DNA from: Elusimicrobiota bacterium
Lineage (GTDB): Bacteria > Elusimicrobiota > Elusimicrobia > JACQPE01
Direction of reading: 5' to 3'
NCBI GenBank assembly: GCA_016180815.1
Contig: JACPAN010000015.1
Span: 1-64,000, forward strand
DNA length: 64,000 nucleotides
Shown: positions 1-64,000 of the stretch, one piece after another
Layout of the letters: each line of letters begins with the position of its first letter
How positions within the stretch are numbered: the first letter of the stretch is position 1
Translations under genes and position numbers: made by a program
The notes under the pieces: model-generated
The model's database searches: none
What the model saw: the letters and a program-made list of their open reading frames with translations, nothing else
Told to the model about the DNA's origin: nothing

Positions 1-1896
1 CTGGGCTCCACCGCCACCTTGGCCAATCCTCCCATCACCGAAGTCTCCACCTTCAGCGCGGTCAACGTCTCCTCGCTCGCCTTCCAATGGCAGGCCAACA
101 GCAATCCAACCGGCACTGTTTATATCGCAGAAATTTCAAACGCTGATACTTTTCCTGCGGCTCTGACGTTTTCTTCCGCCACCCTGCTCACTCAAGCCTC
201 GTTTAGCGGCCTGGTATCCAACACCACCTACTTCGCCCGCGCCAAAGCAAAAAATCATCGTGATATTAAAACGATTTATGCCGCGCTGGGTTCAACCATC
301 ACCAAAGCCGGGCCGCCAGGCGCAAGCGCGTTCAGCGATGTCACCCCAACGGCGCTGCGCGCCAATTGGACGGCCAACGATAATCCGTCCGGAAACACGC
401 TCTATATTACGGAGATCGATGATAACGCCGCCTTTGCGTCCATCGACCAAACCAAAACCACCACGGCTCTGCTAGCCGACTTCACCGGCTTGGCGGTCAA
501 TGCCACGTATTACAGCCGGGTTAAAGCGCGCAATTTAGACGGCACAGAAACCTCTTACACCGAACTCGGATCAACCTCTACCTTGGCCAATCCCCCGTCC
601 ACCGCCGTGACAACCATCCTGAGCGTTTTCAAAACTTCGATGACCGCAGCCTGGGACGCCAACGCCAACCCGCCCTGGACCGTCTACCGGGCTCAAATCA
701 GCACGGATGCCGCGTTCGGAGCAATTTGGGACAGCCAAACAACCCTGTCCCATGCGGTCACGTTTTATAACCTGACCCCGCTTCTTTTCCACCATCTCCG
801 CGTCAAAGCCGTCAACAATCGAAACATCAAAACCGCGTACACGGTGCTGCCCGGGACAAGCACGCTGGAAAATATCGCGCCCAGAGCGCCGGCGGGATTA
901 AACGGTTCGTGGGGCAAACAATTCACATTATCCTGGAGCCCGGTCGTCAACAATGCCGACGGCTCAGCCACCGACGATTTAAGCGACTATTTCATCTATC
1001 GATCAACGTCCTCCGGCGGCCCTTTTGATTTTCAAATCCATGTGTCCTCTTGGATCAATTCTTGGACCGATCCCAATTCCATCGCTTATTCGGCCTATTA
1101 CTATAAGGTCCAAGCCATCGATTTCAATCACAATACCAGCGAGCTTTCCAACGCCCTATTAAGCGCCCAAGACATCAAAACCGAAATCCTGGCCTCAGAC
1201 GGGGGCATGACGCTTTTGATCCCCTCGCATCTGTTGACCAAAGAGGGCTCCCAACTCGGCGAAGACATCGCGGTCAGTTTGACGCGGCGCAATGATCAGG
1301 AAACCGGAAAAGCCCTGACCAGTTATGAGATCGTCGTGACGACTCCGGCCGGGCAAAAAATCGAACACTACCGTTTTGCGGGACCCGTGGAATGCGTTTT
1401 TAAAATACCGGTTCAAGGATCGGGTCTTTTTCAAGCCGCGGCCGAGATCAGCCCATCGGACATCAACAATACCGGGGTCTTTTATTTCAACGGCGCGGAG
1501 TGGATTCGTTTATCGAGCTCCATCAACGCGCAAGAGAAAACCGCGCAAACCCCGACTCAACGCACTGGCCTCTACGCCCTTCGCAGCACGCTGGGCGCCA
1601 CGGAATTCACCATCCTTGGTCTTGAGCCCCGAAAAATTTTCACTCCGGCCGGAGCGCCCCCAAATAATCAACTCGCCATCCGTTTTGCCAACCCCAAAGA
1701 CAGTCAGGTCAGCGAAGCCAGGATTTACAATTTGCGCGGCGCCTTGGTGGCGCAAATGAGCGTTTCCAGCGACGGCACGGCCTATGTTTGGGACGGCCGG
1801 GATTCAGAGGGGAATGCGGCCCCCGGCGGCGTTTATCTGTACCAACTCAAAGCCGAAGGAAAAATATTCAACGGCACGGTGGTGCTGGCCCGATGA
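1..1896 (+). CDS. Fibronectin type III repeat surface protein with FlgD-like C-terminal domain (5' partial)
   Basis: The reading frame is open to the first base of the window, and the first residues repeat a linker (LGSTxTLANPP) seen again near residue 190, so the gene starts upstream. About four fibronectin type III modules follow one another to about residue 375, joined by similar linkers. A beta-rich segment follows. The last ~90 residues resemble the FlgD-type Ig fold used as a C-terminal domain in many secreted proteins (motifs RIYNLRG, YVWDGRD, APGGVYLYQL). Such proteins are normally exported and act at the cell surface in adhesion or as structural repeats; the export signal lies outside the window. 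The stop codon overlaps the next start by four bases (ATGA), implying translational coupling with the barrel protein. The domain calls are strong; the biological role is inferred. Confidence 0.85.
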   Translation: MGSTATLANPPITEVSTFSAVNVSSLAFQWQANSNPTGTVYIAEISNADTFPAALTFSSATLLTQASFSGLVSNTTYFARAKAKNHRDIKTIYAALGSTITKAGPPGASAFSDVTPTALRANWTANDNPSGNTLYITEIDDNAAFASIDQTKTTTALLADFTGLAVNATYYSRVKARNLDGTETSYTELGSTSTLANPPSTAVTTILSVFKTSMTAAWDANANPPWTVYRAQISTDAAFGAIWDSQTTLSHAVTFYNLTPLLFHHLRVKAVNNRNIKTAYTVLPGTSTLENIAPRAPAGLNGSWGKQFTLSWSPVVNNADGSATDDLSDYFIYRSTSSGGPFDFQIHVSSWINSWTDPNSIAYSAYYYKVQAIDFNHNTSELSNALLSAQDIKTEILASDGGMTLLIPSHLLTKEGSQLGEDIAVSLTRRNDQETGKALTSYEIVVTTPAGQKIEHYRFAGPVECVFKIPVQGSGLFQAAAEISPSDINNTGVFYFNGAEWIRLSSSINAQEKTAQTPTQRTGLYALRSTLGATEFTILGLEPRKIFTPAGAPPNNQLAIRFANPKDSQVSEARIYNLRGALVAQMSVSSDGTAYVWDGRDSEGNAAPGGVYLYQLKAEGKIFNGTVVLAR

Positions 1897-3398
1897 AAAC
1901 AAACTGGCGGCCGTCGTTGAAGATTCCGACGATGCTGCTTTTGTTTATGGCGTTTTCAACGCCTGAACTTTACCCCGCGTTCGAAGAAAATTTGCCCGGA
2001 GCGCGGCCCTCGGCCATGGGCGGCGCGTTCGCGGCCATTGCAGATGACGCGCACGCTCCGTTCGTCAATCCCGCGGGCTTGGGCTTCATCGAGCATCAAG
2101 AATTCGCCAGCGGGTATTCGCGGTTGTACCTGGGGCTTTGGGATTCCTCCAATCTGGGCACGGGCTTTTTAAGCTATACCCGGCCGCTGCACCGGCGCAG
2201 GAAACACATGGGCACCATCGGCGCAGGCTGGATGAATTTCAGCCTGGTGCAATTCTACAGCGAGGACACATTCGCCCTGGCTTACGGAAAAGAAATTTGG
2301 CCGTGGGGCCTGCCCAAACTCTATGGGGGCGCCACCCTAAAAATGCTGAAAACAACTTTCAAACTCGGCGCCGATCCGACGGCAGGGGCCAATCCTTTTT
2401 TCAAAACATACGGGACCCAGGCTTCGGCCCTAGGCTTGGATCTCGGCCTGTTGTACCGGGGCCTGCCCGGTTATTCTTTGGCTTATCGCAGCGCCAACAT
2501 CAACAGCCCTGATATCGGCTTAAAAGACCCGGACCCGATCGCGCCCATCCATGAATTAGGCTTCGCCCATCACCGGCCCCAAGCCAATATCGCCATTCAA
2601 CTGTTCCGGCAGTTGAACGAGCAAAGCCTAAAGGCCGGGGCCGAGCGCTGGGTATTTGACGGCCGCATCGCGGGCCGGGCCGGATTCATTTTCGGCAATC
2701 GAAGCGTGCGCCAAGTCACCGCGGGATTCGGATTGCGGGCTAAATCCTTCGCCTTGGATTATTCCATCAACCTGCCGCTTTCCGGCATCGAATCCACGAA
2801 CGGCAGCCATCGGGTGTCCATCAGCGTTCCTTTCGGGGAGCGTCCTAAAAAATCATTGACGGCCCAAGCCGAAGCCTTGACGCCCGAGGAATCCGCTATT
2901 TTGACCGAAGAATTGAATAAAGCCAGAACCCAATTGAGGGAAAAGGAGGTCCGCTTGCGCCAGCTGGAATCCGCGCTCGAGCGCTTTGGGTATACATTCG
3001 AGGCCGGCATCCATGCGTCCACGGCCAGCGCCGCCTTTGGGGCTTCGGCCGCGGAACTCGAGGCTCTTAAAACCCAGCTCAAGGGCATTCAGGAGCTTTT
3101 GGAAACAACGCGCCAGGAAACAAAGGCCGCCAGGGAACGCGAGCGCGCGGCTTTAAAAGCCTTGGAAGAACGCCAAATAAAGGCCGAGGAACAACGGGTT
3201 CCGGCGGCTGACCGTATGCATTTGCATACGGTGAAAACCGGGGATACGCTCAAATCTCTGGCCCGCGAATATTACGACGATGAGTCGCAATGGACCAAAA
3301 TTTACAAAGCCAACGAAGGCCGTTTGCGCCGCGGCGGTGAAACCACACCGGGGCAAATTTTAATCATCCCGGCTTTAAATGAGGAGGCCAACCCATGA
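1893..3398 (+). CDS. PorV/UPF0164-like outer-membrane barrel protein with coiled coil and C-terminal LysM domain
   Basis: The 501-residue protein starts at the ATG inside the upstream stop codon; a longer in-frame extension to 1788 is rejected because it has no signal and overlaps the previous gene. A hydrophobic signal segment (about residues 8-24) precedes a PorV-like pattern: ARPSAMGGAFAAIADD, then VNPAGLG, then alternating beta strands to about residue 320. A charged coiled coil follows (about 330-450), rich in Glu, Arg and Gln. A LysM module closes the protein (HTVKTGDTLKSLA to ILIIP). LysM binds peptidoglycan glycans, so the protein probably tethers an outer-membrane barrel to the cell wall. 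The stop overlaps the kinase start by four bases. PorV relatives serve type IX secretion in Bacteroidota, but no other T9SS gene is visible, so that role is not claimed. Confidence 0.82.
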   Translation: MKTNWRPSLKIPTMLLLFMAFSTPELYPAFEENLPGARPSAMGGAFAAIADDAHAPFVNPAGLGFIEHQEFASGYSRLYLGLWDSSNLGTGFLSYTRPLHRRRKHMGTIGAGWMNFSLVQFYSEDTFALAYGKEIWPWGLPKLYGGATLKMLKTTFKLGADPTAGANPFFKTYGTQASALGLDLGLLYRGLPGYSLAYRSANINSPDIGLKDPDPIAPIHELGFAHHRPQANIAIQLFRQLNEQSLKAGAERWVFDGRIAGRAGFIFGNRSVRQVTAGFGLRAKSFALDYSINLPLSGIESTNGSHRVSISVPFGERPKKSLTAQAEALTPEESAILTEELNKARTQLREKEVRLRQLESALERFGYTFEAGIHASTASAAFGASAAELEALKTQLKGIQELLETTRQETKAARERERAALKALEERQIKAEEQRVPAADRMHLHTVKTGDTLKSLAREYYDDESQWTKIYKANEGRLRRGGETTPGQILIIPALNEEANP

Positions 3399-4258
3399 CC
3401 CTATCCGATACGCGCTCTTTAGCACAGCTTCATCAAGAGGTCGCGCAATTGACGCGCGAACGCGCGGCCCTGCTTCAAACCGTTTCCGAACGCGAACGGG
3501 AAACAGCCGCCCTCAAAGAACACCTCCGGCGCCTTGAAAAAAATGTAACCGGCGTGAAAAACGAATTGGAGCGCCAGCAATCAGACGGCAATGAATTCAT
3601 CCATGAACTGGCCTTAAATATCGCGCATCAGGTTCGCAATCCTCTGGGCATTATCCAAGCCTCGGCCGAAGCCTCCTTGCAGAACAAATGGATTTCAAAA
3701 AAAGAAACGGCGCGACAGCGGGCTGTTCTGGCTTCAGTGGCTTCATTAGCCAAACGCCTGGAAGAAATCATGGATTTTTGCCGCCCGCTTCATCTCAACC
3801 GAGAGAGCTGGCCGGTCAAACGTTTGTTGAAAGAAATGTCTTTGCTCATCACCGGACATTGCCGGGCCCGAGGCATCGAATTAATTGAAAATCTTCCGGA
3901 TGAAGGGCTTGTCGCTTCGGCCGACCGTAAACACGTCAAAATTGCGCTGCTGAATATTCTCTTTAACGCGATCGAGGCCATGCCCGGCGGCGGGCGCCTG
4001 GCCATTGGAGCGGCCCCTCGAAGCAGCGAACTGGCGGCTGTTATTATTCGAGACACGGGCGCCGGCATACGGCCGGAACACCGCCCCATGCTTGGGCACC
4101 CTTTTTTCACCACCAAGCCGGGCGGCGTAGGATTGGGCCTGGCCATTGCCAAACGCATTATCCGCGCCCATCAAGGCGAATTGCGCATTGAAAGCATACA
4201 AGGGCAAGGAACAGCGGTAGAATTAACGCTGCCGGCAGGCGTCGCGGAAAAAACGTAA
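3395..4258 (+). CDS. Soluble sensor histidine kinase
   Basis: The 287-residue protein has an N-terminal coiled coil (residues ~8-65) but no membrane segment or recognised sensor domain. The phosphoacceptor helix carries His78 in IAHQVRNPLG. The HATPase part shows the N box (NILFNAIEAM), G1 (RDTGAGI), F box (PFFTTKPGG) and G2 (GVGLGLAIAK). It should autophosphorylate and donate to a receiver; the obvious partner is the next gene, 16 bases downstream. The lack of a sensor suggests it reads a cytoplasmic signal or a partner protein through the coiled coil. It overlaps the upstream barrel gene by four bases. Kinase identity is certain; the signal is unknown. Confidence 0.93.
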   Translation: MTLSDTRSLAQLHQEVAQLTRERAALLQTVSERERETAALKEHLRRLEKNVTGVKNELERQQSDGNEFIHELALNIAHQVRNPLGIIQASAEASLQNKWISKKETARQRAVLASVASLAKRLEEIMDFCRPLHLNRESWPVKRLLKEMSLLITGHCRARGIELIENLPDEGLVASADRKHVKIALLNILFNAIEAMPGGGRLAIGAAPRSSELAAVIIRDTGAGIRPEHRPMLGHPFFTTKPGGVGLGLAIAKRIIRAHQGELRIESIQGQGTAVELTLPAGVAEKT

Positions 4259-4274
4259 GGGCAAGCCCTAAACG

Positions 4275-5501
4275 ATGGCAAAAATTTTAATCATCGATGA
4301 CGAAGCGGATATGCGCCTGGCCATGCGCCAACTTTTAGAGGAGCTCGGCCACAGCGTGCTTGAGGCGGGGGACGGCTCCTCGGCCCTGGGCGCCTTGGAT
4401 CAAAACCCGGCTGATTTGGTGCTGCTGGATTTGCGCCTGCCGGGCATGGACGGCGTGGAAATTCTGGAAAAAATCAGGAAGCGCTCCGCGGACTTGCCGG
4501 TATTCATCATCACCGGTTACGGGCATGAAGAAGCCTTGCGTCAGGTCATGAGTCTCGGGGCCACGGATTGCTTCACCAAGCCGTTCCATAACCGCGATTT
4601 AGCCGCGGCCATCGAGCGCACGTTGTCCGAACGGCAATTAAAAACAAGCCAAAGCCTGTACGAACGGCGCCTGGCCGAAAAACTATCCCCGCCGCCCGAG
4701 CGCCCGACAACGGCCCCGCTCCCCCAAGGAACAGGCAAAAAATCATTTCAAAAAAATTTAATCCTTGCGGCGCTTGCCGGATTCATGCTGGCTGTTCTCA
4801 CCATCGCAGCCCATCGCTTCATCAATCGCGACCCGATGAAATCCTACCCCTTGGCCTCGAAGCATCCTTCGGCCATGGTCTGGAGCAATGATCGGCTTTG
4901 GGTGGCCGACTGGCTTGACGAAGAAATTCATCGCTACCGCCTTGAAGGGAAAACCTTGGTCCTCGAAAAAACCTACCCGGTCAAAGGCATTCACCTTTCG
5001 GGCCTGGCCATTGCCGGAGAATTCGCATTTACCGCGGATTCCTGGAAAAAAGTGATTTATCAGCACCGAATCGAGCCCTCTTTTGAAATCATGGACATCT
5101 TCCCCTCGCCGGGTCCCTCCCCTTCCTGCCTGTATTTCGACGGCGAACGCTTGATCAGTGCGGACAGCCAGGAGCAAAAAATTTACTGGCATCATCAACC
5201 GCCCAAAACCATCGAGGCCGCCTTTCATTCACCGGCGGCTGCGCCGGTGGCCATCGGCAAAGACGGCAACAAACTCTTCCTCTTGGATGCGGAAACATCC
5301 ACCATCATCAAAACCCAAATTTCTCAACGCTTGGACACCCTGGCGACGTTTAAGTTTCCTCTGCTCGATCAACGCAGCCCCGTGGGCGCGGGCGCCTTCG
5401 CCAACACATCGCTCTGGATCGGATGGGAAGGCTTGGACACCGTCCTGCGCATACCGAAAAATCAATGGAACGCGCCGACGGCTTGGGCCCATTCTCAATG
5501 A
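4275..5501 (+). CDS. Receiver domain fused through one membrane helix to an extracytoplasmic beta-propeller-like domain
   Basis: Residues 1-~120 form a complete CheY-type receiver: acidic pair Asp8-Asp9, phosphoacceptor Asp52 in LLDLRLPGMDG, Thr in FIITGYGH, Lys in CFTKPF. A proline-rich linker (~135-155) leads to a single hydrophobic helix (about 160-180, LILAALAGFMLAVLTIAAH). The remaining ~225 residues have repeated strand motifs (LWVADW, FAFTADS, RLISADS, KLFLLDAE, LWIGWEG) like SMP-30/NHL propellers. The positive residues before the helix predict the receiver inside and the propeller outside. There is no DNA-binding or enzymatic output domain. The protein could pass phosphorylation state from the adjacent kinase across the membrane to the periplasm. 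The receiver is certain; the propeller fold and the outward signalling are inferred. Confidence 0.85.
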   Translation: MAKILIIDDEADMRLAMRQLLEELGHSVLEAGDGSSALGALDQNPADLVLLDLRLPGMDGVEILEKIRKRSADLPVFIITGYGHEEALRQVMSLGATDCFTKPFHNRDLAAAIERTLSERQLKTSQSLYERRLAEKLSPPPERPTTAPLPQGTGKKSFQKNLILAALAGFMLAVLTIAAHRFINRDPMKSYPLASKHPSAMVWSNDRLWVADWLDEEIHRYRLEGKTLVLEKTYPVKGIHLSGLAIAGEFAFTADSWKKVIYQHRIEPSFEIMDIFPSPGPSPSCLYFDGERLISADSQEQKIYWHHQPPKTIEAAFHSPAAAPVAIGKDGNKLFLLDAETSTIIKTQISQRLDTLATFKFPLLDQRSPVGAGAFANTSLWIGWEGLDTVLRIPKNQWNAPTAWAHSQ

Positions 5502-5534
5502 AGAATCCCCGACGCAAATACTAAAATACCACCC

Positions 5535-6077
5535 ATGGCTGTTTTGCGCATCACCAAGTACCCTGAAAAGGTTTTAAAGACCAAGTCCAAAAAAGTGGAA
5601 GGCTGGTCGGATGAGTTGAGCAAACTGGTCGAAGACATGTTCGAGACCATGTACGCGGTCAGCGGCGTGGGCTTGGCCGCCAATCAAATTGGCATTCCGC
5701 TTCGTCTGGCGGTCATCGACGTTCGCCCGGGCGGGCAATCCAGACGCTTGGTCCTTATCAACCCAAAACTGACGGCTTTGGAAGGCAAACAAGAGGAGCC
5801 GGAGGGCTGCTTGTCCTTGCCCGGCATTTATAAACGCCTAGGCCGCGCGGCCAAGGCGCGGGTTTTGTGTTATGACCAAAAGGGCATGCCTTGGGAAATC
5901 CGGGGGACAGGGCTCTTGGCCCGCGCGCTCCAACATGAAATCGATCATCTCGACGGCAAACTTTTCGTGGACCGGCTCTCCATCATGCAAAAAGTCAACG
6001 TCCAGAAAGAAATCAAGCGCTATCAAACGATTTGGGAGCGGCAGGTCACGACCCGCCCGGCTCTCGTCGCGGATTGA
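5535..6077 (+). CDS. def: Peptide deformylase
   Basis: The 180-residue enzyme removes the formyl group from nascent N-formyl-methionine peptides in the cytoplasm. All three metal-site motifs are present: GVGLAANQ (~45-51), EGCLSLPG with Cys92, and HEIDH with His134 and His138. Length is typical of the family. fmt follows with a four-base TTGA overlap, the classic def-fmt pair for opposing steps of initiator methionine formylation. A short AT-rich stretch (TACTAAAATACC) just upstream could be a -10 region for this housekeeping operon. Very sure. Confidence 0.98.
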   Translation: MAVLRITKYPEKVLKTKSKKVEGWSDELSKLVEDMFETMYAVSGVGLAANQIGIPLRLAVIDVRPGGQSRRLVLINPKLTALEGKQEEPEGCLSLPGIYKRLGRAAKARVLCYDQKGMPWEIRGTGLLARALQHEIDHLDGKLFVDRLSIMQKVNVQKEIKRYQTIWERQVTTRPALVAD

Positions 6078-7003
6078 AACTACTTTTTTTCGGAACACCC
6101 CAAACGGCGGCCCGGCATTTGGCCGCGCTTCATCAAGCCCGCCCCAACGACATTGCCGGCATTATCACGCGGGCCGACAAACCTAAAGGCCGCGGTCTGG
6201 AAAAAACGCCGTCTCCCGTCAAATCCCTGGCTCAGGAATTGAATTTGAGGCCGGTTTTTGAGCCTGAACAACTCGATGATCAACACGAAAAAGCGTGGCG
6301 AACCATGGCGCCGGATCTAGGCGTTGTCGTGGCTTATGGAAAAATTCTGCCCAAACGCATCCTTGAAATCCCAAAAAAAGGTTTTATCAATGTTCATTTC
6401 TCTCTGTTGCCCAAGCTGCGCGGAGCGGCCCCCGCAGAATACGCGATTCTGGAAGGTTTGGACGTAACCGGGGTCACGATTTTCTGGCTTGATGAAGGCA
6501 TGGACACAGGCCCGATCTTAATCCAACGGGGAACGCCGGTCAAACCTGAAGAAACCGCGCCTGAACTTTTGGAGCGTTTAACGGATATCGGGACCGAACT
6601 TTTGCCTGAAGCATTGACGCTGATCGAACAAGGCAGGGCTTTGAAAACTCCTCAAAACGAGTCTTTGGCCACCTATGCGAAGCGTTTAAACAAAAATGAC
6701 GGCCAACTCAATTGGTCGGAGCCCGCCCACGTCCTCGAACGAAAAATCCGAGCTTTTTCAGCCTGGCCCACTTGCCGGGCCACTATTGAAGGCCGTCCGG
6801 TTCAAATTTTAAAAGCCAAGGCCGGCGCTGACCAGCATCCCGGAGAGGGAGGCGCCGGCGAAATCACGCGCATTGAGCGCCCTCTTGGGTTTTTCATAAA
6901 ATGTGGATCGGGCGAATTAATGATTCACGAGTTGCGGCCCGAAGGCGGCCGCGCCATGTCCGCCTGGGCCTTTCTCCAGGGGATCAAAGGGAGGCAACCT
7001 TAA
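6074..7003 (+). CDS. fmt: Methionyl-tRNA formyltransferase
   Basis: The enzyme formylates Met-tRNAfMet using 10-formyl-tetrahydrofolate. The start chosen is a TTG overlapping the def stop codon, which places KLLFFGTP, the family's first beta strand, at the N-terminus; the longer frame back to 6032 only reads through def. The formyl-donor site shows NVHFSLLPKLRGAAP and the catalytic Asp region GMDTGPIL. The C-terminal oligosaccharide-binding-like tRNA domain covers about residues 205-309. Length (309) is normal. Translationally coupled to def and followed after two bases by htpX. Confidence 0.96.
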   Translation: MKLLFFGTPQTAARHLAALHQARPNDIAGIITRADKPKGRGLEKTPSPVKSLAQELNLRPVFEPEQLDDQHEKAWRTMAPDLGVVVAYGKILPKRILEIPKKGFINVHFSLLPKLRGAAPAEYAILEGLDVTGVTIFWLDEGMDTGPILIQRGTPVKPEETAPELLERLTDIGTELLPEALTLIEQGRALKTPQNESLATYAKRLNKNDGQLNWSEPAHVLERKIRAFSAWPTCRATIEGRPVQILKAKAGADQHPGEGGAGEITRIERPLGFFIKCGSGELMIHELRPEGGRAMSAWAFLQGIKGRQP

Positions 7004-7005
7004 AT

Positions 7006-7911
7006 ATGGCATTTAAATACTTTCGAACATTCTTGCTAATGCTGGCCTTAACCGGCCTGATGCTCTTGGTCGGCGAATTAGCGGGCGGACGCGGCGGCCT
7101 GATGATGGGTCTGGTTTTTGCCGTGGCCTCCAATCTGATCGCCTACTTTTTCTCGGATAAAATCGTCTTGGCCATGTACGGAGCCAAACCGGCCTCCAAA
7201 GAAAAATTCCCCGATCTTCACGATATGGTTGCTGAATTGGCCCAAAAAGCCAATATCCCCGTGCCCAGGGTCTATATCATCCCGGGGCCCATGGCCAATG
7301 CGTTTGCCACGGGAAGAAATCCGGCGAATGCGGTCGTGGCCGTGACCGAGGGCATTATGCGCGTGCTTTCCCCGCGCGAACTGCGCGGGGTTTTGGCCCA
7401 TGAAATTTCCCATGTTCTGCACCGGGATATTTTAATTTCCACCATCGCCGCTATTTTGGCGGGCGTCGTCTACACATTGGCCCGCATCGCGCAATGGGGC
7501 ATGTATTTCGGCGGCGGACGCAGAAACGATGAGCGCGGGGGACACCCCTTAGCCACTCTGGCTGTGGTCATTTTCGCTCCTCTGGCGGCCATGCTCATTC
7601 AAATGGCCGTTTCCCGAAGCCGGGAATATGAAGCGGATCGCGGCGGCGCGGACCTCTGCGATGATCCCCTGGCCCTGGCCGATGCCTTGGTCAAAATCCA
7701 TCAGGCGGCGCGGGCCGTGCCCTGGCAGCCTAACCCGACTACGGCCCATCTCTTAATCGCCAATCCCTTAAGAGGAGAGAGTTTGATGTCGTTGTTCTCA
7801 ACCCATCCTCCGGTCAACAAGCGCGTAGAACGTTTAAAAGTGATGGCCGAACGCCTGGGCCTTCAATCCCGCAAAACCGGGGGCCCGGAATTCCCCAAAC
7901 TGATTTATTGA
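7006..7911 (+). CDS. htpX: HtpX-family membrane zinc metalloprotease
   Basis: The 301-residue M48 protease helps remove damaged membrane proteins. The ATG at 7006, two bases after the fmt stop, gives the usual short cytoplasmic N-terminus before two membrane helices (about 8-25 and 30-50). The zinc site is His132-Glu133-x-x-His136 (HEISH), with the third ligand region SREYEADRGG further on. Two more hydrophobic segments lie around 145-165 and 185-205. Family identity is clear. Membership in the def-fmt operon is inferred from spacing. Confidence 0.95.
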   Translation: MAFKYFRTFLLMLALTGLMLLVGELAGGRGGLMMGLVFAVASNLIAYFFSDKIVLAMYGAKPASKEKFPDLHDMVAELAQKANIPVPRVYIIPGPMANAFATGRNPANAVVAVTEGIMRVLSPRELRGVLAHEISHVLHRDILISTIAAILAGVVYTLARIAQWGMYFGGGRRNDERGGHPLATLAVVIFAPLAAMLIQMAVSRSREYEADRGGADLCDDPLALADALVKIHQAARAVPWQPNPTTAHLLIANPLRGESLMSLFSTHPPVNKRVERLKVMAERLGLQSRKTGGPEFPKLIY

Positions 7912-7925
7912 TCGACGCTTGATTC

Positions 7926-8915
7926 ATGGACATTATTAAACGGTTGCTGGGGTGGTGGCTTCTCTTCTTGCTTCAAACCGCCGTTGTCCTTGGCGCAGGT
8001 TACGGAGCCCTGGAATACCTGATGCGCTCCATTGTCCATGCCAGAAAAGAAGTCGAGGTTCCGGATTTAAGGAACAGGCCGCTGAATCAGGCCATCACCA
8101 TCGTCTCGCGCCTGGGCTTAGCCATGGCCAAGGAAGCTGATGAATACGCCCCGGATTTACCGGCGGGCGCGATTTTAAAACAGCACCCCTTGCCCGGCGC
8201 CAAAGTCCGCGAAGGGAAAATCATCCGCGTGGCTGTTTCCTTGGGCAGCGAAAAAATAGCGGTTCCTGAATTAATCGGCATGCCGCTGAGAAAAGCGGAA
8301 ATCGAAATCCGGACGGCCCAACTGGCGCTGGGGGAAACCGCTGAAATTTACTCGCTCAAGCAGCCCAAAAGCTATGTGGTTGATCAGGACCCAAAGCCGC
8401 TGGGCTTGGCGGAAAAGGGGGAATTAATCAATCTGACCATCAGCCTCGGCGAACCGCCGGCGGATAAACTGATTGTGCCGGATTTCACGAATAAAGACGC
8501 TGAAACGGCCATCGCCTGGGCGAACAATAACGGGCTGGGCTTTCGCGTGCACGAGGAATGGAACGCCGCAGGCGCGGCCGACCGCAATGTTCTCAAACAA
8601 AACTTAAAACCCGATGCTGTTTTAGACAAAAACTCAAACCTCACGCGGACCACCCTCGAGCTGACCGTGGCCCGCAACTTGTCGTCGTCTCCGGAGGGCC
8701 CGGTCATCGAATTCACGCTGCCGGCCAAGCCCCTGCGCGACCGGGAAGTCGTCTTCAAAATGCTCGGCAAGGGCGGCGAAAAACAAATCTTTCACGGACG
8801 CGCCGGGCCGGGTGAAAAAGTCCGCGCGCCGGTCGGCCAAATCGCGGCGAAAGAGCAGGCCCGCATCAGAATTTATCTGGACGGGGTTTTCACCGAAGAA
8901 CGCACTCTAAAATAA
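7926..8915 (+). CDS. Membrane-anchored PASTA-domain protein
   Basis: A short cytoplasmic N-terminus and one membrane helix (about residues 8-30) precede three PASTA repeats (about 45-110, 112-180, 184-260), recognisable by VPDLRNRPLNQAI, VPELIGMPLRKAE and VPDFTNKDAETA. A further beta-rich domain of ~80 residues ends the protein. PASTA domains bind peptidoglycan fragments or stem peptides. In most bacteria they sit on Ser/Thr kinases or high-molecular-weight PBPs, but neither a kinase nor a transpeptidase domain is present here. It lies between htpX and rpe with short gaps, so it is probably co-transcribed. Its specific role is unknown. Confidence 0.9.
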   Translation: MDIIKRLLGWWLLFLLQTAVVLGAGYGALEYLMRSIVHARKEVEVPDLRNRPLNQAITIVSRLGLAMAKEADEYAPDLPAGAILKQHPLPGAKVREGKIIRVAVSLGSEKIAVPELIGMPLRKAEIEIRTAQLALGETAEIYSLKQPKSYVVDQDPKPLGLAEKGELINLTISLGEPPADKLIVPDFTNKDAETAIAWANNNGLGFRVHEEWNAAGAADRNVLKQNLKPDAVLDKNSNLTRTTLELTVARNLSSSPEGPVIEFTLPAKPLRDREVVFKMLGKGGEKQIFHGRAGPGEKVRAPVGQIAAKEQARIRIYLDGVFTEERTLK

Positions 8916-8926
8916 ACGGAGGAATC

Positions 8927-9646
8927 ATGCCCATGGCCCTTGAACAAACATCGAAACAGCAAAACCCCAAACGTGAATCCAAAATCATCCTCGCCGCCAG
9001 CATTTTGGGCGCCGATCCTCTGAATTTGGAACGCGATTTAAAACGCGCCGAAGACACCAAAGCCGTGGAATGGGTTCAAGTCGACGTTATGGACGGACAT
9101 TTCACGCCCAATTTGTCCTTCGGGCCCGACGTCGTCGCTCAAATCAAAAAGAAAAGCTCTTTGTTCGTGGACGTTCACTTGATGGTGAGCCGCCCCAAAA
9201 ACCTTCTCCCCGTGTTCGCGGAAAAAGGCGCGGATTTGATCACCGTGCATTTTGAAGCCGACGATCCGGCCGAGGAATGCCTGCAATTGATACGCAAGCT
9301 CGGCAAAAAAACTGGTTTGGCCTTGCGGCCGGATACGCCGGTCGACCGGACCAAGGAATTGCTGCCCCTGATCGATCTTCTACTGGTCATGACCGTTAAT
9401 CCCGGATTCGCAGGACAAAGCTTTATCGAAGAATGCGTCCCCAAGGTAGCCCAAGCCAGCGCGCTCCTGGGCGGCTCCGGCCCGCGCTGGCTCGAGGTGG
9501 ACGGCGGCATCAGCGAAACGACCATCCCAAAAGTCGTTCAAGCCGGGGCCAATGTGCTGGTAGTCGGGTCGGCCTTGTACCGGGAAGACCCCAGCCGGAC
9601 GGTCCCGCGCCTGGTTGAGGCTATTCAAAAAACTCTGGGAAGGTGA
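8927..9646 (+). CDS. rpe: Ribulose-phosphate 3-epimerase
   Basis: A TIM-barrel enzyme of the pentose phosphate pathway that interconverts ribulose-5-phosphate and xylulose-5-phosphate. Family motifs: AASILGADPLNLERD, the metal-binding VDVMDGHFTPN, VDVHLMV, MTVNPGFAGQSF and the phosphate-binding LEVDGGI and VVGSALY. The ribosome-binding site GGAGG at 8919-8923 supports the ATG at 8927 over a second ATG six bases later. Length 239 residues with a ~20-residue N-terminal extension compared with common homologues. Very sure. Confidence 0.96.
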   Translation: MPMALEQTSKQQNPKRESKIILAASILGADPLNLERDLKRAEDTKAVEWVQVDVMDGHFTPNLSFGPDVVAQIKKKSSLFVDVHLMVSRPKNLLPVFAEKGADLITVHFEADDPAEECLQLIRKLGKKTGLALRPDTPVDRTKELLPLIDLLLVMTVNPGFAGQSFIEECVPKVAQASALLGGSGPRWLEVDGGISETTIPKVVQAGANVLVVGSALYREDPSRTVPRLVEAIQKTLGR

Positions 9647-9659
9647 ATCGAGCCCGCCG

Positions 9660-9683
9660 TGAAACGCGGTTTCATGATATAAT
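9660..9683 (+). promoter_or_regulatory. Extended -10 promoter with a short palindrome, ahead of rpsP
   Basis: TGATATAAT at 9675-9683 is a perfect extended -10 box; no good -35 is present at 17 bp. It is immediately preceded by the 15-bp inverted repeat TGAAAC-GCG-GTTTCA (9660-9674). That repeat could be an operator or part of an rpe terminator, although no T-run follows it directly. It probably drives the rpsP-trmD-rplS group. Promoter call is good; the palindrome's function is a guess. Confidence 0.6.
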
Positions 9684-9704
9684 GATTATCCCTAGGAGAA
9701 ATTA

Positions 9705-9953
9705 ATGGTTGCTATTCGTTTTCAGAGGATCGGTAAACCCAAAGCGGCTCATTTCCGGCTTGTGGCCGTTGAATCGACGCGCGGAACCAACACTCCTCCC
9801 CTTGAGGTTTTGGGCTCATACAACCCCAAAGCCAAAGACGGTGAGAAAGTCAAAAACTTCAAAAAAGAGCGTCTGGACACCTGGATTAAAAACGGCGCCC
9901 AGCTTTCACCCGCAGCCGGCCGTCTTCTGCGCAAAGAAAAAATCCTCAACTAA
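9705..9953 (+). CDS. rpsP: 30S ribosomal protein S16
   Basis: An 82-residue ribosomal protein that assembles into the 30S body. The family signature is intact: VAIRFQRIGKPKAAHFRLVA at the start, the central PLEVLGSYNPK, and a strand ending DTWIKNGAQLSPA. The ribosome-binding site AGGAG at 9694-9698 fits the ATG at 9705. It heads the usual rpsP-trmD-rplS order, although the KH-domain protein and rimM normally found next are missing. Very sure. Confidence 0.97.
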   Translation: MVAIRFQRIGKPKAAHFRLVAVESTRGTNTPPLEVLGSYNPKAKDGEKVKNFKKERLDTWIKNGAQLSPAAGRLLRKEKILN

Positions 9954-9993
9954 TCAGCAAACGGCCCGGCGGCCGGTGCTGATGAGTCCAATC

Positions 9994-10695
9994 ATGCGCT
10001 TTGAAATCCTTTCTCTTTTTCCGGAAGCTTTCAATTCTTTCCTAAAAACAAGCTTAATCGGCAAAGCCATCCAGAGCGGCCTGATTTCGATCCACGCTCA
10101 TAATATCCGCGACTTCGCCCAGGGCCCGCACGCTCAGGCGGATGACCGGCCTTATGGCGGCGGTCCGGGCATGGTTTTAATGGCCGAACCCATTTACCAA
10201 AGCCTGACCTTCGTGAAAAAAAACTGCCTCGCCAAACTTCAAAAGAAACCGCTCGGCCTCATTCTTTCCCCTCGCGGAACGCGGCTGGGCCCGGAATCGG
10301 CCCGACGTTTAGCCGGACAACGAGCCCTTGTTCTGCTGGCCGGCCACTATGAAGGCGTGGATGAGCGGGTCAGGCCTTATTTCGACGGGGAACTTTCTAT
10401 CGGCGATTTTGTGACCATGGGCGGCGAAGTGCCGGCCATGGCCGTCATCGAGGCTGTTGCCCGATTCGTCCCGGGGGTGATTAAGGAAGCCGAATCCCTG
10501 GTCGAAGAATCCTTCTCCATCCATGAGGGCAAAAATCAACTTTTGGAATGGCCGCAGTACACACGCCCTTTGCTGTGGCGAGGCCGCAAAACACCCCGGA
10601 TTCTCCTAAGCGGACACCATGCTCAAATTAAAGCCTGGCGCAGGGCCAAGGCCCTTTCGCTGACCCATCAACGACGCAAGGATTTGCTAAAATAG
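9994..10695 (+). CDS. trmD: tRNA (guanine-N1)-methyltransferase TrmD
   Basis: A SPOUT methyltransferase that makes m1G37 in tRNAs and prevents +1 frameshifting. The ATG at 9994 gives the canonical MRFEILSLFPE start (233 residues); an ATG at 9982 would add only four residues. The knot and SAM-site motifs are present: DRPYGGGPGMVLMAEPI, GHYEGVDERV and SIGDFVTMGGEVPAM. It begins 40 bases after rpsP, where rimM would usually sit. The C-terminal helical tRNA-binding part is complete. Confidence 0.96.
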   Translation: MRFEILSLFPEAFNSFLKTSLIGKAIQSGLISIHAHNIRDFAQGPHAQADDRPYGGGPGMVLMAEPIYQSLTFVKKNCLAKLQKKPLGLILSPRGTRLGPESARRLAGQRALVLLAGHYEGVDERVRPYFDGELSIGDFVTMGGEVPAMAVIEAVARFVPGVIKEAESLVEESFSIHEGKNQLLEWPQYTRPLLWRGRKTPRILLSGHHAQIKAWRRAKALSLTHQRRKDLLK

Positions 10696-10701
10696 CCCGT
10701 C

Positions 10702-11115
10702 ATGAGACAGTTTAAAAACGCCAATGTCGGCGATACGATCCGCGTCCAATTCAAAATCATCGAAGAGGGCTCGGAACGCATTCAAACCTTTGAAGGCACG
10801 CTGATCAAAGTCCGGGGGTCCGGCGTCAGCCAGACCATGACCGTTCGAAAAATTTCCTTCGGCGTGGGCGTCGAACGCATTTTTCCAACGGCCAGCCCGC
10901 GTTTTGCGAGCATGACCGTCGTCCGCCGCGGCAAAGTCCGCCGCTCCAAGCTTTATTACATGCGTCAGCTATCCGGCAAAGCGCATACCGTGGCTTTCCA
11001 GGAAGACGATAAAACTCCGAAAGCCTCCAAAGAAGTCGCCGCCGGCGTTAAAACAACACCGGCGGAAACCCCCGCTAAAACGGAAGTTTCCCCCACAGCC
11101 ACATCCGCTTCGTAA
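10702..11115 (+). CDS. rplS: 50S ribosomal protein L19
   Basis: The 137-residue protein sits at the 30S-50S interface. The core (residues ~1-95) carries the family features [45 protein letters not shown] and [15 protein letters not shown] low-complexity tail of ~40 residues rich in Lys, Ala, Thr and Pro extends beyond the usual ~115-residue length; such tails are common in some phyla and probably dispensable. It starts six bases after trmD. Confidence 0.97.
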
Positions 11116-11142
11116 GGGTAACGCCCGCTTCCCAAAATTTTC

Positions 11143-11532
11143 ATGTTTGAACGATTGTTCTCCCGCTCGTCTAAATCCAAAGGCCGGCAAGGAGAACGTT
11201 TGGCCGAATCCTACCTGACACAAAAAGCGGGCTTGACGATTTTAAATCGCAATTGGCGCTGCCGGTCCGGAGAATTGGATTTTGTGGCCCAAGCCAAAAA
11301 CGGCACCGTGGTCTTCATCGAAGTCAAATCCAGAACGAGCGATCAAGAGGGCGCCTGGCAAGCCGTCAACAAAACCAAACAAGCGCGCTTGCAACGCCTG
11401 GCTCAGACTTATCTTCACTTTAGGGGCCGCTCCATGGAAACACCTTGCCGATTCGATGCCGTGGCCGTTGACTTGAGCAACGGAAGCGTGGAGCACTTGG
11501 AAAACGCTTTTATCGCCGAGAGCGATTTCTAG
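11143..11532 (+). CDS. YraN/UPF0102 family endonuclease-like protein
   Basis: A 129-residue protein with the UPF0102 pattern: KGRQGERLAESYL near the N-terminus, the ILNRNWRCRSGELDFVAQ strand with conserved Glu-x-Asp, and FIEVKSRTS giving the ExK of a PD-(D/E)XK nuclease fold. YraN proteins are commonly near rplS and rnhB and are thought to act on branched DNA; the biochemical role is not settled. Its 3' end overlaps the convergent 11510-14008 gene by 23 bp. Confidence 0.9.
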   Translation: MFERLFSRSSKSKGRQGERLAESYLTQKAGLTILNRNWRCRSGELDFVAQAKNGTVVFIEVKSRTSDQEGAWQAVNKTKQARLQRLAQTYLHFRGRSMETPCRFDAVAVDLSNGSVEHLENAFIAESDF

Positions 11533-14008
11533 ACCCTGCTTTTTTTCCTGGGGCCAACCGCGTAAAATTCTTGAAACCGTCCGGGTATCGCTGCATTTTC
11601 GCCGAAGCTAAATTCCTGTTGATTTTTCTCTGCTCACCGGTCATATAAAGACTCTTCGGCGCTGAAAATTCAAGAATCGGCCGGTCGTCGGTATTTAAAT
11701 CGACGCGCCCTCCGATATAAGCGCGCAAATCATCGTTGGCCAGCATGAAATCCTCCATCAAAAAAGGATACGGCTGATTGAGCCCCAGGGGGGTTAAACT
11801 GGCGACCGCCGCCGGGGTTGCGGCCAGCGCCCGGCTGATACGTTCATAATCGATATCCCAATCGCCGTTGGCGCCCACGATCAAAAAATCCACATCCCGA
11901 ATATTAAAAAGCTGGGCATTGGGAAAAACATTCAAAAACGTAGCCAGCACCATTTTGAAGTCTTTTTCGCTCATGGAATAGCTGTGGAACCACTGGCAGA
12001 AAATGCCCCCCGGCGCCAAGGCCCGCCTCGCCAATCCAAATGCTTCGATGCTGTAGAGATTTGCCACACCCGCGATCCAAGGATTCGACGGTTCCGAGAC
12101 AATCACGTCGTAACGCTCTTCGGTGGAGGCCAGCCAATGCCGGGCGTCCGTCAAATGAAACCGCATTTTTGGATTGAGCAAAACATTATTGTTTTCTTTG
12201 CGAAAATACGGCGCCGCGGCCAACACGGCCGATTCAATCTCAATCTGATCAACGCGCTCCATCGCCGCCCCTTGAACCACCGCGCCGGCGCTGGTGCCGC
12301 TGCCGAAACCGATGACCAGCGCTTTCGCGGGATTGGGGTGGAGAAAAAGGGGCAAATAGCCGACCATGAGCTGGGTCTCCATGTCGCGGCGCGACGAAGC
12401 GTCGGTTTTGCCGTTGGTCCGCAAATACCGATTGCCCGACGGCTCCTCAAAAACAGCGATCGTCGCGGATATTCCATCCTTATAGAAGAGAAGCCGGTCC
12501 TCCTCTAGGGTATCGACAAGTTCGCGAAAGGAAATTTTATGGTCGTAATCTTCGGCATAAACAAACATGCCGGAACTCATGATCGTTTTATTCCATCGCG
12601 GCGCCACGGCAAACAACCCCGCCAGCAGCCCCAAGGCGCCGACCGGCGCCCATGTTCCGATCAGACGGCGCCTCGAGTAATGAAACGAAGCCGCCAAAAA
12701 AGCAAGGGCGTTGACGCCCAGCCCCAACAATAGCGTGCGCTCAACGCCGATTGAAGGAATCAGCAAAAATCCCGCCAACACGGAACCCAGAATCGATCCA
12801 ATCGTGTTGGCTGCGTAAAGGCCGCCCAATCGGGACCCCTCGCGCCCGCTGGTCTCCACCACGGCCAAGGCCCAAGGCAAAGACAAACCCATTAAAAATG
12901 TGGGCATAATCATGACCAGGGCGCAACAAATGAAATGCCCGCCTTCCAAAAAATAAAAAGATTTGGACAAAATCGGATAAATATGCACGAAAAGATAAGG
13001 CAAATAACCCAACACAACGATCGAGGCCAAGGAAAAGCCGGCAATCCCATATTGAACCCAGCCTAAACCGGCTAAATTCACGAAACGCCGCTTGGACATC
13101 CACTGGAAAGCCGCGCTGCCCAAAGCCAACCCAAGAAGAAATGTAAACAGCATGATGGTAAAAGCATAGATCGACGACCCTAGAACCAAGGCCAAGGCCC
13201 GGGTCCAGCCCACCTCAAAAAGCAAGGCCGCAAAACCGGATAACCCGACAATCACGCAGACCCTGGCATAACCCGGCCGCGGAGCATTTTCCAAAACGTC
13301 CTCAGGAGCAGACGCGGAATCGTCCCCCTCCGCAGGCATGCTCTTCTCCATTTGATACGAACGCCAGGCAATGCCTGCAGCCAGCACATTAAGAAAAGCG
13401 GCGAAACGAAGCGACCAAGCAATGCCTAAATACGGCGGCAAAACCAAACCGGCTAATAATGTGCCCAAAGCAGCCCCCGCCGTATTGGCCCCGTAAAAAG
13501 AGGACATGTTTTCCGAAGCCCGGTGGGCCGTTTTTTTGGCCCAAACCACGACCAGGGGAAGGGTCACGCCCATTAAAAAAGTAGCCGGCAAAAGCAACGC
13601 GAACAAAACCACGAACCACCCCAGGCTTTGATACCAGAACATCCATTGCCCGATGCCCAAATAATTAAGCGCGGATTCCACCATGCGGATCATGGGCCCG
13701 GATAAAACGCCCAGAAACGCAAGCCCGATCTCGGTGATGGCATAGGCTTGCAGGAGAGACCGCCCGGACAAAAAACTTTTCGGCAAAAACCGCAAACGAA
13801 ACGGTTGGTCCGCCCAGCGGCCGCCCCAAAAACTGCCCAACGCCAGACCGGCCATAAACGCGGCCAAAACTGTGGATACGGCAAAGGTGGTATGCCCGAA
13901 AATCAATGAAAAAAGCCGGACCCATAAAATCTCATACGTCAGCGCCGCCCAGCCGGAAAGGAAAGAGCACGCCAGCAAAAGCTCGCGAATATTCGATTTT
14001 TTCCTCAT
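11510..14008 (-). CDS. Polytopic membrane protein fused to a spermidine-synthase-like domain
   Basis: The 832-residue protein has about 14 hydrophobic segments spread over residues ~10-490 in two MFS-like halves (motifs SGWAALTYEILWVR and SGFAALLFEVGWTRALALVLG, typical of fused spermidine synthases). A C-terminal Rossmann methyltransferase-like domain follows (~500-800) with the SAM motif GFGSGTSAG and DVIVSEPSNPWIAGVANLYS. The ATG at 14008 begins MRKKSNIREL; the open frame eight codons longer is less likely. Family members are annotated as fused MFS/spermidine synthase, but aminopropyl transfer has rarely been shown, so the substrate is uncertain. Transcribed opposite to its neighbours, and overlaps yraN by 23 bp. 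Confidence 0.88.
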   Translation of the reverse strand: MRKKSNIRELLLACSFLSGWAALTYEILWVRLFSLIFGHTTFAVSTVLAAFMAGLALGSFWGGRWADQPFRLRFLPKSFLSGRSLLQAYAITEIGLAFLGVLSGPMIRMVESALNYLGIGQWMFWYQSLGWFVVLFALLLPATFLMGVTLPLVVVWAKKTAHRASENMSSFYGANTAGAALGTLLAGLVLPPYLGIAWSLRFAAFLNVLAAGIAWRSYQMEKSMPAEGDDSASAPEDVLENAPRPGYARVCVIVGLSGFAALLFEVGWTRALALVLGSSIYAFTIMLFTFLLGLALGSAAFQWMSKRRFVNLAGLGWVQYGIAGFSLASIVVLGYLPYLFVHIYPILSKSFYFLEGGHFICCALVMIMPTFLMGLSLPWALAVVETSGREGSRLGGLYAANTIGSILGSVLAGFLLIPSIGVERTLLLGLGVNALAFLAASFHYSRRRLIGTWAPVGALGLLAGLFAVAPRWNKTIMSSGMFVYAEDYDHKISFRELVDTLEEDRLLFYKDGISATIAVFEEPSGNRYLRTNGKTDASSRRDMETQLMVGYLPLFLHPNPAKALVIGFGSGTSAGAVVQGAAMERVDQIEIESAVLAAAPYFRKENNNVLLNPKMRFHLTDARHWLASTEERYDVIVSEPSNPWIAGVANLYSIEAFGLARRALAPGGIFCQWFHSYSMSEKDFKMVLATFLNVFPNAQLFNIRDVDFLIVGANGDWDIDYERISRALAATPAAVASLTPLGLNQPYPFLMEDFMLANDDLRAYIGGRVDLNTDDRPILEFSAPKSLYMTGEQRKINRNLASAKMQRYPDGFKNFTRLAPGKKAGSRNRSRR

Positions 14009-14152
14009 CGGTTCTGTAACTCTAACACACAAAAATGGCCGCCGCCAGAATCAAACACCGAATCCTGCTTTGCTTAAAATGCAATAACTTGATGAAAAAG
14101 TAGAGTTTTGATAAGCTGTCATTCAATCCCTCTTTTAGACATCTAACTAATC

Positions 14153-14181
14153 TTTACAAAATAGTAATGTTATGTTAAAAT
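14153..14181 (+). promoter_or_regulatory. Sigma-70-type promoter of the suf operon
   Basis: TTTACA (14153-14158) and TAAAAT (14176-14181) are separated by exactly 17 bp in an AT-rich stretch 20 bases before the rrf2 start. This matches a housekeeping promoter. The surrounding AT-rich sequence could also hold the operator of the encoded Rrf2 regulator, but no clear palindrome was identified. Confidence 0.65.
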
Positions 14182-14202
14182 ATCTCTGTAGGGATCATTA
14201 AT

Positions 14203-14748
14203 ATGAAAATCAGCTCCGCGCAAGAATACGGGTTGCGCTGTATCTTACAAGTCGCCGTGGCCAAGGGGCGCCCCGTGGACATCGGAGCCGTCGCTCAAGC
14301 AGAAGGGCTGTCAACGGCTTATGTCGGAAAACTGATGTTTTTACTACGCAAAGCCAAGTTGCTCAAAAGCTTGCGAGGTCCCAAAGGCGGCTACGTCTTA
14401 TCCGCCGCTCCGAAAGAAATCACCATGTCCTTGGTCATGGCTGCTTTGGCGACCCATCCTAAAAACGATCTGGAGGTCTGCCGTCAATTCCCCGGAGAAA
14501 AAAAAGAATGCGTTCATATGAGCGGCGTCTGCAGCATCAGGAGCGTCTGGCATGCCATTTATCAGGAAATCTGGCGAGTTTTAAACAGCGTCACATTGGA
14601 AGATCTTTTAAATAAAACATCGATAACCATGAATACCGACGTCATGGCGGCTCTCAAGGCTTCGTCGGCCATGTCGCCGGGAAACGCCCCGGGCGCTGGG
14701 GATAATTCTAAACAAGAAGGAAAGGAGTTAAATCATGACCTTGCTTGA
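14203..14748 (+). CDS. Rrf2-family iron-sulfur regulator of the suf operon
   Basis: A 181-residue transcription factor with the Rrf2 winged-helix start (MKISSAQEYGLRCILQVA) and recognition region LSTAYVGKLMFLLRKAKLL. Three cysteines in the C-terminal part (CRQFPGEKKEC followed by GVC) fit the cluster ligands of IscR/SufR-type sensors. It is the first gene of the suf operon and overlaps sufC by 14 bp, so autoregulation in response to cluster status is likely. The last ~35 residues form a low-complexity tail. Family assignment is sure; cluster binding is inferred. Confidence 0.93.
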   Translation: MKISSAQEYGLRCILQVAVAKGRPVDIGAVAQAEGLSTAYVGKLMFLLRKAKLLKSLRGPKGGYVLSAAPKEITMSLVMAALATHPKNDLEVCRQFPGEKKECVHMSGVCSIRSVWHAIYQEIWRVLNSVTLEDLLNKTSITMNTDVMAALKASSAMSPGNAPGAGDNSKQEGKELNHDLA

Positions 14749-15484
14749 AGTTAAGGACTTGTGGGTCAATGTTGACGGAAAAGAAATTTTAAAAGGGTTG
14801 AATCTGACCGTTGAGGAAGGACAAATTCATGCGCTGATGGGCCCCAATGGTTCGGGGAAATCAACCCTGGCTTTTGTCGTTGCCGGACACCCTAAATACA
14901 CGGTGACGCGCGGCCGAATCATTTTCAAAGGCGAAGATTTGCTGAACCTCAAACCAAATGAACGGGCGGCCAAAGGCGTTTTTCTCGCCTTTCAATACCC
15001 CGTAGCCGTGCCCGGGGTGACCGTGGCCAATTTTCTGCGCCACTCATTGAAGGCTCTGGGCCGGGAAGCCGAGCTTAAGGATTTTCGCAAAATCGTCAAA
15101 ACCAGATTGGCCGATTTAAAAATCGAGGAAGCGTTCATGTCCCGGGCCGTCAACGACGGATTCTCGGGCGGTGAAAAAAAACGCCTTGAAGTGCTCCAAC
15201 TGTCGATCTTGAAGCCCCGCTTGGCCCTACTGGATGAAACCGACTCGGGTTTGGATATCGACGCCTTGAAAGTTGTGGCCGGCGGCATCGAACAATTCGC
15301 CCGGGCCCCCGGCGTCGGCATGATTATGATCACCCACTACCAGCGCTTGCTGGATTTTGTGCGGCCGCATTTCGTGCATGTGCTCGTCGACGGCGCGGTG
15401 GCGGCCAGCGGCGGACCGGACTTGGTCGAAACGTTGGAGAGGGAAGGCTATGAAAAATTTCAAAAAACGCCGGTGAAGGCCTAG
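14735..15484 (+). CDS. sufC: Fe-S cluster assembly ATPase SufC
   Basis: A 249-residue ABC-type ATPase of the SufBCD scaffold. It shows Walker A (GPNGSGKST), Q-loop (FLAFQYPVAVPGV), the SufC-type signature FSGGEKKRLEVLQ, Walker B (LALLDETDSGLDIDA) and the switch His (ITHYQRLL). ATP hydrolysis drives the SufB-SufD conformational change. An AGGAG upstream fits the ATG at 14735, which lies inside the 3' end of the regulator gene. Very sure. Confidence 0.98.
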   Translation: MTLLEVKDLWVNVDGKEILKGLNLTVEEGQIHALMGPNGSGKSTLAFVVAGHPKYTVTRGRIIFKGEDLLNLKPNERAAKGVFLAFQYPVAVPGVTVANFLRHSLKALGREAELKDFRKIVKTRLADLKIEEAFMSRAVNDGFSGGEKKRLEVLQLSILKPRLALLDETDSGLDIDALKVVAGGIEQFARAPGVGMIMITHYQRLLDFVRPHFVHVLVDGAVAASGGPDLVETLEREGYEKFQKTPVKA

Positions 15485-15514
15485 CCGGCGAATAAACAAA
15501 AAAGGGTAATGGAA

Positions 15515-16930
15515 ATGGCAAAAAAAGCGAGCATCGATATCGGGAGCGAATACCTGGAAAAATACGGATTTTCCGTTCCCGAAAAGCACACCTTCCAATC
15601 AAAAAAAGGACTTTCGAAAACAATCGTTGAAGAGATCTCTCACATTAAAGAAGAGCCGGAGTGGATGAAGAAAATCCGGCTTGAAGCCTTGGATATTTTC
15701 TTTAAAAAACCGATGCCTGCTTGGACCGACAGCGAAGCCTTGTCGAGAATTAATTTTGACGATATCTACTACTACCTGCGAAGCTCCGACAAAACGGCGG
15801 AATCCTGGGATGACGTGCCCCAAGACGTTAAAAAAACTTTCGACCGCTTAGGCATACCCGAGGCGGAAAAAAAATTCCTGGCCGGCGTCACCAGCCAATT
15901 TGACAGCGAAGCGGTGTATCACTCAATTCAAGAAACCCTGACCAAGAAAGGGGTTATTTTCCTTGACATGGACTCGGGCTTAAAACAATACCCCGATATC
16001 GTTAAACAATATTTCGGCTCCGTCATCCCTTCAGCCGACAACAAATTTGCGGCTTTAAATACCGCCGTTTGGTCGGGCGGCTCTTTCATCTACGTACCCA
16101 GAGGGGTCAAAGTAGATCTGCCCTTGCAGGCGTACTTTAGAATTAACGCTAAAAACGCCGGGCAATTCGAGCGTACGCTTATTATCGCGGATGAGGGTTC
16201 CGACATTCACTATATCGAAGGTTGCACGGCGCCCTCTTATACCACCAACTCTCTACACTCGGCTGTTGTGGAGCTGATCGCCTTGCCTGGCTCGACCATC
16301 CGCTACACCACGATTCAAAATTGGTCCAAGAATGTTTTTAACTTGGTCACCAAACGCGCTGTCGCTCATGAGGGTGCGACTGTGCGCTGGATTGACGCTA
16401 ATTTGGGCAGCGGCTTAACGATTAAATTCCCCTGCGTTTACTTGGTCGGCCCCAAAGCCCACGGTGAAATCCTGTCGGTGGCCTTTGCCGGCTCCGGCCA
16501 ACACCAAGATACGGGCGGAAAAATCTATCACGCAGCGCCCGATACGACATCCACCATCACTTCAAAATCGGTCTCCAAAGACGGCGGCCGCAGTTCTTAC
16601 CGCGGGCTTTTGAAAGTTCACAAGGGAGCCAAAAACGCCAAGTCAGCGGTGCGCTGCGATGCTCTATTAATGGATCCTGAGAGCCGTTCGGATACTTACC
16701 CTACGATGGAAGTCGAAGAACGCTCCGCTTCTATCGCTCACGAAGCCACCGTCGCCAAAATCGGCGAAGAGCAGCTTTTTTACCTGATGAGCCGGGGGCT
16801 TGATGAGAAAGCGGCCATGACCATGATCGTTAACGGGTTCATGGAGCCTTTTATTAAAACCTTGCCGCTTGAATACGCGGTTGAAATGAACCGGCTCATC
16901 GAACTTGAAATGGAAGGAGCGGTTGGCTGA
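15515..16930 (+). CDS. sufB: Fe-S cluster assembly scaffold SufB
   Basis: The 471-residue beta-helix scaffold on which the nascent cluster forms. The ATG at 15515 is preferred over the one at 15509 because the AAAGGG ribosome-binding site (15501-15506) is eight bases before it and only two before the other. Family motifs include WSGGSFIYVPRGVKV, DEGSDIHYIEGCTAP, the core Cys and SRSDTYPTMEVEER, ending with HEATVAKIGEEQLFYLMSRGL. The stop overlaps sufD by one base (TGATG), so SufB and SufD are probably made in equal amounts. Confidence 0.98.
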   Translation: MAKKASIDIGSEYLEKYGFSVPEKHTFQSKKGLSKTIVEEISHIKEEPEWMKKIRLEALDIFFKKPMPAWTDSEALSRINFDDIYYYLRSSDKTAESWDDVPQDVKKTFDRLGIPEAEKKFLAGVTSQFDSEAVYHSIQETLTKKGVIFLDMDSGLKQYPDIVKQYFGSVIPSADNKFAALNTAVWSGGSFIYVPRGVKVDLPLQAYFRINAKNAGQFERTLIIADEGSDIHYIEGCTAPSYTTNSLHSAVVELIALPGSTIRYTTIQNWSKNVFNLVTKRAVAHEGATVRWIDANLGSGLTIKFPCVYLVGPKAHGEILSVAFAGSGQHQDTGGKIYHAAPDTTSTITSKSVSKDGGRSSYRGLLKVHKGAKNAKSAVRCDALLMDPESRSDTYPTMEVEERSASIAHEATVAKIGEEQLFYLMSRGLDEKAAMTMIVNGFMEPFIKTLPLEYAVEMNRLIELEMEGAVG

Positions 16931-18081
16931 TGCCGCCGGTCATGGCCAATACGATCACGCCCCTAAAAAAAATAAGCGAAGAAGCCGGGGATTTGTTCGC
17001 CCGATTGTCATGGCCGGCGCCCAATAACGAACTCTACAAACGAACGGACCTTTCCCTGTTGAGGAATGGGTTTACCCCCGAGGCTAAAAATTGCCTGACC
17101 GAGCGTTCCGAACATTTGACCGGTCTTCATGAATTCGCCGAGGACCATCCGGGGCTCATCGAAGAAAAACTGGGCCGGCTGATCCCTGCCGCGCGCGGCA
17201 AATTGGAAGCCATGAACATGGCCCAAGCCCAAGACGGGATTGTTTTGCATTTGCCGGAGGGCCGGACGCTCGATACCCCCATTTTCGCGCGCTTCCATTG
17301 CTCCGGCAAAACAAACGCGGCTTTTTTCACGAGAAATCTTATTTTGCTTGGCCGCGGGTCCCGGGCGACGTTAATCGAAGACTGGAGCGGTGAATCTTCG
17401 ACAACGGCGTTGACCGTCGGAGCGACTGAAATTTATCTTGAGGAAGATGCCGAATTAAATTATGTCGTCATTCAAAACTTAGGCGATTCGTTTCACAGCT
17501 TCGCTTACGAGGCGGCCCATGTCGCCGCCGGCGCGCGCCTTCATCTTTTTCACCTGGAAACGGGCGGAGCCGCCCGGCGCCTGGATATTGCCGCCGACGC
17601 TGCCGGGCCGAACGCCCAAAGCCGCATCACCGGCGCCGTGCTCGGGCACGGCCGCCAAAATTTCGACACCGTCATCATCCAACGCCATCAAGCCCCGCAT
17701 ACGGCCAGCGATATGCTGTGGAAGTCCGCGCTCTGGGGCCGCTCGCGCTCGAGTTTTTACGGGCTCATTAAAATCGAGCAAGGGGCCAACGGCACCGAGG
17801 CCTATCAAACGGCTAACAATCTGCTCTTATCTCAAGACGCCCAAGCCATTCCGGATCCGAGGCTCGAAATTTTGGCCGATGATGTCCGGGCCAAACACGC
17901 GGCCACGGTCGGCCATTTGGACGAAGAACAAAAGTTTTACCTGATGAGCCGGGGCTTGAACGAACGCGATGCCGAGCATATTTTAACGGCCGGCTTTATG
18001 CATGACACCGCCGGACGCCTGCCCGAGAATCAGGCTCGATGGACGGTCGCGGCGCAACTTGAGAAAATGCTGGTACCCTGA
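16930..18081 (+). CDS. sufD: Fe-S cluster assembly protein SufD
   Basis: The 383-residue partner of SufB. It shares the C-terminal beta-helix features (SSFYGLIKIEQGANGTEAYQTANNLLL cut across residues ~275-300) and the terminal HAATVGHLDEEQKFYLMSRGL helix, with a more divergent N-terminus, as usual for SufD. It contacts SufC and contributes to cluster assembly and iron entry. Overlaps sufB and the Rieske gene by one base each, so the whole run is translationally coupled. Identity very likely. Confidence 0.95.
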   Translation: MPPVMANTITPLKKISEEAGDLFARLSWPAPNNELYKRTDLSLLRNGFTPEAKNCLTERSEHLTGLHEFAEDHPGLIEEKLGRLIPAARGKLEAMNMAQAQDGIVLHLPEGRTLDTPIFARFHCSGKTNAAFFTRNLILLGRGSRATLIEDWSGESSTTALTVGATEIYLEEDAELNYVVIQNLGDSFHSFAYEAAHVAAGARLHLFHLETGGAARRLDIAADAAGPNAQSRITGAVLGHGRQNFDTVIIQRHQAPHTASDMLWKSALWGRSRSSFYGLIKIEQGANGTEAYQTANNLLLSQDAQAIPDPRLEILADDVRAKHAATVGHLDEEQKFYLMSRGLNERDAEHILTAGFMHDTAGRLPENQARWTVAAQLEKMLVP

Positions 18082-18410
18082 TGCCCAAAATTAAAATCGC
18101 TCAAGCCGCCCAGATTCAGAACGAGCGAACTCATATTTTTACGCTGGCCGACGGCAAACGCGTCGCGCTTCGCCAAATGAATGAAACAATTTACGCCTTT
18201 GAGGACCGATGCAGTCATGACGACGGAGAAGTCGCCACCGGGCCGATTAATGAGCAGGCCGTCGTGGAATGCCCGAGGCATGGGGCCCGGTTTGATTTAA
18301 AAACAGGCAAAGCCGTGCGCATGCCGGCGATTATGCCGATCGAAGTTTATCCCGTGGAGGTCAAAAACGGTGAAATCTGGATTACAATCCCCGAAAGCGC
18401 CGCATCTTAA
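18081..18410 (+). CDS. Rieske-type [2Fe-2S] ferredoxin
   Basis: A 109-residue Rieske protein with both ligand pairs: CSHDD and CPRHGARFD. It resembles the small ferredoxins of non-haem oxygenases and the Rieske proteins found in the suf operons of some other bacteria, mainly Actinobacteria. It has no signal or membrane segment, so it is cytosolic. Placed between sufD and sufS, it could supply electrons for cluster assembly or be an early recipient of clusters; which is not known. It overlaps sufD by one base and sufS by 41. Confidence 0.92.
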   Translation: MPKIKIAQAAQIQNERTHIFTLADGKRVALRQMNETIYAFEDRCSHDDGEVATGPINEQAVVECPRHGARFDLKTGKAVRMPAIMPIEVYPVEVKNGEIWITIPESAAS

Positions 18411-19632
18411 CGGACGCACCATCGACGATATCCGCCGCGATTTCCCTTTAATCACCCAAGGCAAAGTCGTTTATTTAGACAATGCCGCGACCACGCAAAA
18501 ACCCCGAGCCGTCATCGACGCGTTGGTGGAGTATTACGAAAACTACAATGCCAATGTTCATCGCGGCGTTTATGAAATTTCAGAGAAAGCTACCGATGCC
18601 TATGAAGCGGCCCGCAAAAAAATCGCTGATTTTATCGGCGCGAAAGAGACCGCCTCGATTATCTTCACCAGAAACGCCACCGAAGCGGTCAACCTGGCGG
18701 CTTATGCCTGGGGCGACGCCAATGTCAACGAAGGCGATGAAATCCTTTTGACGGAAATGGAGCATCATTCCAACATCGTGCCCTGGCAGCTTCTGGCCCA
18801 ACGAAAAAAAGCCGTGATCCGTTTTGTCCCCTATGCTCCGGAAACCGGCAAGCCAAAATGGGAAGACTTGCCTTCATTGTCCTCGTCCAAAACCCGCCTC
18901 ATCGCGTTCACCCATGTGTCCAATTCGCTGGGCACTATCAACCCTGTGCCGGAGCTGATCGCTCAAATCAGGCGCCTGGCGCCCGGCGCCAAAATCTTAA
19001 TCGACGGGGCTCAGGGCGTGCCTCATTTGCCGGTTAATGTTGCGGCCTGGGATTGCGATTTTCTGGTTTTCTCCGCCCACAAAATGCTGGGGCCGACAGG
19101 CATCGGCGTCTTTTACGCAAAAAAAGACGTGCTGGAGGGCATGGGGCCGTTCCTGGGCGGCGGGGATATGATCAAGGAAGTACGCTTAGACGGCGCCAAA
19201 TGGAATGATTTGCCCTGGAAATTCGAGGCCGGCACGCCCAATATCGCGGATGCCATCGCTTTCGGCGCGGCCCTGGATTACCTCAATGCCATCGGCTTGA
19301 AAGCCATTCATGAACATGAGGTGGCGTTAACCACCCATGCGTTGCAACGGCTAAGGGCCATTGAGGGCGTCACCTGTTACGGCACAAAAACCGCCCCGGA
19401 ACGCTGCGGCGTGGTTTCCTTTAATCTTAAAGGCATGCACCCGCATGACACCGGCACGCTCTTGGCCAGGGAGGGTGTGGCCGTGCGCGTCGGGCATCAT
19501 TGCAATATGCCCTTGATGCGCCGCTTGGGCATTATGGGCACGACACGGGCGAGCTTTTATCTCTACAACACCATCGAGGAAATCGATGCCCTGGCCGCGG
19601 CGATCCCCAAAATTCAGAAGGTGTTCATGTAA
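18370..19632 (+). CDS. sufS: Cysteine desulfurase SufS
   Basis: A 420-residue PLP enzyme that takes sulfur from cysteine. The PLP lysine lies in FSAHKMLGPTG and the persulfide cysteine in RVGHHCNMPL; the N-terminal VYLDNAATTQKP is the class V signature. The only plausible start in frame is the GTG at 18370, which overlaps the Rieske gene by 41 bp; no ATG occurs before the conserved core. The sufU start overlaps the stop by one base. SufS with SufU, and without SufE, is the Firmicute/Actinobacteria-like arrangement. Confidence 0.97.
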   Translation: MKSGLQSPKAPHLNGRTIDDIRRDFPLITQGKVVYLDNAATTQKPRAVIDALVEYYENYNANVHRGVYEISEKATDAYEAARKKIADFIGAKETASIIFTRNATEAVNLAAYAWGDANVNEGDEILLTEMEHHSNIVPWQLLAQRKKAVIRFVPYAPETGKPKWEDLPSLSSSKTRLIAFTHVSNSLGTINPVPELIAQIRRLAPGAKILIDGAQGVPHLPVNVAAWDCDFLVFSAHKMLGPTGIGVFYAKKDVLEGMGPFLGGGDMIKEVRLDGAKWNDLPWKFEAGTPNIADAIAFGAALDYLNAIGLKAIHEHEVALTTHALQRLRAIEGVTCYGTKTAPERCGVVSFNLKGMHPHDTGTLLAREGVAVRVGHHCNMPLMRRLGIMGTTRASFYLYNTIEEIDALAAAIPKIQKVFM

Positions 19633-20114
19633 TGGGCGCTTTTGAAGAAGACCTTTACCGCGACGTTATTCTGGATCATTTTAAAAATCCCAGGAATAAA
19701 GGCGTCGTCAATTCCCCTGATATCGAATTAACGGGAGCCAACCCTTTTTGCGGGGACGAAATTCAAATAACCGCCAAGCTCGCTGGAGAAAAAATTCAAG
19801 ATTTGCGCATCAACCCCAATGGCTGCGCCATCTCCCAAGCCTCGGCCTCTATGATGGCCGAAGCGCTGGAGGGTCAATCCATCAACGAAATTAAATCCCG
19901 TATTCAGCTGTTCCGCAACAAAATGCTTTCCAATGGGACCGACTCCTGGCCCGAAGCCATGGAAGACATGGAATCATTGGAAGGCGTCAAAAAATACCCG
20001 GTGCGCGTCAAATGCGCGGTTTTGGCCTGGAATACCTTAAGCGAAGGCTTAGCCGAGTATGCGATCAAGGGAGCCGGGAACAAAGTGGCGTTGCGCCATG
20101 TTGAAGGAGAATAA
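19632..20114 (+). CDS. sufU: Sulfur-transfer protein SufU
   Basis: A 160-residue IscU-fold protein that accepts sulfur from SufS. Zinc/sulfur ligands are present: Cys40 in NPFCGDE with Asp42, Cys65 in NPNGCAISQASAS, and the late Cys in VKCAVLAW. The ~20-residue insertion typical of SufU compared with IscU lies between them. The ATG at 19632 shares a base with the sufS stop; the longer open frame back to 19500 overlaps sufS and is rejected. Confidence 0.95.
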   Translation: MGAFEEDLYRDVILDHFKNPRNKGVVNSPDIELTGANPFCGDEIQITAKLAGEKIQDLRINPNGCAISQASASMMAEALEGQSINEIKSRIQLFRNKMLSNGTDSWPEAMEDMESLEGVKKYPVRVKCAVLAWNTLSEGLAEYAIKGAGNKVALRHVEGE

Positions 20115-20115
20115 A

Positions 20116-20421
20116 ATGCCGGCCACAAAAGACATCGCCAAGGCGCTGGAACCAGTCATCGACCCGGAAATCCACTTGAGCATCGTTGATTTGGGCTTGA
20201 TTTACGGGATCGATGTTGATGGCGGCAAAGTCGACGTTTTCATGACCTTGACCACGCCCATGTGCCCTTACGGGCCCATGCTCCAGGAAGCGACCAAACG
20301 CGCCGTGGAAACCGTGCCCGGCGTCACTCAAGCCGAGGTCAAGCTGATTTGGGAACCGGCTTGGGATCCGCATCAAATGTGCACCGAGGATGCAAAAATC
20401 AACCTGGGGATTATGTGGTAA
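20116..20421 (+). CDS. sufT: MIP18/DUF59-family Fe-S assembly protein (SufT-like)
   Basis: A 101-residue protein of the MIP18 family, involved in maturation of Fe-S proteins. Key features are VIDPEIHLSIVDLGLIYGI, the conserved Cys in TTPMCPYG and the terminal WEPAWDPHQM. The strong GAAGGAGA ribosome-binding site at 20102-20109 points to the ATG at 20116. It closes the suf operon, the usual place for sufT. No terminator hairpin is evident in the 12 bases before convergent smpB. Confidence 0.93.
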   Translation: MPATKDIAKALEPVIDPEIHLSIVDLGLIYGIDVDGGKVDVFMTLTTPMCPYGPMLQEATKRAVETVPGVTQAEVKLIWEPAWDPHQMCTEDAKINLGIMW

Positions 20422-20433
20422 CTACGCTCTGCC

Positions 20434-20898
20434 CTATTTAATTTTGTACTTTCCCGCCATTTCCCGATCGATATCTCTACGTTTAATATCATCCCTGCGG
20501 TCAATGCCTGTTTTGCCCTTGCACAGAGCCAGGCTCAGCTTAACCCGGCCCTTCTCATTGACGTAGACCTCAAGCGGCACGGCGGTCAATCCTTTGGCTT
20601 GAATCTTGCCCATCACCCGCTCGATTTCGACTTTTTTGAGTAGGAGCTTACGCGTGCGCGCGGGTTCGGCCGAGCGCGAAGTGTCATAGGCATACGGCGC
20701 GATATGACAATTCAACAGCCAGGCCTCGCCGTTTTTAAGCACGGCGTAACTGTCCACCAACGCCACGTGTCCGCCTTTGGCGGATTTGGTTTCAGCGCCG
20801 GTCAAGACAATCCCCGCCTCCAGGGTCTCCAAAATATGGAAACGGTGATAGGCTTTGCGGTTGCTGGCTAAAATCTTCTTTTTTTCTGACTTAGACAT
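20434..20898 (-). CDS. smpB: SsrA-binding protein SmpB
   Basis: A 154-residue protein that carries tmRNA into stalled ribosomes. Hallmarks are ASNRKAYHRFHILETLEAGIVLTGAETKS, the central LVDSYAVLKNGEAWLLNCHIAPY, and VPLEVYVNEKGRVKLSLALCKGKTGIDRR before a basic tail. These stretches are broken here across residues ~10-135. It is transcribed toward the suf operon and away from tRNA-Leu, whose start lies 27 bases from its own. Very sure. Confidence 0.97.
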   Translation of the reverse strand: MSKSEKKKILASNRKAYHRFHILETLEAGIVLTGAETKSAKGGHVALVDSYAVLKNGEAWLLNCHIAPYAYDTSRSAEPARTRKLLLKKVEIERVMGKIQAKGLTAVPLEVYVNEKGRVKLSLALCKGKTGIDRRDDIKRRDIDREMAGKYKIK

Positions 20899-20925
20899 CT
20901 CTGATAGAATAGCAGATAGAATTTC

Positions 20926-21007
20926 GGGCGGGTGGCGGAATTGGCAGACGCGTACGGCTCAGGACCGTATGGGGCAACCCGTGGGGGTTCAACTCCCCCC
21001 TCGCCCA
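20926..21007 (+). tRNA. tRNA-Leu (anticodon CAG)
   Basis: A full class II tRNA folds here. The acceptor GGGCGGG (20926-20932) pairs with CTCGCCC (21000-21006), with one G-U. The D arm is typical of leucine tRNAs. The anticodon stem TACGG/CCGTA holds loop CTCAGGA, giving CAG. There is a long variable arm and a T stem of GGGGG/CCCCC. The discriminator is A and CCA is not encoded. It reads CUG codons. Confidence 0.95.
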
Positions 21008-21057
21008 TGTCTTATCTAGCTGCCGCCAAACCGCAAATTGACCCTTGCGCAGCCAAT

Positions 21058-21101
21058 AAATTCCAAATAAACTATCCCAGGTTTGGATAAATCTGGAATT
21101 T
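21058..21101. repeat. Inverted repeat in the leader of the 21133 gene
   Basis: AAATTCCA (21058-21065) and TGGAATTT (21094-21101) are perfect inverted copies with a 28-base loop. Inside, CCAAA and TTTGG can form an alternative inner stem. The structure lies between tRNA-Leu and the membrane-protein gene. It could be a leader hairpin or chance in AT-rich DNA. Confidence 0.3.
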
Positions 21102-21132
21102 AAAATTTGAGATTCTAAGAGAGGGGGGTTGC

Positions 21133-21909
21133 ATGTCACTAATAAAAATCGGGGAGTTGTTCAGCCGCAGCATCGCGATCGTTATTTCGCGCATCGTTCC
21201 GGTCGGCATTGTGCGGGCCATTCACGTGGCCATTGCCATGGGCGTCAGCGCCTGGGGCACCCGGGGCCTGATGAACGCCTTAAAAGACGCCACGCCGGAA
21301 GGCACCGTTGCCAACCCTCAAAACATCCAAGAAATTCTGGGCGCTCTGCCCCAGGAACAAGTGATGGATTTGGTCTTCGCTCCTCAAATGTGGATCGCGG
21401 TCGTGGTTAATATCATTATTTTTCTTTGGGCCCAAGGCGCGGCTTACCTGGCCTTATACCCGCATCCTAAAAACCCCGGCGCCGGGGAACCCAGGGCCCT
21501 GCCAGGGATTCTTTTAGGCGCGGTCGGGCTGATGTTCCCCTTGATCATCGTCAATATCTGTTATGCGGCCTTGACCATGGTGGGCCTGGCCCTTTTGCTG
21601 GTGCCCGGCGTCTGGCTGGCGGTCAAATATTCTTTTGCGCCGCTTCTGTTGGTTACCGAAGGCCAATCCGCGTTCGCTTCGTTCAGCCGCTCCAGCGAAC
21701 TCGTCAGCGGTTCATGGATGGGGTTATTCGGCCGGCTTCTTGTCTGCGGCGTGGTCGCGATTGTCGGCAATATGCTTTTGAGTTTTATCCCGGTTGTCGG
21801 ACCCATTGCCGCGCAACTCCTGTTTCCGCCCTTTGTTATGGCGTGGCAAATCGTCCTTTTCGAAAATTTAAAGGAAATGAAAGGGTCCTCCGTGGAAACG
21901 GCGGCCTAA
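21133..21909 (+). CDS. Multi-pass membrane protein of unknown function
   Basis: A 258-residue protein with about six hydrophobic segments (roughly 20-40, 90-112, 130-155, 158-180, 200-222, 225-245). The arrangement and the motif LLLVPGVWLAVKYSFAPLLLV followed by FSRSSELV and GSWMGLFGRLL resemble the membrane domain seen with glycerophosphodiester phosphodiesterases and related DUF families. No catalytic domain is attached. A strong purine-rich ribosome-binding site (GAGAGGGGGG) precedes the ATG. Its 3' end overlaps convergent purB by four bases. Function unknown. Confidence 0.75.
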   Translation: MSLIKIGELFSRSIAIVISRIVPVGIVRAIHVAIAMGVSAWGTRGLMNALKDATPEGTVANPQNIQEILGALPQEQVMDLVFAPQMWIAVVVNIIIFLWAQGAAYLALYPHPKNPGAGEPRALPGILLGAVGLMFPLIIVNICYAALTMVGLALLLVPGVWLAVKYSFAPLLLVTEGQSAFASFSRSSELVSGSWMGLFGRLLVCGVVAIVGNMLLSFIPVVGPIAAQLLFPPFVMAWQIVLFENLKEMKGSSVETAA

Positions 21910-23216
21910 CTGGGTTTCTTTTTAAAGGCTCGCGCGTACAGGGCGTTCATCTGGCATAAAAAATCTTCCGGCGTCAATCGTTTTAATTTTAAGCCTTTGG
22001 GCAGATGCGCGTCATTGACCAACTCTTCGAACAAACTCCCTCCGTTATTCAGCGCGCGCAAGCTGGCCGCCTGAATCAAAGAATAGGCGCTCTTGCGCGG
22101 CACGCCCGAAGCGATTAAAACATTCAAATACGCTTGAGAATGGGTCAAATCCCCCAACAGGGCAAGATTCTTTTCGATTTGCCGTTCATTGACCACGAGT
22201 CCGCTTAACGTCTCATTCAAACGCTTCATCATAAAAGCGGCCGCATGAAACGCGTCGGGGATCATCACCCGCTCGGCCGAAGAATGGCTGATATCGCGCT
22301 CATGCCAAAGAGCCATGTTTTCCAAGGCGGCCGCCGCGTACCCTCTTAAGAGCCGGGCCAAACCGCAAAGATTTTCAGTTAAAATCGGATTTTTTTTATG
22401 CGGCATGGAGGAAGAGCCATGCTGGCCTTTGGCGAACGGTTCGGATAATTCGGCGACTTCGGTTCTCTGCCCATGACGAATTTCCACCGCGATTCTCTCG
22501 ACCCAGCCGCCGACAATCGCAAGCCGGGCCAACACAACCGCATGCCGGTCCCTGGCCACCACTTGGGTCGCGGCAGGCTCGGCGCTCAAGCCCAATTTTG
22601 CCAACAGCCGCTCCTCAGTAGCCGGGTCGATCGCACTGGAGGCAAAATTGCCGACGCTTCCGGATAATTTGCCGCAGGCGATTTCCCGATGGGCCGCCTC
22701 AAACCGAGCGCAGGTTCGCCGGCCTTCGCTTAGGAACGAGAGAAATTTAAAGCCCAGCGAAGTCACCTCGGCGTGAATGCCGTGCGTTCTGGCGATGACC
22801 GGAAGGTTCCGATAGCGCAGAGCGAGCTTCTCGAGCGTCCGTAAATTTCGATCCAGGCCGTCGAGAACGACGTCCGCGGCCTCTTTCATTTGAACGGCCA
22901 GGGCCGTGTCCATCAAATCATTTGAGGTGAGCCCAAAGTGCAGGTAATTGGCGACGCCCTGAGCTCCCGGCATTTTGGCAAACACCCAATTGAGAAAGGC
23001 CGTAATTTCGTGCCGGGTTCTGGCTTCCTGTTCGCGGATGGCCGCGACATCGATAGATTTTTCGAGACGTTTCAGGCGCGCGATTTCAACGGGTTTGATG
23101 GGAAGGGAGCGGGCCAACTCCTCCAACAGCAAAACTTCGATGCGGAGGAACAAACGGAAACGATTCTCATCGCTGAAAATCCGGGTGATTTCAGGATGCT
23201 GGTAGCGTTCAATCAC
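21906..23216 (-). CDS. purB: Adenylosuccinate lyase
   Basis: A 436-residue fumarase/aspartase-superfamily enzyme for two steps of purine synthesis (SAICAR to AICAR; adenylosuccinate to AMP). The signature loop GSSSMPHKKNPILTENL carries the catalytic serine. Earlier conserved regions are THGIHAEVTSLG (catalytic His) and NYLHFGLTSNDLMDTA. The N-terminal MIERYQHPEITRIFSDENR is typical. Downstream of the MFS gene on the same strand with a seven-base gap. Very sure. Confidence 0.97.
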   Translation of the reverse strand: MIERYQHPEITRIFSDENRFRLFLRIEVLLLEELARSLPIKPVEIARLKRLEKSIDVAAIREQEARTRHEITAFLNWVFAKMPGAQGVANYLHFGLTSNDLMDTALAVQMKEAADVVLDGLDRNLRTLEKLALRYRNLPVIARTHGIHAEVTSLGFKFLSFLSEGRRTCARFEAAHREIACGKLSGSVGNFASSAIDPATEERLLAKLGLSAEPAATQVVARDRHAVVLARLAIVGGWVERIAVEIRHGQRTEVAELSEPFAKGQHGSSSMPHKKNPILTENLCGLARLLRGYAAAALENMALWHERDISHSSAERVMIPDAFHAAAFMMKRLNETLSGLVVNERQIEKNLALLGDLTHSQAYLNVLIASGVPRKSAYSLIQAASLRALNNGGSLFEELVNDAHLPKGLKLKRLTPEDFLCQMNALYARAFKKKPS

Positions 23217-23223
23217 GCTAGGA

Positions 23224-24489
23224 TTATTTCAAAATGGCAAGGCGCGCGGGCACCGGCATTCTTAACCCCAAAACTTCCCGGGAAGTAATCAGGCGGCTCA
23301 AGAGATGATAACCCAACGCCGCTGCCATAGCTACTGCGGCGGCCACAAACCACGGCAACGAAGAATTCATCCGCCCGACATGATCAAGCAGATAACCGCC
23401 GGAAACGCTGGCCGCCAAGGAACCCAAGGTTGCGGTGAATTGAGCCAAACCCACATAAAGACCCTGACGATTGTCGCCCCCGTAATTGCTGGCCATATTA
23501 GCGGTCAAAGCGGTTAATGCGGGGGAATGAATAACTTCCCCCATCGTAACGATGGTCACCGCCGCAAAAAAACCGAGCCAAGCCGAGGCGCCGGCGATCA
23601 ACAGATAGCCCGCCGCATAAATCGCCAGGCCCAAGGCATTCATGGCCGTCAACGCCCAATTTCGAAACAATCGGGTCACCCACAACTGAGTCGCCACCAC
23701 CAAAACGCCATTCCAGCCGAATAACAGCCCGATCGCGGCTTCCCCCTGCCCTTGGAAACGAGAACAATAAAGGCTGAGCAAGGTAAAAATTTGACTGTAG
23801 GCAATGGCCGCCAAAAAATTGACGGCCAGAAAAGACCGCCAAACCGAATTTTTCAGCGAGATCAGCCATACGCTGAAAGGCGGTCGGCTGGGAATATCCG
23901 GAGCGTCGCTCTTAACCGGGTCAAACGGCAACCGTTGATCCAACAGACGCGTATTCATCAGCGTCAGAAGGGCTGTCAACAAAAACAACGCTCCATAACC
24001 CAGCGCATGAGCCAGCAACCCGCCGATCGCAGGACCCAGGGCCCAGCCTGCATTAACCCCGACGCGCATGAGCGAAAAGGCGCTGTTTCGATCGCTGTAG
24101 GAAAAACGCGAAGCAATATAAACATCACAGGCCGGTTGAAAGGCATGCCCCACAAAGGTCACACCAAAAACAATAGCTGCGATCAAAGGCGCCGGGGCAT
24201 GGGATAGAATACCGGCGCATAAACAAACAGTCGCTCCCGTGCGCCATCTGAGCGACAAAATCATGGTTTTTCTGGCTCCCAAATCATCGGTCAAACGGCC
24301 GCCGATCAGCGTGCCCAGGGCATGGGCCACCAAATTGCCGGCCAAGATAAGCCCGATGGTGCCCAAGGCCAACCCCCGCTTTTCAAAATAAATGGGGATG
24401 AAAGGAAAAGACAACCCAAAAGCGAACGCTAAGAGAAGCCGGGTCCAAAAAAGACTCCTAAGCTCCGCCGGAAGACTTCTAAACGGCAA
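23224..24489 (-). CDS. MFS transporter (drug-efflux-like)
   Basis: A 421-residue protein with about 12 hydrophobic helices and the MFS loop 2-3 motif in GGRLTDDLGARKTMIL. A second-half equivalent is weaker. The start PFRSLPAELRSLFWTRLLLAF and the general layout fit the DHA1-type exporter group, but the substrate cannot be read from sequence. Its start overlaps the end of obg by 11 bp, so it is probably in the obg-purB transcript. Transporter family is sure, substrate unknown. Confidence 0.88.
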   Translation of the reverse strand: MPFRSLPAELRSLFWTRLLLAFAFGLSFPFIPIYFEKRGLALGTIGLILAGNLVAHALGTLIGGRLTDDLGARKTMILSLRWRTGATVCLCAGILSHAPAPLIAAIVFGVTFVGHAFQPACDVYIASRFSYSDRNSAFSLMRVGVNAGWALGPAIGGLLAHALGYGALFLLTALLTLMNTRLLDQRLPFDPVKSDAPDIPSRPPFSVWLISLKNSVWRSFLAVNFLAAIAYSQIFTLLSLYCSRFQGQGEAAIGLLFGWNGVLVVATQLWVTRLFRNWALTAMNALGLAIYAAGYLLIAGASAWLGFFAAVTIVTMGEVIHSPALTALTANMASNYGGDNRQGLYVGLAQFTATLGSLAASVSGGYLLDHVGRMNSSLPWFVAAAVAMAAALGYHLLSRLITSREVLGLRMPVPARLAILK

Positions 24490-25516
24490 GGGCCACCCGG
24501 GCTAAAGCATCCAACATTTCGGTCACGCCCTGACCCGTCTGAGTGGAGATAAGAAAAAGCGCGGCTTTCGGCCGGCGACGGCGGATTTCCCGATACGAAC
24601 GCTGGGCTAAATCGCCTAAATCTGCCTTGGAAACAACCATCAAACGCGGCTTTTTCAACAAACCCTTCTCCCAAGCGCCCATCTCGCGCTCCACGGTTCT
24701 GATGTCCTCCATCACCCCTTTTTCCTTGGGCTCAATCAAATGAATAAGGGCGCGTGTGCGCTCAATATGGCGCAAAAATTCGTGGCCCAGGCCGCGGCCT
24801 TGATGCGCCCCTTCGATCAACCCAGGAATATCCGCAATCAACAAGCGCCGGTCCCTCCATAAACAAAGCCCCAGTACGGGATGCGTGGTCGTAAACGGAT
24901 AAGCCGCTATTTTAGGCCGCGCCGCAGTTAAGCGCGCCAAAAGGCTGGATTTCCCGGCATTAGGCAAACCCGCAATGCCCACGTCCGCCAATATTTTTAA
25001 TTCCAGAAGCAAGGTTTTTTCCTCTCCGGGGAAACCTTTTTCCGCCTCGCGCGGAGCCCGATTGAAATTCGATTTAAAAGCCGTGTTGCCCCGGCCGCCG
25101 CGCCCGCCTTTGGCCACCAGCAATCGCTCGCCGGGTTTAAGTAATTCGCCCAACAAAACACCTTTTAGCCGGGCTTCGTCTTGCTCTTGCTGAGACGGGA
25201 TGATTGACGCAGGAATGGTCAGGTCGTAGACGATGGTTCCTTCCGGCACCGCAACGATCACATCCTTGCCCGATCGGCCATATTGATCTTTGCCCAGACC
25301 ATGCTCGCCGCGATCGGCTTTAATATGAGGATTAAGGCTTAGCCGGTAAAGAGTGTTGACGTGGCTTGAGGCTTCGAAATAAATATCCCCGCCTTTGCCG
25401 CCGTCGCCGCCGTTGGGCCCGCCGCGGGGAACGAACTTTTCCCGGCGAAAGCTGGCGCAACCATCGCCGCCGGCTCCCCCGGAGACAAAAAGTTTTGCGC
25501 GATCAAGAAAAATCAT
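24479..25516 (-). CDS. obg: Obg-family GTPase
   Basis: A 345-residue essential GTPase in 50S assembly and stress control. The glycine-rich Obg fold covers about residues 1-158 (GGAGGDGCASFRREKF, GGDGGKGG). The G domain has G1 GLPNAGKSS, G2 FTTTHPVLG, G3 DIPGLIEGAHQGRGLG, G4 SKAD and G5 STQTGQG. It lacks the optional C-terminal OCT domain. It lies downstream of rplU-rpmA, the very common gene order. Confidence 0.97.
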   Translation of the reverse strand: MIFLDRAKLFVSGGAGGDGCASFRREKFVPRGGPNGGDGGKGGDIYFEASSHVNTLYRLSLNPHIKADRGEHGLGKDQYGRSGKDVIVAVPEGTIVYDLTIPASIIPSQQEQDEARLKGVLLGELLKPGERLLVAKGGRGGRGNTAFKSNFNRAPREAEKGFPGEEKTLLLELKILADVGIAGLPNAGKSSLLARLTAARPKIAAYPFTTTHPVLGLCLWRDRRLLIADIPGLIEGAHQGRGLGHEFLRHIERTRALIHLIEPKEKGVMEDIRTVEREMGAWEKGLLKKPRLMVVSKADLGDLAQRSYREIRRRRPKAALFLISTQTGQGVTEMLDALARVALAV

Positions 25517-25558
25517 ATGGCTGGCACAGATGAAAAAAACAGGCCAACAGGAAGAAGC

Positions 25559-25822
25559 TTAGGCCGAAGCGGCCGGAAGAATGGTGACCACGCGGCGGCC
25601 GCCGCGTCCGTAGCCGAAACGAACCACGCCGTCGGCCAAAGCGAACAAGGTATGATCACGGCCCATGCCGACGTTTTGCCCTTGAAAAAATTGAGTGCCG
25701 CGTTGACGCACCAGCACGGCGCCTTTTTTGACCACGACGCCGCCCGGCACTTTGACGCCGAGCTTTTGACCGGGTGAATCACGGCCGTTGGCCGGACAAC
25801 CGGCTGATCTGCTCCTAGCCAT
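25559..25822 (-). CDS. rpmA: 50S ribosomal protein L27 with unusual N-terminus
   Basis: An 87-residue protein recognised by [41 protein letters not shown] cut over ~38-61, and [11 protein letters not shown]. The N-terminus is [16 protein letters not shown] instead of the near-universal AHKKGGGSxRNGRDS, although in most bacteria this tail reaches the peptidyl transferase centre. The ATG at 25822 overlaps the L21 stop by eight bases. The core identity is sure; the divergent tail deserves checking. Confidence 0.93.
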
Positions 25823-26135
25823 AATTAATCCCCATCACTTCCAATTCCGTCAAATCCGAACGATGCCCGCGCCGTTTGCGCCAAGCCTTTTTGGAGCGTT
25901 TTTTGAAAACAATGACTTTTTTATCGCGCAAATGCCGCACCACACGAAATTTGACTTTCGCCCCCTGAACAAAAGGTTTGCCGGCGATGGTCGCCGCATC
26001 CCCGTTCATCACGAGCAGCACTTTGTCCCAATCAAACTCCTCGCCCACGGATCGCTCCAACCTCAAAACCTGAATATGCGCCCCGGGCAAAACGGCGTAT
26101 TGGTGAGAACCAAATGAAACGACGGCTTTCGACAT
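25815..26135 (-). CDS. rplU: 50S ribosomal protein L21
   Basis: A 106-residue ribosomal protein with the beta-barrel features [32 protein letters not shown], and the C-terminal basic [20 protein letters not shown] that includes the family signature. It heads the minus-strand rplU-rpmA-obg group and lies just downstream of an extended -10 promoter. Very sure. Confidence 0.97.
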
Positions 26136-26143
26136 ACGGGACC

Positions 26144-26152
26144 ATTATAGCA
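26144..26152 (-). promoter_or_regulatory. Extended -10 promoter of rplU-rpmA-obg
   Basis: Read on the minus strand, TGCTATAAT is a perfect extended -10 box located 9 to 17 bases before the rplU start. The -35 position (about 26167-26172) is poor, as expected for an extended -10 promoter. The leader would be very short. Confidence 0.6.
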
Positions 26153-26184
26153 CGGCAGCTCCCCCTTCCGTCGATGATGGGTCA

Positions 26185-26221
26185 GGGCTTGGAAATGTAC
26201 ATATTATTCCTTTCCAAGCCC
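26185..26221. repeat. 11-bp perfect inverted repeat between divergent genes
   Basis: GGGCTTGGAAA (26185-26195) and TTTCCAAGCCC (26211-26221) are exact inverted copies separated by 15 AT-rich bases. They lie between rplU (minus) and the 26242 gene (plus), both of which start here, so it is not an ordinary shared terminator. It could be an operator, or a hairpin in the leader of the plus-strand gene. Confidence 0.55.
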
Positions 26222-26241
26222 TTAGTTTGTAAAAGAAGGCA

Positions 26242-27180
26242 ATGGCCTCGCCTCAACGATGGACAAAAACGAACCTCGGCCTAGCCGCGCTGGCGCTGGC
26301 CGCGTTCGAATCAGCCCTGATCGCCTGGCTTTGGCTGGGGCATCCGCCTGAATGGTTCCGCGTATTTTTCTACAACATCGTCTGGTGGCCGCATTTGGCG
26401 CTGGTTGAGACCGCGGCCCAATTACTGACAGGCCGCTCCCTGCTGTATCAAAATCCCCGGGGGTTTGTTTGGCTGTGCCTGGCCTCCACGCCGTTTTGGA
26501 CCAGTTTTGAAATCCTGAACGCGGTCATTCATAACTGGATTTACGTCGGTATCCCGCAAAATCAATTCGTGCGCTGGGCCGGCTACGCGATTTCCTATGC
26601 CAGCGTACTGCCCGCCATCCGGGTTTATATGGACCTGCTCAACGCCGTTGAACCTTCGCCTAAAAACCAAGCGTCGAAACCTCAACGCCCGCGCTTTTTA
26701 ACGCCGTTTAGTTTTGCCGTCGGCGTGATCCAATTCACCCTCTGCGTCGCGCATCCGGGTCTTTTTTACCCTCTGGCTTGGTCATTCCCGTTCTTTTTAA
26801 CCGAGCCCCTGGTCATCGCCTACGCCCCCGAACGATCCTATCTGTTGAGCTGGTTGAACGGACGGCTGAATCTGACGCTCAAAACCCTGGTTGCAGGATT
26901 CTTAGCCGGTATCACCTGGGAATTTTTGAACTGGAAATCAGCGGCCAAATGGATTTACACAATCCCTTCCGAGGCCGTGATTTTTAAAATTTTCGAAATG
27001 CCCGTGTTGGGTTATATCGGTTTCGCCGCCTTCGCCTTATGTGCGGAATCCTTTTCCAATCTGGTGCTCTCTCCGGAATTTGCCCGGCGGCCGGGCGTGC
27101 GCCGTCTAAGCTTTGCGGCCGGCGCCATCGCCTCCGCTCTTGGTTTTGCGCTAATCGATCTTTATATCTGGAAACGATAA
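26242..27180 (+). CDS. Polytopic membrane protein of unknown function
   Basis: A 312-residue protein with about eight hydrophobic segments, rich in Trp and Phe (for example WWPHLALVETAAQLL, TPFWTSFEILNAVIHNW, WEFLNWKSAAKWIYTIP). A conserved-looking Trp-Glu-Phe-Leu-Asn motif sits near residue 230. I do not recognise a family. It starts at an ATG preceded by AAGAAGG and ends two bases before nadD-yqeK, so it is probably co-transcribed with that gene. Confidence 0.75.
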   Translation: MASPQRWTKTNLGLAALALAAFESALIAWLWLGHPPEWFRVFFYNIVWWPHLALVETAAQLLTGRSLLYQNPRGFVWLCLASTPFWTSFEILNAVIHNWIYVGIPQNQFVRWAGYAISYASVLPAIRVYMDLLNAVEPSPKNQASKPQRPRFLTPFSFAVGVIQFTLCVAHPGLFYPLAWSFPFFLTEPLVIAYAPERSYLLSWLNGRLNLTLKTLVAGFLAGITWEFLNWKSAAKWIYTIPSEAVIFKIFEMPVLGYIGFAAFALCAESFSNLVLSPEFARRPGVRRLSFAAGAIASALGFALIDLYIWKR

Positions 27181-27182
27181 CA

Positions 27183-28274
27183 ATGACACGAAAACCGAGC
27201 CGCTCCGTGCTGCTCTTCGGCGGCGCTTTCGATCCCGTTCATAACGGGCATATCCGCCTGCTCTCGGCCGCACGGCAACGAATCAACCCCGACGTGACGC
27301 TCGTTGTGCCCACTTGCGATGAACCCGCGCACAAACCGCCGACCCTGTTCCCGGCCGAACAACGATTGGCGTTGCTTAAGGCCGCCTTAAAAAAAACGGA
27401 GATCGCTTTCTGGGATTTCGAAATCCGCAAACAGCGTCCGGCCTATACTTGGGAAACCCTAGCGGCGGCCAAACGGCGCTGGCCGGGAAGCCGGTTCTAT
27501 CTTTTGATCGGTTCGGACAATGTCAAGGACATCCCTCGTTGGCGGCATCCGCAAAAAATCTTAAACGATGCTCTACTGACCTTGGTCATCGGGCGCCGGC
27601 CTGGGATCCCGGTCAAGAGCCTGCCCGGCCGAGCCATCGTTCTGCGGGGAATATTTCCCGCAGTCTCATCGCGCCTCATCAGAAAACTTTTGCTTGAACC
27701 CGGAAAACGCAGCCGGGCCGCAGCCATGATCCCGAAAGCCGTCCGCCCCTTGTTGGACGATTGGCCCGGCCGCAAAGCGTTGGTTAACGCCTACATCAAA
27801 GAGCGCCTCCCGGAATCAAGGTACCGCCACAGCTTAGCGGTGGCCAAATTGGCCGTAGAACTGTCGGCCATTCACGGGATTAATCCTGACAAGGCGGAAT
27901 TGGCCGCTCTTGGCCATGATGCGAGCCGCGTCCATGAACGCTTTCGAAATCTTCATGAGGCCGTTGCTCACGGGCGGCGCTCCGCGGCGTTAATCCGGCG
28001 CTTGCTGGCCCTTAAGGACAAGGACGTGCTTGAAGCCATCTGCGGCCATACCGTGGGCATCCCGGGCATGGGACGCCTGGCCCAACTGATTTATGTCGCG
28101 GATTTAGCCGGTTATGACCGGGCCTTTTCGCAAGCAGAACACGTTCGCCGAATCGCCCGGAAGGATCTCCGGGAAGCCTGCCGTGAAGCGGTCGCCGTCA
28201 AATTTCGCTATTTGATCGATGATCGGCAAAAAATTTATCCCGGCTCCACACTTTTCTGGAACAGCTTGATTTAA
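27183..28274 (+). CDS. nadD: Nicotinate-nucleotide adenylyltransferase fused to YqeK-like HD phosphohydrolase
   Basis: A 363-residue fusion. Residues 1-~195 are NadD, which makes deamido-NAD from nicotinate mononucleotide: LLFGGAFDPVHNGHIRLL gives the GGxFDPxHxGH motif, with FYLLIGSDNVKDI and the late SSRLIRKLL. Residues ~200-363 are a YqeK-type HD domain, with RHSLAVAKLA, LGHDASR, CGHTVG and VADLAGYD as metal ligands; YqeK homologues hydrolyse diadenosine tetraphosphate. The two are usually adjacent genes; here no stop separates them. The ATG at 27183 is chosen because the longer frame overlaps the membrane gene. Followed by LCP and, further on, rsfS, the common order. Confidence 0.94.
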   Translation: MTRKPSRSVLLFGGAFDPVHNGHIRLLSAARQRINPDVTLVVPTCDEPAHKPPTLFPAEQRLALLKAALKKTEIAFWDFEIRKQRPAYTWETLAAAKRRWPGSRFYLLIGSDNVKDIPRWRHPQKILNDALLTLVIGRRPGIPVKSLPGRAIVLRGIFPAVSSRLIRKLLLEPGKRSRAAAMIPKAVRPLLDDWPGRKALVNAYIKERLPESRYRHSLAVAKLAVELSAIHGINPDKAELAALGHDASRVHERFRNLHEAVAHGRRSAALIRRLLALKDKDVLEAICGHTVGIPGMGRLAQLIYVADLAGYDRAFSQAEHVRRIARKDLREACREAVAVKFRYLIDDRQKIYPGSTLFWNSLI

Positions 28275-28279
28275 ATCCG

Positions 28280-29416
28280 ATGCGCCTGAAAACGCTGATT
28301 CTCCCGTTTGTTTTAGCGGCCGCAGTCGCGGCCGTCGCCTGGATCGAATGGAAAAGTCCGGTCATCCGAGACCTTGTCCAAGGCGCCCCCGTTGAGTTGG
28401 TTCTTCTAGGGTTGGACGATGACAACGGCGCGCGCCGTGCGGACGCCATTTTTCTCGTGCGCCTGGACAGCCGGATTCCGGCCGTCAAAATCATGCAAAT
28501 CCCTCGCGATTTGGCCACGCTTAAAAAACCTGAAAAAATCAATGCGTTATTGGCGCGCCACATTCCCGAAGCCGGACGCCTGATCAAAAAAACACTCGCC
28601 GAAGCCATGGGCCAATCCCCTTTAGATTGGGCTCAAGAGCCCGTCCGATATCTAAGCGTCGATGCGCTGTCCTTCATGCGTCTCGCAGGAGCCTTTGGGC
28701 TTGTCGCCTGGCCTGGGGAATCCCTGAACCCTGAAGAAGCCCTGGGCGTTGTCCGAGAACGCGATGAGCGCGGGGACTGGGGCCGGATGGCGCAACATAA
28801 AGCGTTCCTTTCCTTCGTGGCTAGGCAACTTTTACGCGAACCCTGGCGAATCCCCCTTCTTGTCATTCGATGGAATTCCTGGAAGCGTTCCGTCGAAACT
28901 AATTTTAACGCTCCGGAGTTGGCGGCTCTGGCGGTGAGACTCCGGGCTTGGATGAGCCCGGCTCATTGCTATTTTTTTCAGCTGCCCACGGTCACGGACG
29001 CCCGCGGCCGGTTGCGCCTCGATGCTGAGGCGTTCGGGGAAATGCTCCCTTTTTGGACGCACGACGGACCGGCCGCCGCGCGTCCCGCTCTTTCCGTTGA
29101 AATCCTCAACGCCTCCATGGAGCCGGGGCTCGCCCTTCGATTTACACGGCACCTGCGCCGTCAAGACCCTCAAATCGACGTGCTTCATTTCGGCAATGCT
29201 CCGGTTCCTTCGGCGTCGAGCTTTCTGATCCTGCGCCAAAGCCAGCTTCGTCTTGCCAAGGAACTCCTCATTCGCTTAAATAGAAAAACCGGGTTGGAGG
29301 CCAATCATCTGATCGCGCCCGCCAAGCGCCGCGGGGTTCAATTCTCGGTGCTTCTTGGCGAGGACGCCAATGGTCTGCCTCATTTAAAACCAACGGGTCC
29401 GCTTGAACACCTGTAA
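28280..29416 (+). CDS. LytR-CpsA-Psr (LCP) family protein with LytR_C domain
   Basis: A 378-residue protein. An N-terminal membrane anchor (~3-22) precedes an LCP-like core, with VELVLLGLDDD, RADAIFLVRLDS and IMQIPRDLATL giving the characteristic Arg/Asp residues. A C-terminal LytR_C-like domain begins about residue 270 (SVEILNASMEPGLALRF). LCP enzymes attach glycopolymers to peptidoglycan at the outer side of the cytoplasmic membrane. The arginine pattern is weaker than in Gram-positive members, so the substrate is unclear. Gene order yqeK-LCP-(rsfS) is conserved in many bacteria and supports the call. Confidence 0.85.
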   Translation: MRLKTLILPFVLAAAVAAVAWIEWKSPVIRDLVQGAPVELVLLGLDDDNGARRADAIFLVRLDSRIPAVKIMQIPRDLATLKKPEKINALLARHIPEAGRLIKKTLAEAMGQSPLDWAQEPVRYLSVDALSFMRLAGAFGLVAWPGESLNPEEALGVVRERDERGDWGRMAQHKAFLSFVARQLLREPWRIPLLVIRWNSWKRSVETNFNAPELAALAVRLRAWMSPAHCYFFQLPTVTDARGRLRLDAEAFGEMLPFWTHDGPAAARPALSVEILNASMEPGLALRFTRHLRRQDPQIDVLHFGNAPVPSASSFLILRQSQLRLAKELLIRLNRKTGLEANHLIAPAKRRGVQFSVLLGEDANGLPHLKPTGPLEHL

Positions 29417-29433
29417 CAATAAGGGGGGATGCC

Positions 29434-30522
29434 ATGGAACTTGCCGAAATTCTGAAAACCGCCTGCTCCCAAGGGGCTTCGGATATTCATTTCGTGGTCG
29501 GCATGGCGCCCATGGCCCGGGTCCGGGGAGAAATCGTTCCGGTCGGCGGCTTTAATCCTCTCTCGCATGAAGAACTCAAAAGCCTGATCTATTCCGGCCT
29601 TTTGGAAGAACACCGCGCCAAATTCGAAGAAGAATGGGAGCTCGACACCTCGATTCAAATCGAAGGGCTGGCCCGCTTCAGGGTCAACGTGCTGAGAGAA
29701 AAAGACGGCATCGAGGCCGTTATGCGCGTCATTTCCTATAAAATACCGACGGTCGAAGAACTCCAACTGACGCCGGAAATGATCAAACTGGCTGATCTGC
29801 CCAGGGGCTTGGTGCTGGTCACGGGACCCACCGGCTCGGGTAAATCCACCACCCTGGCCTGCTTGCTCAACCTGGTCAACGAGAAATACAAAAAGACGGT
29901 GGTTACCGTTGAGGACCCGATCGAATTCGTTTACGAAAATAAAAAATCCATTTTTCGCCAACGCGAAGTCGGCCAACACACCAAAAGTTTCACCGAAGCC
30001 CTAAGGCGCAGTTTGCGCCAGGACCCGGACGTTATCCTCGTGGGCGAAATGCGCGATTTGGAAACGATTTCCTTGGCCATCACAGCCGCGGAAACAGGGC
30101 ATTTATGTTTCGGGACGCTGCACACCATGGACGCTCCTCAAACCGTAGACCGCATTATCGACGTTTTCCCGGCCCATCAACAACAACAAATCCGGGTTCA
30201 ACTCTCAACAGTTTTAGCCGCGGTCATTTCCCAAACGCTCTTGCCTGCCAAGGACGGAAAAAGCCGGGTGGCGGCGCGCGAATTCATGCTGACGACGCCG
30301 GCTATCGCCAACCTGATCCGGGAAGGTAAAACGCATATGATTTACCAAGCCGTAGACACCAGCGCCAAACTCGGCATGTTCCCTCTGGATAGGAACCTGG
30401 CCGAGCTGGTCAAAAAAGGCGCCGTGGCTTTAACCGAAGCCATGGCTCATGCCAAAAATCCCCAACTGCTTCAAACGTTGACGGGATCGGGCGCTCCGCG
30501 CGCGGCCACGGCGGTCGGCTAG
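29434..30522 (+). CDS. pilT: Type IV pilus retraction ATPase PilT
   Basis: A 362-residue hexameric ATPase that powers pilus disassembly and twitching. Walker A is GPTGSGKST (Lys137), the Asp box and Walker B are RQDPDVILVGEMRD, and the His box is GHLCFGTLHTMDA. The PilT-type C-terminal PAIANLIREGK corresponds to the AIRNLIRE motif needed for retraction. A strong AAGGGGGG site precedes the ATG. It separates the LCP gene from rsfS and is followed by a GAF-like gene. Confidence 0.95.
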   Translation: MELAEILKTACSQGASDIHFVVGMAPMARVRGEIVPVGGFNPLSHEELKSLIYSGLLEEHRAKFEEEWELDTSIQIEGLARFRVNVLREKDGIEAVMRVISYKIPTVEELQLTPEMIKLADLPRGLVLVTGPTGSGKSTTLACLLNLVNEKYKKTVVTVEDPIEFVYENKKSIFRQREVGQHTKSFTEALRRSLRQDPDVILVGEMRDLETISLAITAAETGHLCFGTLHTMDAPQTVDRIIDVFPAHQQQQIRVQLSTVLAAVISQTLLPAKDGKSRVAAREFMLTTPAIANLIREGKTHMIYQAVDTSAKLGMFPLDRNLAELVKKGAVALTEAMAHAKNPQLLQTLTGSGAPRAATAVG

Positions 30523-30533
30523 AAGGAATCCCT

Positions 30534-31190
30534 GTGAGCAAAAAAAAGGCTCCCTCAAAAAAACCGTCCCCCGCCAAAACGCCGTCCGCAGACTCGAAGC
30601 GTCTGGTCGGACGCTTGGCGCAAATCGGCCTGTTTTTAGTCGTCATCGAAGGCAACCGGCTGCTGAAATGGGTCGGCGCCAAACCACGCTTAGCTTTGAC
30701 GATCGGCATGAACGTCGTGCGCACCATGTCCGAACGCCTGCGGCAGACGACTCAAGAGTTGACGCGCTTTCATTCGTTGGTGGAATCTTTTCTTGCGGCG
30801 AAAACCAAAGAAGAGGTCGTTGAAGGCCTGGCTCAAGAACTGCAACGCATCGTCACCCCCGAGGTGGCCTCAGGCGCGATGGTTTATGCCTATAATCCCT
30901 TCATCGAAGAGTTTGCCTCCCTGAAACATTGGGGGCAAGTCCCCGGCGATCTTTTAATGAGCCGAAAAGAGTTGCCCCATGACTCGCCGCAATGCCGCCG
31001 TTTTCCTTTGGGATTAAGCGAAAAAGACGGGTGCCTTGTATTGATCGATCCCCGAGAGCGCCACCTCTTGAAAAAAATACCGGTCATCCAAACGTTTGCC
31101 TGGATCGCTTATCAAACCTTAAAAAACGTGGAAGCCCGCCTCGAAGAGGAGCTCAAATCCCGGATGAAATCAACAAGCATCTCCTCCTGA
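30534..31190 (+). CDS. GAF-like protein of unknown function
   Basis: A 218-residue protein starting at GTG with AAGGA upstream. The first ~25 residues are basic and low in complexity. A helical hairpin follows (about 30-90), then a region of about 120 residues with a GAF-like strand/helix pattern (AGAMVYAYNPFIEEFASL, CLVLIDPRE, FAWIAYQTLKNVEARL). No catalytic motif is visible. Lying 11 bases after pilT, it may modulate pilus retraction or simply share the transcript. The fold assignment is tentative. Confidence 0.65.
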   Translation: MSKKKAPSKKPSPAKTPSADSKRLVGRLAQIGLFLVVIEGNRLLKWVGAKPRLALTIGMNVVRTMSERLRQTTQELTRFHSLVESFLAAKTKEEVVEGLAQELQRIVTPEVASGAMVYAYNPFIEEFASLKHWGQVPGDLLMSRKELPHDSPQCRRFPLGLSEKDGCLVLIDPRERHLLKKIPVIQTFAWIAYQTLKNVEARLEEELKSRMKSTSISS

Positions 31191-31199
31191 GCGTTCGAT

Positions 31200-31616
31200 T
31201 TGGGACACATTTTTTCACCTCGACAGCGCACGATCTACGCGAAAAAAATTTGCCGTCTGCTTGACGACAAAATGGCCCAAAACGTGCACTTGCTCAAAAT
31301 GCCGCAAATGGAATCTCTTTGCGATTACGTGATCATCGCCACCGCCACCTCGGGGCCGCACCTGGACGCCCTGGAACGCTACCTGCGCCGGGAGCTTAAA
31401 GGCCTGGGCTTGGTTTTGGGAAAACCCGTAGAGGGCCGGTCTTCCGGATCATGGCGCATTGTGGACGCGGGATTTGCGGTGATCCACATGATGGATGAAG
31501 CTTCGCGCAAACGCTACAATCTCGAACACATTTGGTCGGAAACGGAAATTGTTCCGTTCCTTCAAAGAAAAAAATCCTCCAAACGCCGCGCCAAAAAAGC
31601 CGCCGGCAGCTATTAA
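31200..31616 (+). CDS. rsfS: Ribosomal silencing factor RsfS
   Basis: A 138-residue protein that binds L14 and blocks subunit joining when nutrients are scarce. Family motifs are LCDYVIIATATSGPHLDALERYL, EGRSSGSWRIVDAGFAVIHMM (both split over residues ~40-115) and YNLEHIWSE. A TTG at 31200 gives the full family N-terminus including KKICRLLDDKMAQNV; the ATG at 31272 would remove the first helix. A basic C-terminal tail is extra. Very likely. Confidence 0.92.
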   Translation: MGHIFSPRQRTIYAKKICRLLDDKMAQNVHLLKMPQMESLCDYVIIATATSGPHLDALERYLRRELKGLGLVLGKPVEGRSSGSWRIVDAGFAVIHMMDEASRKRYNLEHIWSETEIVPFLQRKKSSKRRAKKAAGSY

Positions 31617-31621
31617 AAACC

Positions 31622-33271
31622 ATGCATCCCCTTGTTGAAATTCGCCAAGCCATCGGCCAAGCCGTCCAAAATAAATTATCTTTAAAAGATATCCCTCTTG
31701 ATCCGGCGCCGGATTTTCTTCGTGATCGTTTTGATTTGGCCGCGCCCATCGGATTTGTCTTGGCTCCCAAAGGCTCCGGGCTTAAGCCGCTGCCATTGAC
31801 CCAAGAAGCCCATCAAGCATTGCCTGCGACCGGCGCCGTTGAAACGGCTTCGGTGCATCCTCCTTGCTATATCAACTTCCGTCTGCATCCGGACGTCTTG
31901 GGGAGCCTGTGCGCTCAAGCCGCCGAAGGTCGTTACCCGGGTGACTTTCCTTGGCAGGCGTTGGGCGCGCCGTCAAGCGTTCTGCTTGAATTCTGCAGCG
32001 CCAACCCCACCGGCCCCCTTCATTTCGGCCACGGACGAGGGGCCCTCCTGGGCGATACCTTGGCGCGAATTTTCAAATTCACGGGCGCGCGCGTTCATAC
32101 GGAATACTACATCAATGATGTCGGCACCCAAATCGAACGCCTGGGAGCATCTCTTGAGGCGCGTTATCACCAAGAAATCCTCGGCCAAAAAGACCGCGCC
32201 CTTCCGGAGGAAGGGTACTCCGGGGAATACTTGAGGATACTGGCGCAGCGCCTGCCGAAGAATCTCGAACTCGACGCCCTTGGCTTTTCCAATATCGCCA
32301 AAAAAGAATTGCTTCAGGTCATCAGCAATGACCTGGCTGCCCTAGGCGTCAACTTCGACCGTTGGTTCGCGGAATCAGAGCTGCATGCCAATAATGTGGT
32401 CAATGCAACCATTGAGCGGCTTAAGACAGGCGGTTATATCGAAGAAAAAGACGGGGCTCTTTGGTTTCAGTCCAAAAACTCCGCCGAAGAGGACAAAGAG
32501 CGCGTGCTGCGCCGAAGAGACGGGCGCACTACCTATTTTGCCAGCGATTTAGCCTACCATGAAGATAAGCTCAAGAGGGGGCATGATCTTTGCATCAATA
32601 TCTGGGGCGCGGATCATCATGGCTATATCCCCAGGGTGCGCTTGGGCTTGCAAGCCTTGGGCCTTGACCCCGATCGTCTTGAAATCATCCTGATTCAAAT
32701 GGTCCGACTTCTCAGGAACGGCCAGCCGGTAACTTTGTCCAAACGCAGCGGCGACTACATCACCCTTCGAGAAATCGCCCAGGAGGTCGGGCCGGAAGCC
32801 TTGCGGTTTTTTCTGAATTCCAGGGGCCCCAGCGCTCAACTTGACTTTGACTTGGAAATAGCCAAAAAACAGGCTCCGGAAAACCCTGTTTATTTAATTC
32901 AATACGCCCATGCCCGGATTGCCTCTATTAAGAGAGAAAAAGCGGCTAGAAACGTCTCCTGGCCCCAAGAAAAAGACGCTAACATACGGCTTGTTTTGGA
33001 GCAAGATCAAAAAACAAGGGACTTGGCTTTGTCCATCGTGCTTTTTCCCGAAGCGATTCTCTCCTGCGCGCTAAGGCGCTCAGGGCATTATCTAGCCAAC
33101 TATCTCATTGAATTAGCCCGGATCTTTAACGGATATTATGAAACCCATCCTATGTTATCTGAACCTAACCCTGAGCTAGCTTGGTCTCGGTTTACTCTTT
33201 GCCGGGCGGTTCAAAATGTTTTGGCCACGGGACTCGGGCTTTTAGGAATTTCCGCGCCGGAAAAAATGTAA
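31622..33271 (+). CDS. argS: Arginyl-tRNA synthetase
   Basis: A 549-residue class I synthetase. The N-terminal additional domain (residues ~1-110) is followed by SANPTGPLHFGHGRG, where HFGH replaces HIGH. The KMSKS-equivalent is TLSKRSGDYITL, and the C-terminal anticodon-binding DALR domain begins around residue 430 (PVYLIQYAHARIASI). The ATG at 31622 is five bases after rsfS; an earlier in-frame start at 31532 overlaps rsfS and is rejected. Very sure. Confidence 0.97.
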   Translation: MHPLVEIRQAIGQAVQNKLSLKDIPLDPAPDFLRDRFDLAAPIGFVLAPKGSGLKPLPLTQEAHQALPATGAVETASVHPPCYINFRLHPDVLGSLCAQAAEGRYPGDFPWQALGAPSSVLLEFCSANPTGPLHFGHGRGALLGDTLARIFKFTGARVHTEYYINDVGTQIERLGASLEARYHQEILGQKDRALPEEGYSGEYLRILAQRLPKNLELDALGFSNIAKKELLQVISNDLAALGVNFDRWFAESELHANNVVNATIERLKTGGYIEEKDGALWFQSKNSAEEDKERVLRRRDGRTTYFASDLAYHEDKLKRGHDLCINIWGADHHGYIPRVRLGLQALGLDPDRLEIILIQMVRLLRNGQPVTLSKRSGDYITLREIAQEVGPEALRFFLNSRGPSAQLDFDLEIAKKQAPENPVYLIQYAHARIASIKREKAARNVSWPQEKDANIRLVLEQDQKTRDLALSIVLFPEAILSCALRRSGHYLANYLIELARIFNGYYETHPMLSEPNPELAWSRFTLCRAVQNVLATGLGLLGISAPEKM

Positions 33272-33298
33272 TTTAGGGGTTTGCCCCCATAAATTTAT

Positions 33299-33358
33299 AT
33301 AGGACTAAAGTCCTATTCTTATATAGGACCTTAGTCCTTTTATAGCCTAGGACTTAAG
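33299..33358. repeat. Three 24-bp-spaced palindromic AGGACY repeats
   Basis: ATAGGACT-AA-AGTCCTAT (33299-33316) is a perfect palindrome. AGGAC-CTTA-GTCCT follows at 33325-33338 with a TTTTATA tail. TAGGACTTAAG at 33348-33358 is a third, degraded copy. The AGGAC starts are exactly 24 bases apart (33301, 33325, 33349). They lie after argS and just before a secreted-protein gene. A GGGG-TTTG-CCCC stem (33276-33287) precedes them. They might be tandem operators for the downstream gene or terminators for argS; the regular spacing favours protein binding. Confidence 0.6.
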
Positions 33359-33401
33359 ACTCACTTTCTCGGCCCGCAAAGCATACTAGACTTCAAGGGC
33401 C

Positions 33402-34667
33402 ATGAGAAAACTAAACGGAGCCCTCCTCATTTTTCTCACCCTCGGCCCATCCCTGGGCTGGGCAGGGCATAGCGACGGGGGCAATGAACCGGACGCGCCT
33501 CATGAGCACTGGGATTTTACGGCCAATGACGGCACAAACTGCCGCTTTGTTGACGGCGGTTTGGAATGCGAAGACGCCGGTGGCGCGGGGTACAGCACCA
33601 CCTGCGAACTGCGCCCTGATCTTTGCGCATCCGGCTCCAATACAAATTCTCGTTCGACGAACCTCGCTCCCTCCACTCAAGGAACTTCTCCCGGCCGCGA
33701 ACCGGGAGAACGCTTTTTAAACGAACGCGGGCAAGCCTGCAAAACGCTCGAGACAGGAACGCAAATCTGCTGGAACGCCGACGGCACGGCCGACATCGTG
33801 TCCACCGGCGACTTCTCTCCCGGCCAGAACGGCTCGGATCCGCTCGATATCTTTCGAACGGAAGACGGGTTCATCTGCGAAATGTCCGGCGGGTTCCTGA
33901 CCTGCGAACAGCGCGATGCCAACGGCGAATTGGTTAACGGTTTCAGCACATCCTGCGAATTGCGGCCTGATATCTGCCCTCAAAACCAATCCGCCCTGGC
34001 CGGCAATAATACCGGCGCCAAAACCGATGCGCCTCCGGGCGTACCGGGCGGCATCAATCCGGGCGTGGCCCCGGCCTTAAACCCGATTCAAGGGCCGCCG
34101 CCTTTGCCGGCATCAAATAATACGGCGCCTTTTGCGAGCCATCTACCGGTTCCCGGCAGCACGCCGCCCCCGTCAACGCTGCCGTCCGGGCAAACGCCCC
34201 AAGAAGGAGACGGAACGATCGGGGGTGATTTCCAAGCGCCTCTTTCCGATGATTATTGGATGGGTCTTCCGGAAAACGACTTGCGTGACGCGAATACGCG
34301 CTTGGATGAAATCATTCAAGCCGCCAGAACAGGGGCCGATGAAGCCATGAACCGGCCCCTGGCCATGATGGGGCGGGTCCGAACGCGCATTTGGCATGCC
34401 ATCGCGCATCGCGTCAGCCGCGATCAGGTTTTACGACGCCTGCCGCAAAAATATTACGCTACGACAGGAATTTTCGAGATTCCGGAGCCGATCATTGAAG
34501 AACTGACGCTCATCGCCGAGCCTATGCTTCCGGCGCTGTTGCGTGATGTCAGTCTGGGTGAGGAATGCTTGGGCATGGCCCCGGGGGCCCGCGCCGTTCG
34601 CCATGTGGATATGATCAAGCAGTGCGTGGATTTGCCCTTCGGCGAACGCCGAAAGTTCAAAATTTAA
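33402..34667 (+). CDS. Secreted protein with duplicated four-cysteine motif
   Basis: A 421-residue protein with a clear signal peptide (MRKLNGALLIFLTLGPSLGWA). Two copies of a module with spaced cysteines follow: about residues 40-75 (CRFVDGGLEC, TTCELRPDLC) and 145-190 (CEMSGGFLTC, TSCELRPDIC), with a shorter related piece CKTLETGTQIC between them. A Pro/Gly-rich linker (~195-285) leads to a helical C-terminal domain of ~130 residues. The paired cysteines suggest disulfides in the periplasm or outside. I recognise no family. Confidence 0.75.
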   Translation: MRKLNGALLIFLTLGPSLGWAGHSDGGNEPDAPHEHWDFTANDGTNCRFVDGGLECEDAGGAGYSTTCELRPDLCASGSNTNSRSTNLAPSTQGTSPGREPGERFLNERGQACKTLETGTQICWNADGTADIVSTGDFSPGQNGSDPLDIFRTEDGFICEMSGGFLTCEQRDANGELVNGFSTSCELRPDICPQNQSALAGNNTGAKTDAPPGVPGGINPGVAPALNPIQGPPPLPASNNTAPFASHLPVPGSTPPPSTLPSGQTPQEGDGTIGGDFQAPLSDDYWMGLPENDLRDANTRLDEIIQAARTGADEAMNRPLAMMGRVRTRIWHAIAHRVSRDQVLRRLPQKYYATTGIFEIPEPIIEELTLIAEPMLPALLRDVSLGEECLGMAPGARAVRHVDMIKQCVDLPFGERRKFKI

Positions 34668-34669
34668 TA

Positions 34670-35887
34670 TTAAAAATACCAGGAAACCAGCAACTGCAGG
34701 CGATCCGGCAAACGGCGGAATTCCCCGCTTTGCGGCCCGGCATAACCCGAAAACCTGAGCTTGGCCTCAATCGAGGAATCCGCGGATAGCCGGCGCAGTT
34801 CAGGGTACCAGGCGAATGATCCGTCCTTGGCATTAGCCAAACCCTCAAGCGTCCATGCCCAGGTTGCAGAAACCGTATGCGATAAAACCGCGCCGATATA
34901 ATCCCTGCCCAAATATAAGTCATCCCCGAGCAACAAGCGCAACACATCGTAATTCTCCGAACGGCTCTCCCCCGAACCGTTATGAAGATACTCGGCCGCA
35001 AAAACCCAGTCCCCCGCGTAAGCGCGTTCCCAATGAACAAGATGCCGCTTGAAGACGCGAGTGACCGTTTCAATCTTAAGCACCGGCATAAAGTTCACGA
35101 TTTCCAAACTGAACTTTTCTTCCTTTTTTTCGTTATATGTCCCCTCCCAACGCAATTGCCCCTCGAAAACGTTCAAGCCCAGGCCCGCGCCCATGCCGCG
35201 CGTACGCGGCGCTAATTGCCCGGCCATCAAACCGGCCTCAAGCCCTTCCCTGAGCAAGCCTTGGCCTTGAATAAAACTGCGATAGAGCCGGTTGCGTTGA
35301 TCCCATAAATAAGCGCCTTGGAACCGCCAGCCGCCGGGGCCCGAAACTTTCAATTTAGCCGTGTCCGAACCCGGCCTTTCCAACGGTTCCGATACCGGGG
35401 TCGGCAAACCGTCGAAACGATCGAGCGGGGAAAGGAAAATCCGGGTATTGCCGAAGGCATTGCGCATGCGGCCCAGGGAAAATTCAAACGGCCCGCCGTC
35501 AACGGCACCGTAAAGGCGATAAGCCCGGCCGCGAATATCCAAATCATTGGCGCTTAGAAAAAGCTTGCTCCATTCAACGGCCGGCCGGCCCTCCAGCAAA
35601 GGCAAAACTAAAGTCCGCCATTCGTCAGTGGATAGATAATCCCCGCCGAAAGCCAAAATTTCCAAGTCCGCTTCCACCCGCCAAAAATCCCCGCGAATGC
35701 CGGAAGGCTTCAACGAGAGAGCAAACCGGGACAACAGATATTCCTCCCGGGAAGCAAAGGTCTTCGAAGCAACGCCGGTTTCCCGAAACGTGGGGTCAAG
35801 GCTCAACGAGAGCGGGTGAACAGCGGGGGATAGAAAAGAAAAAATAAAAACAAAAGCGGGAACAAACTTATTTTTAGTGGCTCGCAA
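34670..35887 (-). CDS. Outer-membrane beta-barrel protein of the Lol-like operon
   Basis: A 405-residue protein. The best start is a TTG at 35887 overlapping the ATPase gene by 14 bp; it gives a signal sequence (KFVPAFVFIFSFLSPAVHP). The mature part is made of alternating hydrophobic strands with many Trp, Tyr and Arg, ending in LQLLVSWYF, a C-terminal aromatic barrel signal. It resembles DUF1302-type and other uncharacterised barrels that travel with LolA-like and MacB-like genes. Probably the outer-membrane partner of the export system in the same operon. The longer frame to 36022 lacks a signal at its own start. Confidence 0.78.
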   Translation of the reverse strand: MRATKNKFVPAFVFIFSFLSPAVHPLSLSLDPTFRETGVASKTFASREEYLLSRFALSLKPSGIRGDFWRVEADLEILAFGGDYLSTDEWRTLVLPLLEGRPAVEWSKLFLSANDLDIRGRAYRLYGAVDGGPFEFSLGRMRNAFGNTRIFLSPLDRFDGLPTPVSEPLERPGSDTAKLKVSGPGGWRFQGAYLWDQRNRLYRSFIQGQGLLREGLEAGLMAGQLAPRTRGMGAGLGLNVFEGQLRWEGTYNEKKEEKFSLEIVNFMPVLKIETVTRVFKRHLVHWERAYAGDWVFAAEYLHNGSGESRSENYDVLRLLLGDDLYLGRDYIGAVLSHTVSATWAWTLEGLANAKDGSFAWYPELRRLSADSSIEAKLRFSGYAGPQSGEFRRLPDRLQLLVSWYF

Positions 35888-36815
35888 GTTCGGCTTGCTG
35901 CGCCTGATTGGAACGGTCGTCGGTTTTAATAATGGCGCCGTCGCGCAAGTGAACGACTCGACGGGCGCGCGATAAAACCAGCGGATCATGGCTTGAAAAA
36001 ATAAACGTCGTGCCTTTTTCACGATTAATCTGGCCCATCAAATCCAAAATTTGGGTCGCTGTTTTGGAATCCAAGTTGGCGGTGGGTTCATCCGCCAAAA
36101 TCAGCTTGGGGTGAACGGCCAACGCCCTGGCGATGGCGACGCGCTGCTGCTGGCCGCCGGAGAGCTTATTGGGACGCCGGTGGCTGCAATCCGACAACCC
36201 CACGAACGCCAACGCCTCTTTGGCCCGGGCGCGGCGTTCTTCGCGGGGGATGCGTTTTAAGATCAGGGCGTACTCGATATTCTCAAAAGCGGAAAGAACG
36301 GGAATCAAATTAAACGCCTGGAAGACGAACCCGAGGTTTTGCAGGCGAAACTCGGCCCGGTCGTCTTCGGATAAATCTTCCAAATCCCGGCCTTGAAAAA
36401 CGATTTTGCCGAAGGTCGGCTGCTCCAACGTGGCGACGATGTTGAGCAGCGTGGATTTGCCCGATCCCGAAGGGCCGGCCACGGCCGAAAATTCTCCGGA
36501 CTCAAAACTCAGATTAATGTCCACAAGCGCCGTGACCGCGAATTCGTCTTCCCGATAAATCAACTCGCGCAAATATTTCGCCCGCTCCGCGATCGAATCC
36601 TTATGCTTTAACTCTTCCCGGGCATGCTCCACCGTTCCTCTAATTTCCCTGTAAACGTGCAGCAGATTCTTGGTGGAAAAAATTTCGCGCAAATTATCCA
36701 TGCCCCTGGTTTTTTCAAACAGATCCCCCAGGCTCGGCAACAAGGCGTGTTCGCTGGTTTTATAGGCCTTGGTGACTTTTTCAAGAACCAACAAAGGAAT
36801 CTGCGGCTGCGTCAT
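35874..36815 (-). CDS. LolD/MacB-type ABC ATPase with ~70-residue N-terminal insertion
   Basis: A 313-residue ATPase of the LolCDE/MacB type: Walker A GPSGSGKST (Lys120), Q-loop FVFQAFNLIPVLSAFENI, signature LSGGQQQRVAIARAL, Walker B LILADEPTANLD and switch His SSHDP. In ordinary LolD the Walker lysine is near residue 45. Here about 70 charged, helical residues (roughly 22-92) are inserted between the first beta strand (LVLEKVTKAY) and the second (ALVDINLSFESGE). The start ATG overlaps the permease stop by four bases. ATPase role sure; the function of the insert is unknown. Confidence 0.92.
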   Translation of the reverse strand: MTQPQIPLLVLEKVTKAYKTSEHALLPSLGDLFEKTRGMDNLREIFSTKNLLHVYREIRGTVEHAREELKHKDSIAERAKYLRELIYREDEFAVTALVDINLSFESGEFSAVAGPSGSGKSTLLNIVATLEQPTFGKIVFQGRDLEDLSEDDRAEFRLQNLGFVFQAFNLIPVLSAFENIEYALILKRIPREERRARAKEALAFVGLSDCSHRRPNKLSGGQQQRVAIARALAVHPKLILADEPTANLDSKTATQILDLMGQINREKGTTFIFSSHDPLVLSRARRVVHLRDGAIIKTDDRSNQAQQAELASH

Positions 36816-38041
36816 ACGTGCCTCAAGGCTTCGGCTGCGCGCAGACGCCGCACGCGCAAAGCCGGCACGATGCCGGCCACGCAGCTGACCAGCACGACGC
36901 AAACGATGGCCAACAAATGGCTGGACCAGGCAAACCGCAAAAACAGCGTTTTTTCAAAGGGCAAAAAATAACTCAAGGCTTCCCCCAGCGGAAGCGGCAA
37001 CCCGACAAAATGAAAGAAAATAATGATGGACATCCCCCAAGCCGCGCCCCAAGACATGCCCACAACGCCCAAATAAGCCGACTCGGTCAACAACAAAACC
37101 GCCACGTCCCGCCGCTTGGCGCCTAACGCCATCATCAAACCGAACTCGCGAATGCGCTCGAAAAGGCTCATGAGCATGGTGTTGAGAATGCCCAAAGCCA
37201 CGATGGCGAAAACCACGGTCAACACCAACAAAAGAACGGAGTCTTGAAAACCTTGGATATGAATAATTTCCGCGCTCACGTCTTTCCAAGAGAGCACCTT
37301 AAGCCCTTTTTGAGACGCTCCCAGGGCCCCGGCCAGGCGCTGCTGCACGGCATGAAGCTTCGATGCGTCCTTGATCTTGACGGCGATCGTATTAACCTCG
37401 TCCCCCCAGGCCAATAAATCCTGCGCGTCCTGGCGCATCATATACACCATCGAGGCATCCCAGGTGTAGCTGCCTGTTTCAAAAATGCCCACGACCCGCA
37501 AAGCCCTGCCCTCGAAAGCGCCTTCACGGCTTTGGGCCATGATCACGACTTTTTCCCCGATCCGAACGTCTAAATTTTTAGCGATTTTAGAGCCGACGAT
37601 GATCTCGCGCCCTGCCTCCAAAAAACGGCCGTCCCTGACATAGCTTGAAATCGTGGACAGCTTGGATTCATCCTGCGGGTCGATGGAAAAAACGCCCACG
37701 CCCATGGAATTCACCGCGGACGCGACAAGGCCGGTGAATAAAATGCGCTTGGAAACAGCCGTGATCTCAGGATCGGCCTTGAGCGCGGCGTCGATCTCGG
37801 CAACGCCGCCGAACGAGGCTTCGGGAATTTTTGGATCGTCCGAAGCCTTGGACTGAACCTGGAGGTGCGCGTTAAAAACCCCGATCGCGCGATCCACCAT
37901 GTCCGCCTGAAGGCTCTTGATCAAGCTTTGGATGAAAAAGAGGGCGGCCACGCCGATGATCACCGAGGCCAAGGTCAAACCGGAACGCCGACGATTTCTT
38001 AAAACATTGCGGACGGCCAGTTTACAGAGAGCGAGCAACAT
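36812..38041 (-). CDS. LolE/MacB-like ABC permease
   Basis: A 409-residue FtsX-superfamily permease with one membrane helix near residues 20-45, a large periplasmic MacB_PCD domain (~50-270) and three C-terminal helices (~280-305, 325-360, 375-395). The start LALCKLAVRNVLRNRRRSGLTL and the end VPALRVRRLRAAEALRHV are family hallmarks. Such permeases work as mechanotransmitters rather than classical pores, passing lipoproteins or other substrates outward. It is coupled by ATGA to the ATPase and follows the LolA-like gene by one base. Confidence 0.92.
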   Translation of the reverse strand: MLLALCKLAVRNVLRNRRRSGLTLASVIIGVAALFFIQSLIKSLQADMVDRAIGVFNAHLQVQSKASDDPKIPEASFGGVAEIDAALKADPEITAVSKRILFTGLVASAVNSMGVGVFSIDPQDESKLSTISSYVRDGRFLEAGREIIVGSKIAKNLDVRIGEKVVIMAQSREGAFEGRALRVVGIFETGSYTWDASMVYMMRQDAQDLLAWGDEVNTIAVKIKDASKLHAVQQRLAGALGASQKGLKVLSWKDVSAEIIHIQGFQDSVLLLVLTVVFAIVALGILNTMLMSLFERIREFGLMMALGAKRRDVAVLLLTESAYLGVVGMSWGAAWGMSIIIFFHFVGLPLPLGEALSYFLPFEKTLFLRFAWSSHLLAIVCVVLVSCVAGIVPALRVRRLRAAEALRHV

Positions 38042-38908
38042 TTACTTTAAACCCTTTTCCAGCGTTTCCTTGGTAAAAATTTTCGGATCAATGGATTTGT
38101 CGAATGAAATATCCAAATACTCAATGACCGTTTTTTGCCCGCTTTTTTTAAGCGGCACGCAGGTCATTTTAACGGGGATGCGCTTGCCGCCCATCATCTT
38201 GATATCTTCCAGCGCAATTTCCCGGATCAACTCGCCGCGCTCGCTGTAATCCTGCTCGGCGACCGGAATAATTTCTTTGCCGTCGGCTGAAACGGCGGCG
38301 CTCCAAATCACCTTGCCCCAAACAACCGGGGCTTCCGGCTTGGGCCTGAGCTCGATCGTCACTAAAAAATCGCCGCGCTTTTGAGGATCGGCGGTTTTTC
38401 CAACGACATGATGCGTGTAATCCGTAACAAAAGAATCGAGCTTGGTCATATCTTCATAAGTAAAATCAGATCCCATCCAAGAGGTATGCATCATGGAAAA
38501 AGGAATTTTCACCGCCTGCTCGATATTCCTGGTATACGTCCAGATATCCTGTTTGACGCGCAGGGTGCGGTTGCCTTTTTCCTTGGGCGGCTTATGAATA
38601 ACGATGAAGGACTTGTCCCGGCCTTGATGAAAGCTTTCCACCTCCATTTCCCTGGTAAATTTAGGCCGGATCAAGCGCATGGAAACCCTGGCGTGGGAAC
38701 TTTTGATGCCCCTCAACCACTCCTGCCCCCTGTCCACAATGTCTTTGGCCGTGAGACCAGCCACGATCTCTTGAGCCGCAACCGCGCCCTTAGCCTGCGT
38801 CGATTCAACGGCCGGTTGACCGACGGCCTGAGGCGATGCGGATGGAGCCGCTGATTTAGCCTCAGCCCGCAACATCAAGAAAGAAAATAATAGCGCTAAC
38901 AAAATCAT
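38042..38908 (-). CDS. LolA-like outer-membrane lipoprotein-sorting protein
   Basis: A 288-residue periplasmic carrier. A signal sequence (MILLALLFSFLMLRAEA) and an Ala/Pro linker precede a LolA-like half-barrel: EWLRGIKSSHARVSMRLIRP, the strand pair around KGNRTLRVKQDIWTY, SSWMGSDFTYEDM-type region (HTSWMGSDFTYEDM) and the C-terminal ALEDIKMMGGKRIPVKM. The ATG at 38908 is preferred over a GTG one codon earlier. Being first in an operon with a permease, ATPase and barrel suggests that a hydrophobic cargo moves from the inner to the outer membrane. The cargo is unknown. Confidence 0.85.
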   Translation of the reverse strand: MILLALLFSFLMLRAEAKSAAPSASPQAVGQPAVESTQAKGAVAAQEIVAGLTAKDIVDRGQEWLRGIKSSHARVSMRLIRPKFTREMEVESFHQGRDKSFIVIHKPPKEKGNRTLRVKQDIWTYTRNIEQAVKIPFSMMHTSWMGSDFTYEDMTKLDSFVTDYTHHVVGKTADPQKRGDFLVTIELRPKPEAPVVWGKVIWSAAVSADGKEIIPVAEQDYSERGELIREIALEDIKMMGGKRIPVKMTCVPLKKSGQKTVIEYLDISFDKSIDPKIFTKETLEKGLK

Positions 38909-39097
38909 CACTTCTAAGTCTAGCGAATTAGTGGACGCAGCGGGAAACGGCGCCTACTTCTGGAACAAACCGGATTTAAGAAACCCCGGGTGTTGTCTGC
39001 GGGGATAAAAAGCTGCGGCCATTAAAAAGAAAATACCGGCGGCCGACCAAAATCGACGTTGGTGTTTTTTCCGTCCTCTCATTGCCGGTCAAACCCC

Positions 39098-40051
39098 CTA
39101 ACGCCGTTTCTTTTTCTTCAACGCCTTTTCAACATAGACGATGGGATCCGATTTGCGCTCCAAAAGATTGCCGATTTCATCTTCCGTCATCCGCGCTTCG
39201 GTTTCCTGCCAAAGCTTCTCCATCAGCAGCATCCGGACTTCCGTGCGTATAGATTCTTTCTTGCGGCGTTCCCATTCACCGGAGTCCTTCATGTGGCGCT
39301 CATGCCCGTCGATCATGGAAAGAAGATTGTCCACGCCTTCACCCGTCAACGAGTTGACCGAAAGAACCGGCGTGCGCCAAGCGCCGGATTTGCGCACGTC
39401 CATGGAAAAGATGTTCTTCCACCAGGCCACGGCCCGGTCCGTCCCCTCATTATCGGCCTTGTTGATGACCACCATGTCGGACATTTCAATGATCCCGGCT
39501 TTCATGGCCTGGATCTCGTCGCCGAGCGATGGCACAGTGACATACACAGTGGTTTGAGCGACCTTGGCGATGAGGCTGTCGTCCTGGCCGCTGCCCATGG
39601 TCTCGATGAAAATAAAATGTTTGCCGCTGGCTTCCAGCACGTGCACCAAGGAAAAAATTTTCTTGGATAAGGAATCGACGCTGTCCGTTCCGCCTGGGAT
39701 GGACCGGATAAAAACGCCGGGGTCCAGGGTCAAATCCTGCATGCGCACGCGATCCCCAAGGAACGACCCTTTGCTGACGGGACTGGAAGGGTCGATCGAT
39801 AAGATGCCGACCGTGGCTCCCTTTTTCCGCAGCGCCTTAGCCGCCTGAAAAACAAGCGAGCTTTTCCCCACGCCCGTGGAGCCGGTAATGCCCACGATGC
39901 GGGTATTGCCGCCGTAAGGGTAAATTTTTTGAAGCAGCTTGGTGGCCGCCACATCGGAATTTCTCTCAACCAAAGACAGCGCGCGGGACAACGCTTTGGC
40001 TTCCCCGGAAATAACGCCTAAAATAAGTTCTTTTAGTTCAAAAGGCAACAT
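39098..40051 (-). CDS. meaB: Methylmalonyl-CoA mutase-associated GTPase MeaB
   Basis: A 317-residue G3E-family chaperone that gates cobalamin loading and protects mutase. Motifs: Walker A ITGSTGVGKSSLVFQ, SIDPSSPVSKGSFLGDRVRM, ETMGSGQDDSL (switch) and VNKADNEG for base recognition. Residues C-terminal to ~260 form the dimerisation arm. It follows the B12-binding subunit with a four-base gap. Family is sure, and the neighbouring mcm genes support its partner. Confidence 0.96.
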   Translation of the reverse strand: MLPFELKELILGVISGEAKALSRALSLVERNSDVAATKLLQKIYPYGGNTRIVGITGSTGVGKSSLVFQAAKALRKKGATVGILSIDPSSPVSKGSFLGDRVRMQDLTLDPGVFIRSIPGGTDSVDSLSKKIFSLVHVLEASGKHFIFIETMGSGQDDSLIAKVAQTTVYVTVPSLGDEIQAMKAGIIEMSDMVVINKADNEGTDRAVAWWKNIFSMDVRKSGAWRTPVLSVNSLTGEGVDNLLSMIDGHERHMKDSGEWERRKKESIRTEVRMLLMEKLWQETEARMTEDEIGNLLERKSDPIVYVEKALKKKKRR

Positions 40052-40055
40052 AATT

Positions 40056-40454
40056 TTATTTCCTCAGTTTCTTGATAAGCTTTTCTTTCAAATAACGGAC
40101 AATTTCCTGGGTCGGGGTGCCGGGGCCAAAAATCTTATCCACGCCTTTCTTCTTGAGTTTAGGAACGTCTTCATCTGGGATAATGCCTCCGCCGAAGAGC
40201 AATACTTCCCTTAAACCCTTTTCCTCAAACAATTCGATGATCCGCGGAAACAGGGTCATGTGGCTGCCGGACAAAAGAGACAATCCTACGCAATCCACGT
40301 CTTCCTGCATCGCGGCTTCGGCGATCATTTCCGGAGTTTGGCGGATGCCGGTGTAAATCACGTCAAAACCCGCGTCACGAAGAGCGCGGACAACCACTTT
40401 AGCCCCACGGTCATGACCGTCGAGGCCGGGTTTGGCGATCAAAATTTTAGCCAT
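40056..40454 (-). CDS. mcmB: Methylmalonyl-CoA mutase, B12-binding subunit
   Basis: A 132-residue cobalamin-binding Rossmann domain. The base-off histidine motif is [10 protein letters not shown], with SLLSGSH and [10 protein letters not shown] as the other cobalamin contacts. The ATG at 40454 places [13 protein letters not shown] at the N-terminus; 21 extra codons in the open frame do not match the family. The catalytic partner McmA lies four genes upstream. The split two-subunit form is typical of archaea and several bacterial phyla. Confidence 0.95.
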
Positions 40455-40546
40455 GCTTGATATACCCCCGAATATTTGGAACGTTGGCGGTGAACAGGCC
40501 GGCCCCACGCCGGACAAGCCGCTGAAGCTCTATTTTATTAAATTGA

Positions 40547-41629
40547 TCAGACGATTTCTTCTTCCTCGATCATCGCCAAAAATGCTTCGGCGACCCGAGG
40601 ATCGAGGCGGGTTGATCTGAGGTTTGAAATCTCGATTTTAAGCTGGGTCTTTAACTGCTGGGCGGGGGCATTTTTCAGTTGAAAACGCACTTCTTCAACG
40701 GCGTCGACAAGAGCAATAATGCGCGCTCCCAAGGGGACGGCTTCGCCTTTTAAACGATCGGGGTGGCCCGTGCCGTCATAATTTTCATGATGATGGCGGA
40801 TCATGGGCAGGGCCCCGCGAAAAAGCTCGACGCCCGATAAAATCTGCTCTCCCAACACGGCATGGACGCCCTCCGCTTTGCCGTTGGCTGAAATTTTTGG
40901 CATCGTCAGGCCGGCCATCTCAAGATAACGCGAATTGTTTTGAGCCAGCAGCCCGATATCGTAAAGAAGGCTGGCGTGCGCCAAGCTGGCGAGCTCTTTG
41001 GGGTCCATGCCTAAGCGCCGGCCGATATAAGACGCCAACCGCTGAGAGCGCCACGGACGGCCGACATAGCGCGGCCCCAACGACTCCACAGCCAACGCCA
41101 GCACCTCCAGGATATGAGCGAAAAAATTCCTTTGAGTCTCAACCAAGCGGGCGTTGGAGATCGCGATGGCGGCCAATCCCGCCAAATGCGTCAACAGGGC
41201 CTTATCCTTATCGTTAAAGAGCCCCTCTTTTTTATTGAGAACTTCGACGATACCCAGCGGTTCGCCCTTGGCGAACATGGGCACGCAAATCAGCGACTTG
41301 GTCACAAAACCGCTGGACTTGTCGAATTGTCCCGTAAAACGCGGATCCTTGGACGTGTCTTCAATGATCACGGGGCTCAAGTTCTGCCCGACCCAACCGG
41401 CCACCCCCACGCCGACGGGAACCACGAATTTTTGGATGGCCTTGCCTTTCTCGCCGGTCGCCACTTTAAAATAAAGATTCTTGCGGCCATCGTCAAAAAG
41501 CATGATAGAGCTGGCTTCGCAATTTAAAAGTTTTTTGGCCACAAGGCCGATTTTCTGAAGCACAGTATCCAAATCCGTCGATGAGGTAATCTCTTCGGCG
41601 ACTTCAAAAAGACTGGTGGCGTCGATCAC
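40547..41629 (-). CDS. GAF domain plus degenerate HD-GYP domain
   Basis: A 360-residue protein starting at a GTG that overlaps the pilB stop (GTGA) and follows GGAGA. Residues ~8-160 form a GAF domain (SSIMLFDDGRKNLYFKVATG, ICVPMFAKGEPLGIVEVLN across 40-125). Residues ~170-335 align with HD-GYP, but metal ligands are changed: the HD pair is Tyr-Asp in LLYDIGLLA, the usual first His is Arg in WRSQRLASYIG, and GYP is GHP in HHHENYDGTGHP. It is probably a non-catalytic c-di-GMP or protein-binding module. Coupling with pilB suggests control of pilus extension. Confidence 0.85.
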   Translation of the reverse strand: MIDATSLFEVAEEITSSTDLDTVLQKIGLVAKKLLNCEASSIMLFDDGRKNLYFKVATGEKGKAIQKFVVPVGVGVAGWVGQNLSPVIIEDTSKDPRFTGQFDKSSGFVTKSLICVPMFAKGEPLGIVEVLNKKEGLFNDKDKALLTHLAGLAAIAISNARLVETQRNFFAHILEVLALAVESLGPRYVGRPWRSQRLASYIGRRLGMDPKELASLAHASLLYDIGLLAQNNSRYLEMAGLTMPKISANGKAEGVHAVLGEQILSGVELFRGALPMIRHHHENYDGTGHPDRLKGEAVPLGARIIALVDAVEEVRFQLKNAPAQQLKTQLKIEISNLRSTRLDPRVAEAFLAMIEEEEIV

Positions 41630-43620
41630 TTTTTCTCCTCTTCCTTTTTCTCTTCTTCTTTTTTCTTGGCATCGGTTTTCGGTTCGTCTTCTTCTTTTTG
41701 CTCGGCGCCGCCCAATACTTCTTTCACCGTGGTCATACCCTGAATCACTTTCATCAAGCCGTCCTGGATCAACGTGCGCATGCCCGAAGCTACGGCCGCC
41801 TTTCTTAAGGGATCGGCGGCGACCTCCTTTAAACACAACGTGCGAATATTGTCATCCATGACCAAAAGCTCATGAATACCGCAACGCCCCTTGAAACCGC
41901 CGCCTTTGCAGGCGTCGCAACCTTTGCCGCGATAAAACTTTGTGCCTTTGGGGATCGGGACATCGTGCTCTTTAAACACGGCGATTTCGTCGGGCTTCGG
42001 GTCCGACTCGACTTTGCATTCGGAGCAAAGACGCCGGGCCAGGCGTTGAGCCAAAATGGCCTTGGTGGTGCTGGCCACCAAGTAAGCAGGAATTTTCATC
42101 TCCGTGATGCGCGCGATGGTGCTGGGCGCGTCGTTGGTATGAAGCGTCGAAAAAACCAAGTGGCCGGTCATGGCCGCTTCCATGGCAATATGAGCCGTTT
42201 CCTTATCACGGATTTCGCCCACCATGATCACATCCGGATCCAGGCGTAAAAATGAACGCAAGGCCGCGGAAAAATCAAATACCTTATCGCCTGAAAGCTT
42301 CAAATCAGGATTGACCGGCACCTGGATAATCCCATCGAGATTGTATTCAACCGGATTTTCGGCGGTTAAAATTTTGATATCCGGACGGTTGATATGGTTT
42401 AAACAGCCGTACAGCGTCGTTGATTTACCGGAACCCGTGGGCCCGCAAACCAAAACCAAACCAAAATTTTTCTTGCCGCCGATGCCCTTTAAAAGCCCCA
42501 GCAATTTCTCCAACGTGTCGGGCAAAAAACCCATACTGTTGATATCCACCTGAACCGAACGGCGGTCCAATACGCGCATCACGCAAGATTCTCCATAAGC
42601 CGTGGGCACGACCTCGCAACGAAATTCCACCGGGTTGCCTTTAGCCATAACCTGAATGCGGCCCGACTGCGGAATGCGCCGCTCGGTAATGTTCATGGAT
42701 TTAGTCATGATCTTGATCTTGGCGATGATGGCGTTTCTAAAAGGCCAGGGAATTTTGATGTATTTGGCGTCCCTAAGCATGCCGTCCACGCGCAAACGCA
42801 CGATGACTTTGCTGCGTTTGCCCTTAGGATCTTCGAAAGGCTCGATGTGGATGTCCGAAGCCTTCTCGCGCATAGCCGCCAAAATAATGATATTGATGAT
42901 TTTCTCGACTTCAGGGGCGGCGGTGTCCACTTCAGTGATGTCGGCTTTTTCATCGCCTTTGGCGACCTCAATGCCTTCGCCCAAAGCGCCCATGTCCTGA
43001 TCCCGGACCGCTTCCAGGGCTTTCTCAAGCGCTTCGCTGGCGACCTCGGACTGGCTGGCCGTGTCCTCAGCCTCAATCTCTTCTTCGTCTTCAAATTCTT
43101 CGGCGGCCAACTCAATGGCCGACGGCCCCCGGCCCAAGCCGCTTCCGGAGCTTTCCCTCTCTTCCTTCGCGCCTTTTTCATCGCCGCCGGTCGCGCGCCG
43201 GGCCGCAGCCAAAATATCGTCCGGAAAAGCGAAATAACTCTTGACTTGAAAACCTGTGCGCAACTGAATATCGTCCGCCACAAAAAGATCCCTCGGGTCC
43301 GGCATGGCCACCAACAAGATTCCTTCTTCCTTCATGAACGGCAAAAGCGTGTGGCGTTTTTGCAGCGCCTCCGGGACAAGCTTCAGCACGTCGGGATCGA
43401 TGCTGATTTGAGACAAATCCACGGCCTTGGCGTTCCAGCCCTTAAGAACGATTTCCAGAAGTTTTTGGCGCTCGATCACGTTCTTTTTCAACACGAACAT
43501 TAACAGCTGCGCCACGTTGCCCTTAGATTTGGCCGCAAAAATTTCCAACTTTTTTGGATCGACCAAGCCGGATTCCAATAAAAGTTCTTTGAGCTGTTTT
43601 TTGCGAATCAGTCCTTCCAT
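41626..43620 (-). CDS. pilB: Type IV pilus assembly / type II secretion ATPase (PilB/GspE)
   Basis: A 664-residue extension ATPase. An MshEN-type N-terminal domain (~1-150) is followed by an acidic linker (~160-220). The ATPase core has Walker A GPTGSGKSTTLYG, Asp and Walker B boxes (DPDVIMVGEIRD) and His box (GHLVFSTLHTND). A four-cysteine zinc site (CSEC, CDAC) follows. The C-terminal ~25 residues are almost only Lys and Glu, an unusual tail. It could serve pili together with PilT at 29434. It lies inside the mutase locus. Confidence 0.95.
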   Translation of the reverse strand: MEGLIRKKQLKELLLESGLVDPKKLEIFAAKSKGNVAQLLMFVLKKNVIERQKLLEIVLKGWNAKAVDLSQISIDPDVLKLVPEALQKRHTLLPFMKEEGILLVAMPDPRDLFVADDIQLRTGFQVKSYFAFPDDILAAARRATGGDEKGAKEERESSGSGLGRGPSAIELAAEEFEDEEEIEAEDTASQSEVASEALEKALEAVRDQDMGALGEGIEVAKGDEKADITEVDTAAPEVEKIINIIILAAMREKASDIHIEPFEDPKGKRSKVIVRLRVDGMLRDAKYIKIPWPFRNAIIAKIKIMTKSMNITERRIPQSGRIQVMAKGNPVEFRCEVVPTAYGESCVMRVLDRRSVQVDINSMGFLPDTLEKLLGLLKGIGGKKNFGLVLVCGPTGSGKSTTLYGCLNHINRPDIKILTAENPVEYNLDGIIQVPVNPDLKLSGDKVFDFSAALRSFLRLDPDVIMVGEIRDKETAHIAMEAAMTGHLVFSTLHTNDAPSTIARITEMKIPAYLVASTTKAILAQRLARRLCSECKVESDPKPDEIAVFKEHDVPIPKGTKFYRGKGCDACKGGGFKGRCGIHELLVMDDNIRTLCLKEVAADPLRKAAVASGMRTLIQDGLMKVIQGMTTVKEVLGGAEQKEEDEPKTDAKKKEEEKKEEEKK

Positions 43621-43671
43621 AAATAATCAGTCGGACGCAAAGGAGAAGAAGCGATCAGGGATCGCGCGGCG

Positions 43672-45297
43672 TCAGCCGTTGCGATGGGTGCCGAACACGC
43701 CGCGCAGGGCGTGAGCGATCTCGCCCAGCGTCGCGTTCGCCTCGACGGCTTCAATCGTTGCGGCCACGATGTTTTCGTCCCCGGCCGCGGCGCGGGCCAA
43801 GCGATCCAACGCCCGGCGGGCTTGGCTTTGATTGCGTTTTTTACGTTGTCGTTGAACTTCACGAATGCTCTCCCTCTCCAGAAGGGGACGGACCCGGAAA
43901 ATTTTATCCGGGACTCGTTGCTCCCCTCTTAATATATTTACCCCCACCACGAGCGCTTTTCCAGACTCAATTTCCACCTGCCGGCGATAACTGGATTCGG
44001 CGATCGCCTGCTCGACAAACCCCGTTTCAACGGCTTTCAGCATGTCTCCTAAACGCTCGATTTCCGCCAAGCGCCCCTCAACGGACCGGACGATCTCGCC
44101 GGTCATGCGTTCGACGGCGTAAGACCCGCCGACCGGGTCGACGGTGTCCACGACCCCGGTTTCGGATGATAAGATTTGCTGGGTTCTTAAGGCCAAAAGC
44201 TGGGCCTCCGGCGTCGGGATGGCCAACGCCTCATCATAGGAGTTGGTATGCAAACTCTGGCAGCCGCCCAAGACCGCGGCCATGGCTTGCAAAGCGACGC
44301 GGACCGCATTGTTGACCGGTTCCTGGCGAACCAAGGTTGATCCGCAGGTCTGCGCATGAAAACGCAAATGCCCCAGTTTGTCGTCTTCGATTCCATAACG
44401 GGCGCGCAGCAAATCGGCCCAAATGCGCCGGGCCGCCCGAAACTTGGCGATTTCTTCCAAGAAATGATTGTGCACCCCGAAGAAAAAACTGATGCGAGGC
44501 AGGACGGCCTTCAAATCCGCGCCGCGCGCCTTCATCGCGTCAAGGTAAACCAAGGCGTTGCCCAAGGTAAACGCAACCTCATCAACCGCCGTCGCGCCCG
44601 CTTCGCGAATGTGATAGCCGGAGACGGAAATCGGATAGAACAACGGCGTCTGTTCGATCGAATAAGCGATCAAATCCGAAGTGATCCGAAGGCTCGGGCC
44701 CGATGGGTAAATATAGGTGCCCCTGGCAATATATTCCTTGAGCAAATCGTTTTGCACCGTGCCGCGCAAACGCCTTACGTCAACGCCGCGTTTTCTGGCC
44801 AACGCCAAATAAAGGGAATAAAGAATAAAAGCCGTGGCGTTGATGGTCATGGATAAAGACACGTTCTCCAGGTCGATGTTTTTAAAAAGCCGCTCAAAAT
44901 CCCAAAGCCCGGAAATGCTCACGCCCACTTTTCCCACTTCCCCCCTGCTTTTAGGATCGTCGGGGTCGTAGCCGATCTGCGTCGGCAAATCAAACGCCAA
45001 GGAAAGCCCGGTTTCTCCGTGTTTAATCAGGTAATGAAAACGCTTGTTGGTCTCGGCCGCAGTGCCGTAACCGCAATACATGCGCATGGTCCAAAGCTTT
45101 TTTCGATAGCCTTCCGGATAAAGGCCTCTGGTAAAAGGACGCTCGCCGGGCAACGGCAGGATTTCTCCGGTGGTGTCCTGAGGCGCATAAACACGCTTAA
45201 TCTCGGCGCCGCTTGAGGTTTTAAACTCTCGGATCGACGCCGGATCAACGTTCTGCGTCTCAACCGTCGGCTGTTGTCCGCTAATGTTCAAATTCAA
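43672..45297 (-). CDS. mcmA: Methylmalonyl-CoA mutase, catalytic subunit
   Basis: A 541-residue TIM-barrel subunit that isomerises succinyl-CoA and methylmalonyl-CoA with adenosylcobalamin. Family features: MRMYCGYGTAAETNKRF, LSLAFDLPTQIGYD, LRGTVQNDLLKEYIARGTY, ISVSGYHIREAGA, HAQTCGSTL and CQSLHTNSYDEAL, spread from residue ~75 to 370. It lacks the C-terminal B12 domain, which is a separate gene. The start is a TTG overlapping the DUF192 gene by 17 bp. It might prefer a related acyl-CoA; active-site residues were not compared in detail. Confidence 0.95.
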   Translation of the reverse strand: MNLNISGQQPTVETQNVDPASIREFKTSSGAEIKRVYAPQDTTGEILPLPGERPFTRGLYPEGYRKKLWTMRMYCGYGTAAETNKRFHYLIKHGETGLSLAFDLPTQIGYDPDDPKSRGEVGKVGVSISGLWDFERLFKNIDLENVSLSMTINATAFILYSLYLALARKRGVDVRRLRGTVQNDLLKEYIARGTYIYPSGPSLRITSDLIAYSIEQTPLFYPISVSGYHIREAGATAVDEVAFTLGNALVYLDAMKARGADLKAVLPRISFFFGVHNHFLEEIAKFRAARRIWADLLRARYGIEDDKLGHLRFHAQTCGSTLVRQEPVNNAVRVALQAMAAVLGGCQSLHTNSYDEALAIPTPEAQLLALRTQQILSSETGVVDTVDPVGGSYAVERMTGEIVRSVEGRLAEIERLGDMLKAVETGFVEQAIAESSYRRQVEIESGKALVVGVNILRGEQRVPDKIFRVRPLLERESIREVQRQRKKRNQSQARRALDRLARAAAGDENIVAATIEAVEANATLGEIAHALRGVFGTHRNG

Positions 45298-45679
45298 GCT
45301 TGTCTCCCATGGCCGTTTGACTGCGCCGCAACGCGCCTTGAGTCAATTCCACAACGCGGTCGGCGCGCGGATAAACGCCGGAAAACCGCCACGGAACCAA
45401 CGTCTCCACGCCCACGACCCTGTTATCCCGGTTTAAAAATACGCAATCAATGGCATACCTCATAAAAAACGTGTGCACCTGGGGGCAAACCGAGGGGATG
45501 ACCAAGGCCTCTTCCGAGCCGAGCGGCGGACCGGCCAACAGACCGGCGATTCTTTTAAAAAAAGTATCAGCCGAACGCACGCGCCGGGCCACCACGGTCC
45601 CCCTGGTTAAATTGACCAAGGCCACTCTTGAATTATAGTAGTACGAAAGGTTTAGTGCTGCGACCGGATAATAATTCAT
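45281..45679 (-). CDS. DUF192 family protein
   Basis: A DUF192 protein of 132 residues with the family pattern: LVNLTRGTVVARRVRSADTFFKR, GLLAGPP, HTFFMRYAIDCVFLNRDNRVV split over 20-95, and LVPWRFSGVYP. The ATG at 45679 lies inside the left inverted repeat of the 45653-45928 element, so the first nine residues (MNYYPVAAL) are element-encoded. A GTG at 45625, just before the conserved core and 6 bases after a TATAAT at 45632-45637, is a credible original start. The domain's biochemical role is unknown. It overlaps mcmA. Confidence 0.8.
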   Translation of the reverse strand: MNYYPVAALNLSYYYNSRVALVNLTRGTVVARRVRSADTFFKRIAGLLAGPPLGSEEALVIPSVCPQVHTFFMRYAIDCVFLNRDNRVVGVETLVPWRFSGVYPRADRVVELTQGALRRSQTAMGDKLEFEH

Positions 45680-45928
45680 GATTTGGAGGCCCGGATTTGA
45701 GCCGCATGCTAGGCGCACCGCAAGGAGCGTGCCTGAAAGGCACGTGACTGAGGATGCAACGACGCAGGTGGCCAAAGATGGGCCTCCCCGAAGGGCCAGG
45801 GCATTTTTGGGCTGCGACTTTGCCAAATTTTTCTTACGTACCTTTCAGGTACGCTGTGAAAAATTTGGCTTTGTCTCGCCTCAAAACTGCCCTGGCAAAT
45901 CATGAATTATTATCCGGTCGCAGCACTA
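45653..45928. mobile_element. 276-bp double-palindrome element with 32-bp terminal inverted repeats (MITE-like)
   Basis: The ends (45653-45684 and 45897-45928) are perfect 32-bp inverted copies beginning TAGTGCTGCGACC. The outermost bases are TA on both sides, as in IS630/Tc1-type insertions that duplicate TA. Directly inside lie two arms of equal length. Arm A (45685-45787) is closed by GGAGGCCC/GGGCCTCC. Arm B (45795-45896) is closed by GCCAGGGCA/TGCCCTGGC. Each has an apical hairpin: CGTGCCT-GAA-AGGCACG at 45728-45744, and CGTACCT-TTC-AGGTACG at 45837-45853. Arm B also has a 12-bp stem (45822-45833 with 45858-45869). No transposase is encoded. Confidence 0.85.
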
Positions 45929-47551
45929 GAGGCGATTGATCAACGGAATCAGCAGGCGGGGGGAAGGGGACCGCCGCCATAAACCCCTGGCCGAATCAGG
46001 CACGGCGCGCTCCATGAGGCGCCGGGCGCGCAATTCATTGATTTTTTCGAACGCGGCATCGGGATTCAAGCGGCCGCGACCTTGATCGGCAACGTAGACA
46101 TTGGGAATGGGCGATGCCGTTTCCTTTAAAATCGGCGCCAATTCGGAACCTGTCATCGATAACAAGCCGCCGGCTCTGGCCTGAGACAACAGCAACGCCG
46201 AAACCCCGGCCGTTACCGCGTTGGCGAACGACGTTCCCTGCGCCGTGCCGCAAGAAACATTATCCTGCCGGCAGACAAACAAGGCATGGGGGGCCAAGAT
46301 ATCCGGTTTGTAAAAAAATTCCATCTCCCCGTTTTGCGAAGGAAAAATGATCGGGCCGCGCGTGCCTGTTCTGGCCGGACGGCCGTTGGGTTCCAGAGCT
46401 CCGACGCTTAAAGCGAACTTAAAAATATTGGGGAGGGGCTGGCCGGAAGAAAAATACTCCTGCTCATCCGCCGGTTCATTGCCGTTGGCGGTCAACAACA
46501 ACGTCCCATTGGCCGCCAGCCGGGCTAAGGCGGGCACGATGTTTTCAAACATGGACAATCGCAAAGGCCCGGTAAAACTCATCAACAAAATATCAACGCG
46601 GTCCTCGGCCGCCCGCTCCAACGCCGCAAGGATGGCTTCGTCCGCTTGAGCCGCGGTTGAAGCCGGGTTAAACATGGCCTGGGCGTCGTAAAGGCGCAAC
46701 TCGGCTCCAGGCGCGAAAGCGCGCACCGTGCGCGCCATTTGATTGCCGTGATCGCCGGCGTGCGCATTCCAAACGCCGCTCGAACCGTGAAGAACCGCGC
46801 CGCTGATTTCCTCGTCTTCCATCGAAAAATTGGAATCGATAATGCCGACTTTAATGCCCCGGCCCTGGATGCCGCGCGACCAAAAAATCTCAGGGGCGCG
46901 CAATTCCAACAAGGTCTCGCCGAATGGATAATGAAGCATCAAATTGCGCCGGATTTCATCAACGTCAACGGCCAAGCCGCCGAAACGGCCGAATGCGCGA
47001 GGGACGGCCGACCACAGCTCCGGCAATCCGCGAACCGTCACGCCTTTTTCGGGCGCCGTGATCGTGCGCAAAGCCATGCGGGCTTGGCGATGCTCGGCTT
47101 GATCGGAGCCCTCGAAAAGAGCGCCCAGGCGGCGCGCTACCGCGTCGATGCGCTGCTCGGCAGGCACCCGGCCGGCGGCAAACTCGATCCTTTGTTGGCC
47201 GCTGTCGCCGCGACGCTTGAGGGCATCTAAAATTTGATCGCCCGTCGATGATAAATTCTCCGCATCGACCAAATCCCGCACAATGCCGGACTGCAGGCTC
47301 CATAAAAGCTCCTCTAAATCCAATTCCCCGATGGATAAGCGTCCGTGACGCTTGAGGTAATCATGAAGATAGCGCCCCATGGGAAAAACCGTCCCGCCGG
47401 AACGGTAGAGAGGAACACCGCGATAAGTCGGCGGCACGCCCATCGATTCCAAATCATGGGCGGCATTCTGAGCCAAAACAAGGCCGGTGAAGCCGGGCGC
47501 CAATGATAGAGTCGCCGCTAAAACAATGCCCCTGAACAACATACGCCTCAT
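45926..47551 (-). CDS. Secreted subtilisin-like (S8) serine protease
   Basis: A 541-residue protein with a signal peptide (LFRGIVLAATLSLAPGFTGLVLA region), a propeptide-like helical segment to about residue 215, and an S8 domain. Catalytic residues are Asp239 (VGIIDSNF), His268 (AGDHGNQMA) and Ser441 (GTAQGTSFANAVTAG), with the oxyanion Asn in LLTANGNEP. The ATG at 47551 follows a G-rich ribosome-binding stretch; eleven earlier codons are less likely. The TAG stop is the last three bases of the 45653-45928 element, so the original C-terminus may have been different. Three AGGACY-like repeats lie upstream. Confidence 0.9.
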   Translation of the reverse strand: MRRMLFRGIVLAATLSLAPGFTGLVLAQNAAHDLESMGVPPTYRGVPLYRSGGTVFPMGRYLHDYLKRHGRLSIGELDLEELLWSLQSGIVRDLVDAENLSSTGDQILDALKRRGDSGQQRIEFAAGRVPAEQRIDAVARRLGALFEGSDQAEHRQARMALRTITAPEKGVTVRGLPELWSAVPRAFGRFGGLAVDVDEIRRNLMLHYPFGETLLELRAPEIFWSRGIQGRGIKVGIIDSNFSMEDEEISGAVLHGSSGVWNAHAGDHGNQMARTVRAFAPGAELRLYDAQAMFNPASTAAQADEAILAALERAAEDRVDILLMSFTGPLRLSMFENIVPALARLAANGTLLLTANGNEPADEQEYFSSGQPLPNIFKFALSVGALEPNGRPARTGTRGPIIFPSQNGEMEFFYKPDILAPHALFVCRQDNVSCGTAQGTSFANAVTAGVSALLLSQARAGGLLSMTGSELAPILKETASPIPNVYVADQGRGRLNPDAAFEKINELRARRLMERAVPDSARGLWRRSPSPRLLIPLINRL

Positions 47552-47595
47552 CCCCATCCCCCCTGTGGCCGCGTCAACGGCCATACGCCCAAGCG

Positions 47596-47655
47596 TAGTC
47601 CTAATGGAGAAAAAAAGGCGAGGGTCCTAAGGCCTAATGAAAAAGAGGACTAAAG
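47596..47655. repeat. Second cluster of AGGACY-type repeats, upstream of the subtilase
   Basis: TAGTCCTAA (47596-47604), GGTCCTAAGG (47623-47632) and AGGACTAAAG (47646-47655) repeat the same core as the cluster at 33299, at spacings of about 23-27 bases. Both clusters lie within 130 bases upstream of a gene for a signal-peptide protein. A shared operator is a reasonable guess; the match is short. Confidence 0.45.
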
Positions 47656-47683
47656 ATAAAGCAGAAGGCGACGATCGTTCAGC

Positions 47684-48655
47684 CTACCACCAAAAATCAA
47701 CGCCGAAAGACGCCACCAGTCCTGAGAAGTTCCACGGCCCCAGCTCCTTATTAACGGCTGTGCTGGTGTTTCGTTCCGAAGACACGGTCCCTCCGGAAGC
47801 CAAAGCCGCCTGATAACCAAGGTCAAGGCGCACCACATTGTGATGCCCCGTGGTCCACTCAAGCCCGAACAAAATGCGTCCGGCCGGCACGGTGCGGCTG
47901 CGCGTCACCGAGAGAATCGACGTGTTCGTCGACGAATACCTGGTATCAACGCCACCGCCGTCGATATCAACATCCGTATCCACGGTTAAAATATAATCGC
48001 GCTCCACCTTGGTGCTGATGGCGCCCAACCCCACGGAAAGGTACGGCTTTAGCGCCATGGATTGCTTCGAATCCATCTGAACAAAGAAAAACAACGGCAA
48101 TTGGCGCATTTTTTCCAGCACTTCAAGCCGGGCGAAGGAAGTCATAGAATCCGTCTGGCCCGCATTGTCCACGTTCAACCCGCTGACCGTCTGGACATTA
48201 TGCCCCACCATCCGATTGCTGACCGTTCCGTAACCGGCGGAAACGCCGACGGCCAACCCATGCGTATAGTAATAGCGGAAAACAACTTCAGGTAAAAATC
48301 CCTGGGGGGACCAGTCCAAACCGTTGAAGCTGTAGACAAAGCCGCGCGTCCGGTCCACGGCCGCAGCCGCGGTCTGAGTCGTGACCACCGTATGAAAAAC
48401 CTCGACCGGATAACCGTTGCCCGGGCGGCCGCTGAAAAGCGCCGGCTGGGAAAAAAATCCGAGGCGAAGGCCCAGAGTGCTGGCTCCGTCTAAATTCCAT
48501 TCCGAATGATGCCGGCCATGGCCGTGGGAGCCGTACCCACGCCCCTCATACTCGTGCTCATGAATAGAAGGAATATCGCCGGGCGTGTCCGGCAATTGGG
48601 CGAATAAACCGGCGGGCAATAACAGCAGGGCTGCGGCAAACGTTGTAGTATTCAC
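47684..48655 (-). CDS. Outer-membrane beta-barrel protein of unknown function
   Basis: A 323-residue protein. The start is a GTG with a near-perfect AGGAGGGAG site nine bases before it. A signal peptide (TFAAALLLLPAGLFAQ) is followed by a His/Gly-rich stretch (HEHEYEGRGYGSHGHGRHH), which could bind metal. Alternating beta strands follow and the protein ends LVASFGVDFWW, a typical barrel C-terminus with terminal aromatic residues. Length and pattern suit an 8- to 12-strand OmpA/OmpW-like barrel. No specific family recognised. Confidence 0.78.
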   Translation of the reverse strand: MNTTTFAAALLLLPAGLFAQLPDTPGDIPSIHEHEYEGRGYGSHGHGRHHSEWNLDGASTLGLRLGFFSQPALFSGRPGNGYPVEVFHTVVTTQTAAAAVDRTRGFVYSFNGLDWSPQGFLPEVVFRYYYTHGLAVGVSAGYGTVSNRMVGHNVQTVSGLNVDNAGQTDSMTSFARLEVLEKMRQLPLFFFVQMDSKQSMALKPYLSVGLGAISTKVERDYILTVDTDVDIDGGGVDTRYSSTNTSILSVTRSRTVPAGRILFGLEWTTGHHNVVRLDLGYQAALASGGTVSSERNTSTAVNKELGPWNFSGLVASFGVDFWW

Positions 48656-48771
48656 GAATCTCCCTCCTTCAGTCTCGCTTATCCGGAATTAACCGGGAAT
48701 TGTTCCCCGTGCTCATGGAAAGTAAAATCATACATACAATAATCCCGTCCTTCAAGATGGCGGATGGCGGC

Positions 48772-50331
48772 TTATCCCTCGGTATCGATTTGCGCCCGCT
48801 GCAGGCGGCCGGAATAATCGACGTACACGGCTTTCCAGTCGGTGAACACTTCCAACGCCGCCCAAGAAACTTCGCGATGGCCATTGCCGGTTTGCTTAAC
48901 GCCGCCGAACGGCATATGCGCCTCGGCGCCGATCGTGGGGGCATTAATATAAGTAATGCCGGTTTCCATGTCGCGGATGGCGCGCATGACACGGTTGACG
49001 TCTTGAGTGTAAACCGATCCCGAAAGGCCGTATTTCGTCGCATTTAAAACCTTCAGGCCCTCGTCAAAATTTTTCACCTTAAGAACGGTCAACACCGGGC
49101 CAAAAATTTCCTCCTCAGCGATCCGCATCCCTGGCGTGCCCTCAAAAATCGTGGGCTCGTGAAAATAGCCCTTGGCCAAATCGCCTTTGGCGGCGCGCCG
49201 GCCGCCGGACAACAGTTTCGCCTTGTCTTCTTTTAATCCGACGGCGACATAGTGTTCCACGGTCTTCAATTGATCGGCGTTGACCAAGGGTCCGACGTCC
49301 GTGGACTCATTTAAACCGTCCCCCAGCCTAAGATTGGCGGCGCGCTCCAGCAAACGATCAAGAAATTTTTTATAAATCCCCTCCTGAACAATCAGACGGC
49401 TGGTCGCGGTGCAGCGCTGCCCGGTGGTGCCGAAAGCTCCCCAAAGGGCGCCGTCGACGGCCAAGTCCAAATTCGCGTCATCAAGCACCAATTGGGCGTT
49501 TTTCCCGCCCATTTCCAAACACACTTTTTTGAATGTTTTGGCGCAGCCTTCAGCCACGCGGCTGCCCACGTCGGAGGAGCCGGTGAACGATATCAGGCGC
49601 ACATCCTCATGCTCCACAAGCCAGCGGCCCACCCCGGAACCCGAGCCGTGGATCAAATTAACCACGCCGGGAGGCAGGCCCGCTTCCTCTAATATTTCCA
49701 CGAACAATGTCGCGGTCGCCGGCGTATCCGTGGCCGGCTTAAAAACAACGGTATTGCCGCATAAAAGCGCGGGGATGATTTTCCAGGCGGGGATGGCCAT
49801 GGGAAAATTCCAGGGCGAAATAACGCCGCAGACGCCGACCGGAATGCGCACGGCCATGGCGAATTTATTTTCCAATTCGCTGGTCGACGTATGGCCGAAT
49901 AAACGGCGCCCTTCGCTCGCGAAATACAGCGCCACGTCGACGGCTTCCTGGACATCGCCCTTGGTTTCCTTAAGAACCTTGCCCATTTCCTGAGTCATGA
50001 CCCGGGCTAAAACGTCTTTGCGCTCTAAAAAAAGATTATGCACGCGCAGTAAATATTCGCCGCGCTTGGGCGCAGGGACCAAACGCCAAGACTCGAACGC
50101 TTTTTTAGCGGCGGCGACGGCGGCATCGAGCTCATTCTTCGTGGAAACCGGCCAATGACCCAACACCGCGCCCGTGGCGGGGTTAATGTTGGCGACGGTT
50201 TCGCCGCTCTTGGATCCTTGCCAACGGCCGTTAATAAAATTAAAGGCCGAAGGATCGCGGCGCGCTTTGGACGCTCCCTCCAAAACGTTTTTTAAGCCGA
50301 CAGAGTCTTTTCTGGCTGCGGTTGCGGGCAT
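48772..50331 (-). CDS. NAD(P)-dependent aldehyde dehydrogenase (semialdehyde type)
   Basis: A 519-residue ALDH. The catalytic Cys lies in TTGQRCTATSRL and the general base Glu in LEMGGKNAQLV; the cofactor loop is SFTGSSDVGSRV. The C-terminal PTIGAEAHMPFGGVKQTGNGHR and VDYSGRLQRAQID resemble alpha-aminoadipate or alpha-ketoglutarate semialdehyde dehydrogenases. AGGAGG sits nine bases before the ATG, inside the preceding gene, with which it overlaps by 40 bp. Paired with a saccharopine/lysine-dehydrogenase-like gene, oxidation of aminoadipate semialdehyde is the best guess. Confidence 0.9.
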   Translation of the reverse strand: MPATAARKDSVGLKNVLEGASKARRDPSAFNFINGRWQGSKSGETVANINPATGAVLGHWPVSTKNELDAAVAAAKKAFESWRLVPAPKRGEYLLRVHNLFLERKDVLARVMTQEMGKVLKETKGDVQEAVDVALYFASEGRRLFGHTSTSELENKFAMAVRIPVGVCGVISPWNFPMAIPAWKIIPALLCGNTVVFKPATDTPATATLFVEILEEAGLPPGVVNLIHGSGSGVGRWLVEHEDVRLISFTGSSDVGSRVAEGCAKTFKKVCLEMGGKNAQLVLDDANLDLAVDGALWGAFGTTGQRCTATSRLIVQEGIYKKFLDRLLERAANLRLGDGLNESTDVGPLVNADQLKTVEHYVAVGLKEDKAKLLSGGRRAAKGDLAKGYFHEPTIFEGTPGMRIAEEEIFGPVLTVLKVKNFDEGLKVLNATKYGLSGSVYTQDVNRVMRAIRDMETGITYINAPTIGAEAHMPFGGVKQTGNGHREVSWAALEVFTDWKAVYVDYSGRLQRAQIDTEG

Positions 50332-51527
50332 GGCATGGACCTCCTCGTGATCGCGATATTTCTTTTTTTAAGCTCTTCAATGAACGCCTCGGCATCCAAC
50401 GCCTCTTCCAGCAATAAGAAGCCGGAGGGCTTTTTCCTTAACAACATCAGCATGGAAGCCGCGGCCGGGAATCCGGTGGTCCGCTCCATGGCCGAGAACC
50501 CCAGGCGATCGTCCGCATGCTCGATCATCTCAAAAACGGTTTTTTCGTAACGGTCGCTGTTGTTTAATCGGCCCTCCGCCGTCACTCTTAACGCCACCAA
50601 ATCGCGGGTTTCGGGGAACGCCAAGCGTTCGTAAAACAAGCGGCCCAATAACTGCCGGGGCGAAACGCGGACATCGCCGACGGAGATCACTTTGTCGTCG
50701 GTTAAACCCAGATCAGCTAAAAATTTCATCTTATCCGTGTAACCCGGGTAACGCAGCGTTTTATACACATAACGATGAACACGGTTTCGAAGCGTCCAGG
50801 GCGCCGTGGCCAAGGCGCCTCCGGTGATAAAGGCTTCCAAACGGCCCAAGACGCCGAAATCGATTTCCTCAACATCGCCGAGCGCTTGAACTTCCTTCGG
50901 ACGCCCGCCTTCTAAAATCACAGTCTGGCCGAAATGCGTCCCCCACAAGCCTTCAACGGCAAAAACGATTTTATAGCCCAACGGGCCGACGGGTTTTTCC
51001 GGAAGCCCGCCGCAATAAATCGACAAGCGTAAATCCCGATCCATATGCGCCAAGCCCCAGCCGGCCAGCACATTGGCCAACCCCGGAGCCAGCCCAAGAT
51101 CAGGCGCTAAAAAAATCCCTTTTTTCCTGGCCGCGGCATCAAGTTTTTGAATGGCCAGCGATGATTCCAAATAACCGCCCAAATCGCCGAAGGGCACGCC
51201 GGCCCCCACTGCGGCGCGGGCGATCACGGGATTGAGCGAATAATGCGAAGAGCTGATCACGGCCTTGGCGCCTCTGATCAATGAATTTAATTGCGCGGCA
51301 TTTTTCGCATCAATGCGCTTGGCCGTGATTTTGGGCAATGGCAAATGATCTTTGACCAGGGCGCGGCGAACGCGCCCGGTCAACGTGCGGATTTGCTTCG
51401 GATCCCGGTCGGCCAACACCAACGTATCCGCGATATCGCGCCCATACCGGGCCAAGTCATAAACAATAGCCGCAGCCTGACGGCCGCAGCCGATCACGAC
51501 AATAAAACGGTTACTTGGATTTCCCAT
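50292..51527 (-). CDS. Saccharopine-dehydrogenase-family enzyme (possible lysine 6-dehydrogenase)
   Basis: A 411-residue NAD(P)-dependent oxidoreductase with an N-terminal Rossmann fold (FIVVIGCGRQAAAIVYDLARYG) and AKAVISSSHYSLNPVIARAAVGAGV, LGLAPGLANVLAGWGLAH and GGLPEKPVGPLGYKIVF over residues ~90-200. Bacterial lysine 6-dehydrogenases and saccharopine reductases share this family. Next to the ALDH, it may turn lysine into piperideine-6-carboxylate (open form: aminoadipate semialdehyde) for oxidation to aminoadipate. Saccharopine or carboxynorspermidine chemistry cannot be excluded. It overlaps queF by 17 bp. Confidence 0.82.
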   Translation of the reverse strand: MGNPSNRFIVVIGCGRQAAAIVYDLARYGRDIADTLVLADRDPKQIRTLTGRVRRALVKDHLPLPKITAKRIDAKNAAQLNSLIRGAKAVISSSHYSLNPVIARAAVGAGVPFGDLGGYLESSLAIQKLDAAARKKGIFLAPDLGLAPGLANVLAGWGLAHMDRDLRLSIYCGGLPEKPVGPLGYKIVFAVEGLWGTHFGQTVILEGGRPKEVQALGDVEEIDFGVLGRLEAFITGGALATAPWTLRNRVHRYVYKTLRYPGYTDKMKFLADLGLTDDKVISVGDVRVSPRQLLGRLFYERLAFPETRDLVALRVTAEGRLNNSDRYEKTVFEMIEHADDRLGFSAMERTTGFPAAASMLMLLRKKPSGFLLLEEALDAEAFIEELKKRNIAITRRSMPCPQPQPEKTLSA

Positions 51528-51939
51528 TTAAACTTAAAACCCCCACCGATGGTTCTTTGCCGTAACGAGCCAGAATTTTTGTCGTTAAACCGCCCCGCGC
51601 CGCAAAATCTCCGGCAACCTCGCAAAAAACGGGCTTTACGGCGGCGGTAAAATCCCGCAAAATTCGATTGATCGTATTTTCTTGAAAAATGCCCATATTG
51701 CGGTAACCATTAACATAAAGCTTCAAGGCTTTCAGCTCCGCAACCCATTGGTCCGGCACATAACGGATAACGACCGTGCCGAAATCAGGCAACCCTGTCC
51801 TGGGGCAAATCGAGGTGAACTCGGAAATTTCAACTTTAATCTCGTAATTAGGGTATTGGTTTTCAAAAACCTCGATCACCGGCAGGTTTTGGTTTAAACC
51901 GGCCCGGGCATGTTTTGAGGTATAGGCCGCGCTTTTCAC
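51511..51939 (-). CDS. queF: 7-cyano-7-deazaguanine reductase QueF
   Basis: A 142-residue T-fold enzyme that reduces preQ0 to preQ1 with NADPH for queuosine tRNA modification. The catalytic Cys and Asp lie in EFTSICPRTGLPDFGTV; ELKALKLYVNGYRN is the family NADPH motif region. Short single-domain type, as in Bacillus QueF. The start is a GTG. It overlaps the saccharopine-family gene; the functional link, if any, is unclear. Confidence 0.95.
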   Translation of the reverse strand: MKSAAYTSKHARAGLNQNLPVIEVFENQYPNYEIKVEISEFTSICPRTGLPDFGTVVIRYVPDQWVAELKALKLYVNGYRNMGIFQENTINRILRDFTAAVKPVFCEVAGDFAARGGLTTKILARYGKEPSVGVLSLNGKSK

Positions 51940-51970
51940 TTTGTTTAAATTCTCACTTCGATAATCAATT

Positions 51971-52042
51971 TGCGCCCAGGTGGAGTCGAACCACCATCCC
52001 AGCCTTCGCAGGGCTATACACTATCCTTTGTGCTATGGGCGC
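51971..52042 (-). tRNA. tRNA-Arg (anticodon GCG)
   Basis: On the minus strand the 72-nt sequence folds with acceptor GCGCCCA/TGGGCGC, D stem GCAC/GTGT, anticodon stem TAGCC/GGCTG with loop CTGCGAA, and T stem GGTGG/CCACC with loop TTCGACT. The discriminator is A; CCA is not encoded. The loop gives anticodon GCG, which reads CGC/CGU without inosine. Most bacteria instead use ACG edited to ICG, so this is noteworthy. Confidence 0.93.
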
Positions 52043-52149
52043 ATTGGGATTTAGATTTTAGCTAAAGATAGGTGATGATTATCGGATTAATTAGGTAAAC
52101 GCATTGAAAAATATTTGTAAATGCGTCTTCTATATTTTAAACTTTCACC

Positions 52150-52638
52150 ATGCCGCCAAGAAAATGGGATCTCGCCAAGCTCCAATCTACAGTAGAAAAC
52201 TCAACCAGCGTTGCCCAGGTAATTAAAAAATTGGGTCTCCTCCCGGCTGGAGGAAATTACGTCCAACTAAAAAAATATATTCGTGTTTTTCGCCTTAATA
52301 TTTCTCATTTTAAAGGCCATGCCTGGAACAAAGGCATGCGCGGCACAGGCAGGCCTCATTCGCCGCTGGAAGCAATTCTTGTAAAAGGCAATTCCTATCA
52401 AAGCTTTAAACTCAAGAAACGCCTACTCGCCGCCGGACTAAAACCCGCACATTGTGAACAATGCGGCTGGGCACAAAAAAATGCTGAGGGTTATTTACCG
52501 CTAGAGCTTGATCACATCAACGGCGACCGATTCGACAACCGTCTTCAAAATCTTAGAGTTCTATGCCCCAATTGTCACAGCTTGCAGTCAACCCATCGCG
52601 GAAGAAATATTCGAAAACGGCTTAGAATGCTGTCCTAA
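52150..52638 (+). CDS. HNH endonuclease
   Basis: A 162-residue protein with an N-terminal helix-turn-helix-like region (LAKLQSTVENSTSVAQVIKKLG cut over residues 8-30) and a C-terminal HNH fold. Zinc pairs CEQCG and CPNC flank LPLELDHINGDRFDNRLQNLRVLC, split across ~110-140, which holds the D-H, N and N residues. Similar proteins are phage or free-standing homing endonucleases. It lies 107 bases from tRNA-Arg, in DNA clearly richer in AT than its surroundings, and probably arrived by transfer. Confidence 0.92.
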   Translation: MPPRKWDLAKLQSTVENSTSVAQVIKKLGLLPAGGNYVQLKKYIRVFRLNISHFKGHAWNKGMRGTGRPHSPLEAILVKGNSYQSFKLKKRLLAAGLKPAHCEQCGWAQKNAEGYLPLELDHINGDRFDNRLQNLRVLCPNCHSLQSTHRGRNIRKRLRMLS

Positions 52639-52647
52639 ATTACAAAC

Positions 52648-53769
52648 TTAATTTCTTCTAGAGCCTTTAGGATACTTTATGATTACCTTATTTATGTAAA
52701 TAGGGGCCACTGGTCTATCATAGGAATTGCGCTCTACCTGCGATATCTTTTCAACAATATCTTGCCCTTTAACGACTTGTCCAAAAATTGTGTGCTTGCC
52801 ATCAAGCCAAGACGTTCCGTTTACAGTGATAAAAAACTGACTGCCGTTTGTATTTGGCCCTGCATTAGCCATTGCTAGACGGCCAGGACGATCAAAAGTT
52901 AGAGATTTATCAATTTCATCTTCAAACCGATACCCAGGACCGCCGGTACCTTTGCCATCAGGGTCTCCTCCTTGAATCATAAATTCAGGTATTACACGAT
53001 GAAATTTAAGGCCATCATAAAATTTTCTTCCTTCCGTACCTTCTGACCTAGGATTTGGTCTCCCTTCGGCTAAGGTGATAAAGTTTGCCACTGTCTTTGG
53101 AGCTTTATCTTCAAAAAGTATGCAGGTAATTTCGCCTAAAGTTGTTTCAACAATTGCATATGTTCCTGGAAATAATTTATCTATCTTTTCCTTCCCACTT
53201 TTAATCTTTTGGCCAAAGGTTGCAGCTTCACCAATTTCAGAGCTATCTTCCATTTGAAGCAGGTTTCGCACAGAATTATCAACCTTTATCTTCACTCGGC
53301 CTGCTCCGATTACAACGCCCGTTTCAGTTTTAATTAGACGAGCGTTGAGTTCAATAGTTTTGCCCATGTTTGTATATGTCCCCGTACCTATTAAATCAGC
53401 TCCCAAAATTTTACCGAGTTTTTTCACGGTGTTATCTTCTAAAAGGCCTGTAGCCCCGAGCTTCATTTCACTCATAATTTGATCAATATGCGCACGAGTT
53501 ACAATTTGTAATTTTTTTAATTCATACAACTCCGTCAATAGCTGTTCTGCTATATGTTTGCCGAAATGAGAAGCTTCCCCATCAAGAGTTACGAATGGCA
53601 ATATGGCAACAACATCTTTTGTATCAGATTTCTTGGGCGCAATTTTTCGAGCAAGAGATTCAATACCGTTCTCCAATAACACAGCAGCTGATATTTCAGA
53701 ACCGGTCAATATCATTCCCACTAGCATAAATGCCTGGATTAGACGGGAAAAGTAAAACTTTATTTTCAC
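52648..53769 (-). CDS. Secreted CsgG/FlgO-like domain fused to a cyclophilin peptidyl-prolyl isomerase
   Basis: A 373-residue protein with a signal sequence (about residues 7-30) from a GTG start. Residues ~40-175 match the fold of CsgG/FlgO-type and TolB-N-like proteins: VVAILPFVTLDG, LLTELYELKKLQIVTRAHID and ILGADLIGTGTYTNMG. Residues ~205-370 are a cyclophilin: FHRVIPEFMIQGGDP, GSQFFITV and HTIFGQVVKGQDIV. Key isomerase residues Arg, Phe and Gln are present. AT-rich like its neighbours and convergent with the HNH gene. The fusion suggests an assembly or folding factor at the outer membrane. I know of no named family with this order. Confidence 0.85.
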   Translation of the reverse strand: MKIKFYFSRLIQAFMLVGMILTGSEISAAVLLENGIESLARKIAPKKSDTKDVVAILPFVTLDGEASHFGKHIAEQLLTELYELKKLQIVTRAHIDQIMSEMKLGATGLLEDNTVKKLGKILGADLIGTGTYTNMGKTIELNARLIKTETGVVIGAGRVKIKVDNSVRNLLQMEDSSEIGEAATFGQKIKSGKEKIDKLFPGTYAIVETTLGEITCILFEDKAPKTVANFITLAEGRPNPRSEGTEGRKFYDGLKFHRVIPEFMIQGGDPDGKGTGGPGYRFEDEIDKSLTFDRPGRLAMANAGPNTNGSQFFITVNGTSWLDGKHTIFGQVVKGQDIVEKISQVERNSYDRPVAPIYINKVIIKYPKGSRRN

Positions 53770-53833
53770 CAGGGTTTTTATACAATTTTTCAGTTGTTTG
53801 AATTAAAAATGTAGTTCAAATTCAGAGTACATA

Positions 53834-54724
53834 GTGATAAACGTGCATTTTTACAGAGTGAATCCCTTTGTTTTAAAGAATTGCGCTTTGGAAGTTGAGA
53901 GAAAATTCAAGGCTGCCCAAATCACCATAAGACCTCAAAGCGAGTTGGAGAGAATAATTTCTCAAGGAAAAGCGTTAATTGACTTTTTGCAACAGCAAAG
54001 AGCTGGCGTGCTAACTGATTTAATCTCAGGAGCTCTCTCTTGTTATCGTTTATTTTCAACTATTCAGAATCTTGATCCAGCCACGCCAAAGCATCGGCGC
54101 AAACTGTATGAATTATCTAGAAAAAATTTAATGTTTTGGACTACTGGCCAATCCTCTGCCAGAGACACTGAATGGGAAATATCTGCCTGGAACACTCTGT
54201 CTAGATGTAAATTATCACCCTCTTTCTCCGAGCCTCCTGATATCTGGATTCATCTTGATGGACAAATTTTTGCCGTTGCATGCAAAAATATTTACTCATT
54301 ATCAAACGTTGATAAGCAGGTTAAAGATGGCGTAGCGCAAATAAAAAAATCAAATTTTCCGGGGTTACTTTTTCTTTCGTTAGATAGTCCCTTGCAATTA
54401 AAATTTGCTCCTAGTCTTCGGCTTCCAGAAGGAAAACTTGAAACCCTTAATAATTCTATTGAACAGGACCTACTCTCTTTTAGGGATACAAAACAACAAA
54501 AATGGCATAAAGACTATCTGGAAGAAATCAAAACAGGAAAGTTGGCTGGAATACTTATTTCTGGAACTATTTCTAATCTAAGTGACCAATTTCAACCAGT
54601 CTTGCTTCAGAAAGTGCTTCTCTGGGCCCCTGGCTCTCAACCAGGGGATGCTCGAATAAAGATGAAATCGTTGCTCTCAATCATTCAACATACTTTTACT
54701 CAGTCACCACTTAATTTTCAATAA
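53834..54724 (+). CDS. Hypothetical protein, possible nuclease-like fold
   Basis: A 296-residue protein from a GTG start, in AT-rich DNA. The N-terminal half is helical (FLQQQRAGVLTDLISGALSCY). A central segment runs EWEISAWNTLSR, then PPDIWIHLDGQIFAVACKNIY, which recalls the Asp-x(n)-(E)xK motif of PD-(D/E)XK nucleases, but the acidic residue before Lys is replaced (ACK). The C-terminal part carries LAGILISGTISNL and KVLLWAPGS. A restriction-type or defence protein is possible given the island context, but no family is recognised. Confidence 0.6.
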   Translation: MINVHFYRVNPFVLKNCALEVERKFKAAQITIRPQSELERIISQGKALIDFLQQQRAGVLTDLISGALSCYRLFSTIQNLDPATPKHRRKLYELSRKNLMFWTTGQSSARDTEWEISAWNTLSRCKLSPSFSEPPDIWIHLDGQIFAVACKNIYSLSNVDKQVKDGVAQIKKSNFPGLLFLSLDSPLQLKFAPSLRLPEGKLETLNNSIEQDLLSFRDTKQQKWHKDYLEEIKTGKLAGILISGTISNLSDQFQPVLLQKVLLWAPGSQPGDARIKMKSLLSIIQHTFTQSPLNFQ

Positions 54725-54774
54725 AAATTCCAAATTAAAACGGGTCTATTACAGTCGTTATTAAAATTGTGCTG

Positions 54775-55076
54775 TGGGCGGAGAGGGAGTCGAACCCTCA
54801 CGGCCTTGCGGCCAACGGATTTTACACTTGACCCTCGTGTTTCCACGAGGAGTGGACTATACCTTTCCCCTGCCGTTGCATTGCTTTGCAAGAAGGGGAT
54901 CCCCCGTCTAGTCTCTACACCTTCCTCCCAGATTATGCCTGAGAGGCTTGGCTCGGGATTGGCATGTCTTTTAGAAGACTACAGCGTTCCCCGAATTTGA
55001 GGGAATTATTACCCTGCGGTTACCCGCAGGGAGACCCAATTTGAGTCCGTCGCGTATACCATTCCGCCATCCGCCC
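54775..55076 (-). tRNA. tRNA-Leu interrupted by a group I intron (probable anticodon UAA)
   Basis: The minus strand holds a 33-nt 5' exon (55044-55076) and a 50-nt 3' exon (54775-54824). Joined, they give a complete class II tRNA-Leu: acceptor GGGCGGA/TCCGCCC, anticodon stem ACGGA/TCCGT, a long variable arm with GGCCGCAAGGCC, T arm GAGGG-TTCGACT-CCCTC, discriminator A and no CCA. Splicing after U33 before TAAAATCC gives loop CTTAAAA, anticodon UAA. If the cut were one base later on both sides the anticodon would be CAA, but the intron would then end in U, not the required G. Confidence 0.92.
54825..55043 (-). other. 219-nt group I self-splicing intron in tRNA-Leu
   Basis: The intron begins CAAATTGGGTC, whose GGTC pairs with exon GACU to form P1 with a U-G pair at the splice site, and it ends in G. 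P2 is CCCTGCGG/CCGCAGGG with a GTAA loop (55012-55031). The conserved R sequence is seen as GTGTAGAGACTAGAC (54906-54920). The S sequence is AAGGTATAGTCC (54854-54865), and P9 is CCTCGTG/CACGAGG with a GAAA loop (54833-54850). GNRA loops in L2 and L9 are typical of small tRNA introns (IC3). It encodes no protein. Confidence 0.93.
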
Positions 55077-55123
55077 AACTGACCTTTGATTTTAGTTTTT
55101 GGTTTATGAAATAGAAAGGTAAG

Positions 55124-55405
55124 TTATTTAAATCGGTACTCGGTTTCGCCCGGCAACAATGCGTGCAGTTCCCGCCGGTAGACATCTTTCCATGCTCCCG
55201 GATCGCCTTTTTCAAGAAGCTCAAATTCCAGGGCAAGTCGGTCCTTGGCCGCCCGGCGATCTTCAATGTTGCGCTCCAGCCTGCGAATTGCGCGCCAATT
55301 GCCGATTAAATGAACAATGTCCCGCGCCGACCACAAAACCGCAAGGGCCAAAGGAGCGGCCCAAATTAAATACGGTTTTATCGAGCGCGGCCATTTGAGC
55401 GCCAT
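55124..55405 (-). CDS. ftsB: FtsB/DivIC-like septum formation protein
   Basis: A 93-residue protein with a short cytoplasmic start, one membrane helix (about 11-32) and a coiled coil (about 36-70, WRAIRRLERNIEDRR), matching FtsB/DivIC. These bitopic proteins form the FtsQBL complex of the divisome. It sits nine bases after eno on the same strand, the same eno-ftsB order as in proteobacteria. Sequence similarity in this family is low, so the call rests on size, topology and place. Confidence 0.82.
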   Translation of the reverse strand: MALKWPRSIKPYLIWAAPLALAVLWSARDIVHLIGNWRAIRRLERNIEDRRAAKDRLALEFELLEKGDPGAWKDVYRRELHALLPGETEYRFK

Positions 55406-55413
55406 CAGCGCCG

Positions 55414-56742
55414 CTACACCCGCGAAGCGCGCCCCGCGCCGAGAGCGGCCAGACCGCGATAAGCCCCTGCCCCTAATTCCTCTTCGATACGCAGCAGCTC
55501 ATTGTATTTGGCCAGACGCTCGCTGCGGGAAACCGAGCCGGACTTAATGCCGGCGGCGCCCAGACCAACGGCAATATGCGCCAACGCCGGGTCTTCCGTT
55601 TCTCCGGAACGATGCGAAGCCACGGTCGCATACCCATGCTCATGGGCCAGACGGATCACCTCAGCCGTTTCAGAGAGCGTTCCGATCTGATTGGGCTTGA
55701 TCAAAATCGCCGTGCCCACAGAACCGGAAACGCCCCGGCGAAGCCGCTCCGGATTCGTCACAAAAAGATCGTCGCCGATCAGCAACGGCGGACGACCCTG
55801 TTTGAATTCTCCGCCTGATAAATCGGCCATATGGGCGGTCAGCTTCGCCCATCCGGCCCAGTCATCCTCCGCCAGAGGGTCTTCAAAACTGACGATGGGG
55901 TAGAGCCGGGACCATTCGGCCAAATCATCAATCATCTCATCAACCGAAAGAGGAGGGCGCTCCGGGTACAAACGGTAAGCGCCCTCTTCAAAAAATTCAC
56001 TGGAAGCCAAATCAAGCGCCAGATAAATCTTCTCCGCATGGCCTGCCGCAGCCGCGGCTTCAAGCAAAAGAGCCATGGCTTCCATCGGCCCATCCAAATC
56101 CCTGGGAGCGAATCCCCCTTCATCACCGACAGCGGTCGAATCCTTTCGGCCGGCCAGCATGGATTTCAAAGCCCTGAACGTTTCCGCGGCCGCGCGCAGA
56201 GCCTCTTTGAAACTCTGCGCCGCCGAAGGAATAATCATGAATTCCTGAATCGCCAAATTATTATCCGCATGGCGGCCGCCGTTGATCACGTTAAACATCG
56301 GCGTCGGCAGAAACGCTTGGCGCGTGCCGTAAAGATCCATCAAATGTCGATACAGCGGCTTTTGCCGCAATTGAGCCCCTGCTTTCGCCGCCGCCAAGCT
56401 CACGGCCAGCATGGCATTGGCTCCCAGCACCGACTTATTGGCCGTGGCGTCCAATTCCCTTAACACACGATCAACTTCAAGCAAATCAACCGGGTCGGTC
56501 CCGGCCAAAGCCGGAACGATTTTTTCGCGCACCATGGCGCAGGCGCGCAAAACGCCCAAGCCGCCGTAGCGCCCCTGATCGCCGTCTCTAAGTTCAAGGG
56601 CCTCGTGTGCGCCTTTAGAAGCGCCCGAAGGAACGGCCGCGCGAACAGAGCGTCCGTCGCCAAGAACAATTTCAACTTCGACCGTAGGGTTCCCCCGGGA
56701 ATCCAAAATTTCACGCGCTTCAACGGCTGAAATATTTTTCAT
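55414..56742 (-). CDS. eno: Enolase
   Basis: A 442-residue glycolytic enzyme converting 2-phosphoglycerate to phosphoenolpyruvate. Signatures: AREILDSRGNPTVEVEI, VPSGASKGAHEALELRD, GDEGGFAP, SFEDPLAEDDW, ILIKPNQIGT (catalytic Lys) and SHRSGETED. Two ATGs are in tandem; the second (56742) has the better spacing (6 bases) from AGGAGG. A short tail beyond the usual end is Ala/Gly rich. Very sure. Confidence 0.97.
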   Translation of the reverse strand: MKNISAVEAREILDSRGNPTVEVEIVLGDGRSVRAAVPSGASKGAHEALELRDGDQGRYGGLGVLRACAMVREKIVPALAGTDPVDLLEVDRVLRELDATANKSVLGANAMLAVSLAAAKAGAQLRQKPLYRHLMDLYGTRQAFLPTPMFNVINGGRHADNNLAIQEFMIIPSAAQSFKEALRAAAETFRALKSMLAGRKDSTAVGDEGGFAPRDLDGPMEAMALLLEAAAAAGHAEKIYLALDLASSEFFEEGAYRLYPERPPLSVDEMIDDLAEWSRLYPIVSFEDPLAEDDWAGWAKLTAHMADLSGGEFKQGRPPLLIGDDLFVTNPERLRRGVSGSVGTAILIKPNQIGTLSETAEVIRLAHEHGYATVASHRSGETEDPALAHIAVGLGAAGIKSGSVSRSERLAKYNELLRIEEELGAGAYRGLAALGAGRASRV

Positions 56743-56782
56743 CATTCGCCTCCTGCCCTATTCTTTTCCTTTATATATAACT

Positions 56783-59077
56783 TCACTCCTGCTCCCCGGC
56801 TTCCTCCTGAAGCTCCTCCTCAACATCCTCTTCGACAGCGCCGGAAGCCGGCTCTTCATCGCCGGGAGTCGTTTCCTCCGGAGATTCCTCTTGAGCGCCC
56901 TCCTCGGGCGCCACGATCGTCTCCTGAGGGCTTTCCGTAGTCGCCGTGCTGGGCAAAACCAAATCTCTAGGCCGCGTCAAAACTTCCCGCTCATGGCTGT
57001 CAAGTTCGCAAAATACGGATGGCTGGGCCTCGCGCAGAAAAACCTCAAGCCTGGTTTTCGGACAACTGGAGCGCGCCAAGTACCCGCTCACCGTGCATAT
57101 TTTTTGAAAAACAACGCCGTCGGGAGGCGGCCCGAACTCATGGGGCGGATAGGATTCCATAATCGGACGGCTCACCTCGATCCACCAGGGGACGATGGTC
57201 GATCCGCCGGTGACGTCTTTTTTGCCCAACGCATCGGGAGTGTCATAGCCCATCCAGCCGCCGGCGACGACATCGGGAGTAAAGCCCACGAACCAGAGAT
57301 CGCGATTATCCTGAGCCGTCCCGGTTTTGCCGGCCAACGCCCGCTTGATGGCCGCCCCGGCGCGTCGCGCCGTTCCTTCCGACACTACGCTTTTCATCAT
57401 ATCCACGGTCAAAAACGTCTCCGCCGAAGGAAGAGCCTCGGCCAGCAACGGCCTGTTTTCCTCAAGCATCGCCCCTGTTTGGCTGTTTTTAATACGGCGA
57501 ATGGCGTAAGGTTTAGCGTGGATACCCAAGTTGGCCAAGGTCTGATACGCGCCCGCCAATTCAAGCAACGTCACCTCGGCCGTGCCCAAGCCCAATGACA
57601 AAACCGGGTCGAGCCGGCTTTCGATGCCGGCACGATGAGCGACTTGCACAACCCGCCTAGGCGTGGCTTGATCAACGAGCCGGATGGAAATCACATTGCG
57701 CGAAAGCGCCAAGCCGCGCCTTAGGGTAATTGGCCCCAGGTACTTGCCGTCAAAATTGCCCGGCACCCAGGCCATTTCAGGAGGCAGCGTGGCTGTCGTC
57801 TGTAAAATCGTATAGAAATCCGTGGAACCCTCCACGAGGCGCCAATTTTTTCCGTCGTATGTATAGGCCAACGGTAAATCATCATAAATGGCGGCCGGCG
57901 CGGCGCCGTTTAATACGGCGGCCAACCAGACAAACGGCTTGAAAGCGCTGCCGGGCTGACGGCGGGATTGGTACACGCGGTTGTACTGAGAAACGCGAAA
58001 ATCACGCCCACCCAGCCAGATTAGAATTCCCCCCGTCTTTGCTTCGAGGGCCAAATACGCTCCCTCGACCTTCAGCGTCGACGTAGCGAACGCCACGTTG
58101 CCCCGGTTTAACTCCCATTCGGCGCGGGCTTTGTCGAAATTCTCCAAAGCGCCGACAAAAACCTCATACGCTTTCTCCTGAACCTGCGCGTCCAGAGTCG
58201 TTTCGATTTCCAGGCCGCCTTTCCAAAGAAGCTCCGGCGAATAACGCTCTTCCACGTCTTGACGGATATATTCGATAAAGTGCGCAAAGGCCGGCGGCAA
58301 GGCTGAAACGCTTTTGCTGGTGATCAGCACGCCCTCTTTCAGGGCTTGATCATAGGCCGCCGGAGAAACGAAACCCAGGTCTTCCATCCTTTTTAAAACC
58401 ACTCGAGAACGGGTATTGGCCGCTTCCGGAGCGCGCCACGGAGAATAATTGGCCGGCGCCTTAACCAAACCGGCCAGCATGGCCGACTCCGCGATCGTAA
58501 TTTCCCCCACATCCTTCCCAAAAAACGTCCGGGCTCCTTCGCTGGCGCCGTAAACCCCGTGCCCCAGGTAAACTTGATTCAGATACATTTCCAAAATTTC
58601 TTCCTTGGACAGATGCCTCTCGATGTAAATCGCCAAGAGCAACTCCCTCAATTTCCGGCGCACGCTGCGCTCTCTGGTTAAAAACAAATTCTTGGCGATT
58701 TGCTGAGTGATGGTGCTTCCGCCCTGCACCACGCGCCCGTGAATAAAATTAGCCCACACGGCGCGGGCAATGGCTCTGGGATCGATCCCCCAATGATCGA
58801 AAAAACGCTCGTCTTCAATGGCGACAAAAGCGTCTTGCAATGACCTGGGGATATGCTTCAGGGGCATGTAATCTCTTTTTTCAACGGCGTATTCAAAAAT
58901 CACCCGGCCCGTGCGATCCATCAGCTTGGAACCCATGGCCGGTTCCCAAAATTTCACCTGAGGCAATTGCGGCAGTTCCATCATTTCGCGGCGAAGAAAA
59001 AAAGAACCGGCCACCACGGCTAAAACGCCCAAAACGCCCCATCGTAAACGCCAACAAACGGCAAAAAGAACGGACAT
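56783..59077 (-). CDS. mrcA: Penicillin-binding protein 1A (bifunctional)
   Basis: A 764-residue class A PBP. One membrane helix (about 10-28) precedes a GT51 glycosyltransferase with catalytic Glu in EDERFFDHWGID, QGGSTITQQIAKNLFL and EILEMYLNQVYLG. The transpeptidase has SAFK (RRQPGSAFKPF), SRN and GKTGTAQ. The C-terminal ~50 residues are mostly acidic. The ATG at 59077 is preferred over 59137 because it gives the normal short N-terminus before the helix and has GAGG upstream. It polymerises and cross-links peptidoglycan and is divergent from the amidase gene. Confidence 0.95.
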   Translation of the reverse strand: MSVLFAVCWRLRWGVLGVLAVVAGSFFLRREMMELPQLPQVKFWEPAMGSKLMDRTGRVIFEYAVEKRDYMPLKHIPRSLQDAFVAIEDERFFDHWGIDPRAIARAVWANFIHGRVVQGGSTITQQIAKNLFLTRERSVRRKLRELLLAIYIERHLSKEEILEMYLNQVYLGHGVYGASEGARTFFGKDVGEITIAESAMLAGLVKAPANYSPWRAPEAANTRSRVVLKRMEDLGFVSPAAYDQALKEGVLITSKSVSALPPAFAHFIEYIRQDVEERYSPELLWKGGLEIETTLDAQVQEKAYEVFVGALENFDKARAEWELNRGNVAFATSTLKVEGAYLALEAKTGGILIWLGGRDFRVSQYNRVYQSRRQPGSAFKPFVWLAAVLNGAAPAAIYDDLPLAYTYDGKNWRLVEGSTDFYTILQTTATLPPEMAWVPGNFDGKYLGPITLRRGLALSRNVISIRLVDQATPRRVVQVAHRAGIESRLDPVLSLGLGTAEVTLLELAGAYQTLANLGIHAKPYAIRRIKNSQTGAMLEENRPLLAEALPSAETFLTVDMMKSVVSEGTARRAGAAIKRALAGKTGTAQDNRDLWFVGFTPDVVAGGWMGYDTPDALGKKDVTGGSTIVPWWIEVSRPIMESYPPHEFGPPPDGVVFQKICTVSGYLARSSCPKTRLEVFLREAQPSVFCELDSHEREVLTRPRDLVLPSTATTESPQETIVAPEEGAQEESPEETTPGDEEPASGAVEEDVEEELQEEAGEQE

Positions 59078-59146
59078 GGCCTCATTATTCCAGATTCTTC
59101 GGTCGGATCGCTGGATTGGCCCGAATGAAAACACCATAATAACGCC

Positions 59147-61042
59147 GTGCGTATTCCGGCTGCCTTGCTATTCCTTGCGTTCGCGGTCGCGCGGCCTTCG
59201 CCTGCGTTGAGCCAGGAAATCGTTCTCGTCCGCCCCAGAGAAGCCGAAACATTGCCAAGTCACGCGAAGGGGGTGATTGTCGCCGGGAACGTCAAGGGTT
59301 CGCCTCTATCCGAAATTTTGATCAATGACGCCCCAACGCCCGTTTTTCGTACGGGCGCTTTTGTCGCCTATCTCCCCATCCCAAAAAACTCCGGGGACAA
59401 TTTTTTGATTATGGCGACAACCAGGACCGGCGGACCGGCATTAGCCCGAAAAACCGTCGCTATCGAAACAAATAAACCGTTGGGCCCGAAAGAACAAATC
59501 CTATCAAGCCTCGAGCCGAAAACCGGGCTCTGCGAAATTCTTCCCGGCGAAGCCGTCGGCATCTCCTTTCAGGCTCCCGCCGGAGGACAAGCGCGCTATC
59601 GCATCGCCGGCCTGACGGGCAAAACATCAATGATGGAAACACGGCCCGGGCTTTATGAAACTCGATTCGTCTTAGCTCCAAACGAAGTTTTTGACGCCTC
59701 CAAAGAAGGTCCGTTGCAAATTTTTTTCGAAACACCGGGCGGCGACGATATCAAGGTGGAAACCAAACGAAAAATTCGCGTGGCCAAGACAGGCCGCTGG
59801 CCGAAAGCCGCGCGCGTCATTGCCGCCAACGCCAAAGTGCTGGCCAACATTGAAAATGGAAGCTATTGGTTCAGCGTCTCATCAGGGACCATATTGACGA
59901 CGGACGGCCTGTTCGGCCAACTTTACCGCCTGCGCCTGGCCGGGGCTCTTTCCGGTTGGATCGCAACCTCGGACGTGATCCTGGAAAATTTTCTTCCCAA
60001 ATCCCCCATCTTGAGCGCGATCGAAGTTCAAGAAAACCATGAAGCCGCGACGGAAACGCTGCTGCGCATTAATTGGCAAGAAAATCTTCAGCTTCCTTTC
60101 TTAATCGAACGCCGGGGCGACGACGATATTAAAATCAGGCTCTTTAACGCGCGCATTCATCTGAATTGGATCCCCTATAAAACCGGCGGGCAATCGTCCC
60201 TGATTCGCAGCGTTTCCTGGACCATCCCTCAAGAAGACGAGGTCGACATTCTCGTGCAATTGAACCGGCCTCTGTATTGGGGCTATTGGGCTGAGGCTCA
60301 AAAAGGCGGCCTTGCCTTGCGCCTGCGCCGTGGGCGCGCCGAAACCGGCGCGGAATCTCGGTCGACACCGGGAGCCCGCCAAAGCATCGATCCGGATTCC
60401 ACCCAAATCCGGCCGAGTCCCTACCGACGCGAACTATCCGGCTTGACCGTCATGCTTGATGCCGGACACGGAGGCCGGGAAACAGGAGCGCCGGGGCCCT
60501 CAGGAACTTTGGAACAGCATCTTAATCTTCGCTTGACTAAAGAAGTGGCCAAACGGCTTGACGCCCTGGGCGCTCAAACGATTTTAACGCGCTCAGCCAC
60601 GGATCAAACCGTTGCGCTGGAAGAGCGCGTCGCCCTAGCCAAACGCGTGAACCCCGACCTATTTATTTCCATTCACATCAACGATTTCCCTTCTTGGGTG
60701 GATCCTTTTGCGCGAGGCCCCTGGGGTTCATCCGTGTACTATTACCACAATCAGTCTTTGGGTCTGGCGCAGCGCGCCGGCAAAGAACTGGGAGCGGCCA
60801 ATTTAAAAATACCCTCGAACGGAGTGCTTTGGAGCGATTTATACGTGACCAGGGAAATCACGATACCGGCGATTTTGATCGAGTCTGGATATGTGCTTTT
60901 CCCCTGGCAGGAAGAGTTACTGGCTTGGGATTCTGAATTTGCCCGCCTCTTCGCGGCGGCTGTCGGACGCGCCGTTCATCGCTATGCTCAAGAAGCGGCG
61001 GCTGTCGGAAGGAAAAAAAGAAATTTGGCGGCCTCGCCTTAG
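59147..61042 (+). CDS. N-acetylmuramoyl-L-alanine amidase with N-terminal wall-targeting region
   Basis: A 631-residue secreted amidase from a GTG start with signal peptide (PAALLFLAFAVARPSPALS). The first ~400 residues are beta-rich with an SH3-like segment (WFSVSSGTILTTDGLFGQLYRL region at ~245) and an AMIN-like stretch. The Amidase_3 domain (~430-620) has zinc ligands in LDAGHGG, the Glu in TLEQHLNLRLTKE and SIHIND, and catalytic Glu in ILIESGYV. It cleaves stem peptides during cell separation. The start lies 70 bases from divergent PBP1A, so both probably share a control region. Confidence 0.92.
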   Translation: MRIPAALLFLAFAVARPSPALSQEIVLVRPREAETLPSHAKGVIVAGNVKGSPLSEILINDAPTPVFRTGAFVAYLPIPKNSGDNFLIMATTRTGGPALARKTVAIETNKPLGPKEQILSSLEPKTGLCEILPGEAVGISFQAPAGGQARYRIAGLTGKTSMMETRPGLYETRFVLAPNEVFDASKEGPLQIFFETPGGDDIKVETKRKIRVAKTGRWPKAARVIAANAKVLANIENGSYWFSVSSGTILTTDGLFGQLYRLRLAGALSGWIATSDVILENFLPKSPILSAIEVQENHEAATETLLRINWQENLQLPFLIERRGDDDIKIRLFNARIHLNWIPYKTGGQSSLIRSVSWTIPQEDEVDILVQLNRPLYWGYWAEAQKGGLALRLRRGRAETGAESRSTPGARQSIDPDSTQIRPSPYRRELSGLTVMLDAGHGGRETGAPGPSGTLEQHLNLRLTKEVAKRLDALGAQTILTRSATDQTVALEERVALAKRVNPDLFISIHINDFPSWVDPFARGPWGSSVYYYHNQSLGLAQRAGKELGAANLKIPSNGVLWSDLYVTREITIPAILIESGYVLFPWQEELLAWDSEFARLFAAAVGRAVHRYAQEAAAVGRKKRNLAASP

Positions 61043-61085
61043 AGCCGGGGCCGGCGGGAGATGATGAAAAGGGGCGGGCCGGTTT

Positions 61086-61457
61086 TTAAGAGCGCTCGCC
61101 GAGTTCGACGACCAACGGCTGTTCGCCCTCTCCGTCCTGCGGCAAAAGCCAAAAATAAGTCACTTGAGCTTTGGCGACGCCTAAAAGCCTCTGACGAGTG
61201 ATCAGCTTGGCTGTTTTAAGATCATAGACGGAGGCGTTGGCCACGGTCAGAATCCCGGTGCCGCCGCGATCGGCATACCAGAGGACGTCGGAGAGCCTTT
61301 TGCAGTAATTCTGAGCCTCAACGGGAATCTTGATAAAACCTTCGACGCGCTCAGTAGATGTGCGGACTTCGACACGGACATCCTTGGTCTGAGATGCAAA
61401 AGCGCCTGTTGCGTCCGCGTTCACGTTTTCGCACGGCTGATTATCAGGGGTACTCAT
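61086..61457 (-). CDS. Small protein of unknown function
   Basis: A 123-residue cytoplasmic protein with no signal or membrane segment. It starts with a polar, low-complexity stretch (~1-25), then a compact beta-rich region (VRVEVRTSTERVEGFIKIP, LWYADRGGTGILTVANASVYDL, AQVTYFWLLP). I recognise no family. A perfect TTGACA promoter lies upstream, so it is likely a single-gene transcript. GGAGGT lies 13 bases before the ATG, a rather long gap. Confidence 0.65.
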   Translation of the reverse strand: MSTPDNQPCENVNADATGAFASQTKDVRVEVRTSTERVEGFIKIPVEAQNYCKRLSDVLWYADRGGTGILTVANASVYDLKTAKLITRQRLLGVAKAQVTYFWLLPQDGEGEQPLVVELGERS

Positions 61458-61487
61458 TTTTATTTGACCACCTCCAGCGTTGATGCA

Positions 61488-61516
61488 ATTTAATCAACTT
61501 GTTCGGAATATGTCAA
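61488..61516 (-). promoter_or_regulatory. Sigma-70-type promoter of the 61086-61457 gene
   Basis: On the minus strand TTGACA (61511-61516) is a consensus -35, followed after exactly 17 bp by TTAAAT (61488-61493), four of six matches to -10. The start codon is about 31 bases further on. Placement after a hairpin that ends the upstream unit supports it. Confidence 0.7.
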
Positions 61517-61533
61517 TACCCTAAAAGTCCAAA

Positions 61534-61554
61534 GTCCCATTTTTTGAATGGGAC
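61534..61554 (-). terminator. Hairpin terminator of the recN unit
   Basis: GTCCCATT (61534-61541) and AATGGGAC (61547-61554) form a perfect 8-bp stem with a 5-base loop. On the minus strand it is followed by TTTGGACTTTT. It lies after the 61580-62071 gene and before the next promoter, so it probably ends the nadK-recN transcript. The T-run is interrupted. Confidence 0.5.
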
Positions 61555-61579
61555 CGCTGTTTTTATTAAAAACCGGCGA

Positions 61580-62071
61580 TTAAAAAGAAAAAACCGCTCC
61601 TGCCGTAAAACTCAGGTTATAACCAACAGACGGCGCCATCCGGATTAATGGAATCAAACGGACAAAAAAAGAAAACGGGGAATCTTGAATAACAAGTTCC
61701 TGCGCCAACACAGGACCGACTCCGAAAACCGTTTTTTTGTCGAAACGAAAATGGACGGCGGCGCCCAAATGGCTGGCCAAAGAAACACGCTGGTCTTTAA
61801 GGGTCGCTAGTCCGGGGAAACGATGCTGCCACCCGGCATTGACGCTTAGATCATCGGACCAAGCTCCCGCGTCGACAAAAATACGATTAGCCCGGTCCGC
61901 ATGAAAATCAATGGTCATACCGGTGGGCGCCCCCAAAATAACGCCGAAATGCCCGGCCTCGCGCAACGCGCGGGCCTGGGCCGATGCCGTAGCCGTCTGA
62001 ACGAACACGCAAGCGGCAAAAACAACGCTAAGACGCAATATGTTGCGGTAATTCAAGCAATTGATTGACAT
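61580..62071 (-). CDS. Small outer-membrane protein of unknown function
   Basis: A 163-residue protein with a signal sequence (LRLSVVFAACVFVQTATASA) and a mature part of beta strands ending TAGAVFSF, a C-terminal Phe typical of barrels. It contains glycine-rich turns (HFGVILGAPTGMTIDF, HLGAAVHFRF). The ATG at 62071 overlaps recN by 44 bp; an in-frame TTG at 62038 would give a start nearer the signal peptide. No family recognised. Confidence 0.68.
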   Translation of the reverse strand: MSINCLNYRNILRLSVVFAACVFVQTATASAQARALREAGHFGVILGAPTGMTIDFHADRANRIFVDAGAWSDDLSVNAGWQHRFPGLATLKDQRVSLASHLGAAVHFRFDKKTVFGVGPVLAQELVIQDSPFSFFVRLIPLIRMAPSVGYNLSFTAGAVFSF

Positions 62072-63749
62072 AAGCCTCCAATACCCCCCTTTCTTTTGCG
62101 GACACAGCGCCCAAAAGCCTCATCATTTCGGTTTTGATGTCTCCGGCACCCTCAAGCCGGCGCAAATCCGCCGTCGTTCGGCCGCCCGCCGTGCGCTTGC
62201 CCACGCGAAAAAGCGTTTTAGCGCGTCCGGCCAGCATGGGCGAATGCGTTACGGCAATGATTTGATGCTCGGCGGCCAGCGACTGAAGCCGCTGGGCGAC
62301 CAAAGCCGCGACCTGGCTCGATAGCCCCTGTTCCACTTCATCGAGCAAGAGAACCCAGGGGACCTCGGCCCGGCGGCCTTTATTCATATTTAAACTTTTA
62401 AGAGCCAGCGCCACGCGGGACGACTCCCCTCCCGAAGCGATCCGGCGAAGCTCTTTTTTACCTTCCCCCGGATTGGGCGAAAAATGGCAAACAATATGAT
62501 CCGCGCCTTGAGAACCCAGCGTTTCCACGGGCACGCTCTCAAATTCGATTGTCGCCTGTTCCAAACCCAGCAGGCGGACTTCTTTGGTCGCTTTTTGGCT
62601 GAGATCCTTGGCTGCTGCCGATCTCTGCAGCGAAAGAGCCTCCGCCTCCTTGCGGGCAGCGCGCTCCAAGCGAGCGGCTTCCTCGGCTAAACGGGCTTCC
62701 TCGGCCGCGGCATTGGCCAGCCGCTGCCGGTCCTGGGCGAATTTTATTTTCAACGAAGACAACTCTTCCGTCCGACTTAAACGATGTTTGGCTAAAAGCC
62801 TATCGATTTTCGCTTTCAACCCCAACAATTCATCCAGACGCGCCGGATCAAACTCCAATGAATGCCGTATTTGTTCGGCAAAACGGAGCGCCTCACCGGC
62901 AGCTTCGCGGGCCTGAGCCAAACGCTCGGCCAGCAAAACGACGTCGTTACGCTCGCCCAATCGGGACCTCAAACGCTCGGCCAGCAAAGCGGCCCGGGAC
63001 AACGCTTGAACGGCGTCGGCGTCGGGATTCTCAAGGCTGTCCATCAGGCCGGCCATCTGCTCGGCGACCTCGCCCTTGGCAACCCATAAAGGGAGATCGT
63101 CCGTCAGCGCAGCCAACGTTTTGGGGTCAAAATCGATCTCCTGCAGCTCCTTCAAATGATGCTCGATCAGCTCCAGACCGGGCAAATTCCGGCCGACGAA
63201 ATCCCGATGTTGTTCGAGTTCGCCCAGCGCTTCCCGCCAGGCATCAAAGGCCTCCGCGTAAGCGGACAAAAATTTGTCGTAACGCCCCCAATGATCCAAA
63301 AAGGCTTGGGCGAACGAGGGGTCATAAAGAGACGCGCTTTCACCTTGCCCATGAACTTCCAGAATGGCTTGACCCAAACGCTTAAGGCTCGACAAAGCCG
63401 CCGGCATATCCTGCAGAAACGCCCGGCTTCTTCCGGAATCCGCCTCAAAAACCCGCTTAATGGTCAATACGCCGTCTTCGACGTCAACGCCTTTTTCGGC
63501 AAGCTCGGCCGCAAGGCGCGGCGAACTCCGCCGGTTCACAAGGCAGCGCGCCGCAACTTCAAGGCAACGCTCGCCCCGCCGGACGAGATCAGCGGGCGCC
63601 GGGCCGTCGCCGAAAAGAAAACGGATCGATTTCAATAAAAGGGATTTCCCGGCCCCGGTTTCGCCCGTGATGACGTTCAAACCGGAAGTCAATTCGATGG
63701 AAAGCGTGTCGATAATGCCCAGGTTTTTAATCGTCAGTTCTTCAATCAT
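62028..63749 (-). CDS. recN: DNA repair protein RecN
   Basis: A 573-residue SMC-like ATPase for double-strand break repair. Walker A is TGETGAGKSLLL near residue 32, the long central coiled coil runs about 160-370, the signature is RIASGGESSRVALALKSL, and Walker B is VLLLDEVEQGLSS. The start has the family pattern IEELTIKNLGIIDTLSIEL. It begins five bases after nadK, the common nadK-recN order. Very sure. Confidence 0.96.
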   Translation of the reverse strand: MIEELTIKNLGIIDTLSIELTSGLNVITGETGAGKSLLLKSIRFLFGDGPAPADLVRRGERCLEVAARCLVNRRSSPRLAAELAEKGVDVEDGVLTIKRVFEADSGRSRAFLQDMPAALSSLKRLGQAILEVHGQGESASLYDPSFAQAFLDHWGRYDKFLSAYAEAFDAWREALGELEQHRDFVGRNLPGLELIEHHLKELQEIDFDPKTLAALTDDLPLWVAKGEVAEQMAGLMDSLENPDADAVQALSRAALLAERLRSRLGERNDVVLLAERLAQAREAAGEALRFAEQIRHSLEFDPARLDELLGLKAKIDRLLAKHRLSRTEELSSLKIKFAQDRQRLANAAAEEARLAEEAARLERAARKEAEALSLQRSAAAKDLSQKATKEVRLLGLEQATIEFESVPVETLGSQGADHIVCHFSPNPGEGKKELRRIASGGESSRVALALKSLNMNKGRRAEVPWVLLLDEVEQGLSSQVAALVAQRLQSLAAEHQIIAVTHSPMLAGRAKTLFRVGKRTAGGRTTADLRRLEGAGDIKTEMMRLLGAVSAKERGVLEAYVNQLLELPQHIAS

Positions 63750-63754
63750 GAATG

Positions 63755-64000
63755 TTAAGCGGCCCAGTGCAGTTTTTCACGCAAAAAATCAAAATACGTG
63801 TGTTTACGGCTTCGAAGCAAAATAAACGAAGCGTGGTGCCGGCGTAAAATGACCCAATCGCCGTCCGCCATTTCCTGGGAAAGCTGGCCGTCCAAGACCA
63901 CCGCCGCTCGGGATGCTTCCCCCCGATAAGGGCAAAGTTTGACGGTCAACGCCTGCGCGGAATCAATCAACAGGGGGCGCTGGGTCAGGCTGTGCGAAGC
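63755..64000 (-). CDS. nadK: NAD kinase (3' end only)
   Basis: The frame is open to the window edge, so only the C-terminal ~81 residues are visible. They match NAD kinase: LTQRPLLID (the conserved SNRPIV region), VVLDGQLSQEMADGDWVIL (substrate strand) and the terminal YFDFLREKLHWAA. The enzyme makes NADP from NAD. The order with recN supports the call. No start can be given. Confidence 0.9.
   Translation of the reverse strand, partial: ASHSLTQRPLLIDSAQALTVKLCPYRGEASRAAVVLDGQLSQEMADGDWVILRRHHASFILLRSRKHTYFDFLREKLHWAA

Follow-up and report, generated by a model that had tools for sequence, protein, structure and literature searches.

Split tRNA-Leu(UAA) gene and its anticodon

Analysis of a contig stretch of 64,000 nucleotides from an Elusimicrobiota bacterium (hereafter the window, meaning the whole stretch) revealed a tRNA-Leu(UAA) gene, the sole one of this bacterium, in which U33 and U34 are almost certainly separated by a small group I ribozyme that lacks an ORF and is of the compact tRNA type. 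The gene spans 302 nt on the minus strand (window positions 54775-55076, exactly the interval given in a preliminary description of this DNA), including the discriminator A73; CCA is not encoded. Reading this strand from 55076 to 54775, an insert of 219 nt lies between two tRNA halves. The 5' exon (55044..55076, minus strand) comprises positions 1-33 and ends in ...ACGGACU33, the intron (54825..55043, minus strand; CAAAUUGGGUC...GUCAAGUG) contains no ORF, and the 3' exon (54775..54824, minus strand) runs from U34, A35, and A36 to A73. Both exons and the exact ends of the intron were delimited by comparison with an intronless gene, as described below. The split gene was missed by ARAGORN, which serves as a warning that a common tRNA finder overlooks the only UUA-reading tRNA of such a genome.

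A total of 47 tRNA-like matches were detected in the genome, and each of the twenty amino acids is served by at least one intact gene. The intact leucine genes carry the anticodons CAG, GAG, UAG, and CAA, and no other tRNA-Leu UAA gene was found in the genome, a draft of 39 contigs that is rated 99.5% complete but could hide another copy. Since an intact CAA gene is present and there is no other UAA gene, the anticodon of the spliced tRNA should be UAA instead of CAA, a reading that is also supported by the intronless orthologue. In twelve ORFs of the window, 86 UUA codons were counted among a total of 5439. From its gene content, the split gene is very likely the sole source of UUA-reading tRNA in this bacterium and, therefore, its splicing should be essential.

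The region next to the gene also deserves mention. Window positions 51500-54800 form a block of 36-47% GC within a window of 54% GC, bounded by a tRNA-Arg(GCG) gene on one side and by the 3' end of the split tRNA-Leu on the other. This block may be an insertion, because in another genome (G002) the tRNA-Leu gene is followed instead by an SmpB-like ORF (named by eye). An HNH endonuclease ORF (PF13392, PF01844; 52150-52638, plus strand) is located ~100 bases from the tRNA-Arg(GCG) gene and has no demonstrated link to the intron.

Splice boundaries

Of the three further genomes in the family to which this bacterium belongs, G002 and G003 contain an intronless gene that is 96% identical to the spliced tRNA (83 positions, 3 of them different). 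In G002 this gene is syntenic, as it adjoins the enolase gene and its orientation matches that seen in the window. All cut pairs were tried and one alone restored the empty loop ACGGACUUAAAAUCCGU, i.e., the cut after U33 (55044) and before U34 (54824), which reads CU|CAA...GUG|UAAAA. Although located without recourse to splicing rules, this cut agrees with both of them, namely the U33-G8 pair and the terminal G. The preliminary description had placed the cut between U33 and U34 and had proposed a comparison with intronless tRNA-Leu genes of related genomes as a check; the comparison bears out this placement, since the orthologue reads UAA and no other cut restores it. On a broader scale, 341 genomes of the phylum were queried with the presumed spliced tRNA, of which 302 gave matches. 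Within the 30 best of those matches, the uninterrupted genes that were read number 28, each a tRNA-Leu(UAA) with the loop CTTAAAA.

The well-known tRNA-Leu(UAA) intron of cyanobacteria and plastids lies at 34|35. The Elusimicrobiota intron resembles it in several respects: it resides in the same gene, tRNA-Leu(UAA), it is a compact group I ribozyme without an ORF, it recruits the 5' strand of the anticodon stem into P1, and it ends in G. However, its host belongs to the Elusimicrobiota, its insertion is at 33|34, so that the cut falls one base further 5', and U33 instead of U34 participates in the U-G pair. The guide sequence also differs, being GGGUC in the Elusimicrobiota intron versus GAGUG in the 34|35 copies seen (viral and plasmid). 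A pattern for the classical site (3' exon starting AAAATCC) was used as a control and did return 34|35 introns, thus the procedure separates the two sites.

According to the proposed mechanism, the 5' half of the anticodon stem and U33 would pair with the guide sequence of the precursor to form P1, including U33-G8. A bound guanosine would then attack after U33, and the freed U33 would attack after the terminal G, so that U33 and U34 become ligated. The product would be a normal tRNA-Leu with anticodon UAA and the ligated junction ACGGACU/UAAAAUCC. We infer from the sequence that this splicing is probably self-catalysed in the cell.

Group I core and RNA structure

The presence of a group I core, for which a covariance-model check had been suggested, was confirmed by an Rfam covariance search (cut-off of 50 bits). 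RF00028 was matched over the whole model at 55053-54833 on the minus strand, with 66.7 bits and an E value of about 1e-14, and this tRNA-Leu intron is the sole RF00028 match in the 2.85 Mb genome. The RNA fold had a z-score of -6.3 against dinucleotide shuffles, and 0 of 100 shuffles were as good. All of the elements listed in the preliminary description (two exons, a P1 U-G pair, GNRA loops on P2 and P9, core strands, and a terminal G) could be located, as follows, all on the minus strand. The 5' strand of P1 is made up of exon G29-U33 and intron C1 (55043..55048) and its 3' strand is the internal guide sequence GGGUCU (55032..55037); the six pairs occur in 7 of 7 Elusimicrobiota copies, and U33-G8, the U-G pair at the 5' splice site, is invariant among them. 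P2 is a hairpin of 8 bp with a GUAA tetraloop (55012..55031). P3 is formed by UCCCUC (54999..55004) and GGGGGA (54900..54905), P4 by UCGGG (54990..54994) and CCCGA (54953..54957), and P7 by GACUA, the R element (54909..54913), and UAGUC, the S element (54855..54859). The P8 hairpin (54866..54899) and the P9 hairpin with its GAAA tetraloop (54833..54850) complete the fold, and the terminal (omega) G (54825), kept in all relatives read, precedes U34 in GUG|UAAAA, as placed by the one pair of cuts that reproduces the intronless sequence. The length of 219 nt, the GUAA and GAAA loops, and the presence of only a short P5 extension are features of compact tRNA introns, and the tRNA-Leu intron is presumably of the IC3 type. 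P10 is weak, with U34-G, A35-U, and A36-U at best.

The structure named above is also supported by comparison of the seven Elusimicrobiota copies, across which 95.5% of cells pair, whereas shifting the partners by 1-3 columns lowered pairing to only 34-55%. Two-sided changes were observed in 20 pairs, compared to a shuffled mean of 10.1, and 0 of 500 shuffles reached as high a value. These compensatory changes are located in P2 (4 pairs), P8 (4 pairs), P9 (3 pairs), the P5 extension, and P6a. P1, P3, P4, P6, and P7 are invariant in this set, therefore covariation in them is silent either way.

Alternative readings of the split gene

A cut one base further on, after C34, would produce tRNA-Leu(CAA) with the loop CUC+AAAA. 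Ligation would also give a 7-base loop with a leucine anticodon, and a C1-G7 pair would lengthen P1, but the intron would then end in U instead of G, with C-G as its 5' splice pair. Moreover, two phage relatives have an intron that begins with a base other than C (A in L128 and U in L129), the genome has an intact CAA gene and would be left with no UAA gene, and the intronless orthologue reads UAA. We consider this reading very improbable. A one-base misreading of the classical 34|35 intron of cyanobacterial type is suggested by the same gene, a similar core, and a similar length, yet the base after ...GGACU is C and the base before UAAAA is G; as U is needed in these flanking positions, a 34|35 cut cannot restore the empty site. 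In addition, when the control pattern was matched to at least 120 viral stretches, the same procedure called Leu(UAA) 34|35 in 66 of the 80 viral loci read (L163-L242), where the junction is CTT|AAAA and the guide register is different. The probability of such a misreading is practically negligible.

There is an extremely small chance that we are dealing with a dead intron within a decayed tRNA gene. Against it stand the core strands, tetraloops, and both exons, all of which are intact, the compensatory changes among relatives, and the fact that a nearly complete genome in which UUA codons are used has no UAA gene besides this one. By far the best reading thus continues to be a compact group I intron inserted at 33|34.

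Group I introns across Elusimicrobiota

RF00028 matches were present in 62 of the 341 genomes of the phylum (about a fifth). Using a Leu(UAA) pattern that accepted either site (33|34 or 34|35), the intron was identified in 7 of the 341 genomes, which belong to three families; all copies were at 33|34, reading GTG|TAAAATC, and all keep U33-G and the terminal G. No 34|35 Leu(UAA) copy was retrieved by this pattern from the 341 genomes. Assignment of tRNAs and sites was achieved with a site-inference script that required a T stem, an acceptor stem, and P1, and by which inconsistent loci were not assigned. At least five combinations of tRNA and site were obtained for the group I introns of the phylum, including Leu(UAA) at 33|34, CAU tRNAs at 33|34 (five loci), and Arg(UCU) at 34|35 (up to four loci). 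These results extend tRNA group I introns to the Elusimicrobiota.

Other insertions were also recorded. The tRNA-Asn(GUU) gene is split inside the anticodon, at 35|36, in 19 Elusimicrobiota loci (L051, L053, L055, L062, L065, L073, L079, L081, and others), and in three genomes (L100, L103, and L108) introns of tRNA-Phe(GAA) were inferred to lie where stem and loop meet, at 31|32. One genome (G010; L076, G010:C22) has three RF00028 matches inside 2.4 kb that fall outside the tRNA assignments. The first loop of the Leu intron is near-identical to that of the G002 CAU intron, but close kinship between the two was considered and rejected, since their cores look different by eye.

Relatives in other phyla and comparison with known introns

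Among public genomes, 33|34 tRNA-Leu(UAA) introns were identified in Lewinella, Neolewinella, and Saprospiraceae (Bacteroidota), and also in a gammaproteobacterial MAG, Geminicoccaceae, and another alphaproteobacterial MAG. The introns of Lewinella, Saprospiraceae, the proteobacterial MAGs, and phages share the gene and the cut with the Elusimicrobiota intron; on the other hand, they fall outside the well-supported Elusimicrobiota clade and the P9 region is longer in most of them. The preliminary description had raised the possibility of a new insertion position. The position is indeed distinct from 34|35, but the 33|34 site is not unique to this genome, because it is also found in Bacteroidota, Proteobacteria, and phages.

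Small group I ribozymes likewise interrupt the anticodon loop of other tRNAs, i.e., tRNA-Ile(CAU) of Azoarcus and tRNA-Arg(CCU) of Agrobacterium, both inserted 3' of the anticodon. The Elusimicrobiota CAU introns differ from that of Azoarcus in being placed at 33|34. Vepritskiy et al. (2002) are said to have described the tRNA-Leu(UAA) intron of a deep-subsurface Pseudomonas isolate, which would likewise be a case of this gene outside cyanobacteria. In a 2014 review, the hosts given for bacterial tRNA group I introns are cyanobacteria and alpha- and betaproteobacteria (PMC4033280), and 36 bacterial genomes were reported to be without fMet or Ile2 genes owing to such introns (tRNAscan-SE 2.0 paper, PMC8450103). 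A literature search, with most subscription journals outside its reach, found no paper in which Elusimicrobi, group I introns, and tRNA occur together. The earlier view of an uncommon host therefore holds, both by this search and by the host groups of the review, among which Elusimicrobiota is not listed. Overall, the kind of element is familiar, while the Elusimicrobiota host and the 33|34 position look little charted; claims of novelty are provisional.

History of the 33|34 site

The five Elusimicrobiota copies placed in the tree formed one clade (support 100/100). They descend from one ancestral intron and their presence is patchy. One phage 33|34 intron grouped with a 34|35 intron (support 97/93), which points to a slide of the site. 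When a single origin of the 33|34 introns was tested, five label changes were required on the tree and at least two were forced by the starred branches, but one clade of all 33|34 introns was not rejected by the AU test (p 0.18). The two classes of intron differ by one guide base and by the exon that supplies U34. Tentatively, the 33|34 introns might be register-shifted relatives of the ancient 34|35 tRNA-Leu(UAA) intron, a scenario that we regard as possible though rather unlikely. A change of the guide from A to G opposite U33, together with the loss of U34 by the 5' exon and its gain by the 3' exon, would slide both splice sites by one base and leave the mature tRNA unchanged. This would have occurred more than once, and phages with tRNA arrays would be possible vehicles between phyla. 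Two neighbouring insertion sites told apart in one tRNA gene offer a clean natural case for the study of splice-site sliding.

Group I introns in viral and plasmid sequences

The 33|34 tRNA-Leu(UAA) intron was detected in five viral contigs (L128-L132), in three of which (L130, L131, and L132) further tRNA genes are present as arrays (15, 7, and 8 genes, respectively). A BLAST search of phage records gave short matches only. The phage group I introns known by 2014 were all in protein genes despite the many tRNA genes of phages (PMC3984707); in contrast, tRNA-Leu(UAA) split at 34|35 was very frequent among the viral contigs that we read. Plasmids are also represented, as the window query matched 1247 plasmid records, with identities of 60-80% in 1243 cases; two of these records were read in detail. 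Plasmid pCTX-M3 (NC_004464.2; L283:1501-1797) carries an unannotated tRNA-Leu(UAA) gene with a 34|35 group I intron, ~650 bases from aac(3)-IId. Finally, Gordonia phage Daredevil (L286:960-1103) has a sequence resembling a group I core, under the Rfam cut-off, beside its integrase gene.
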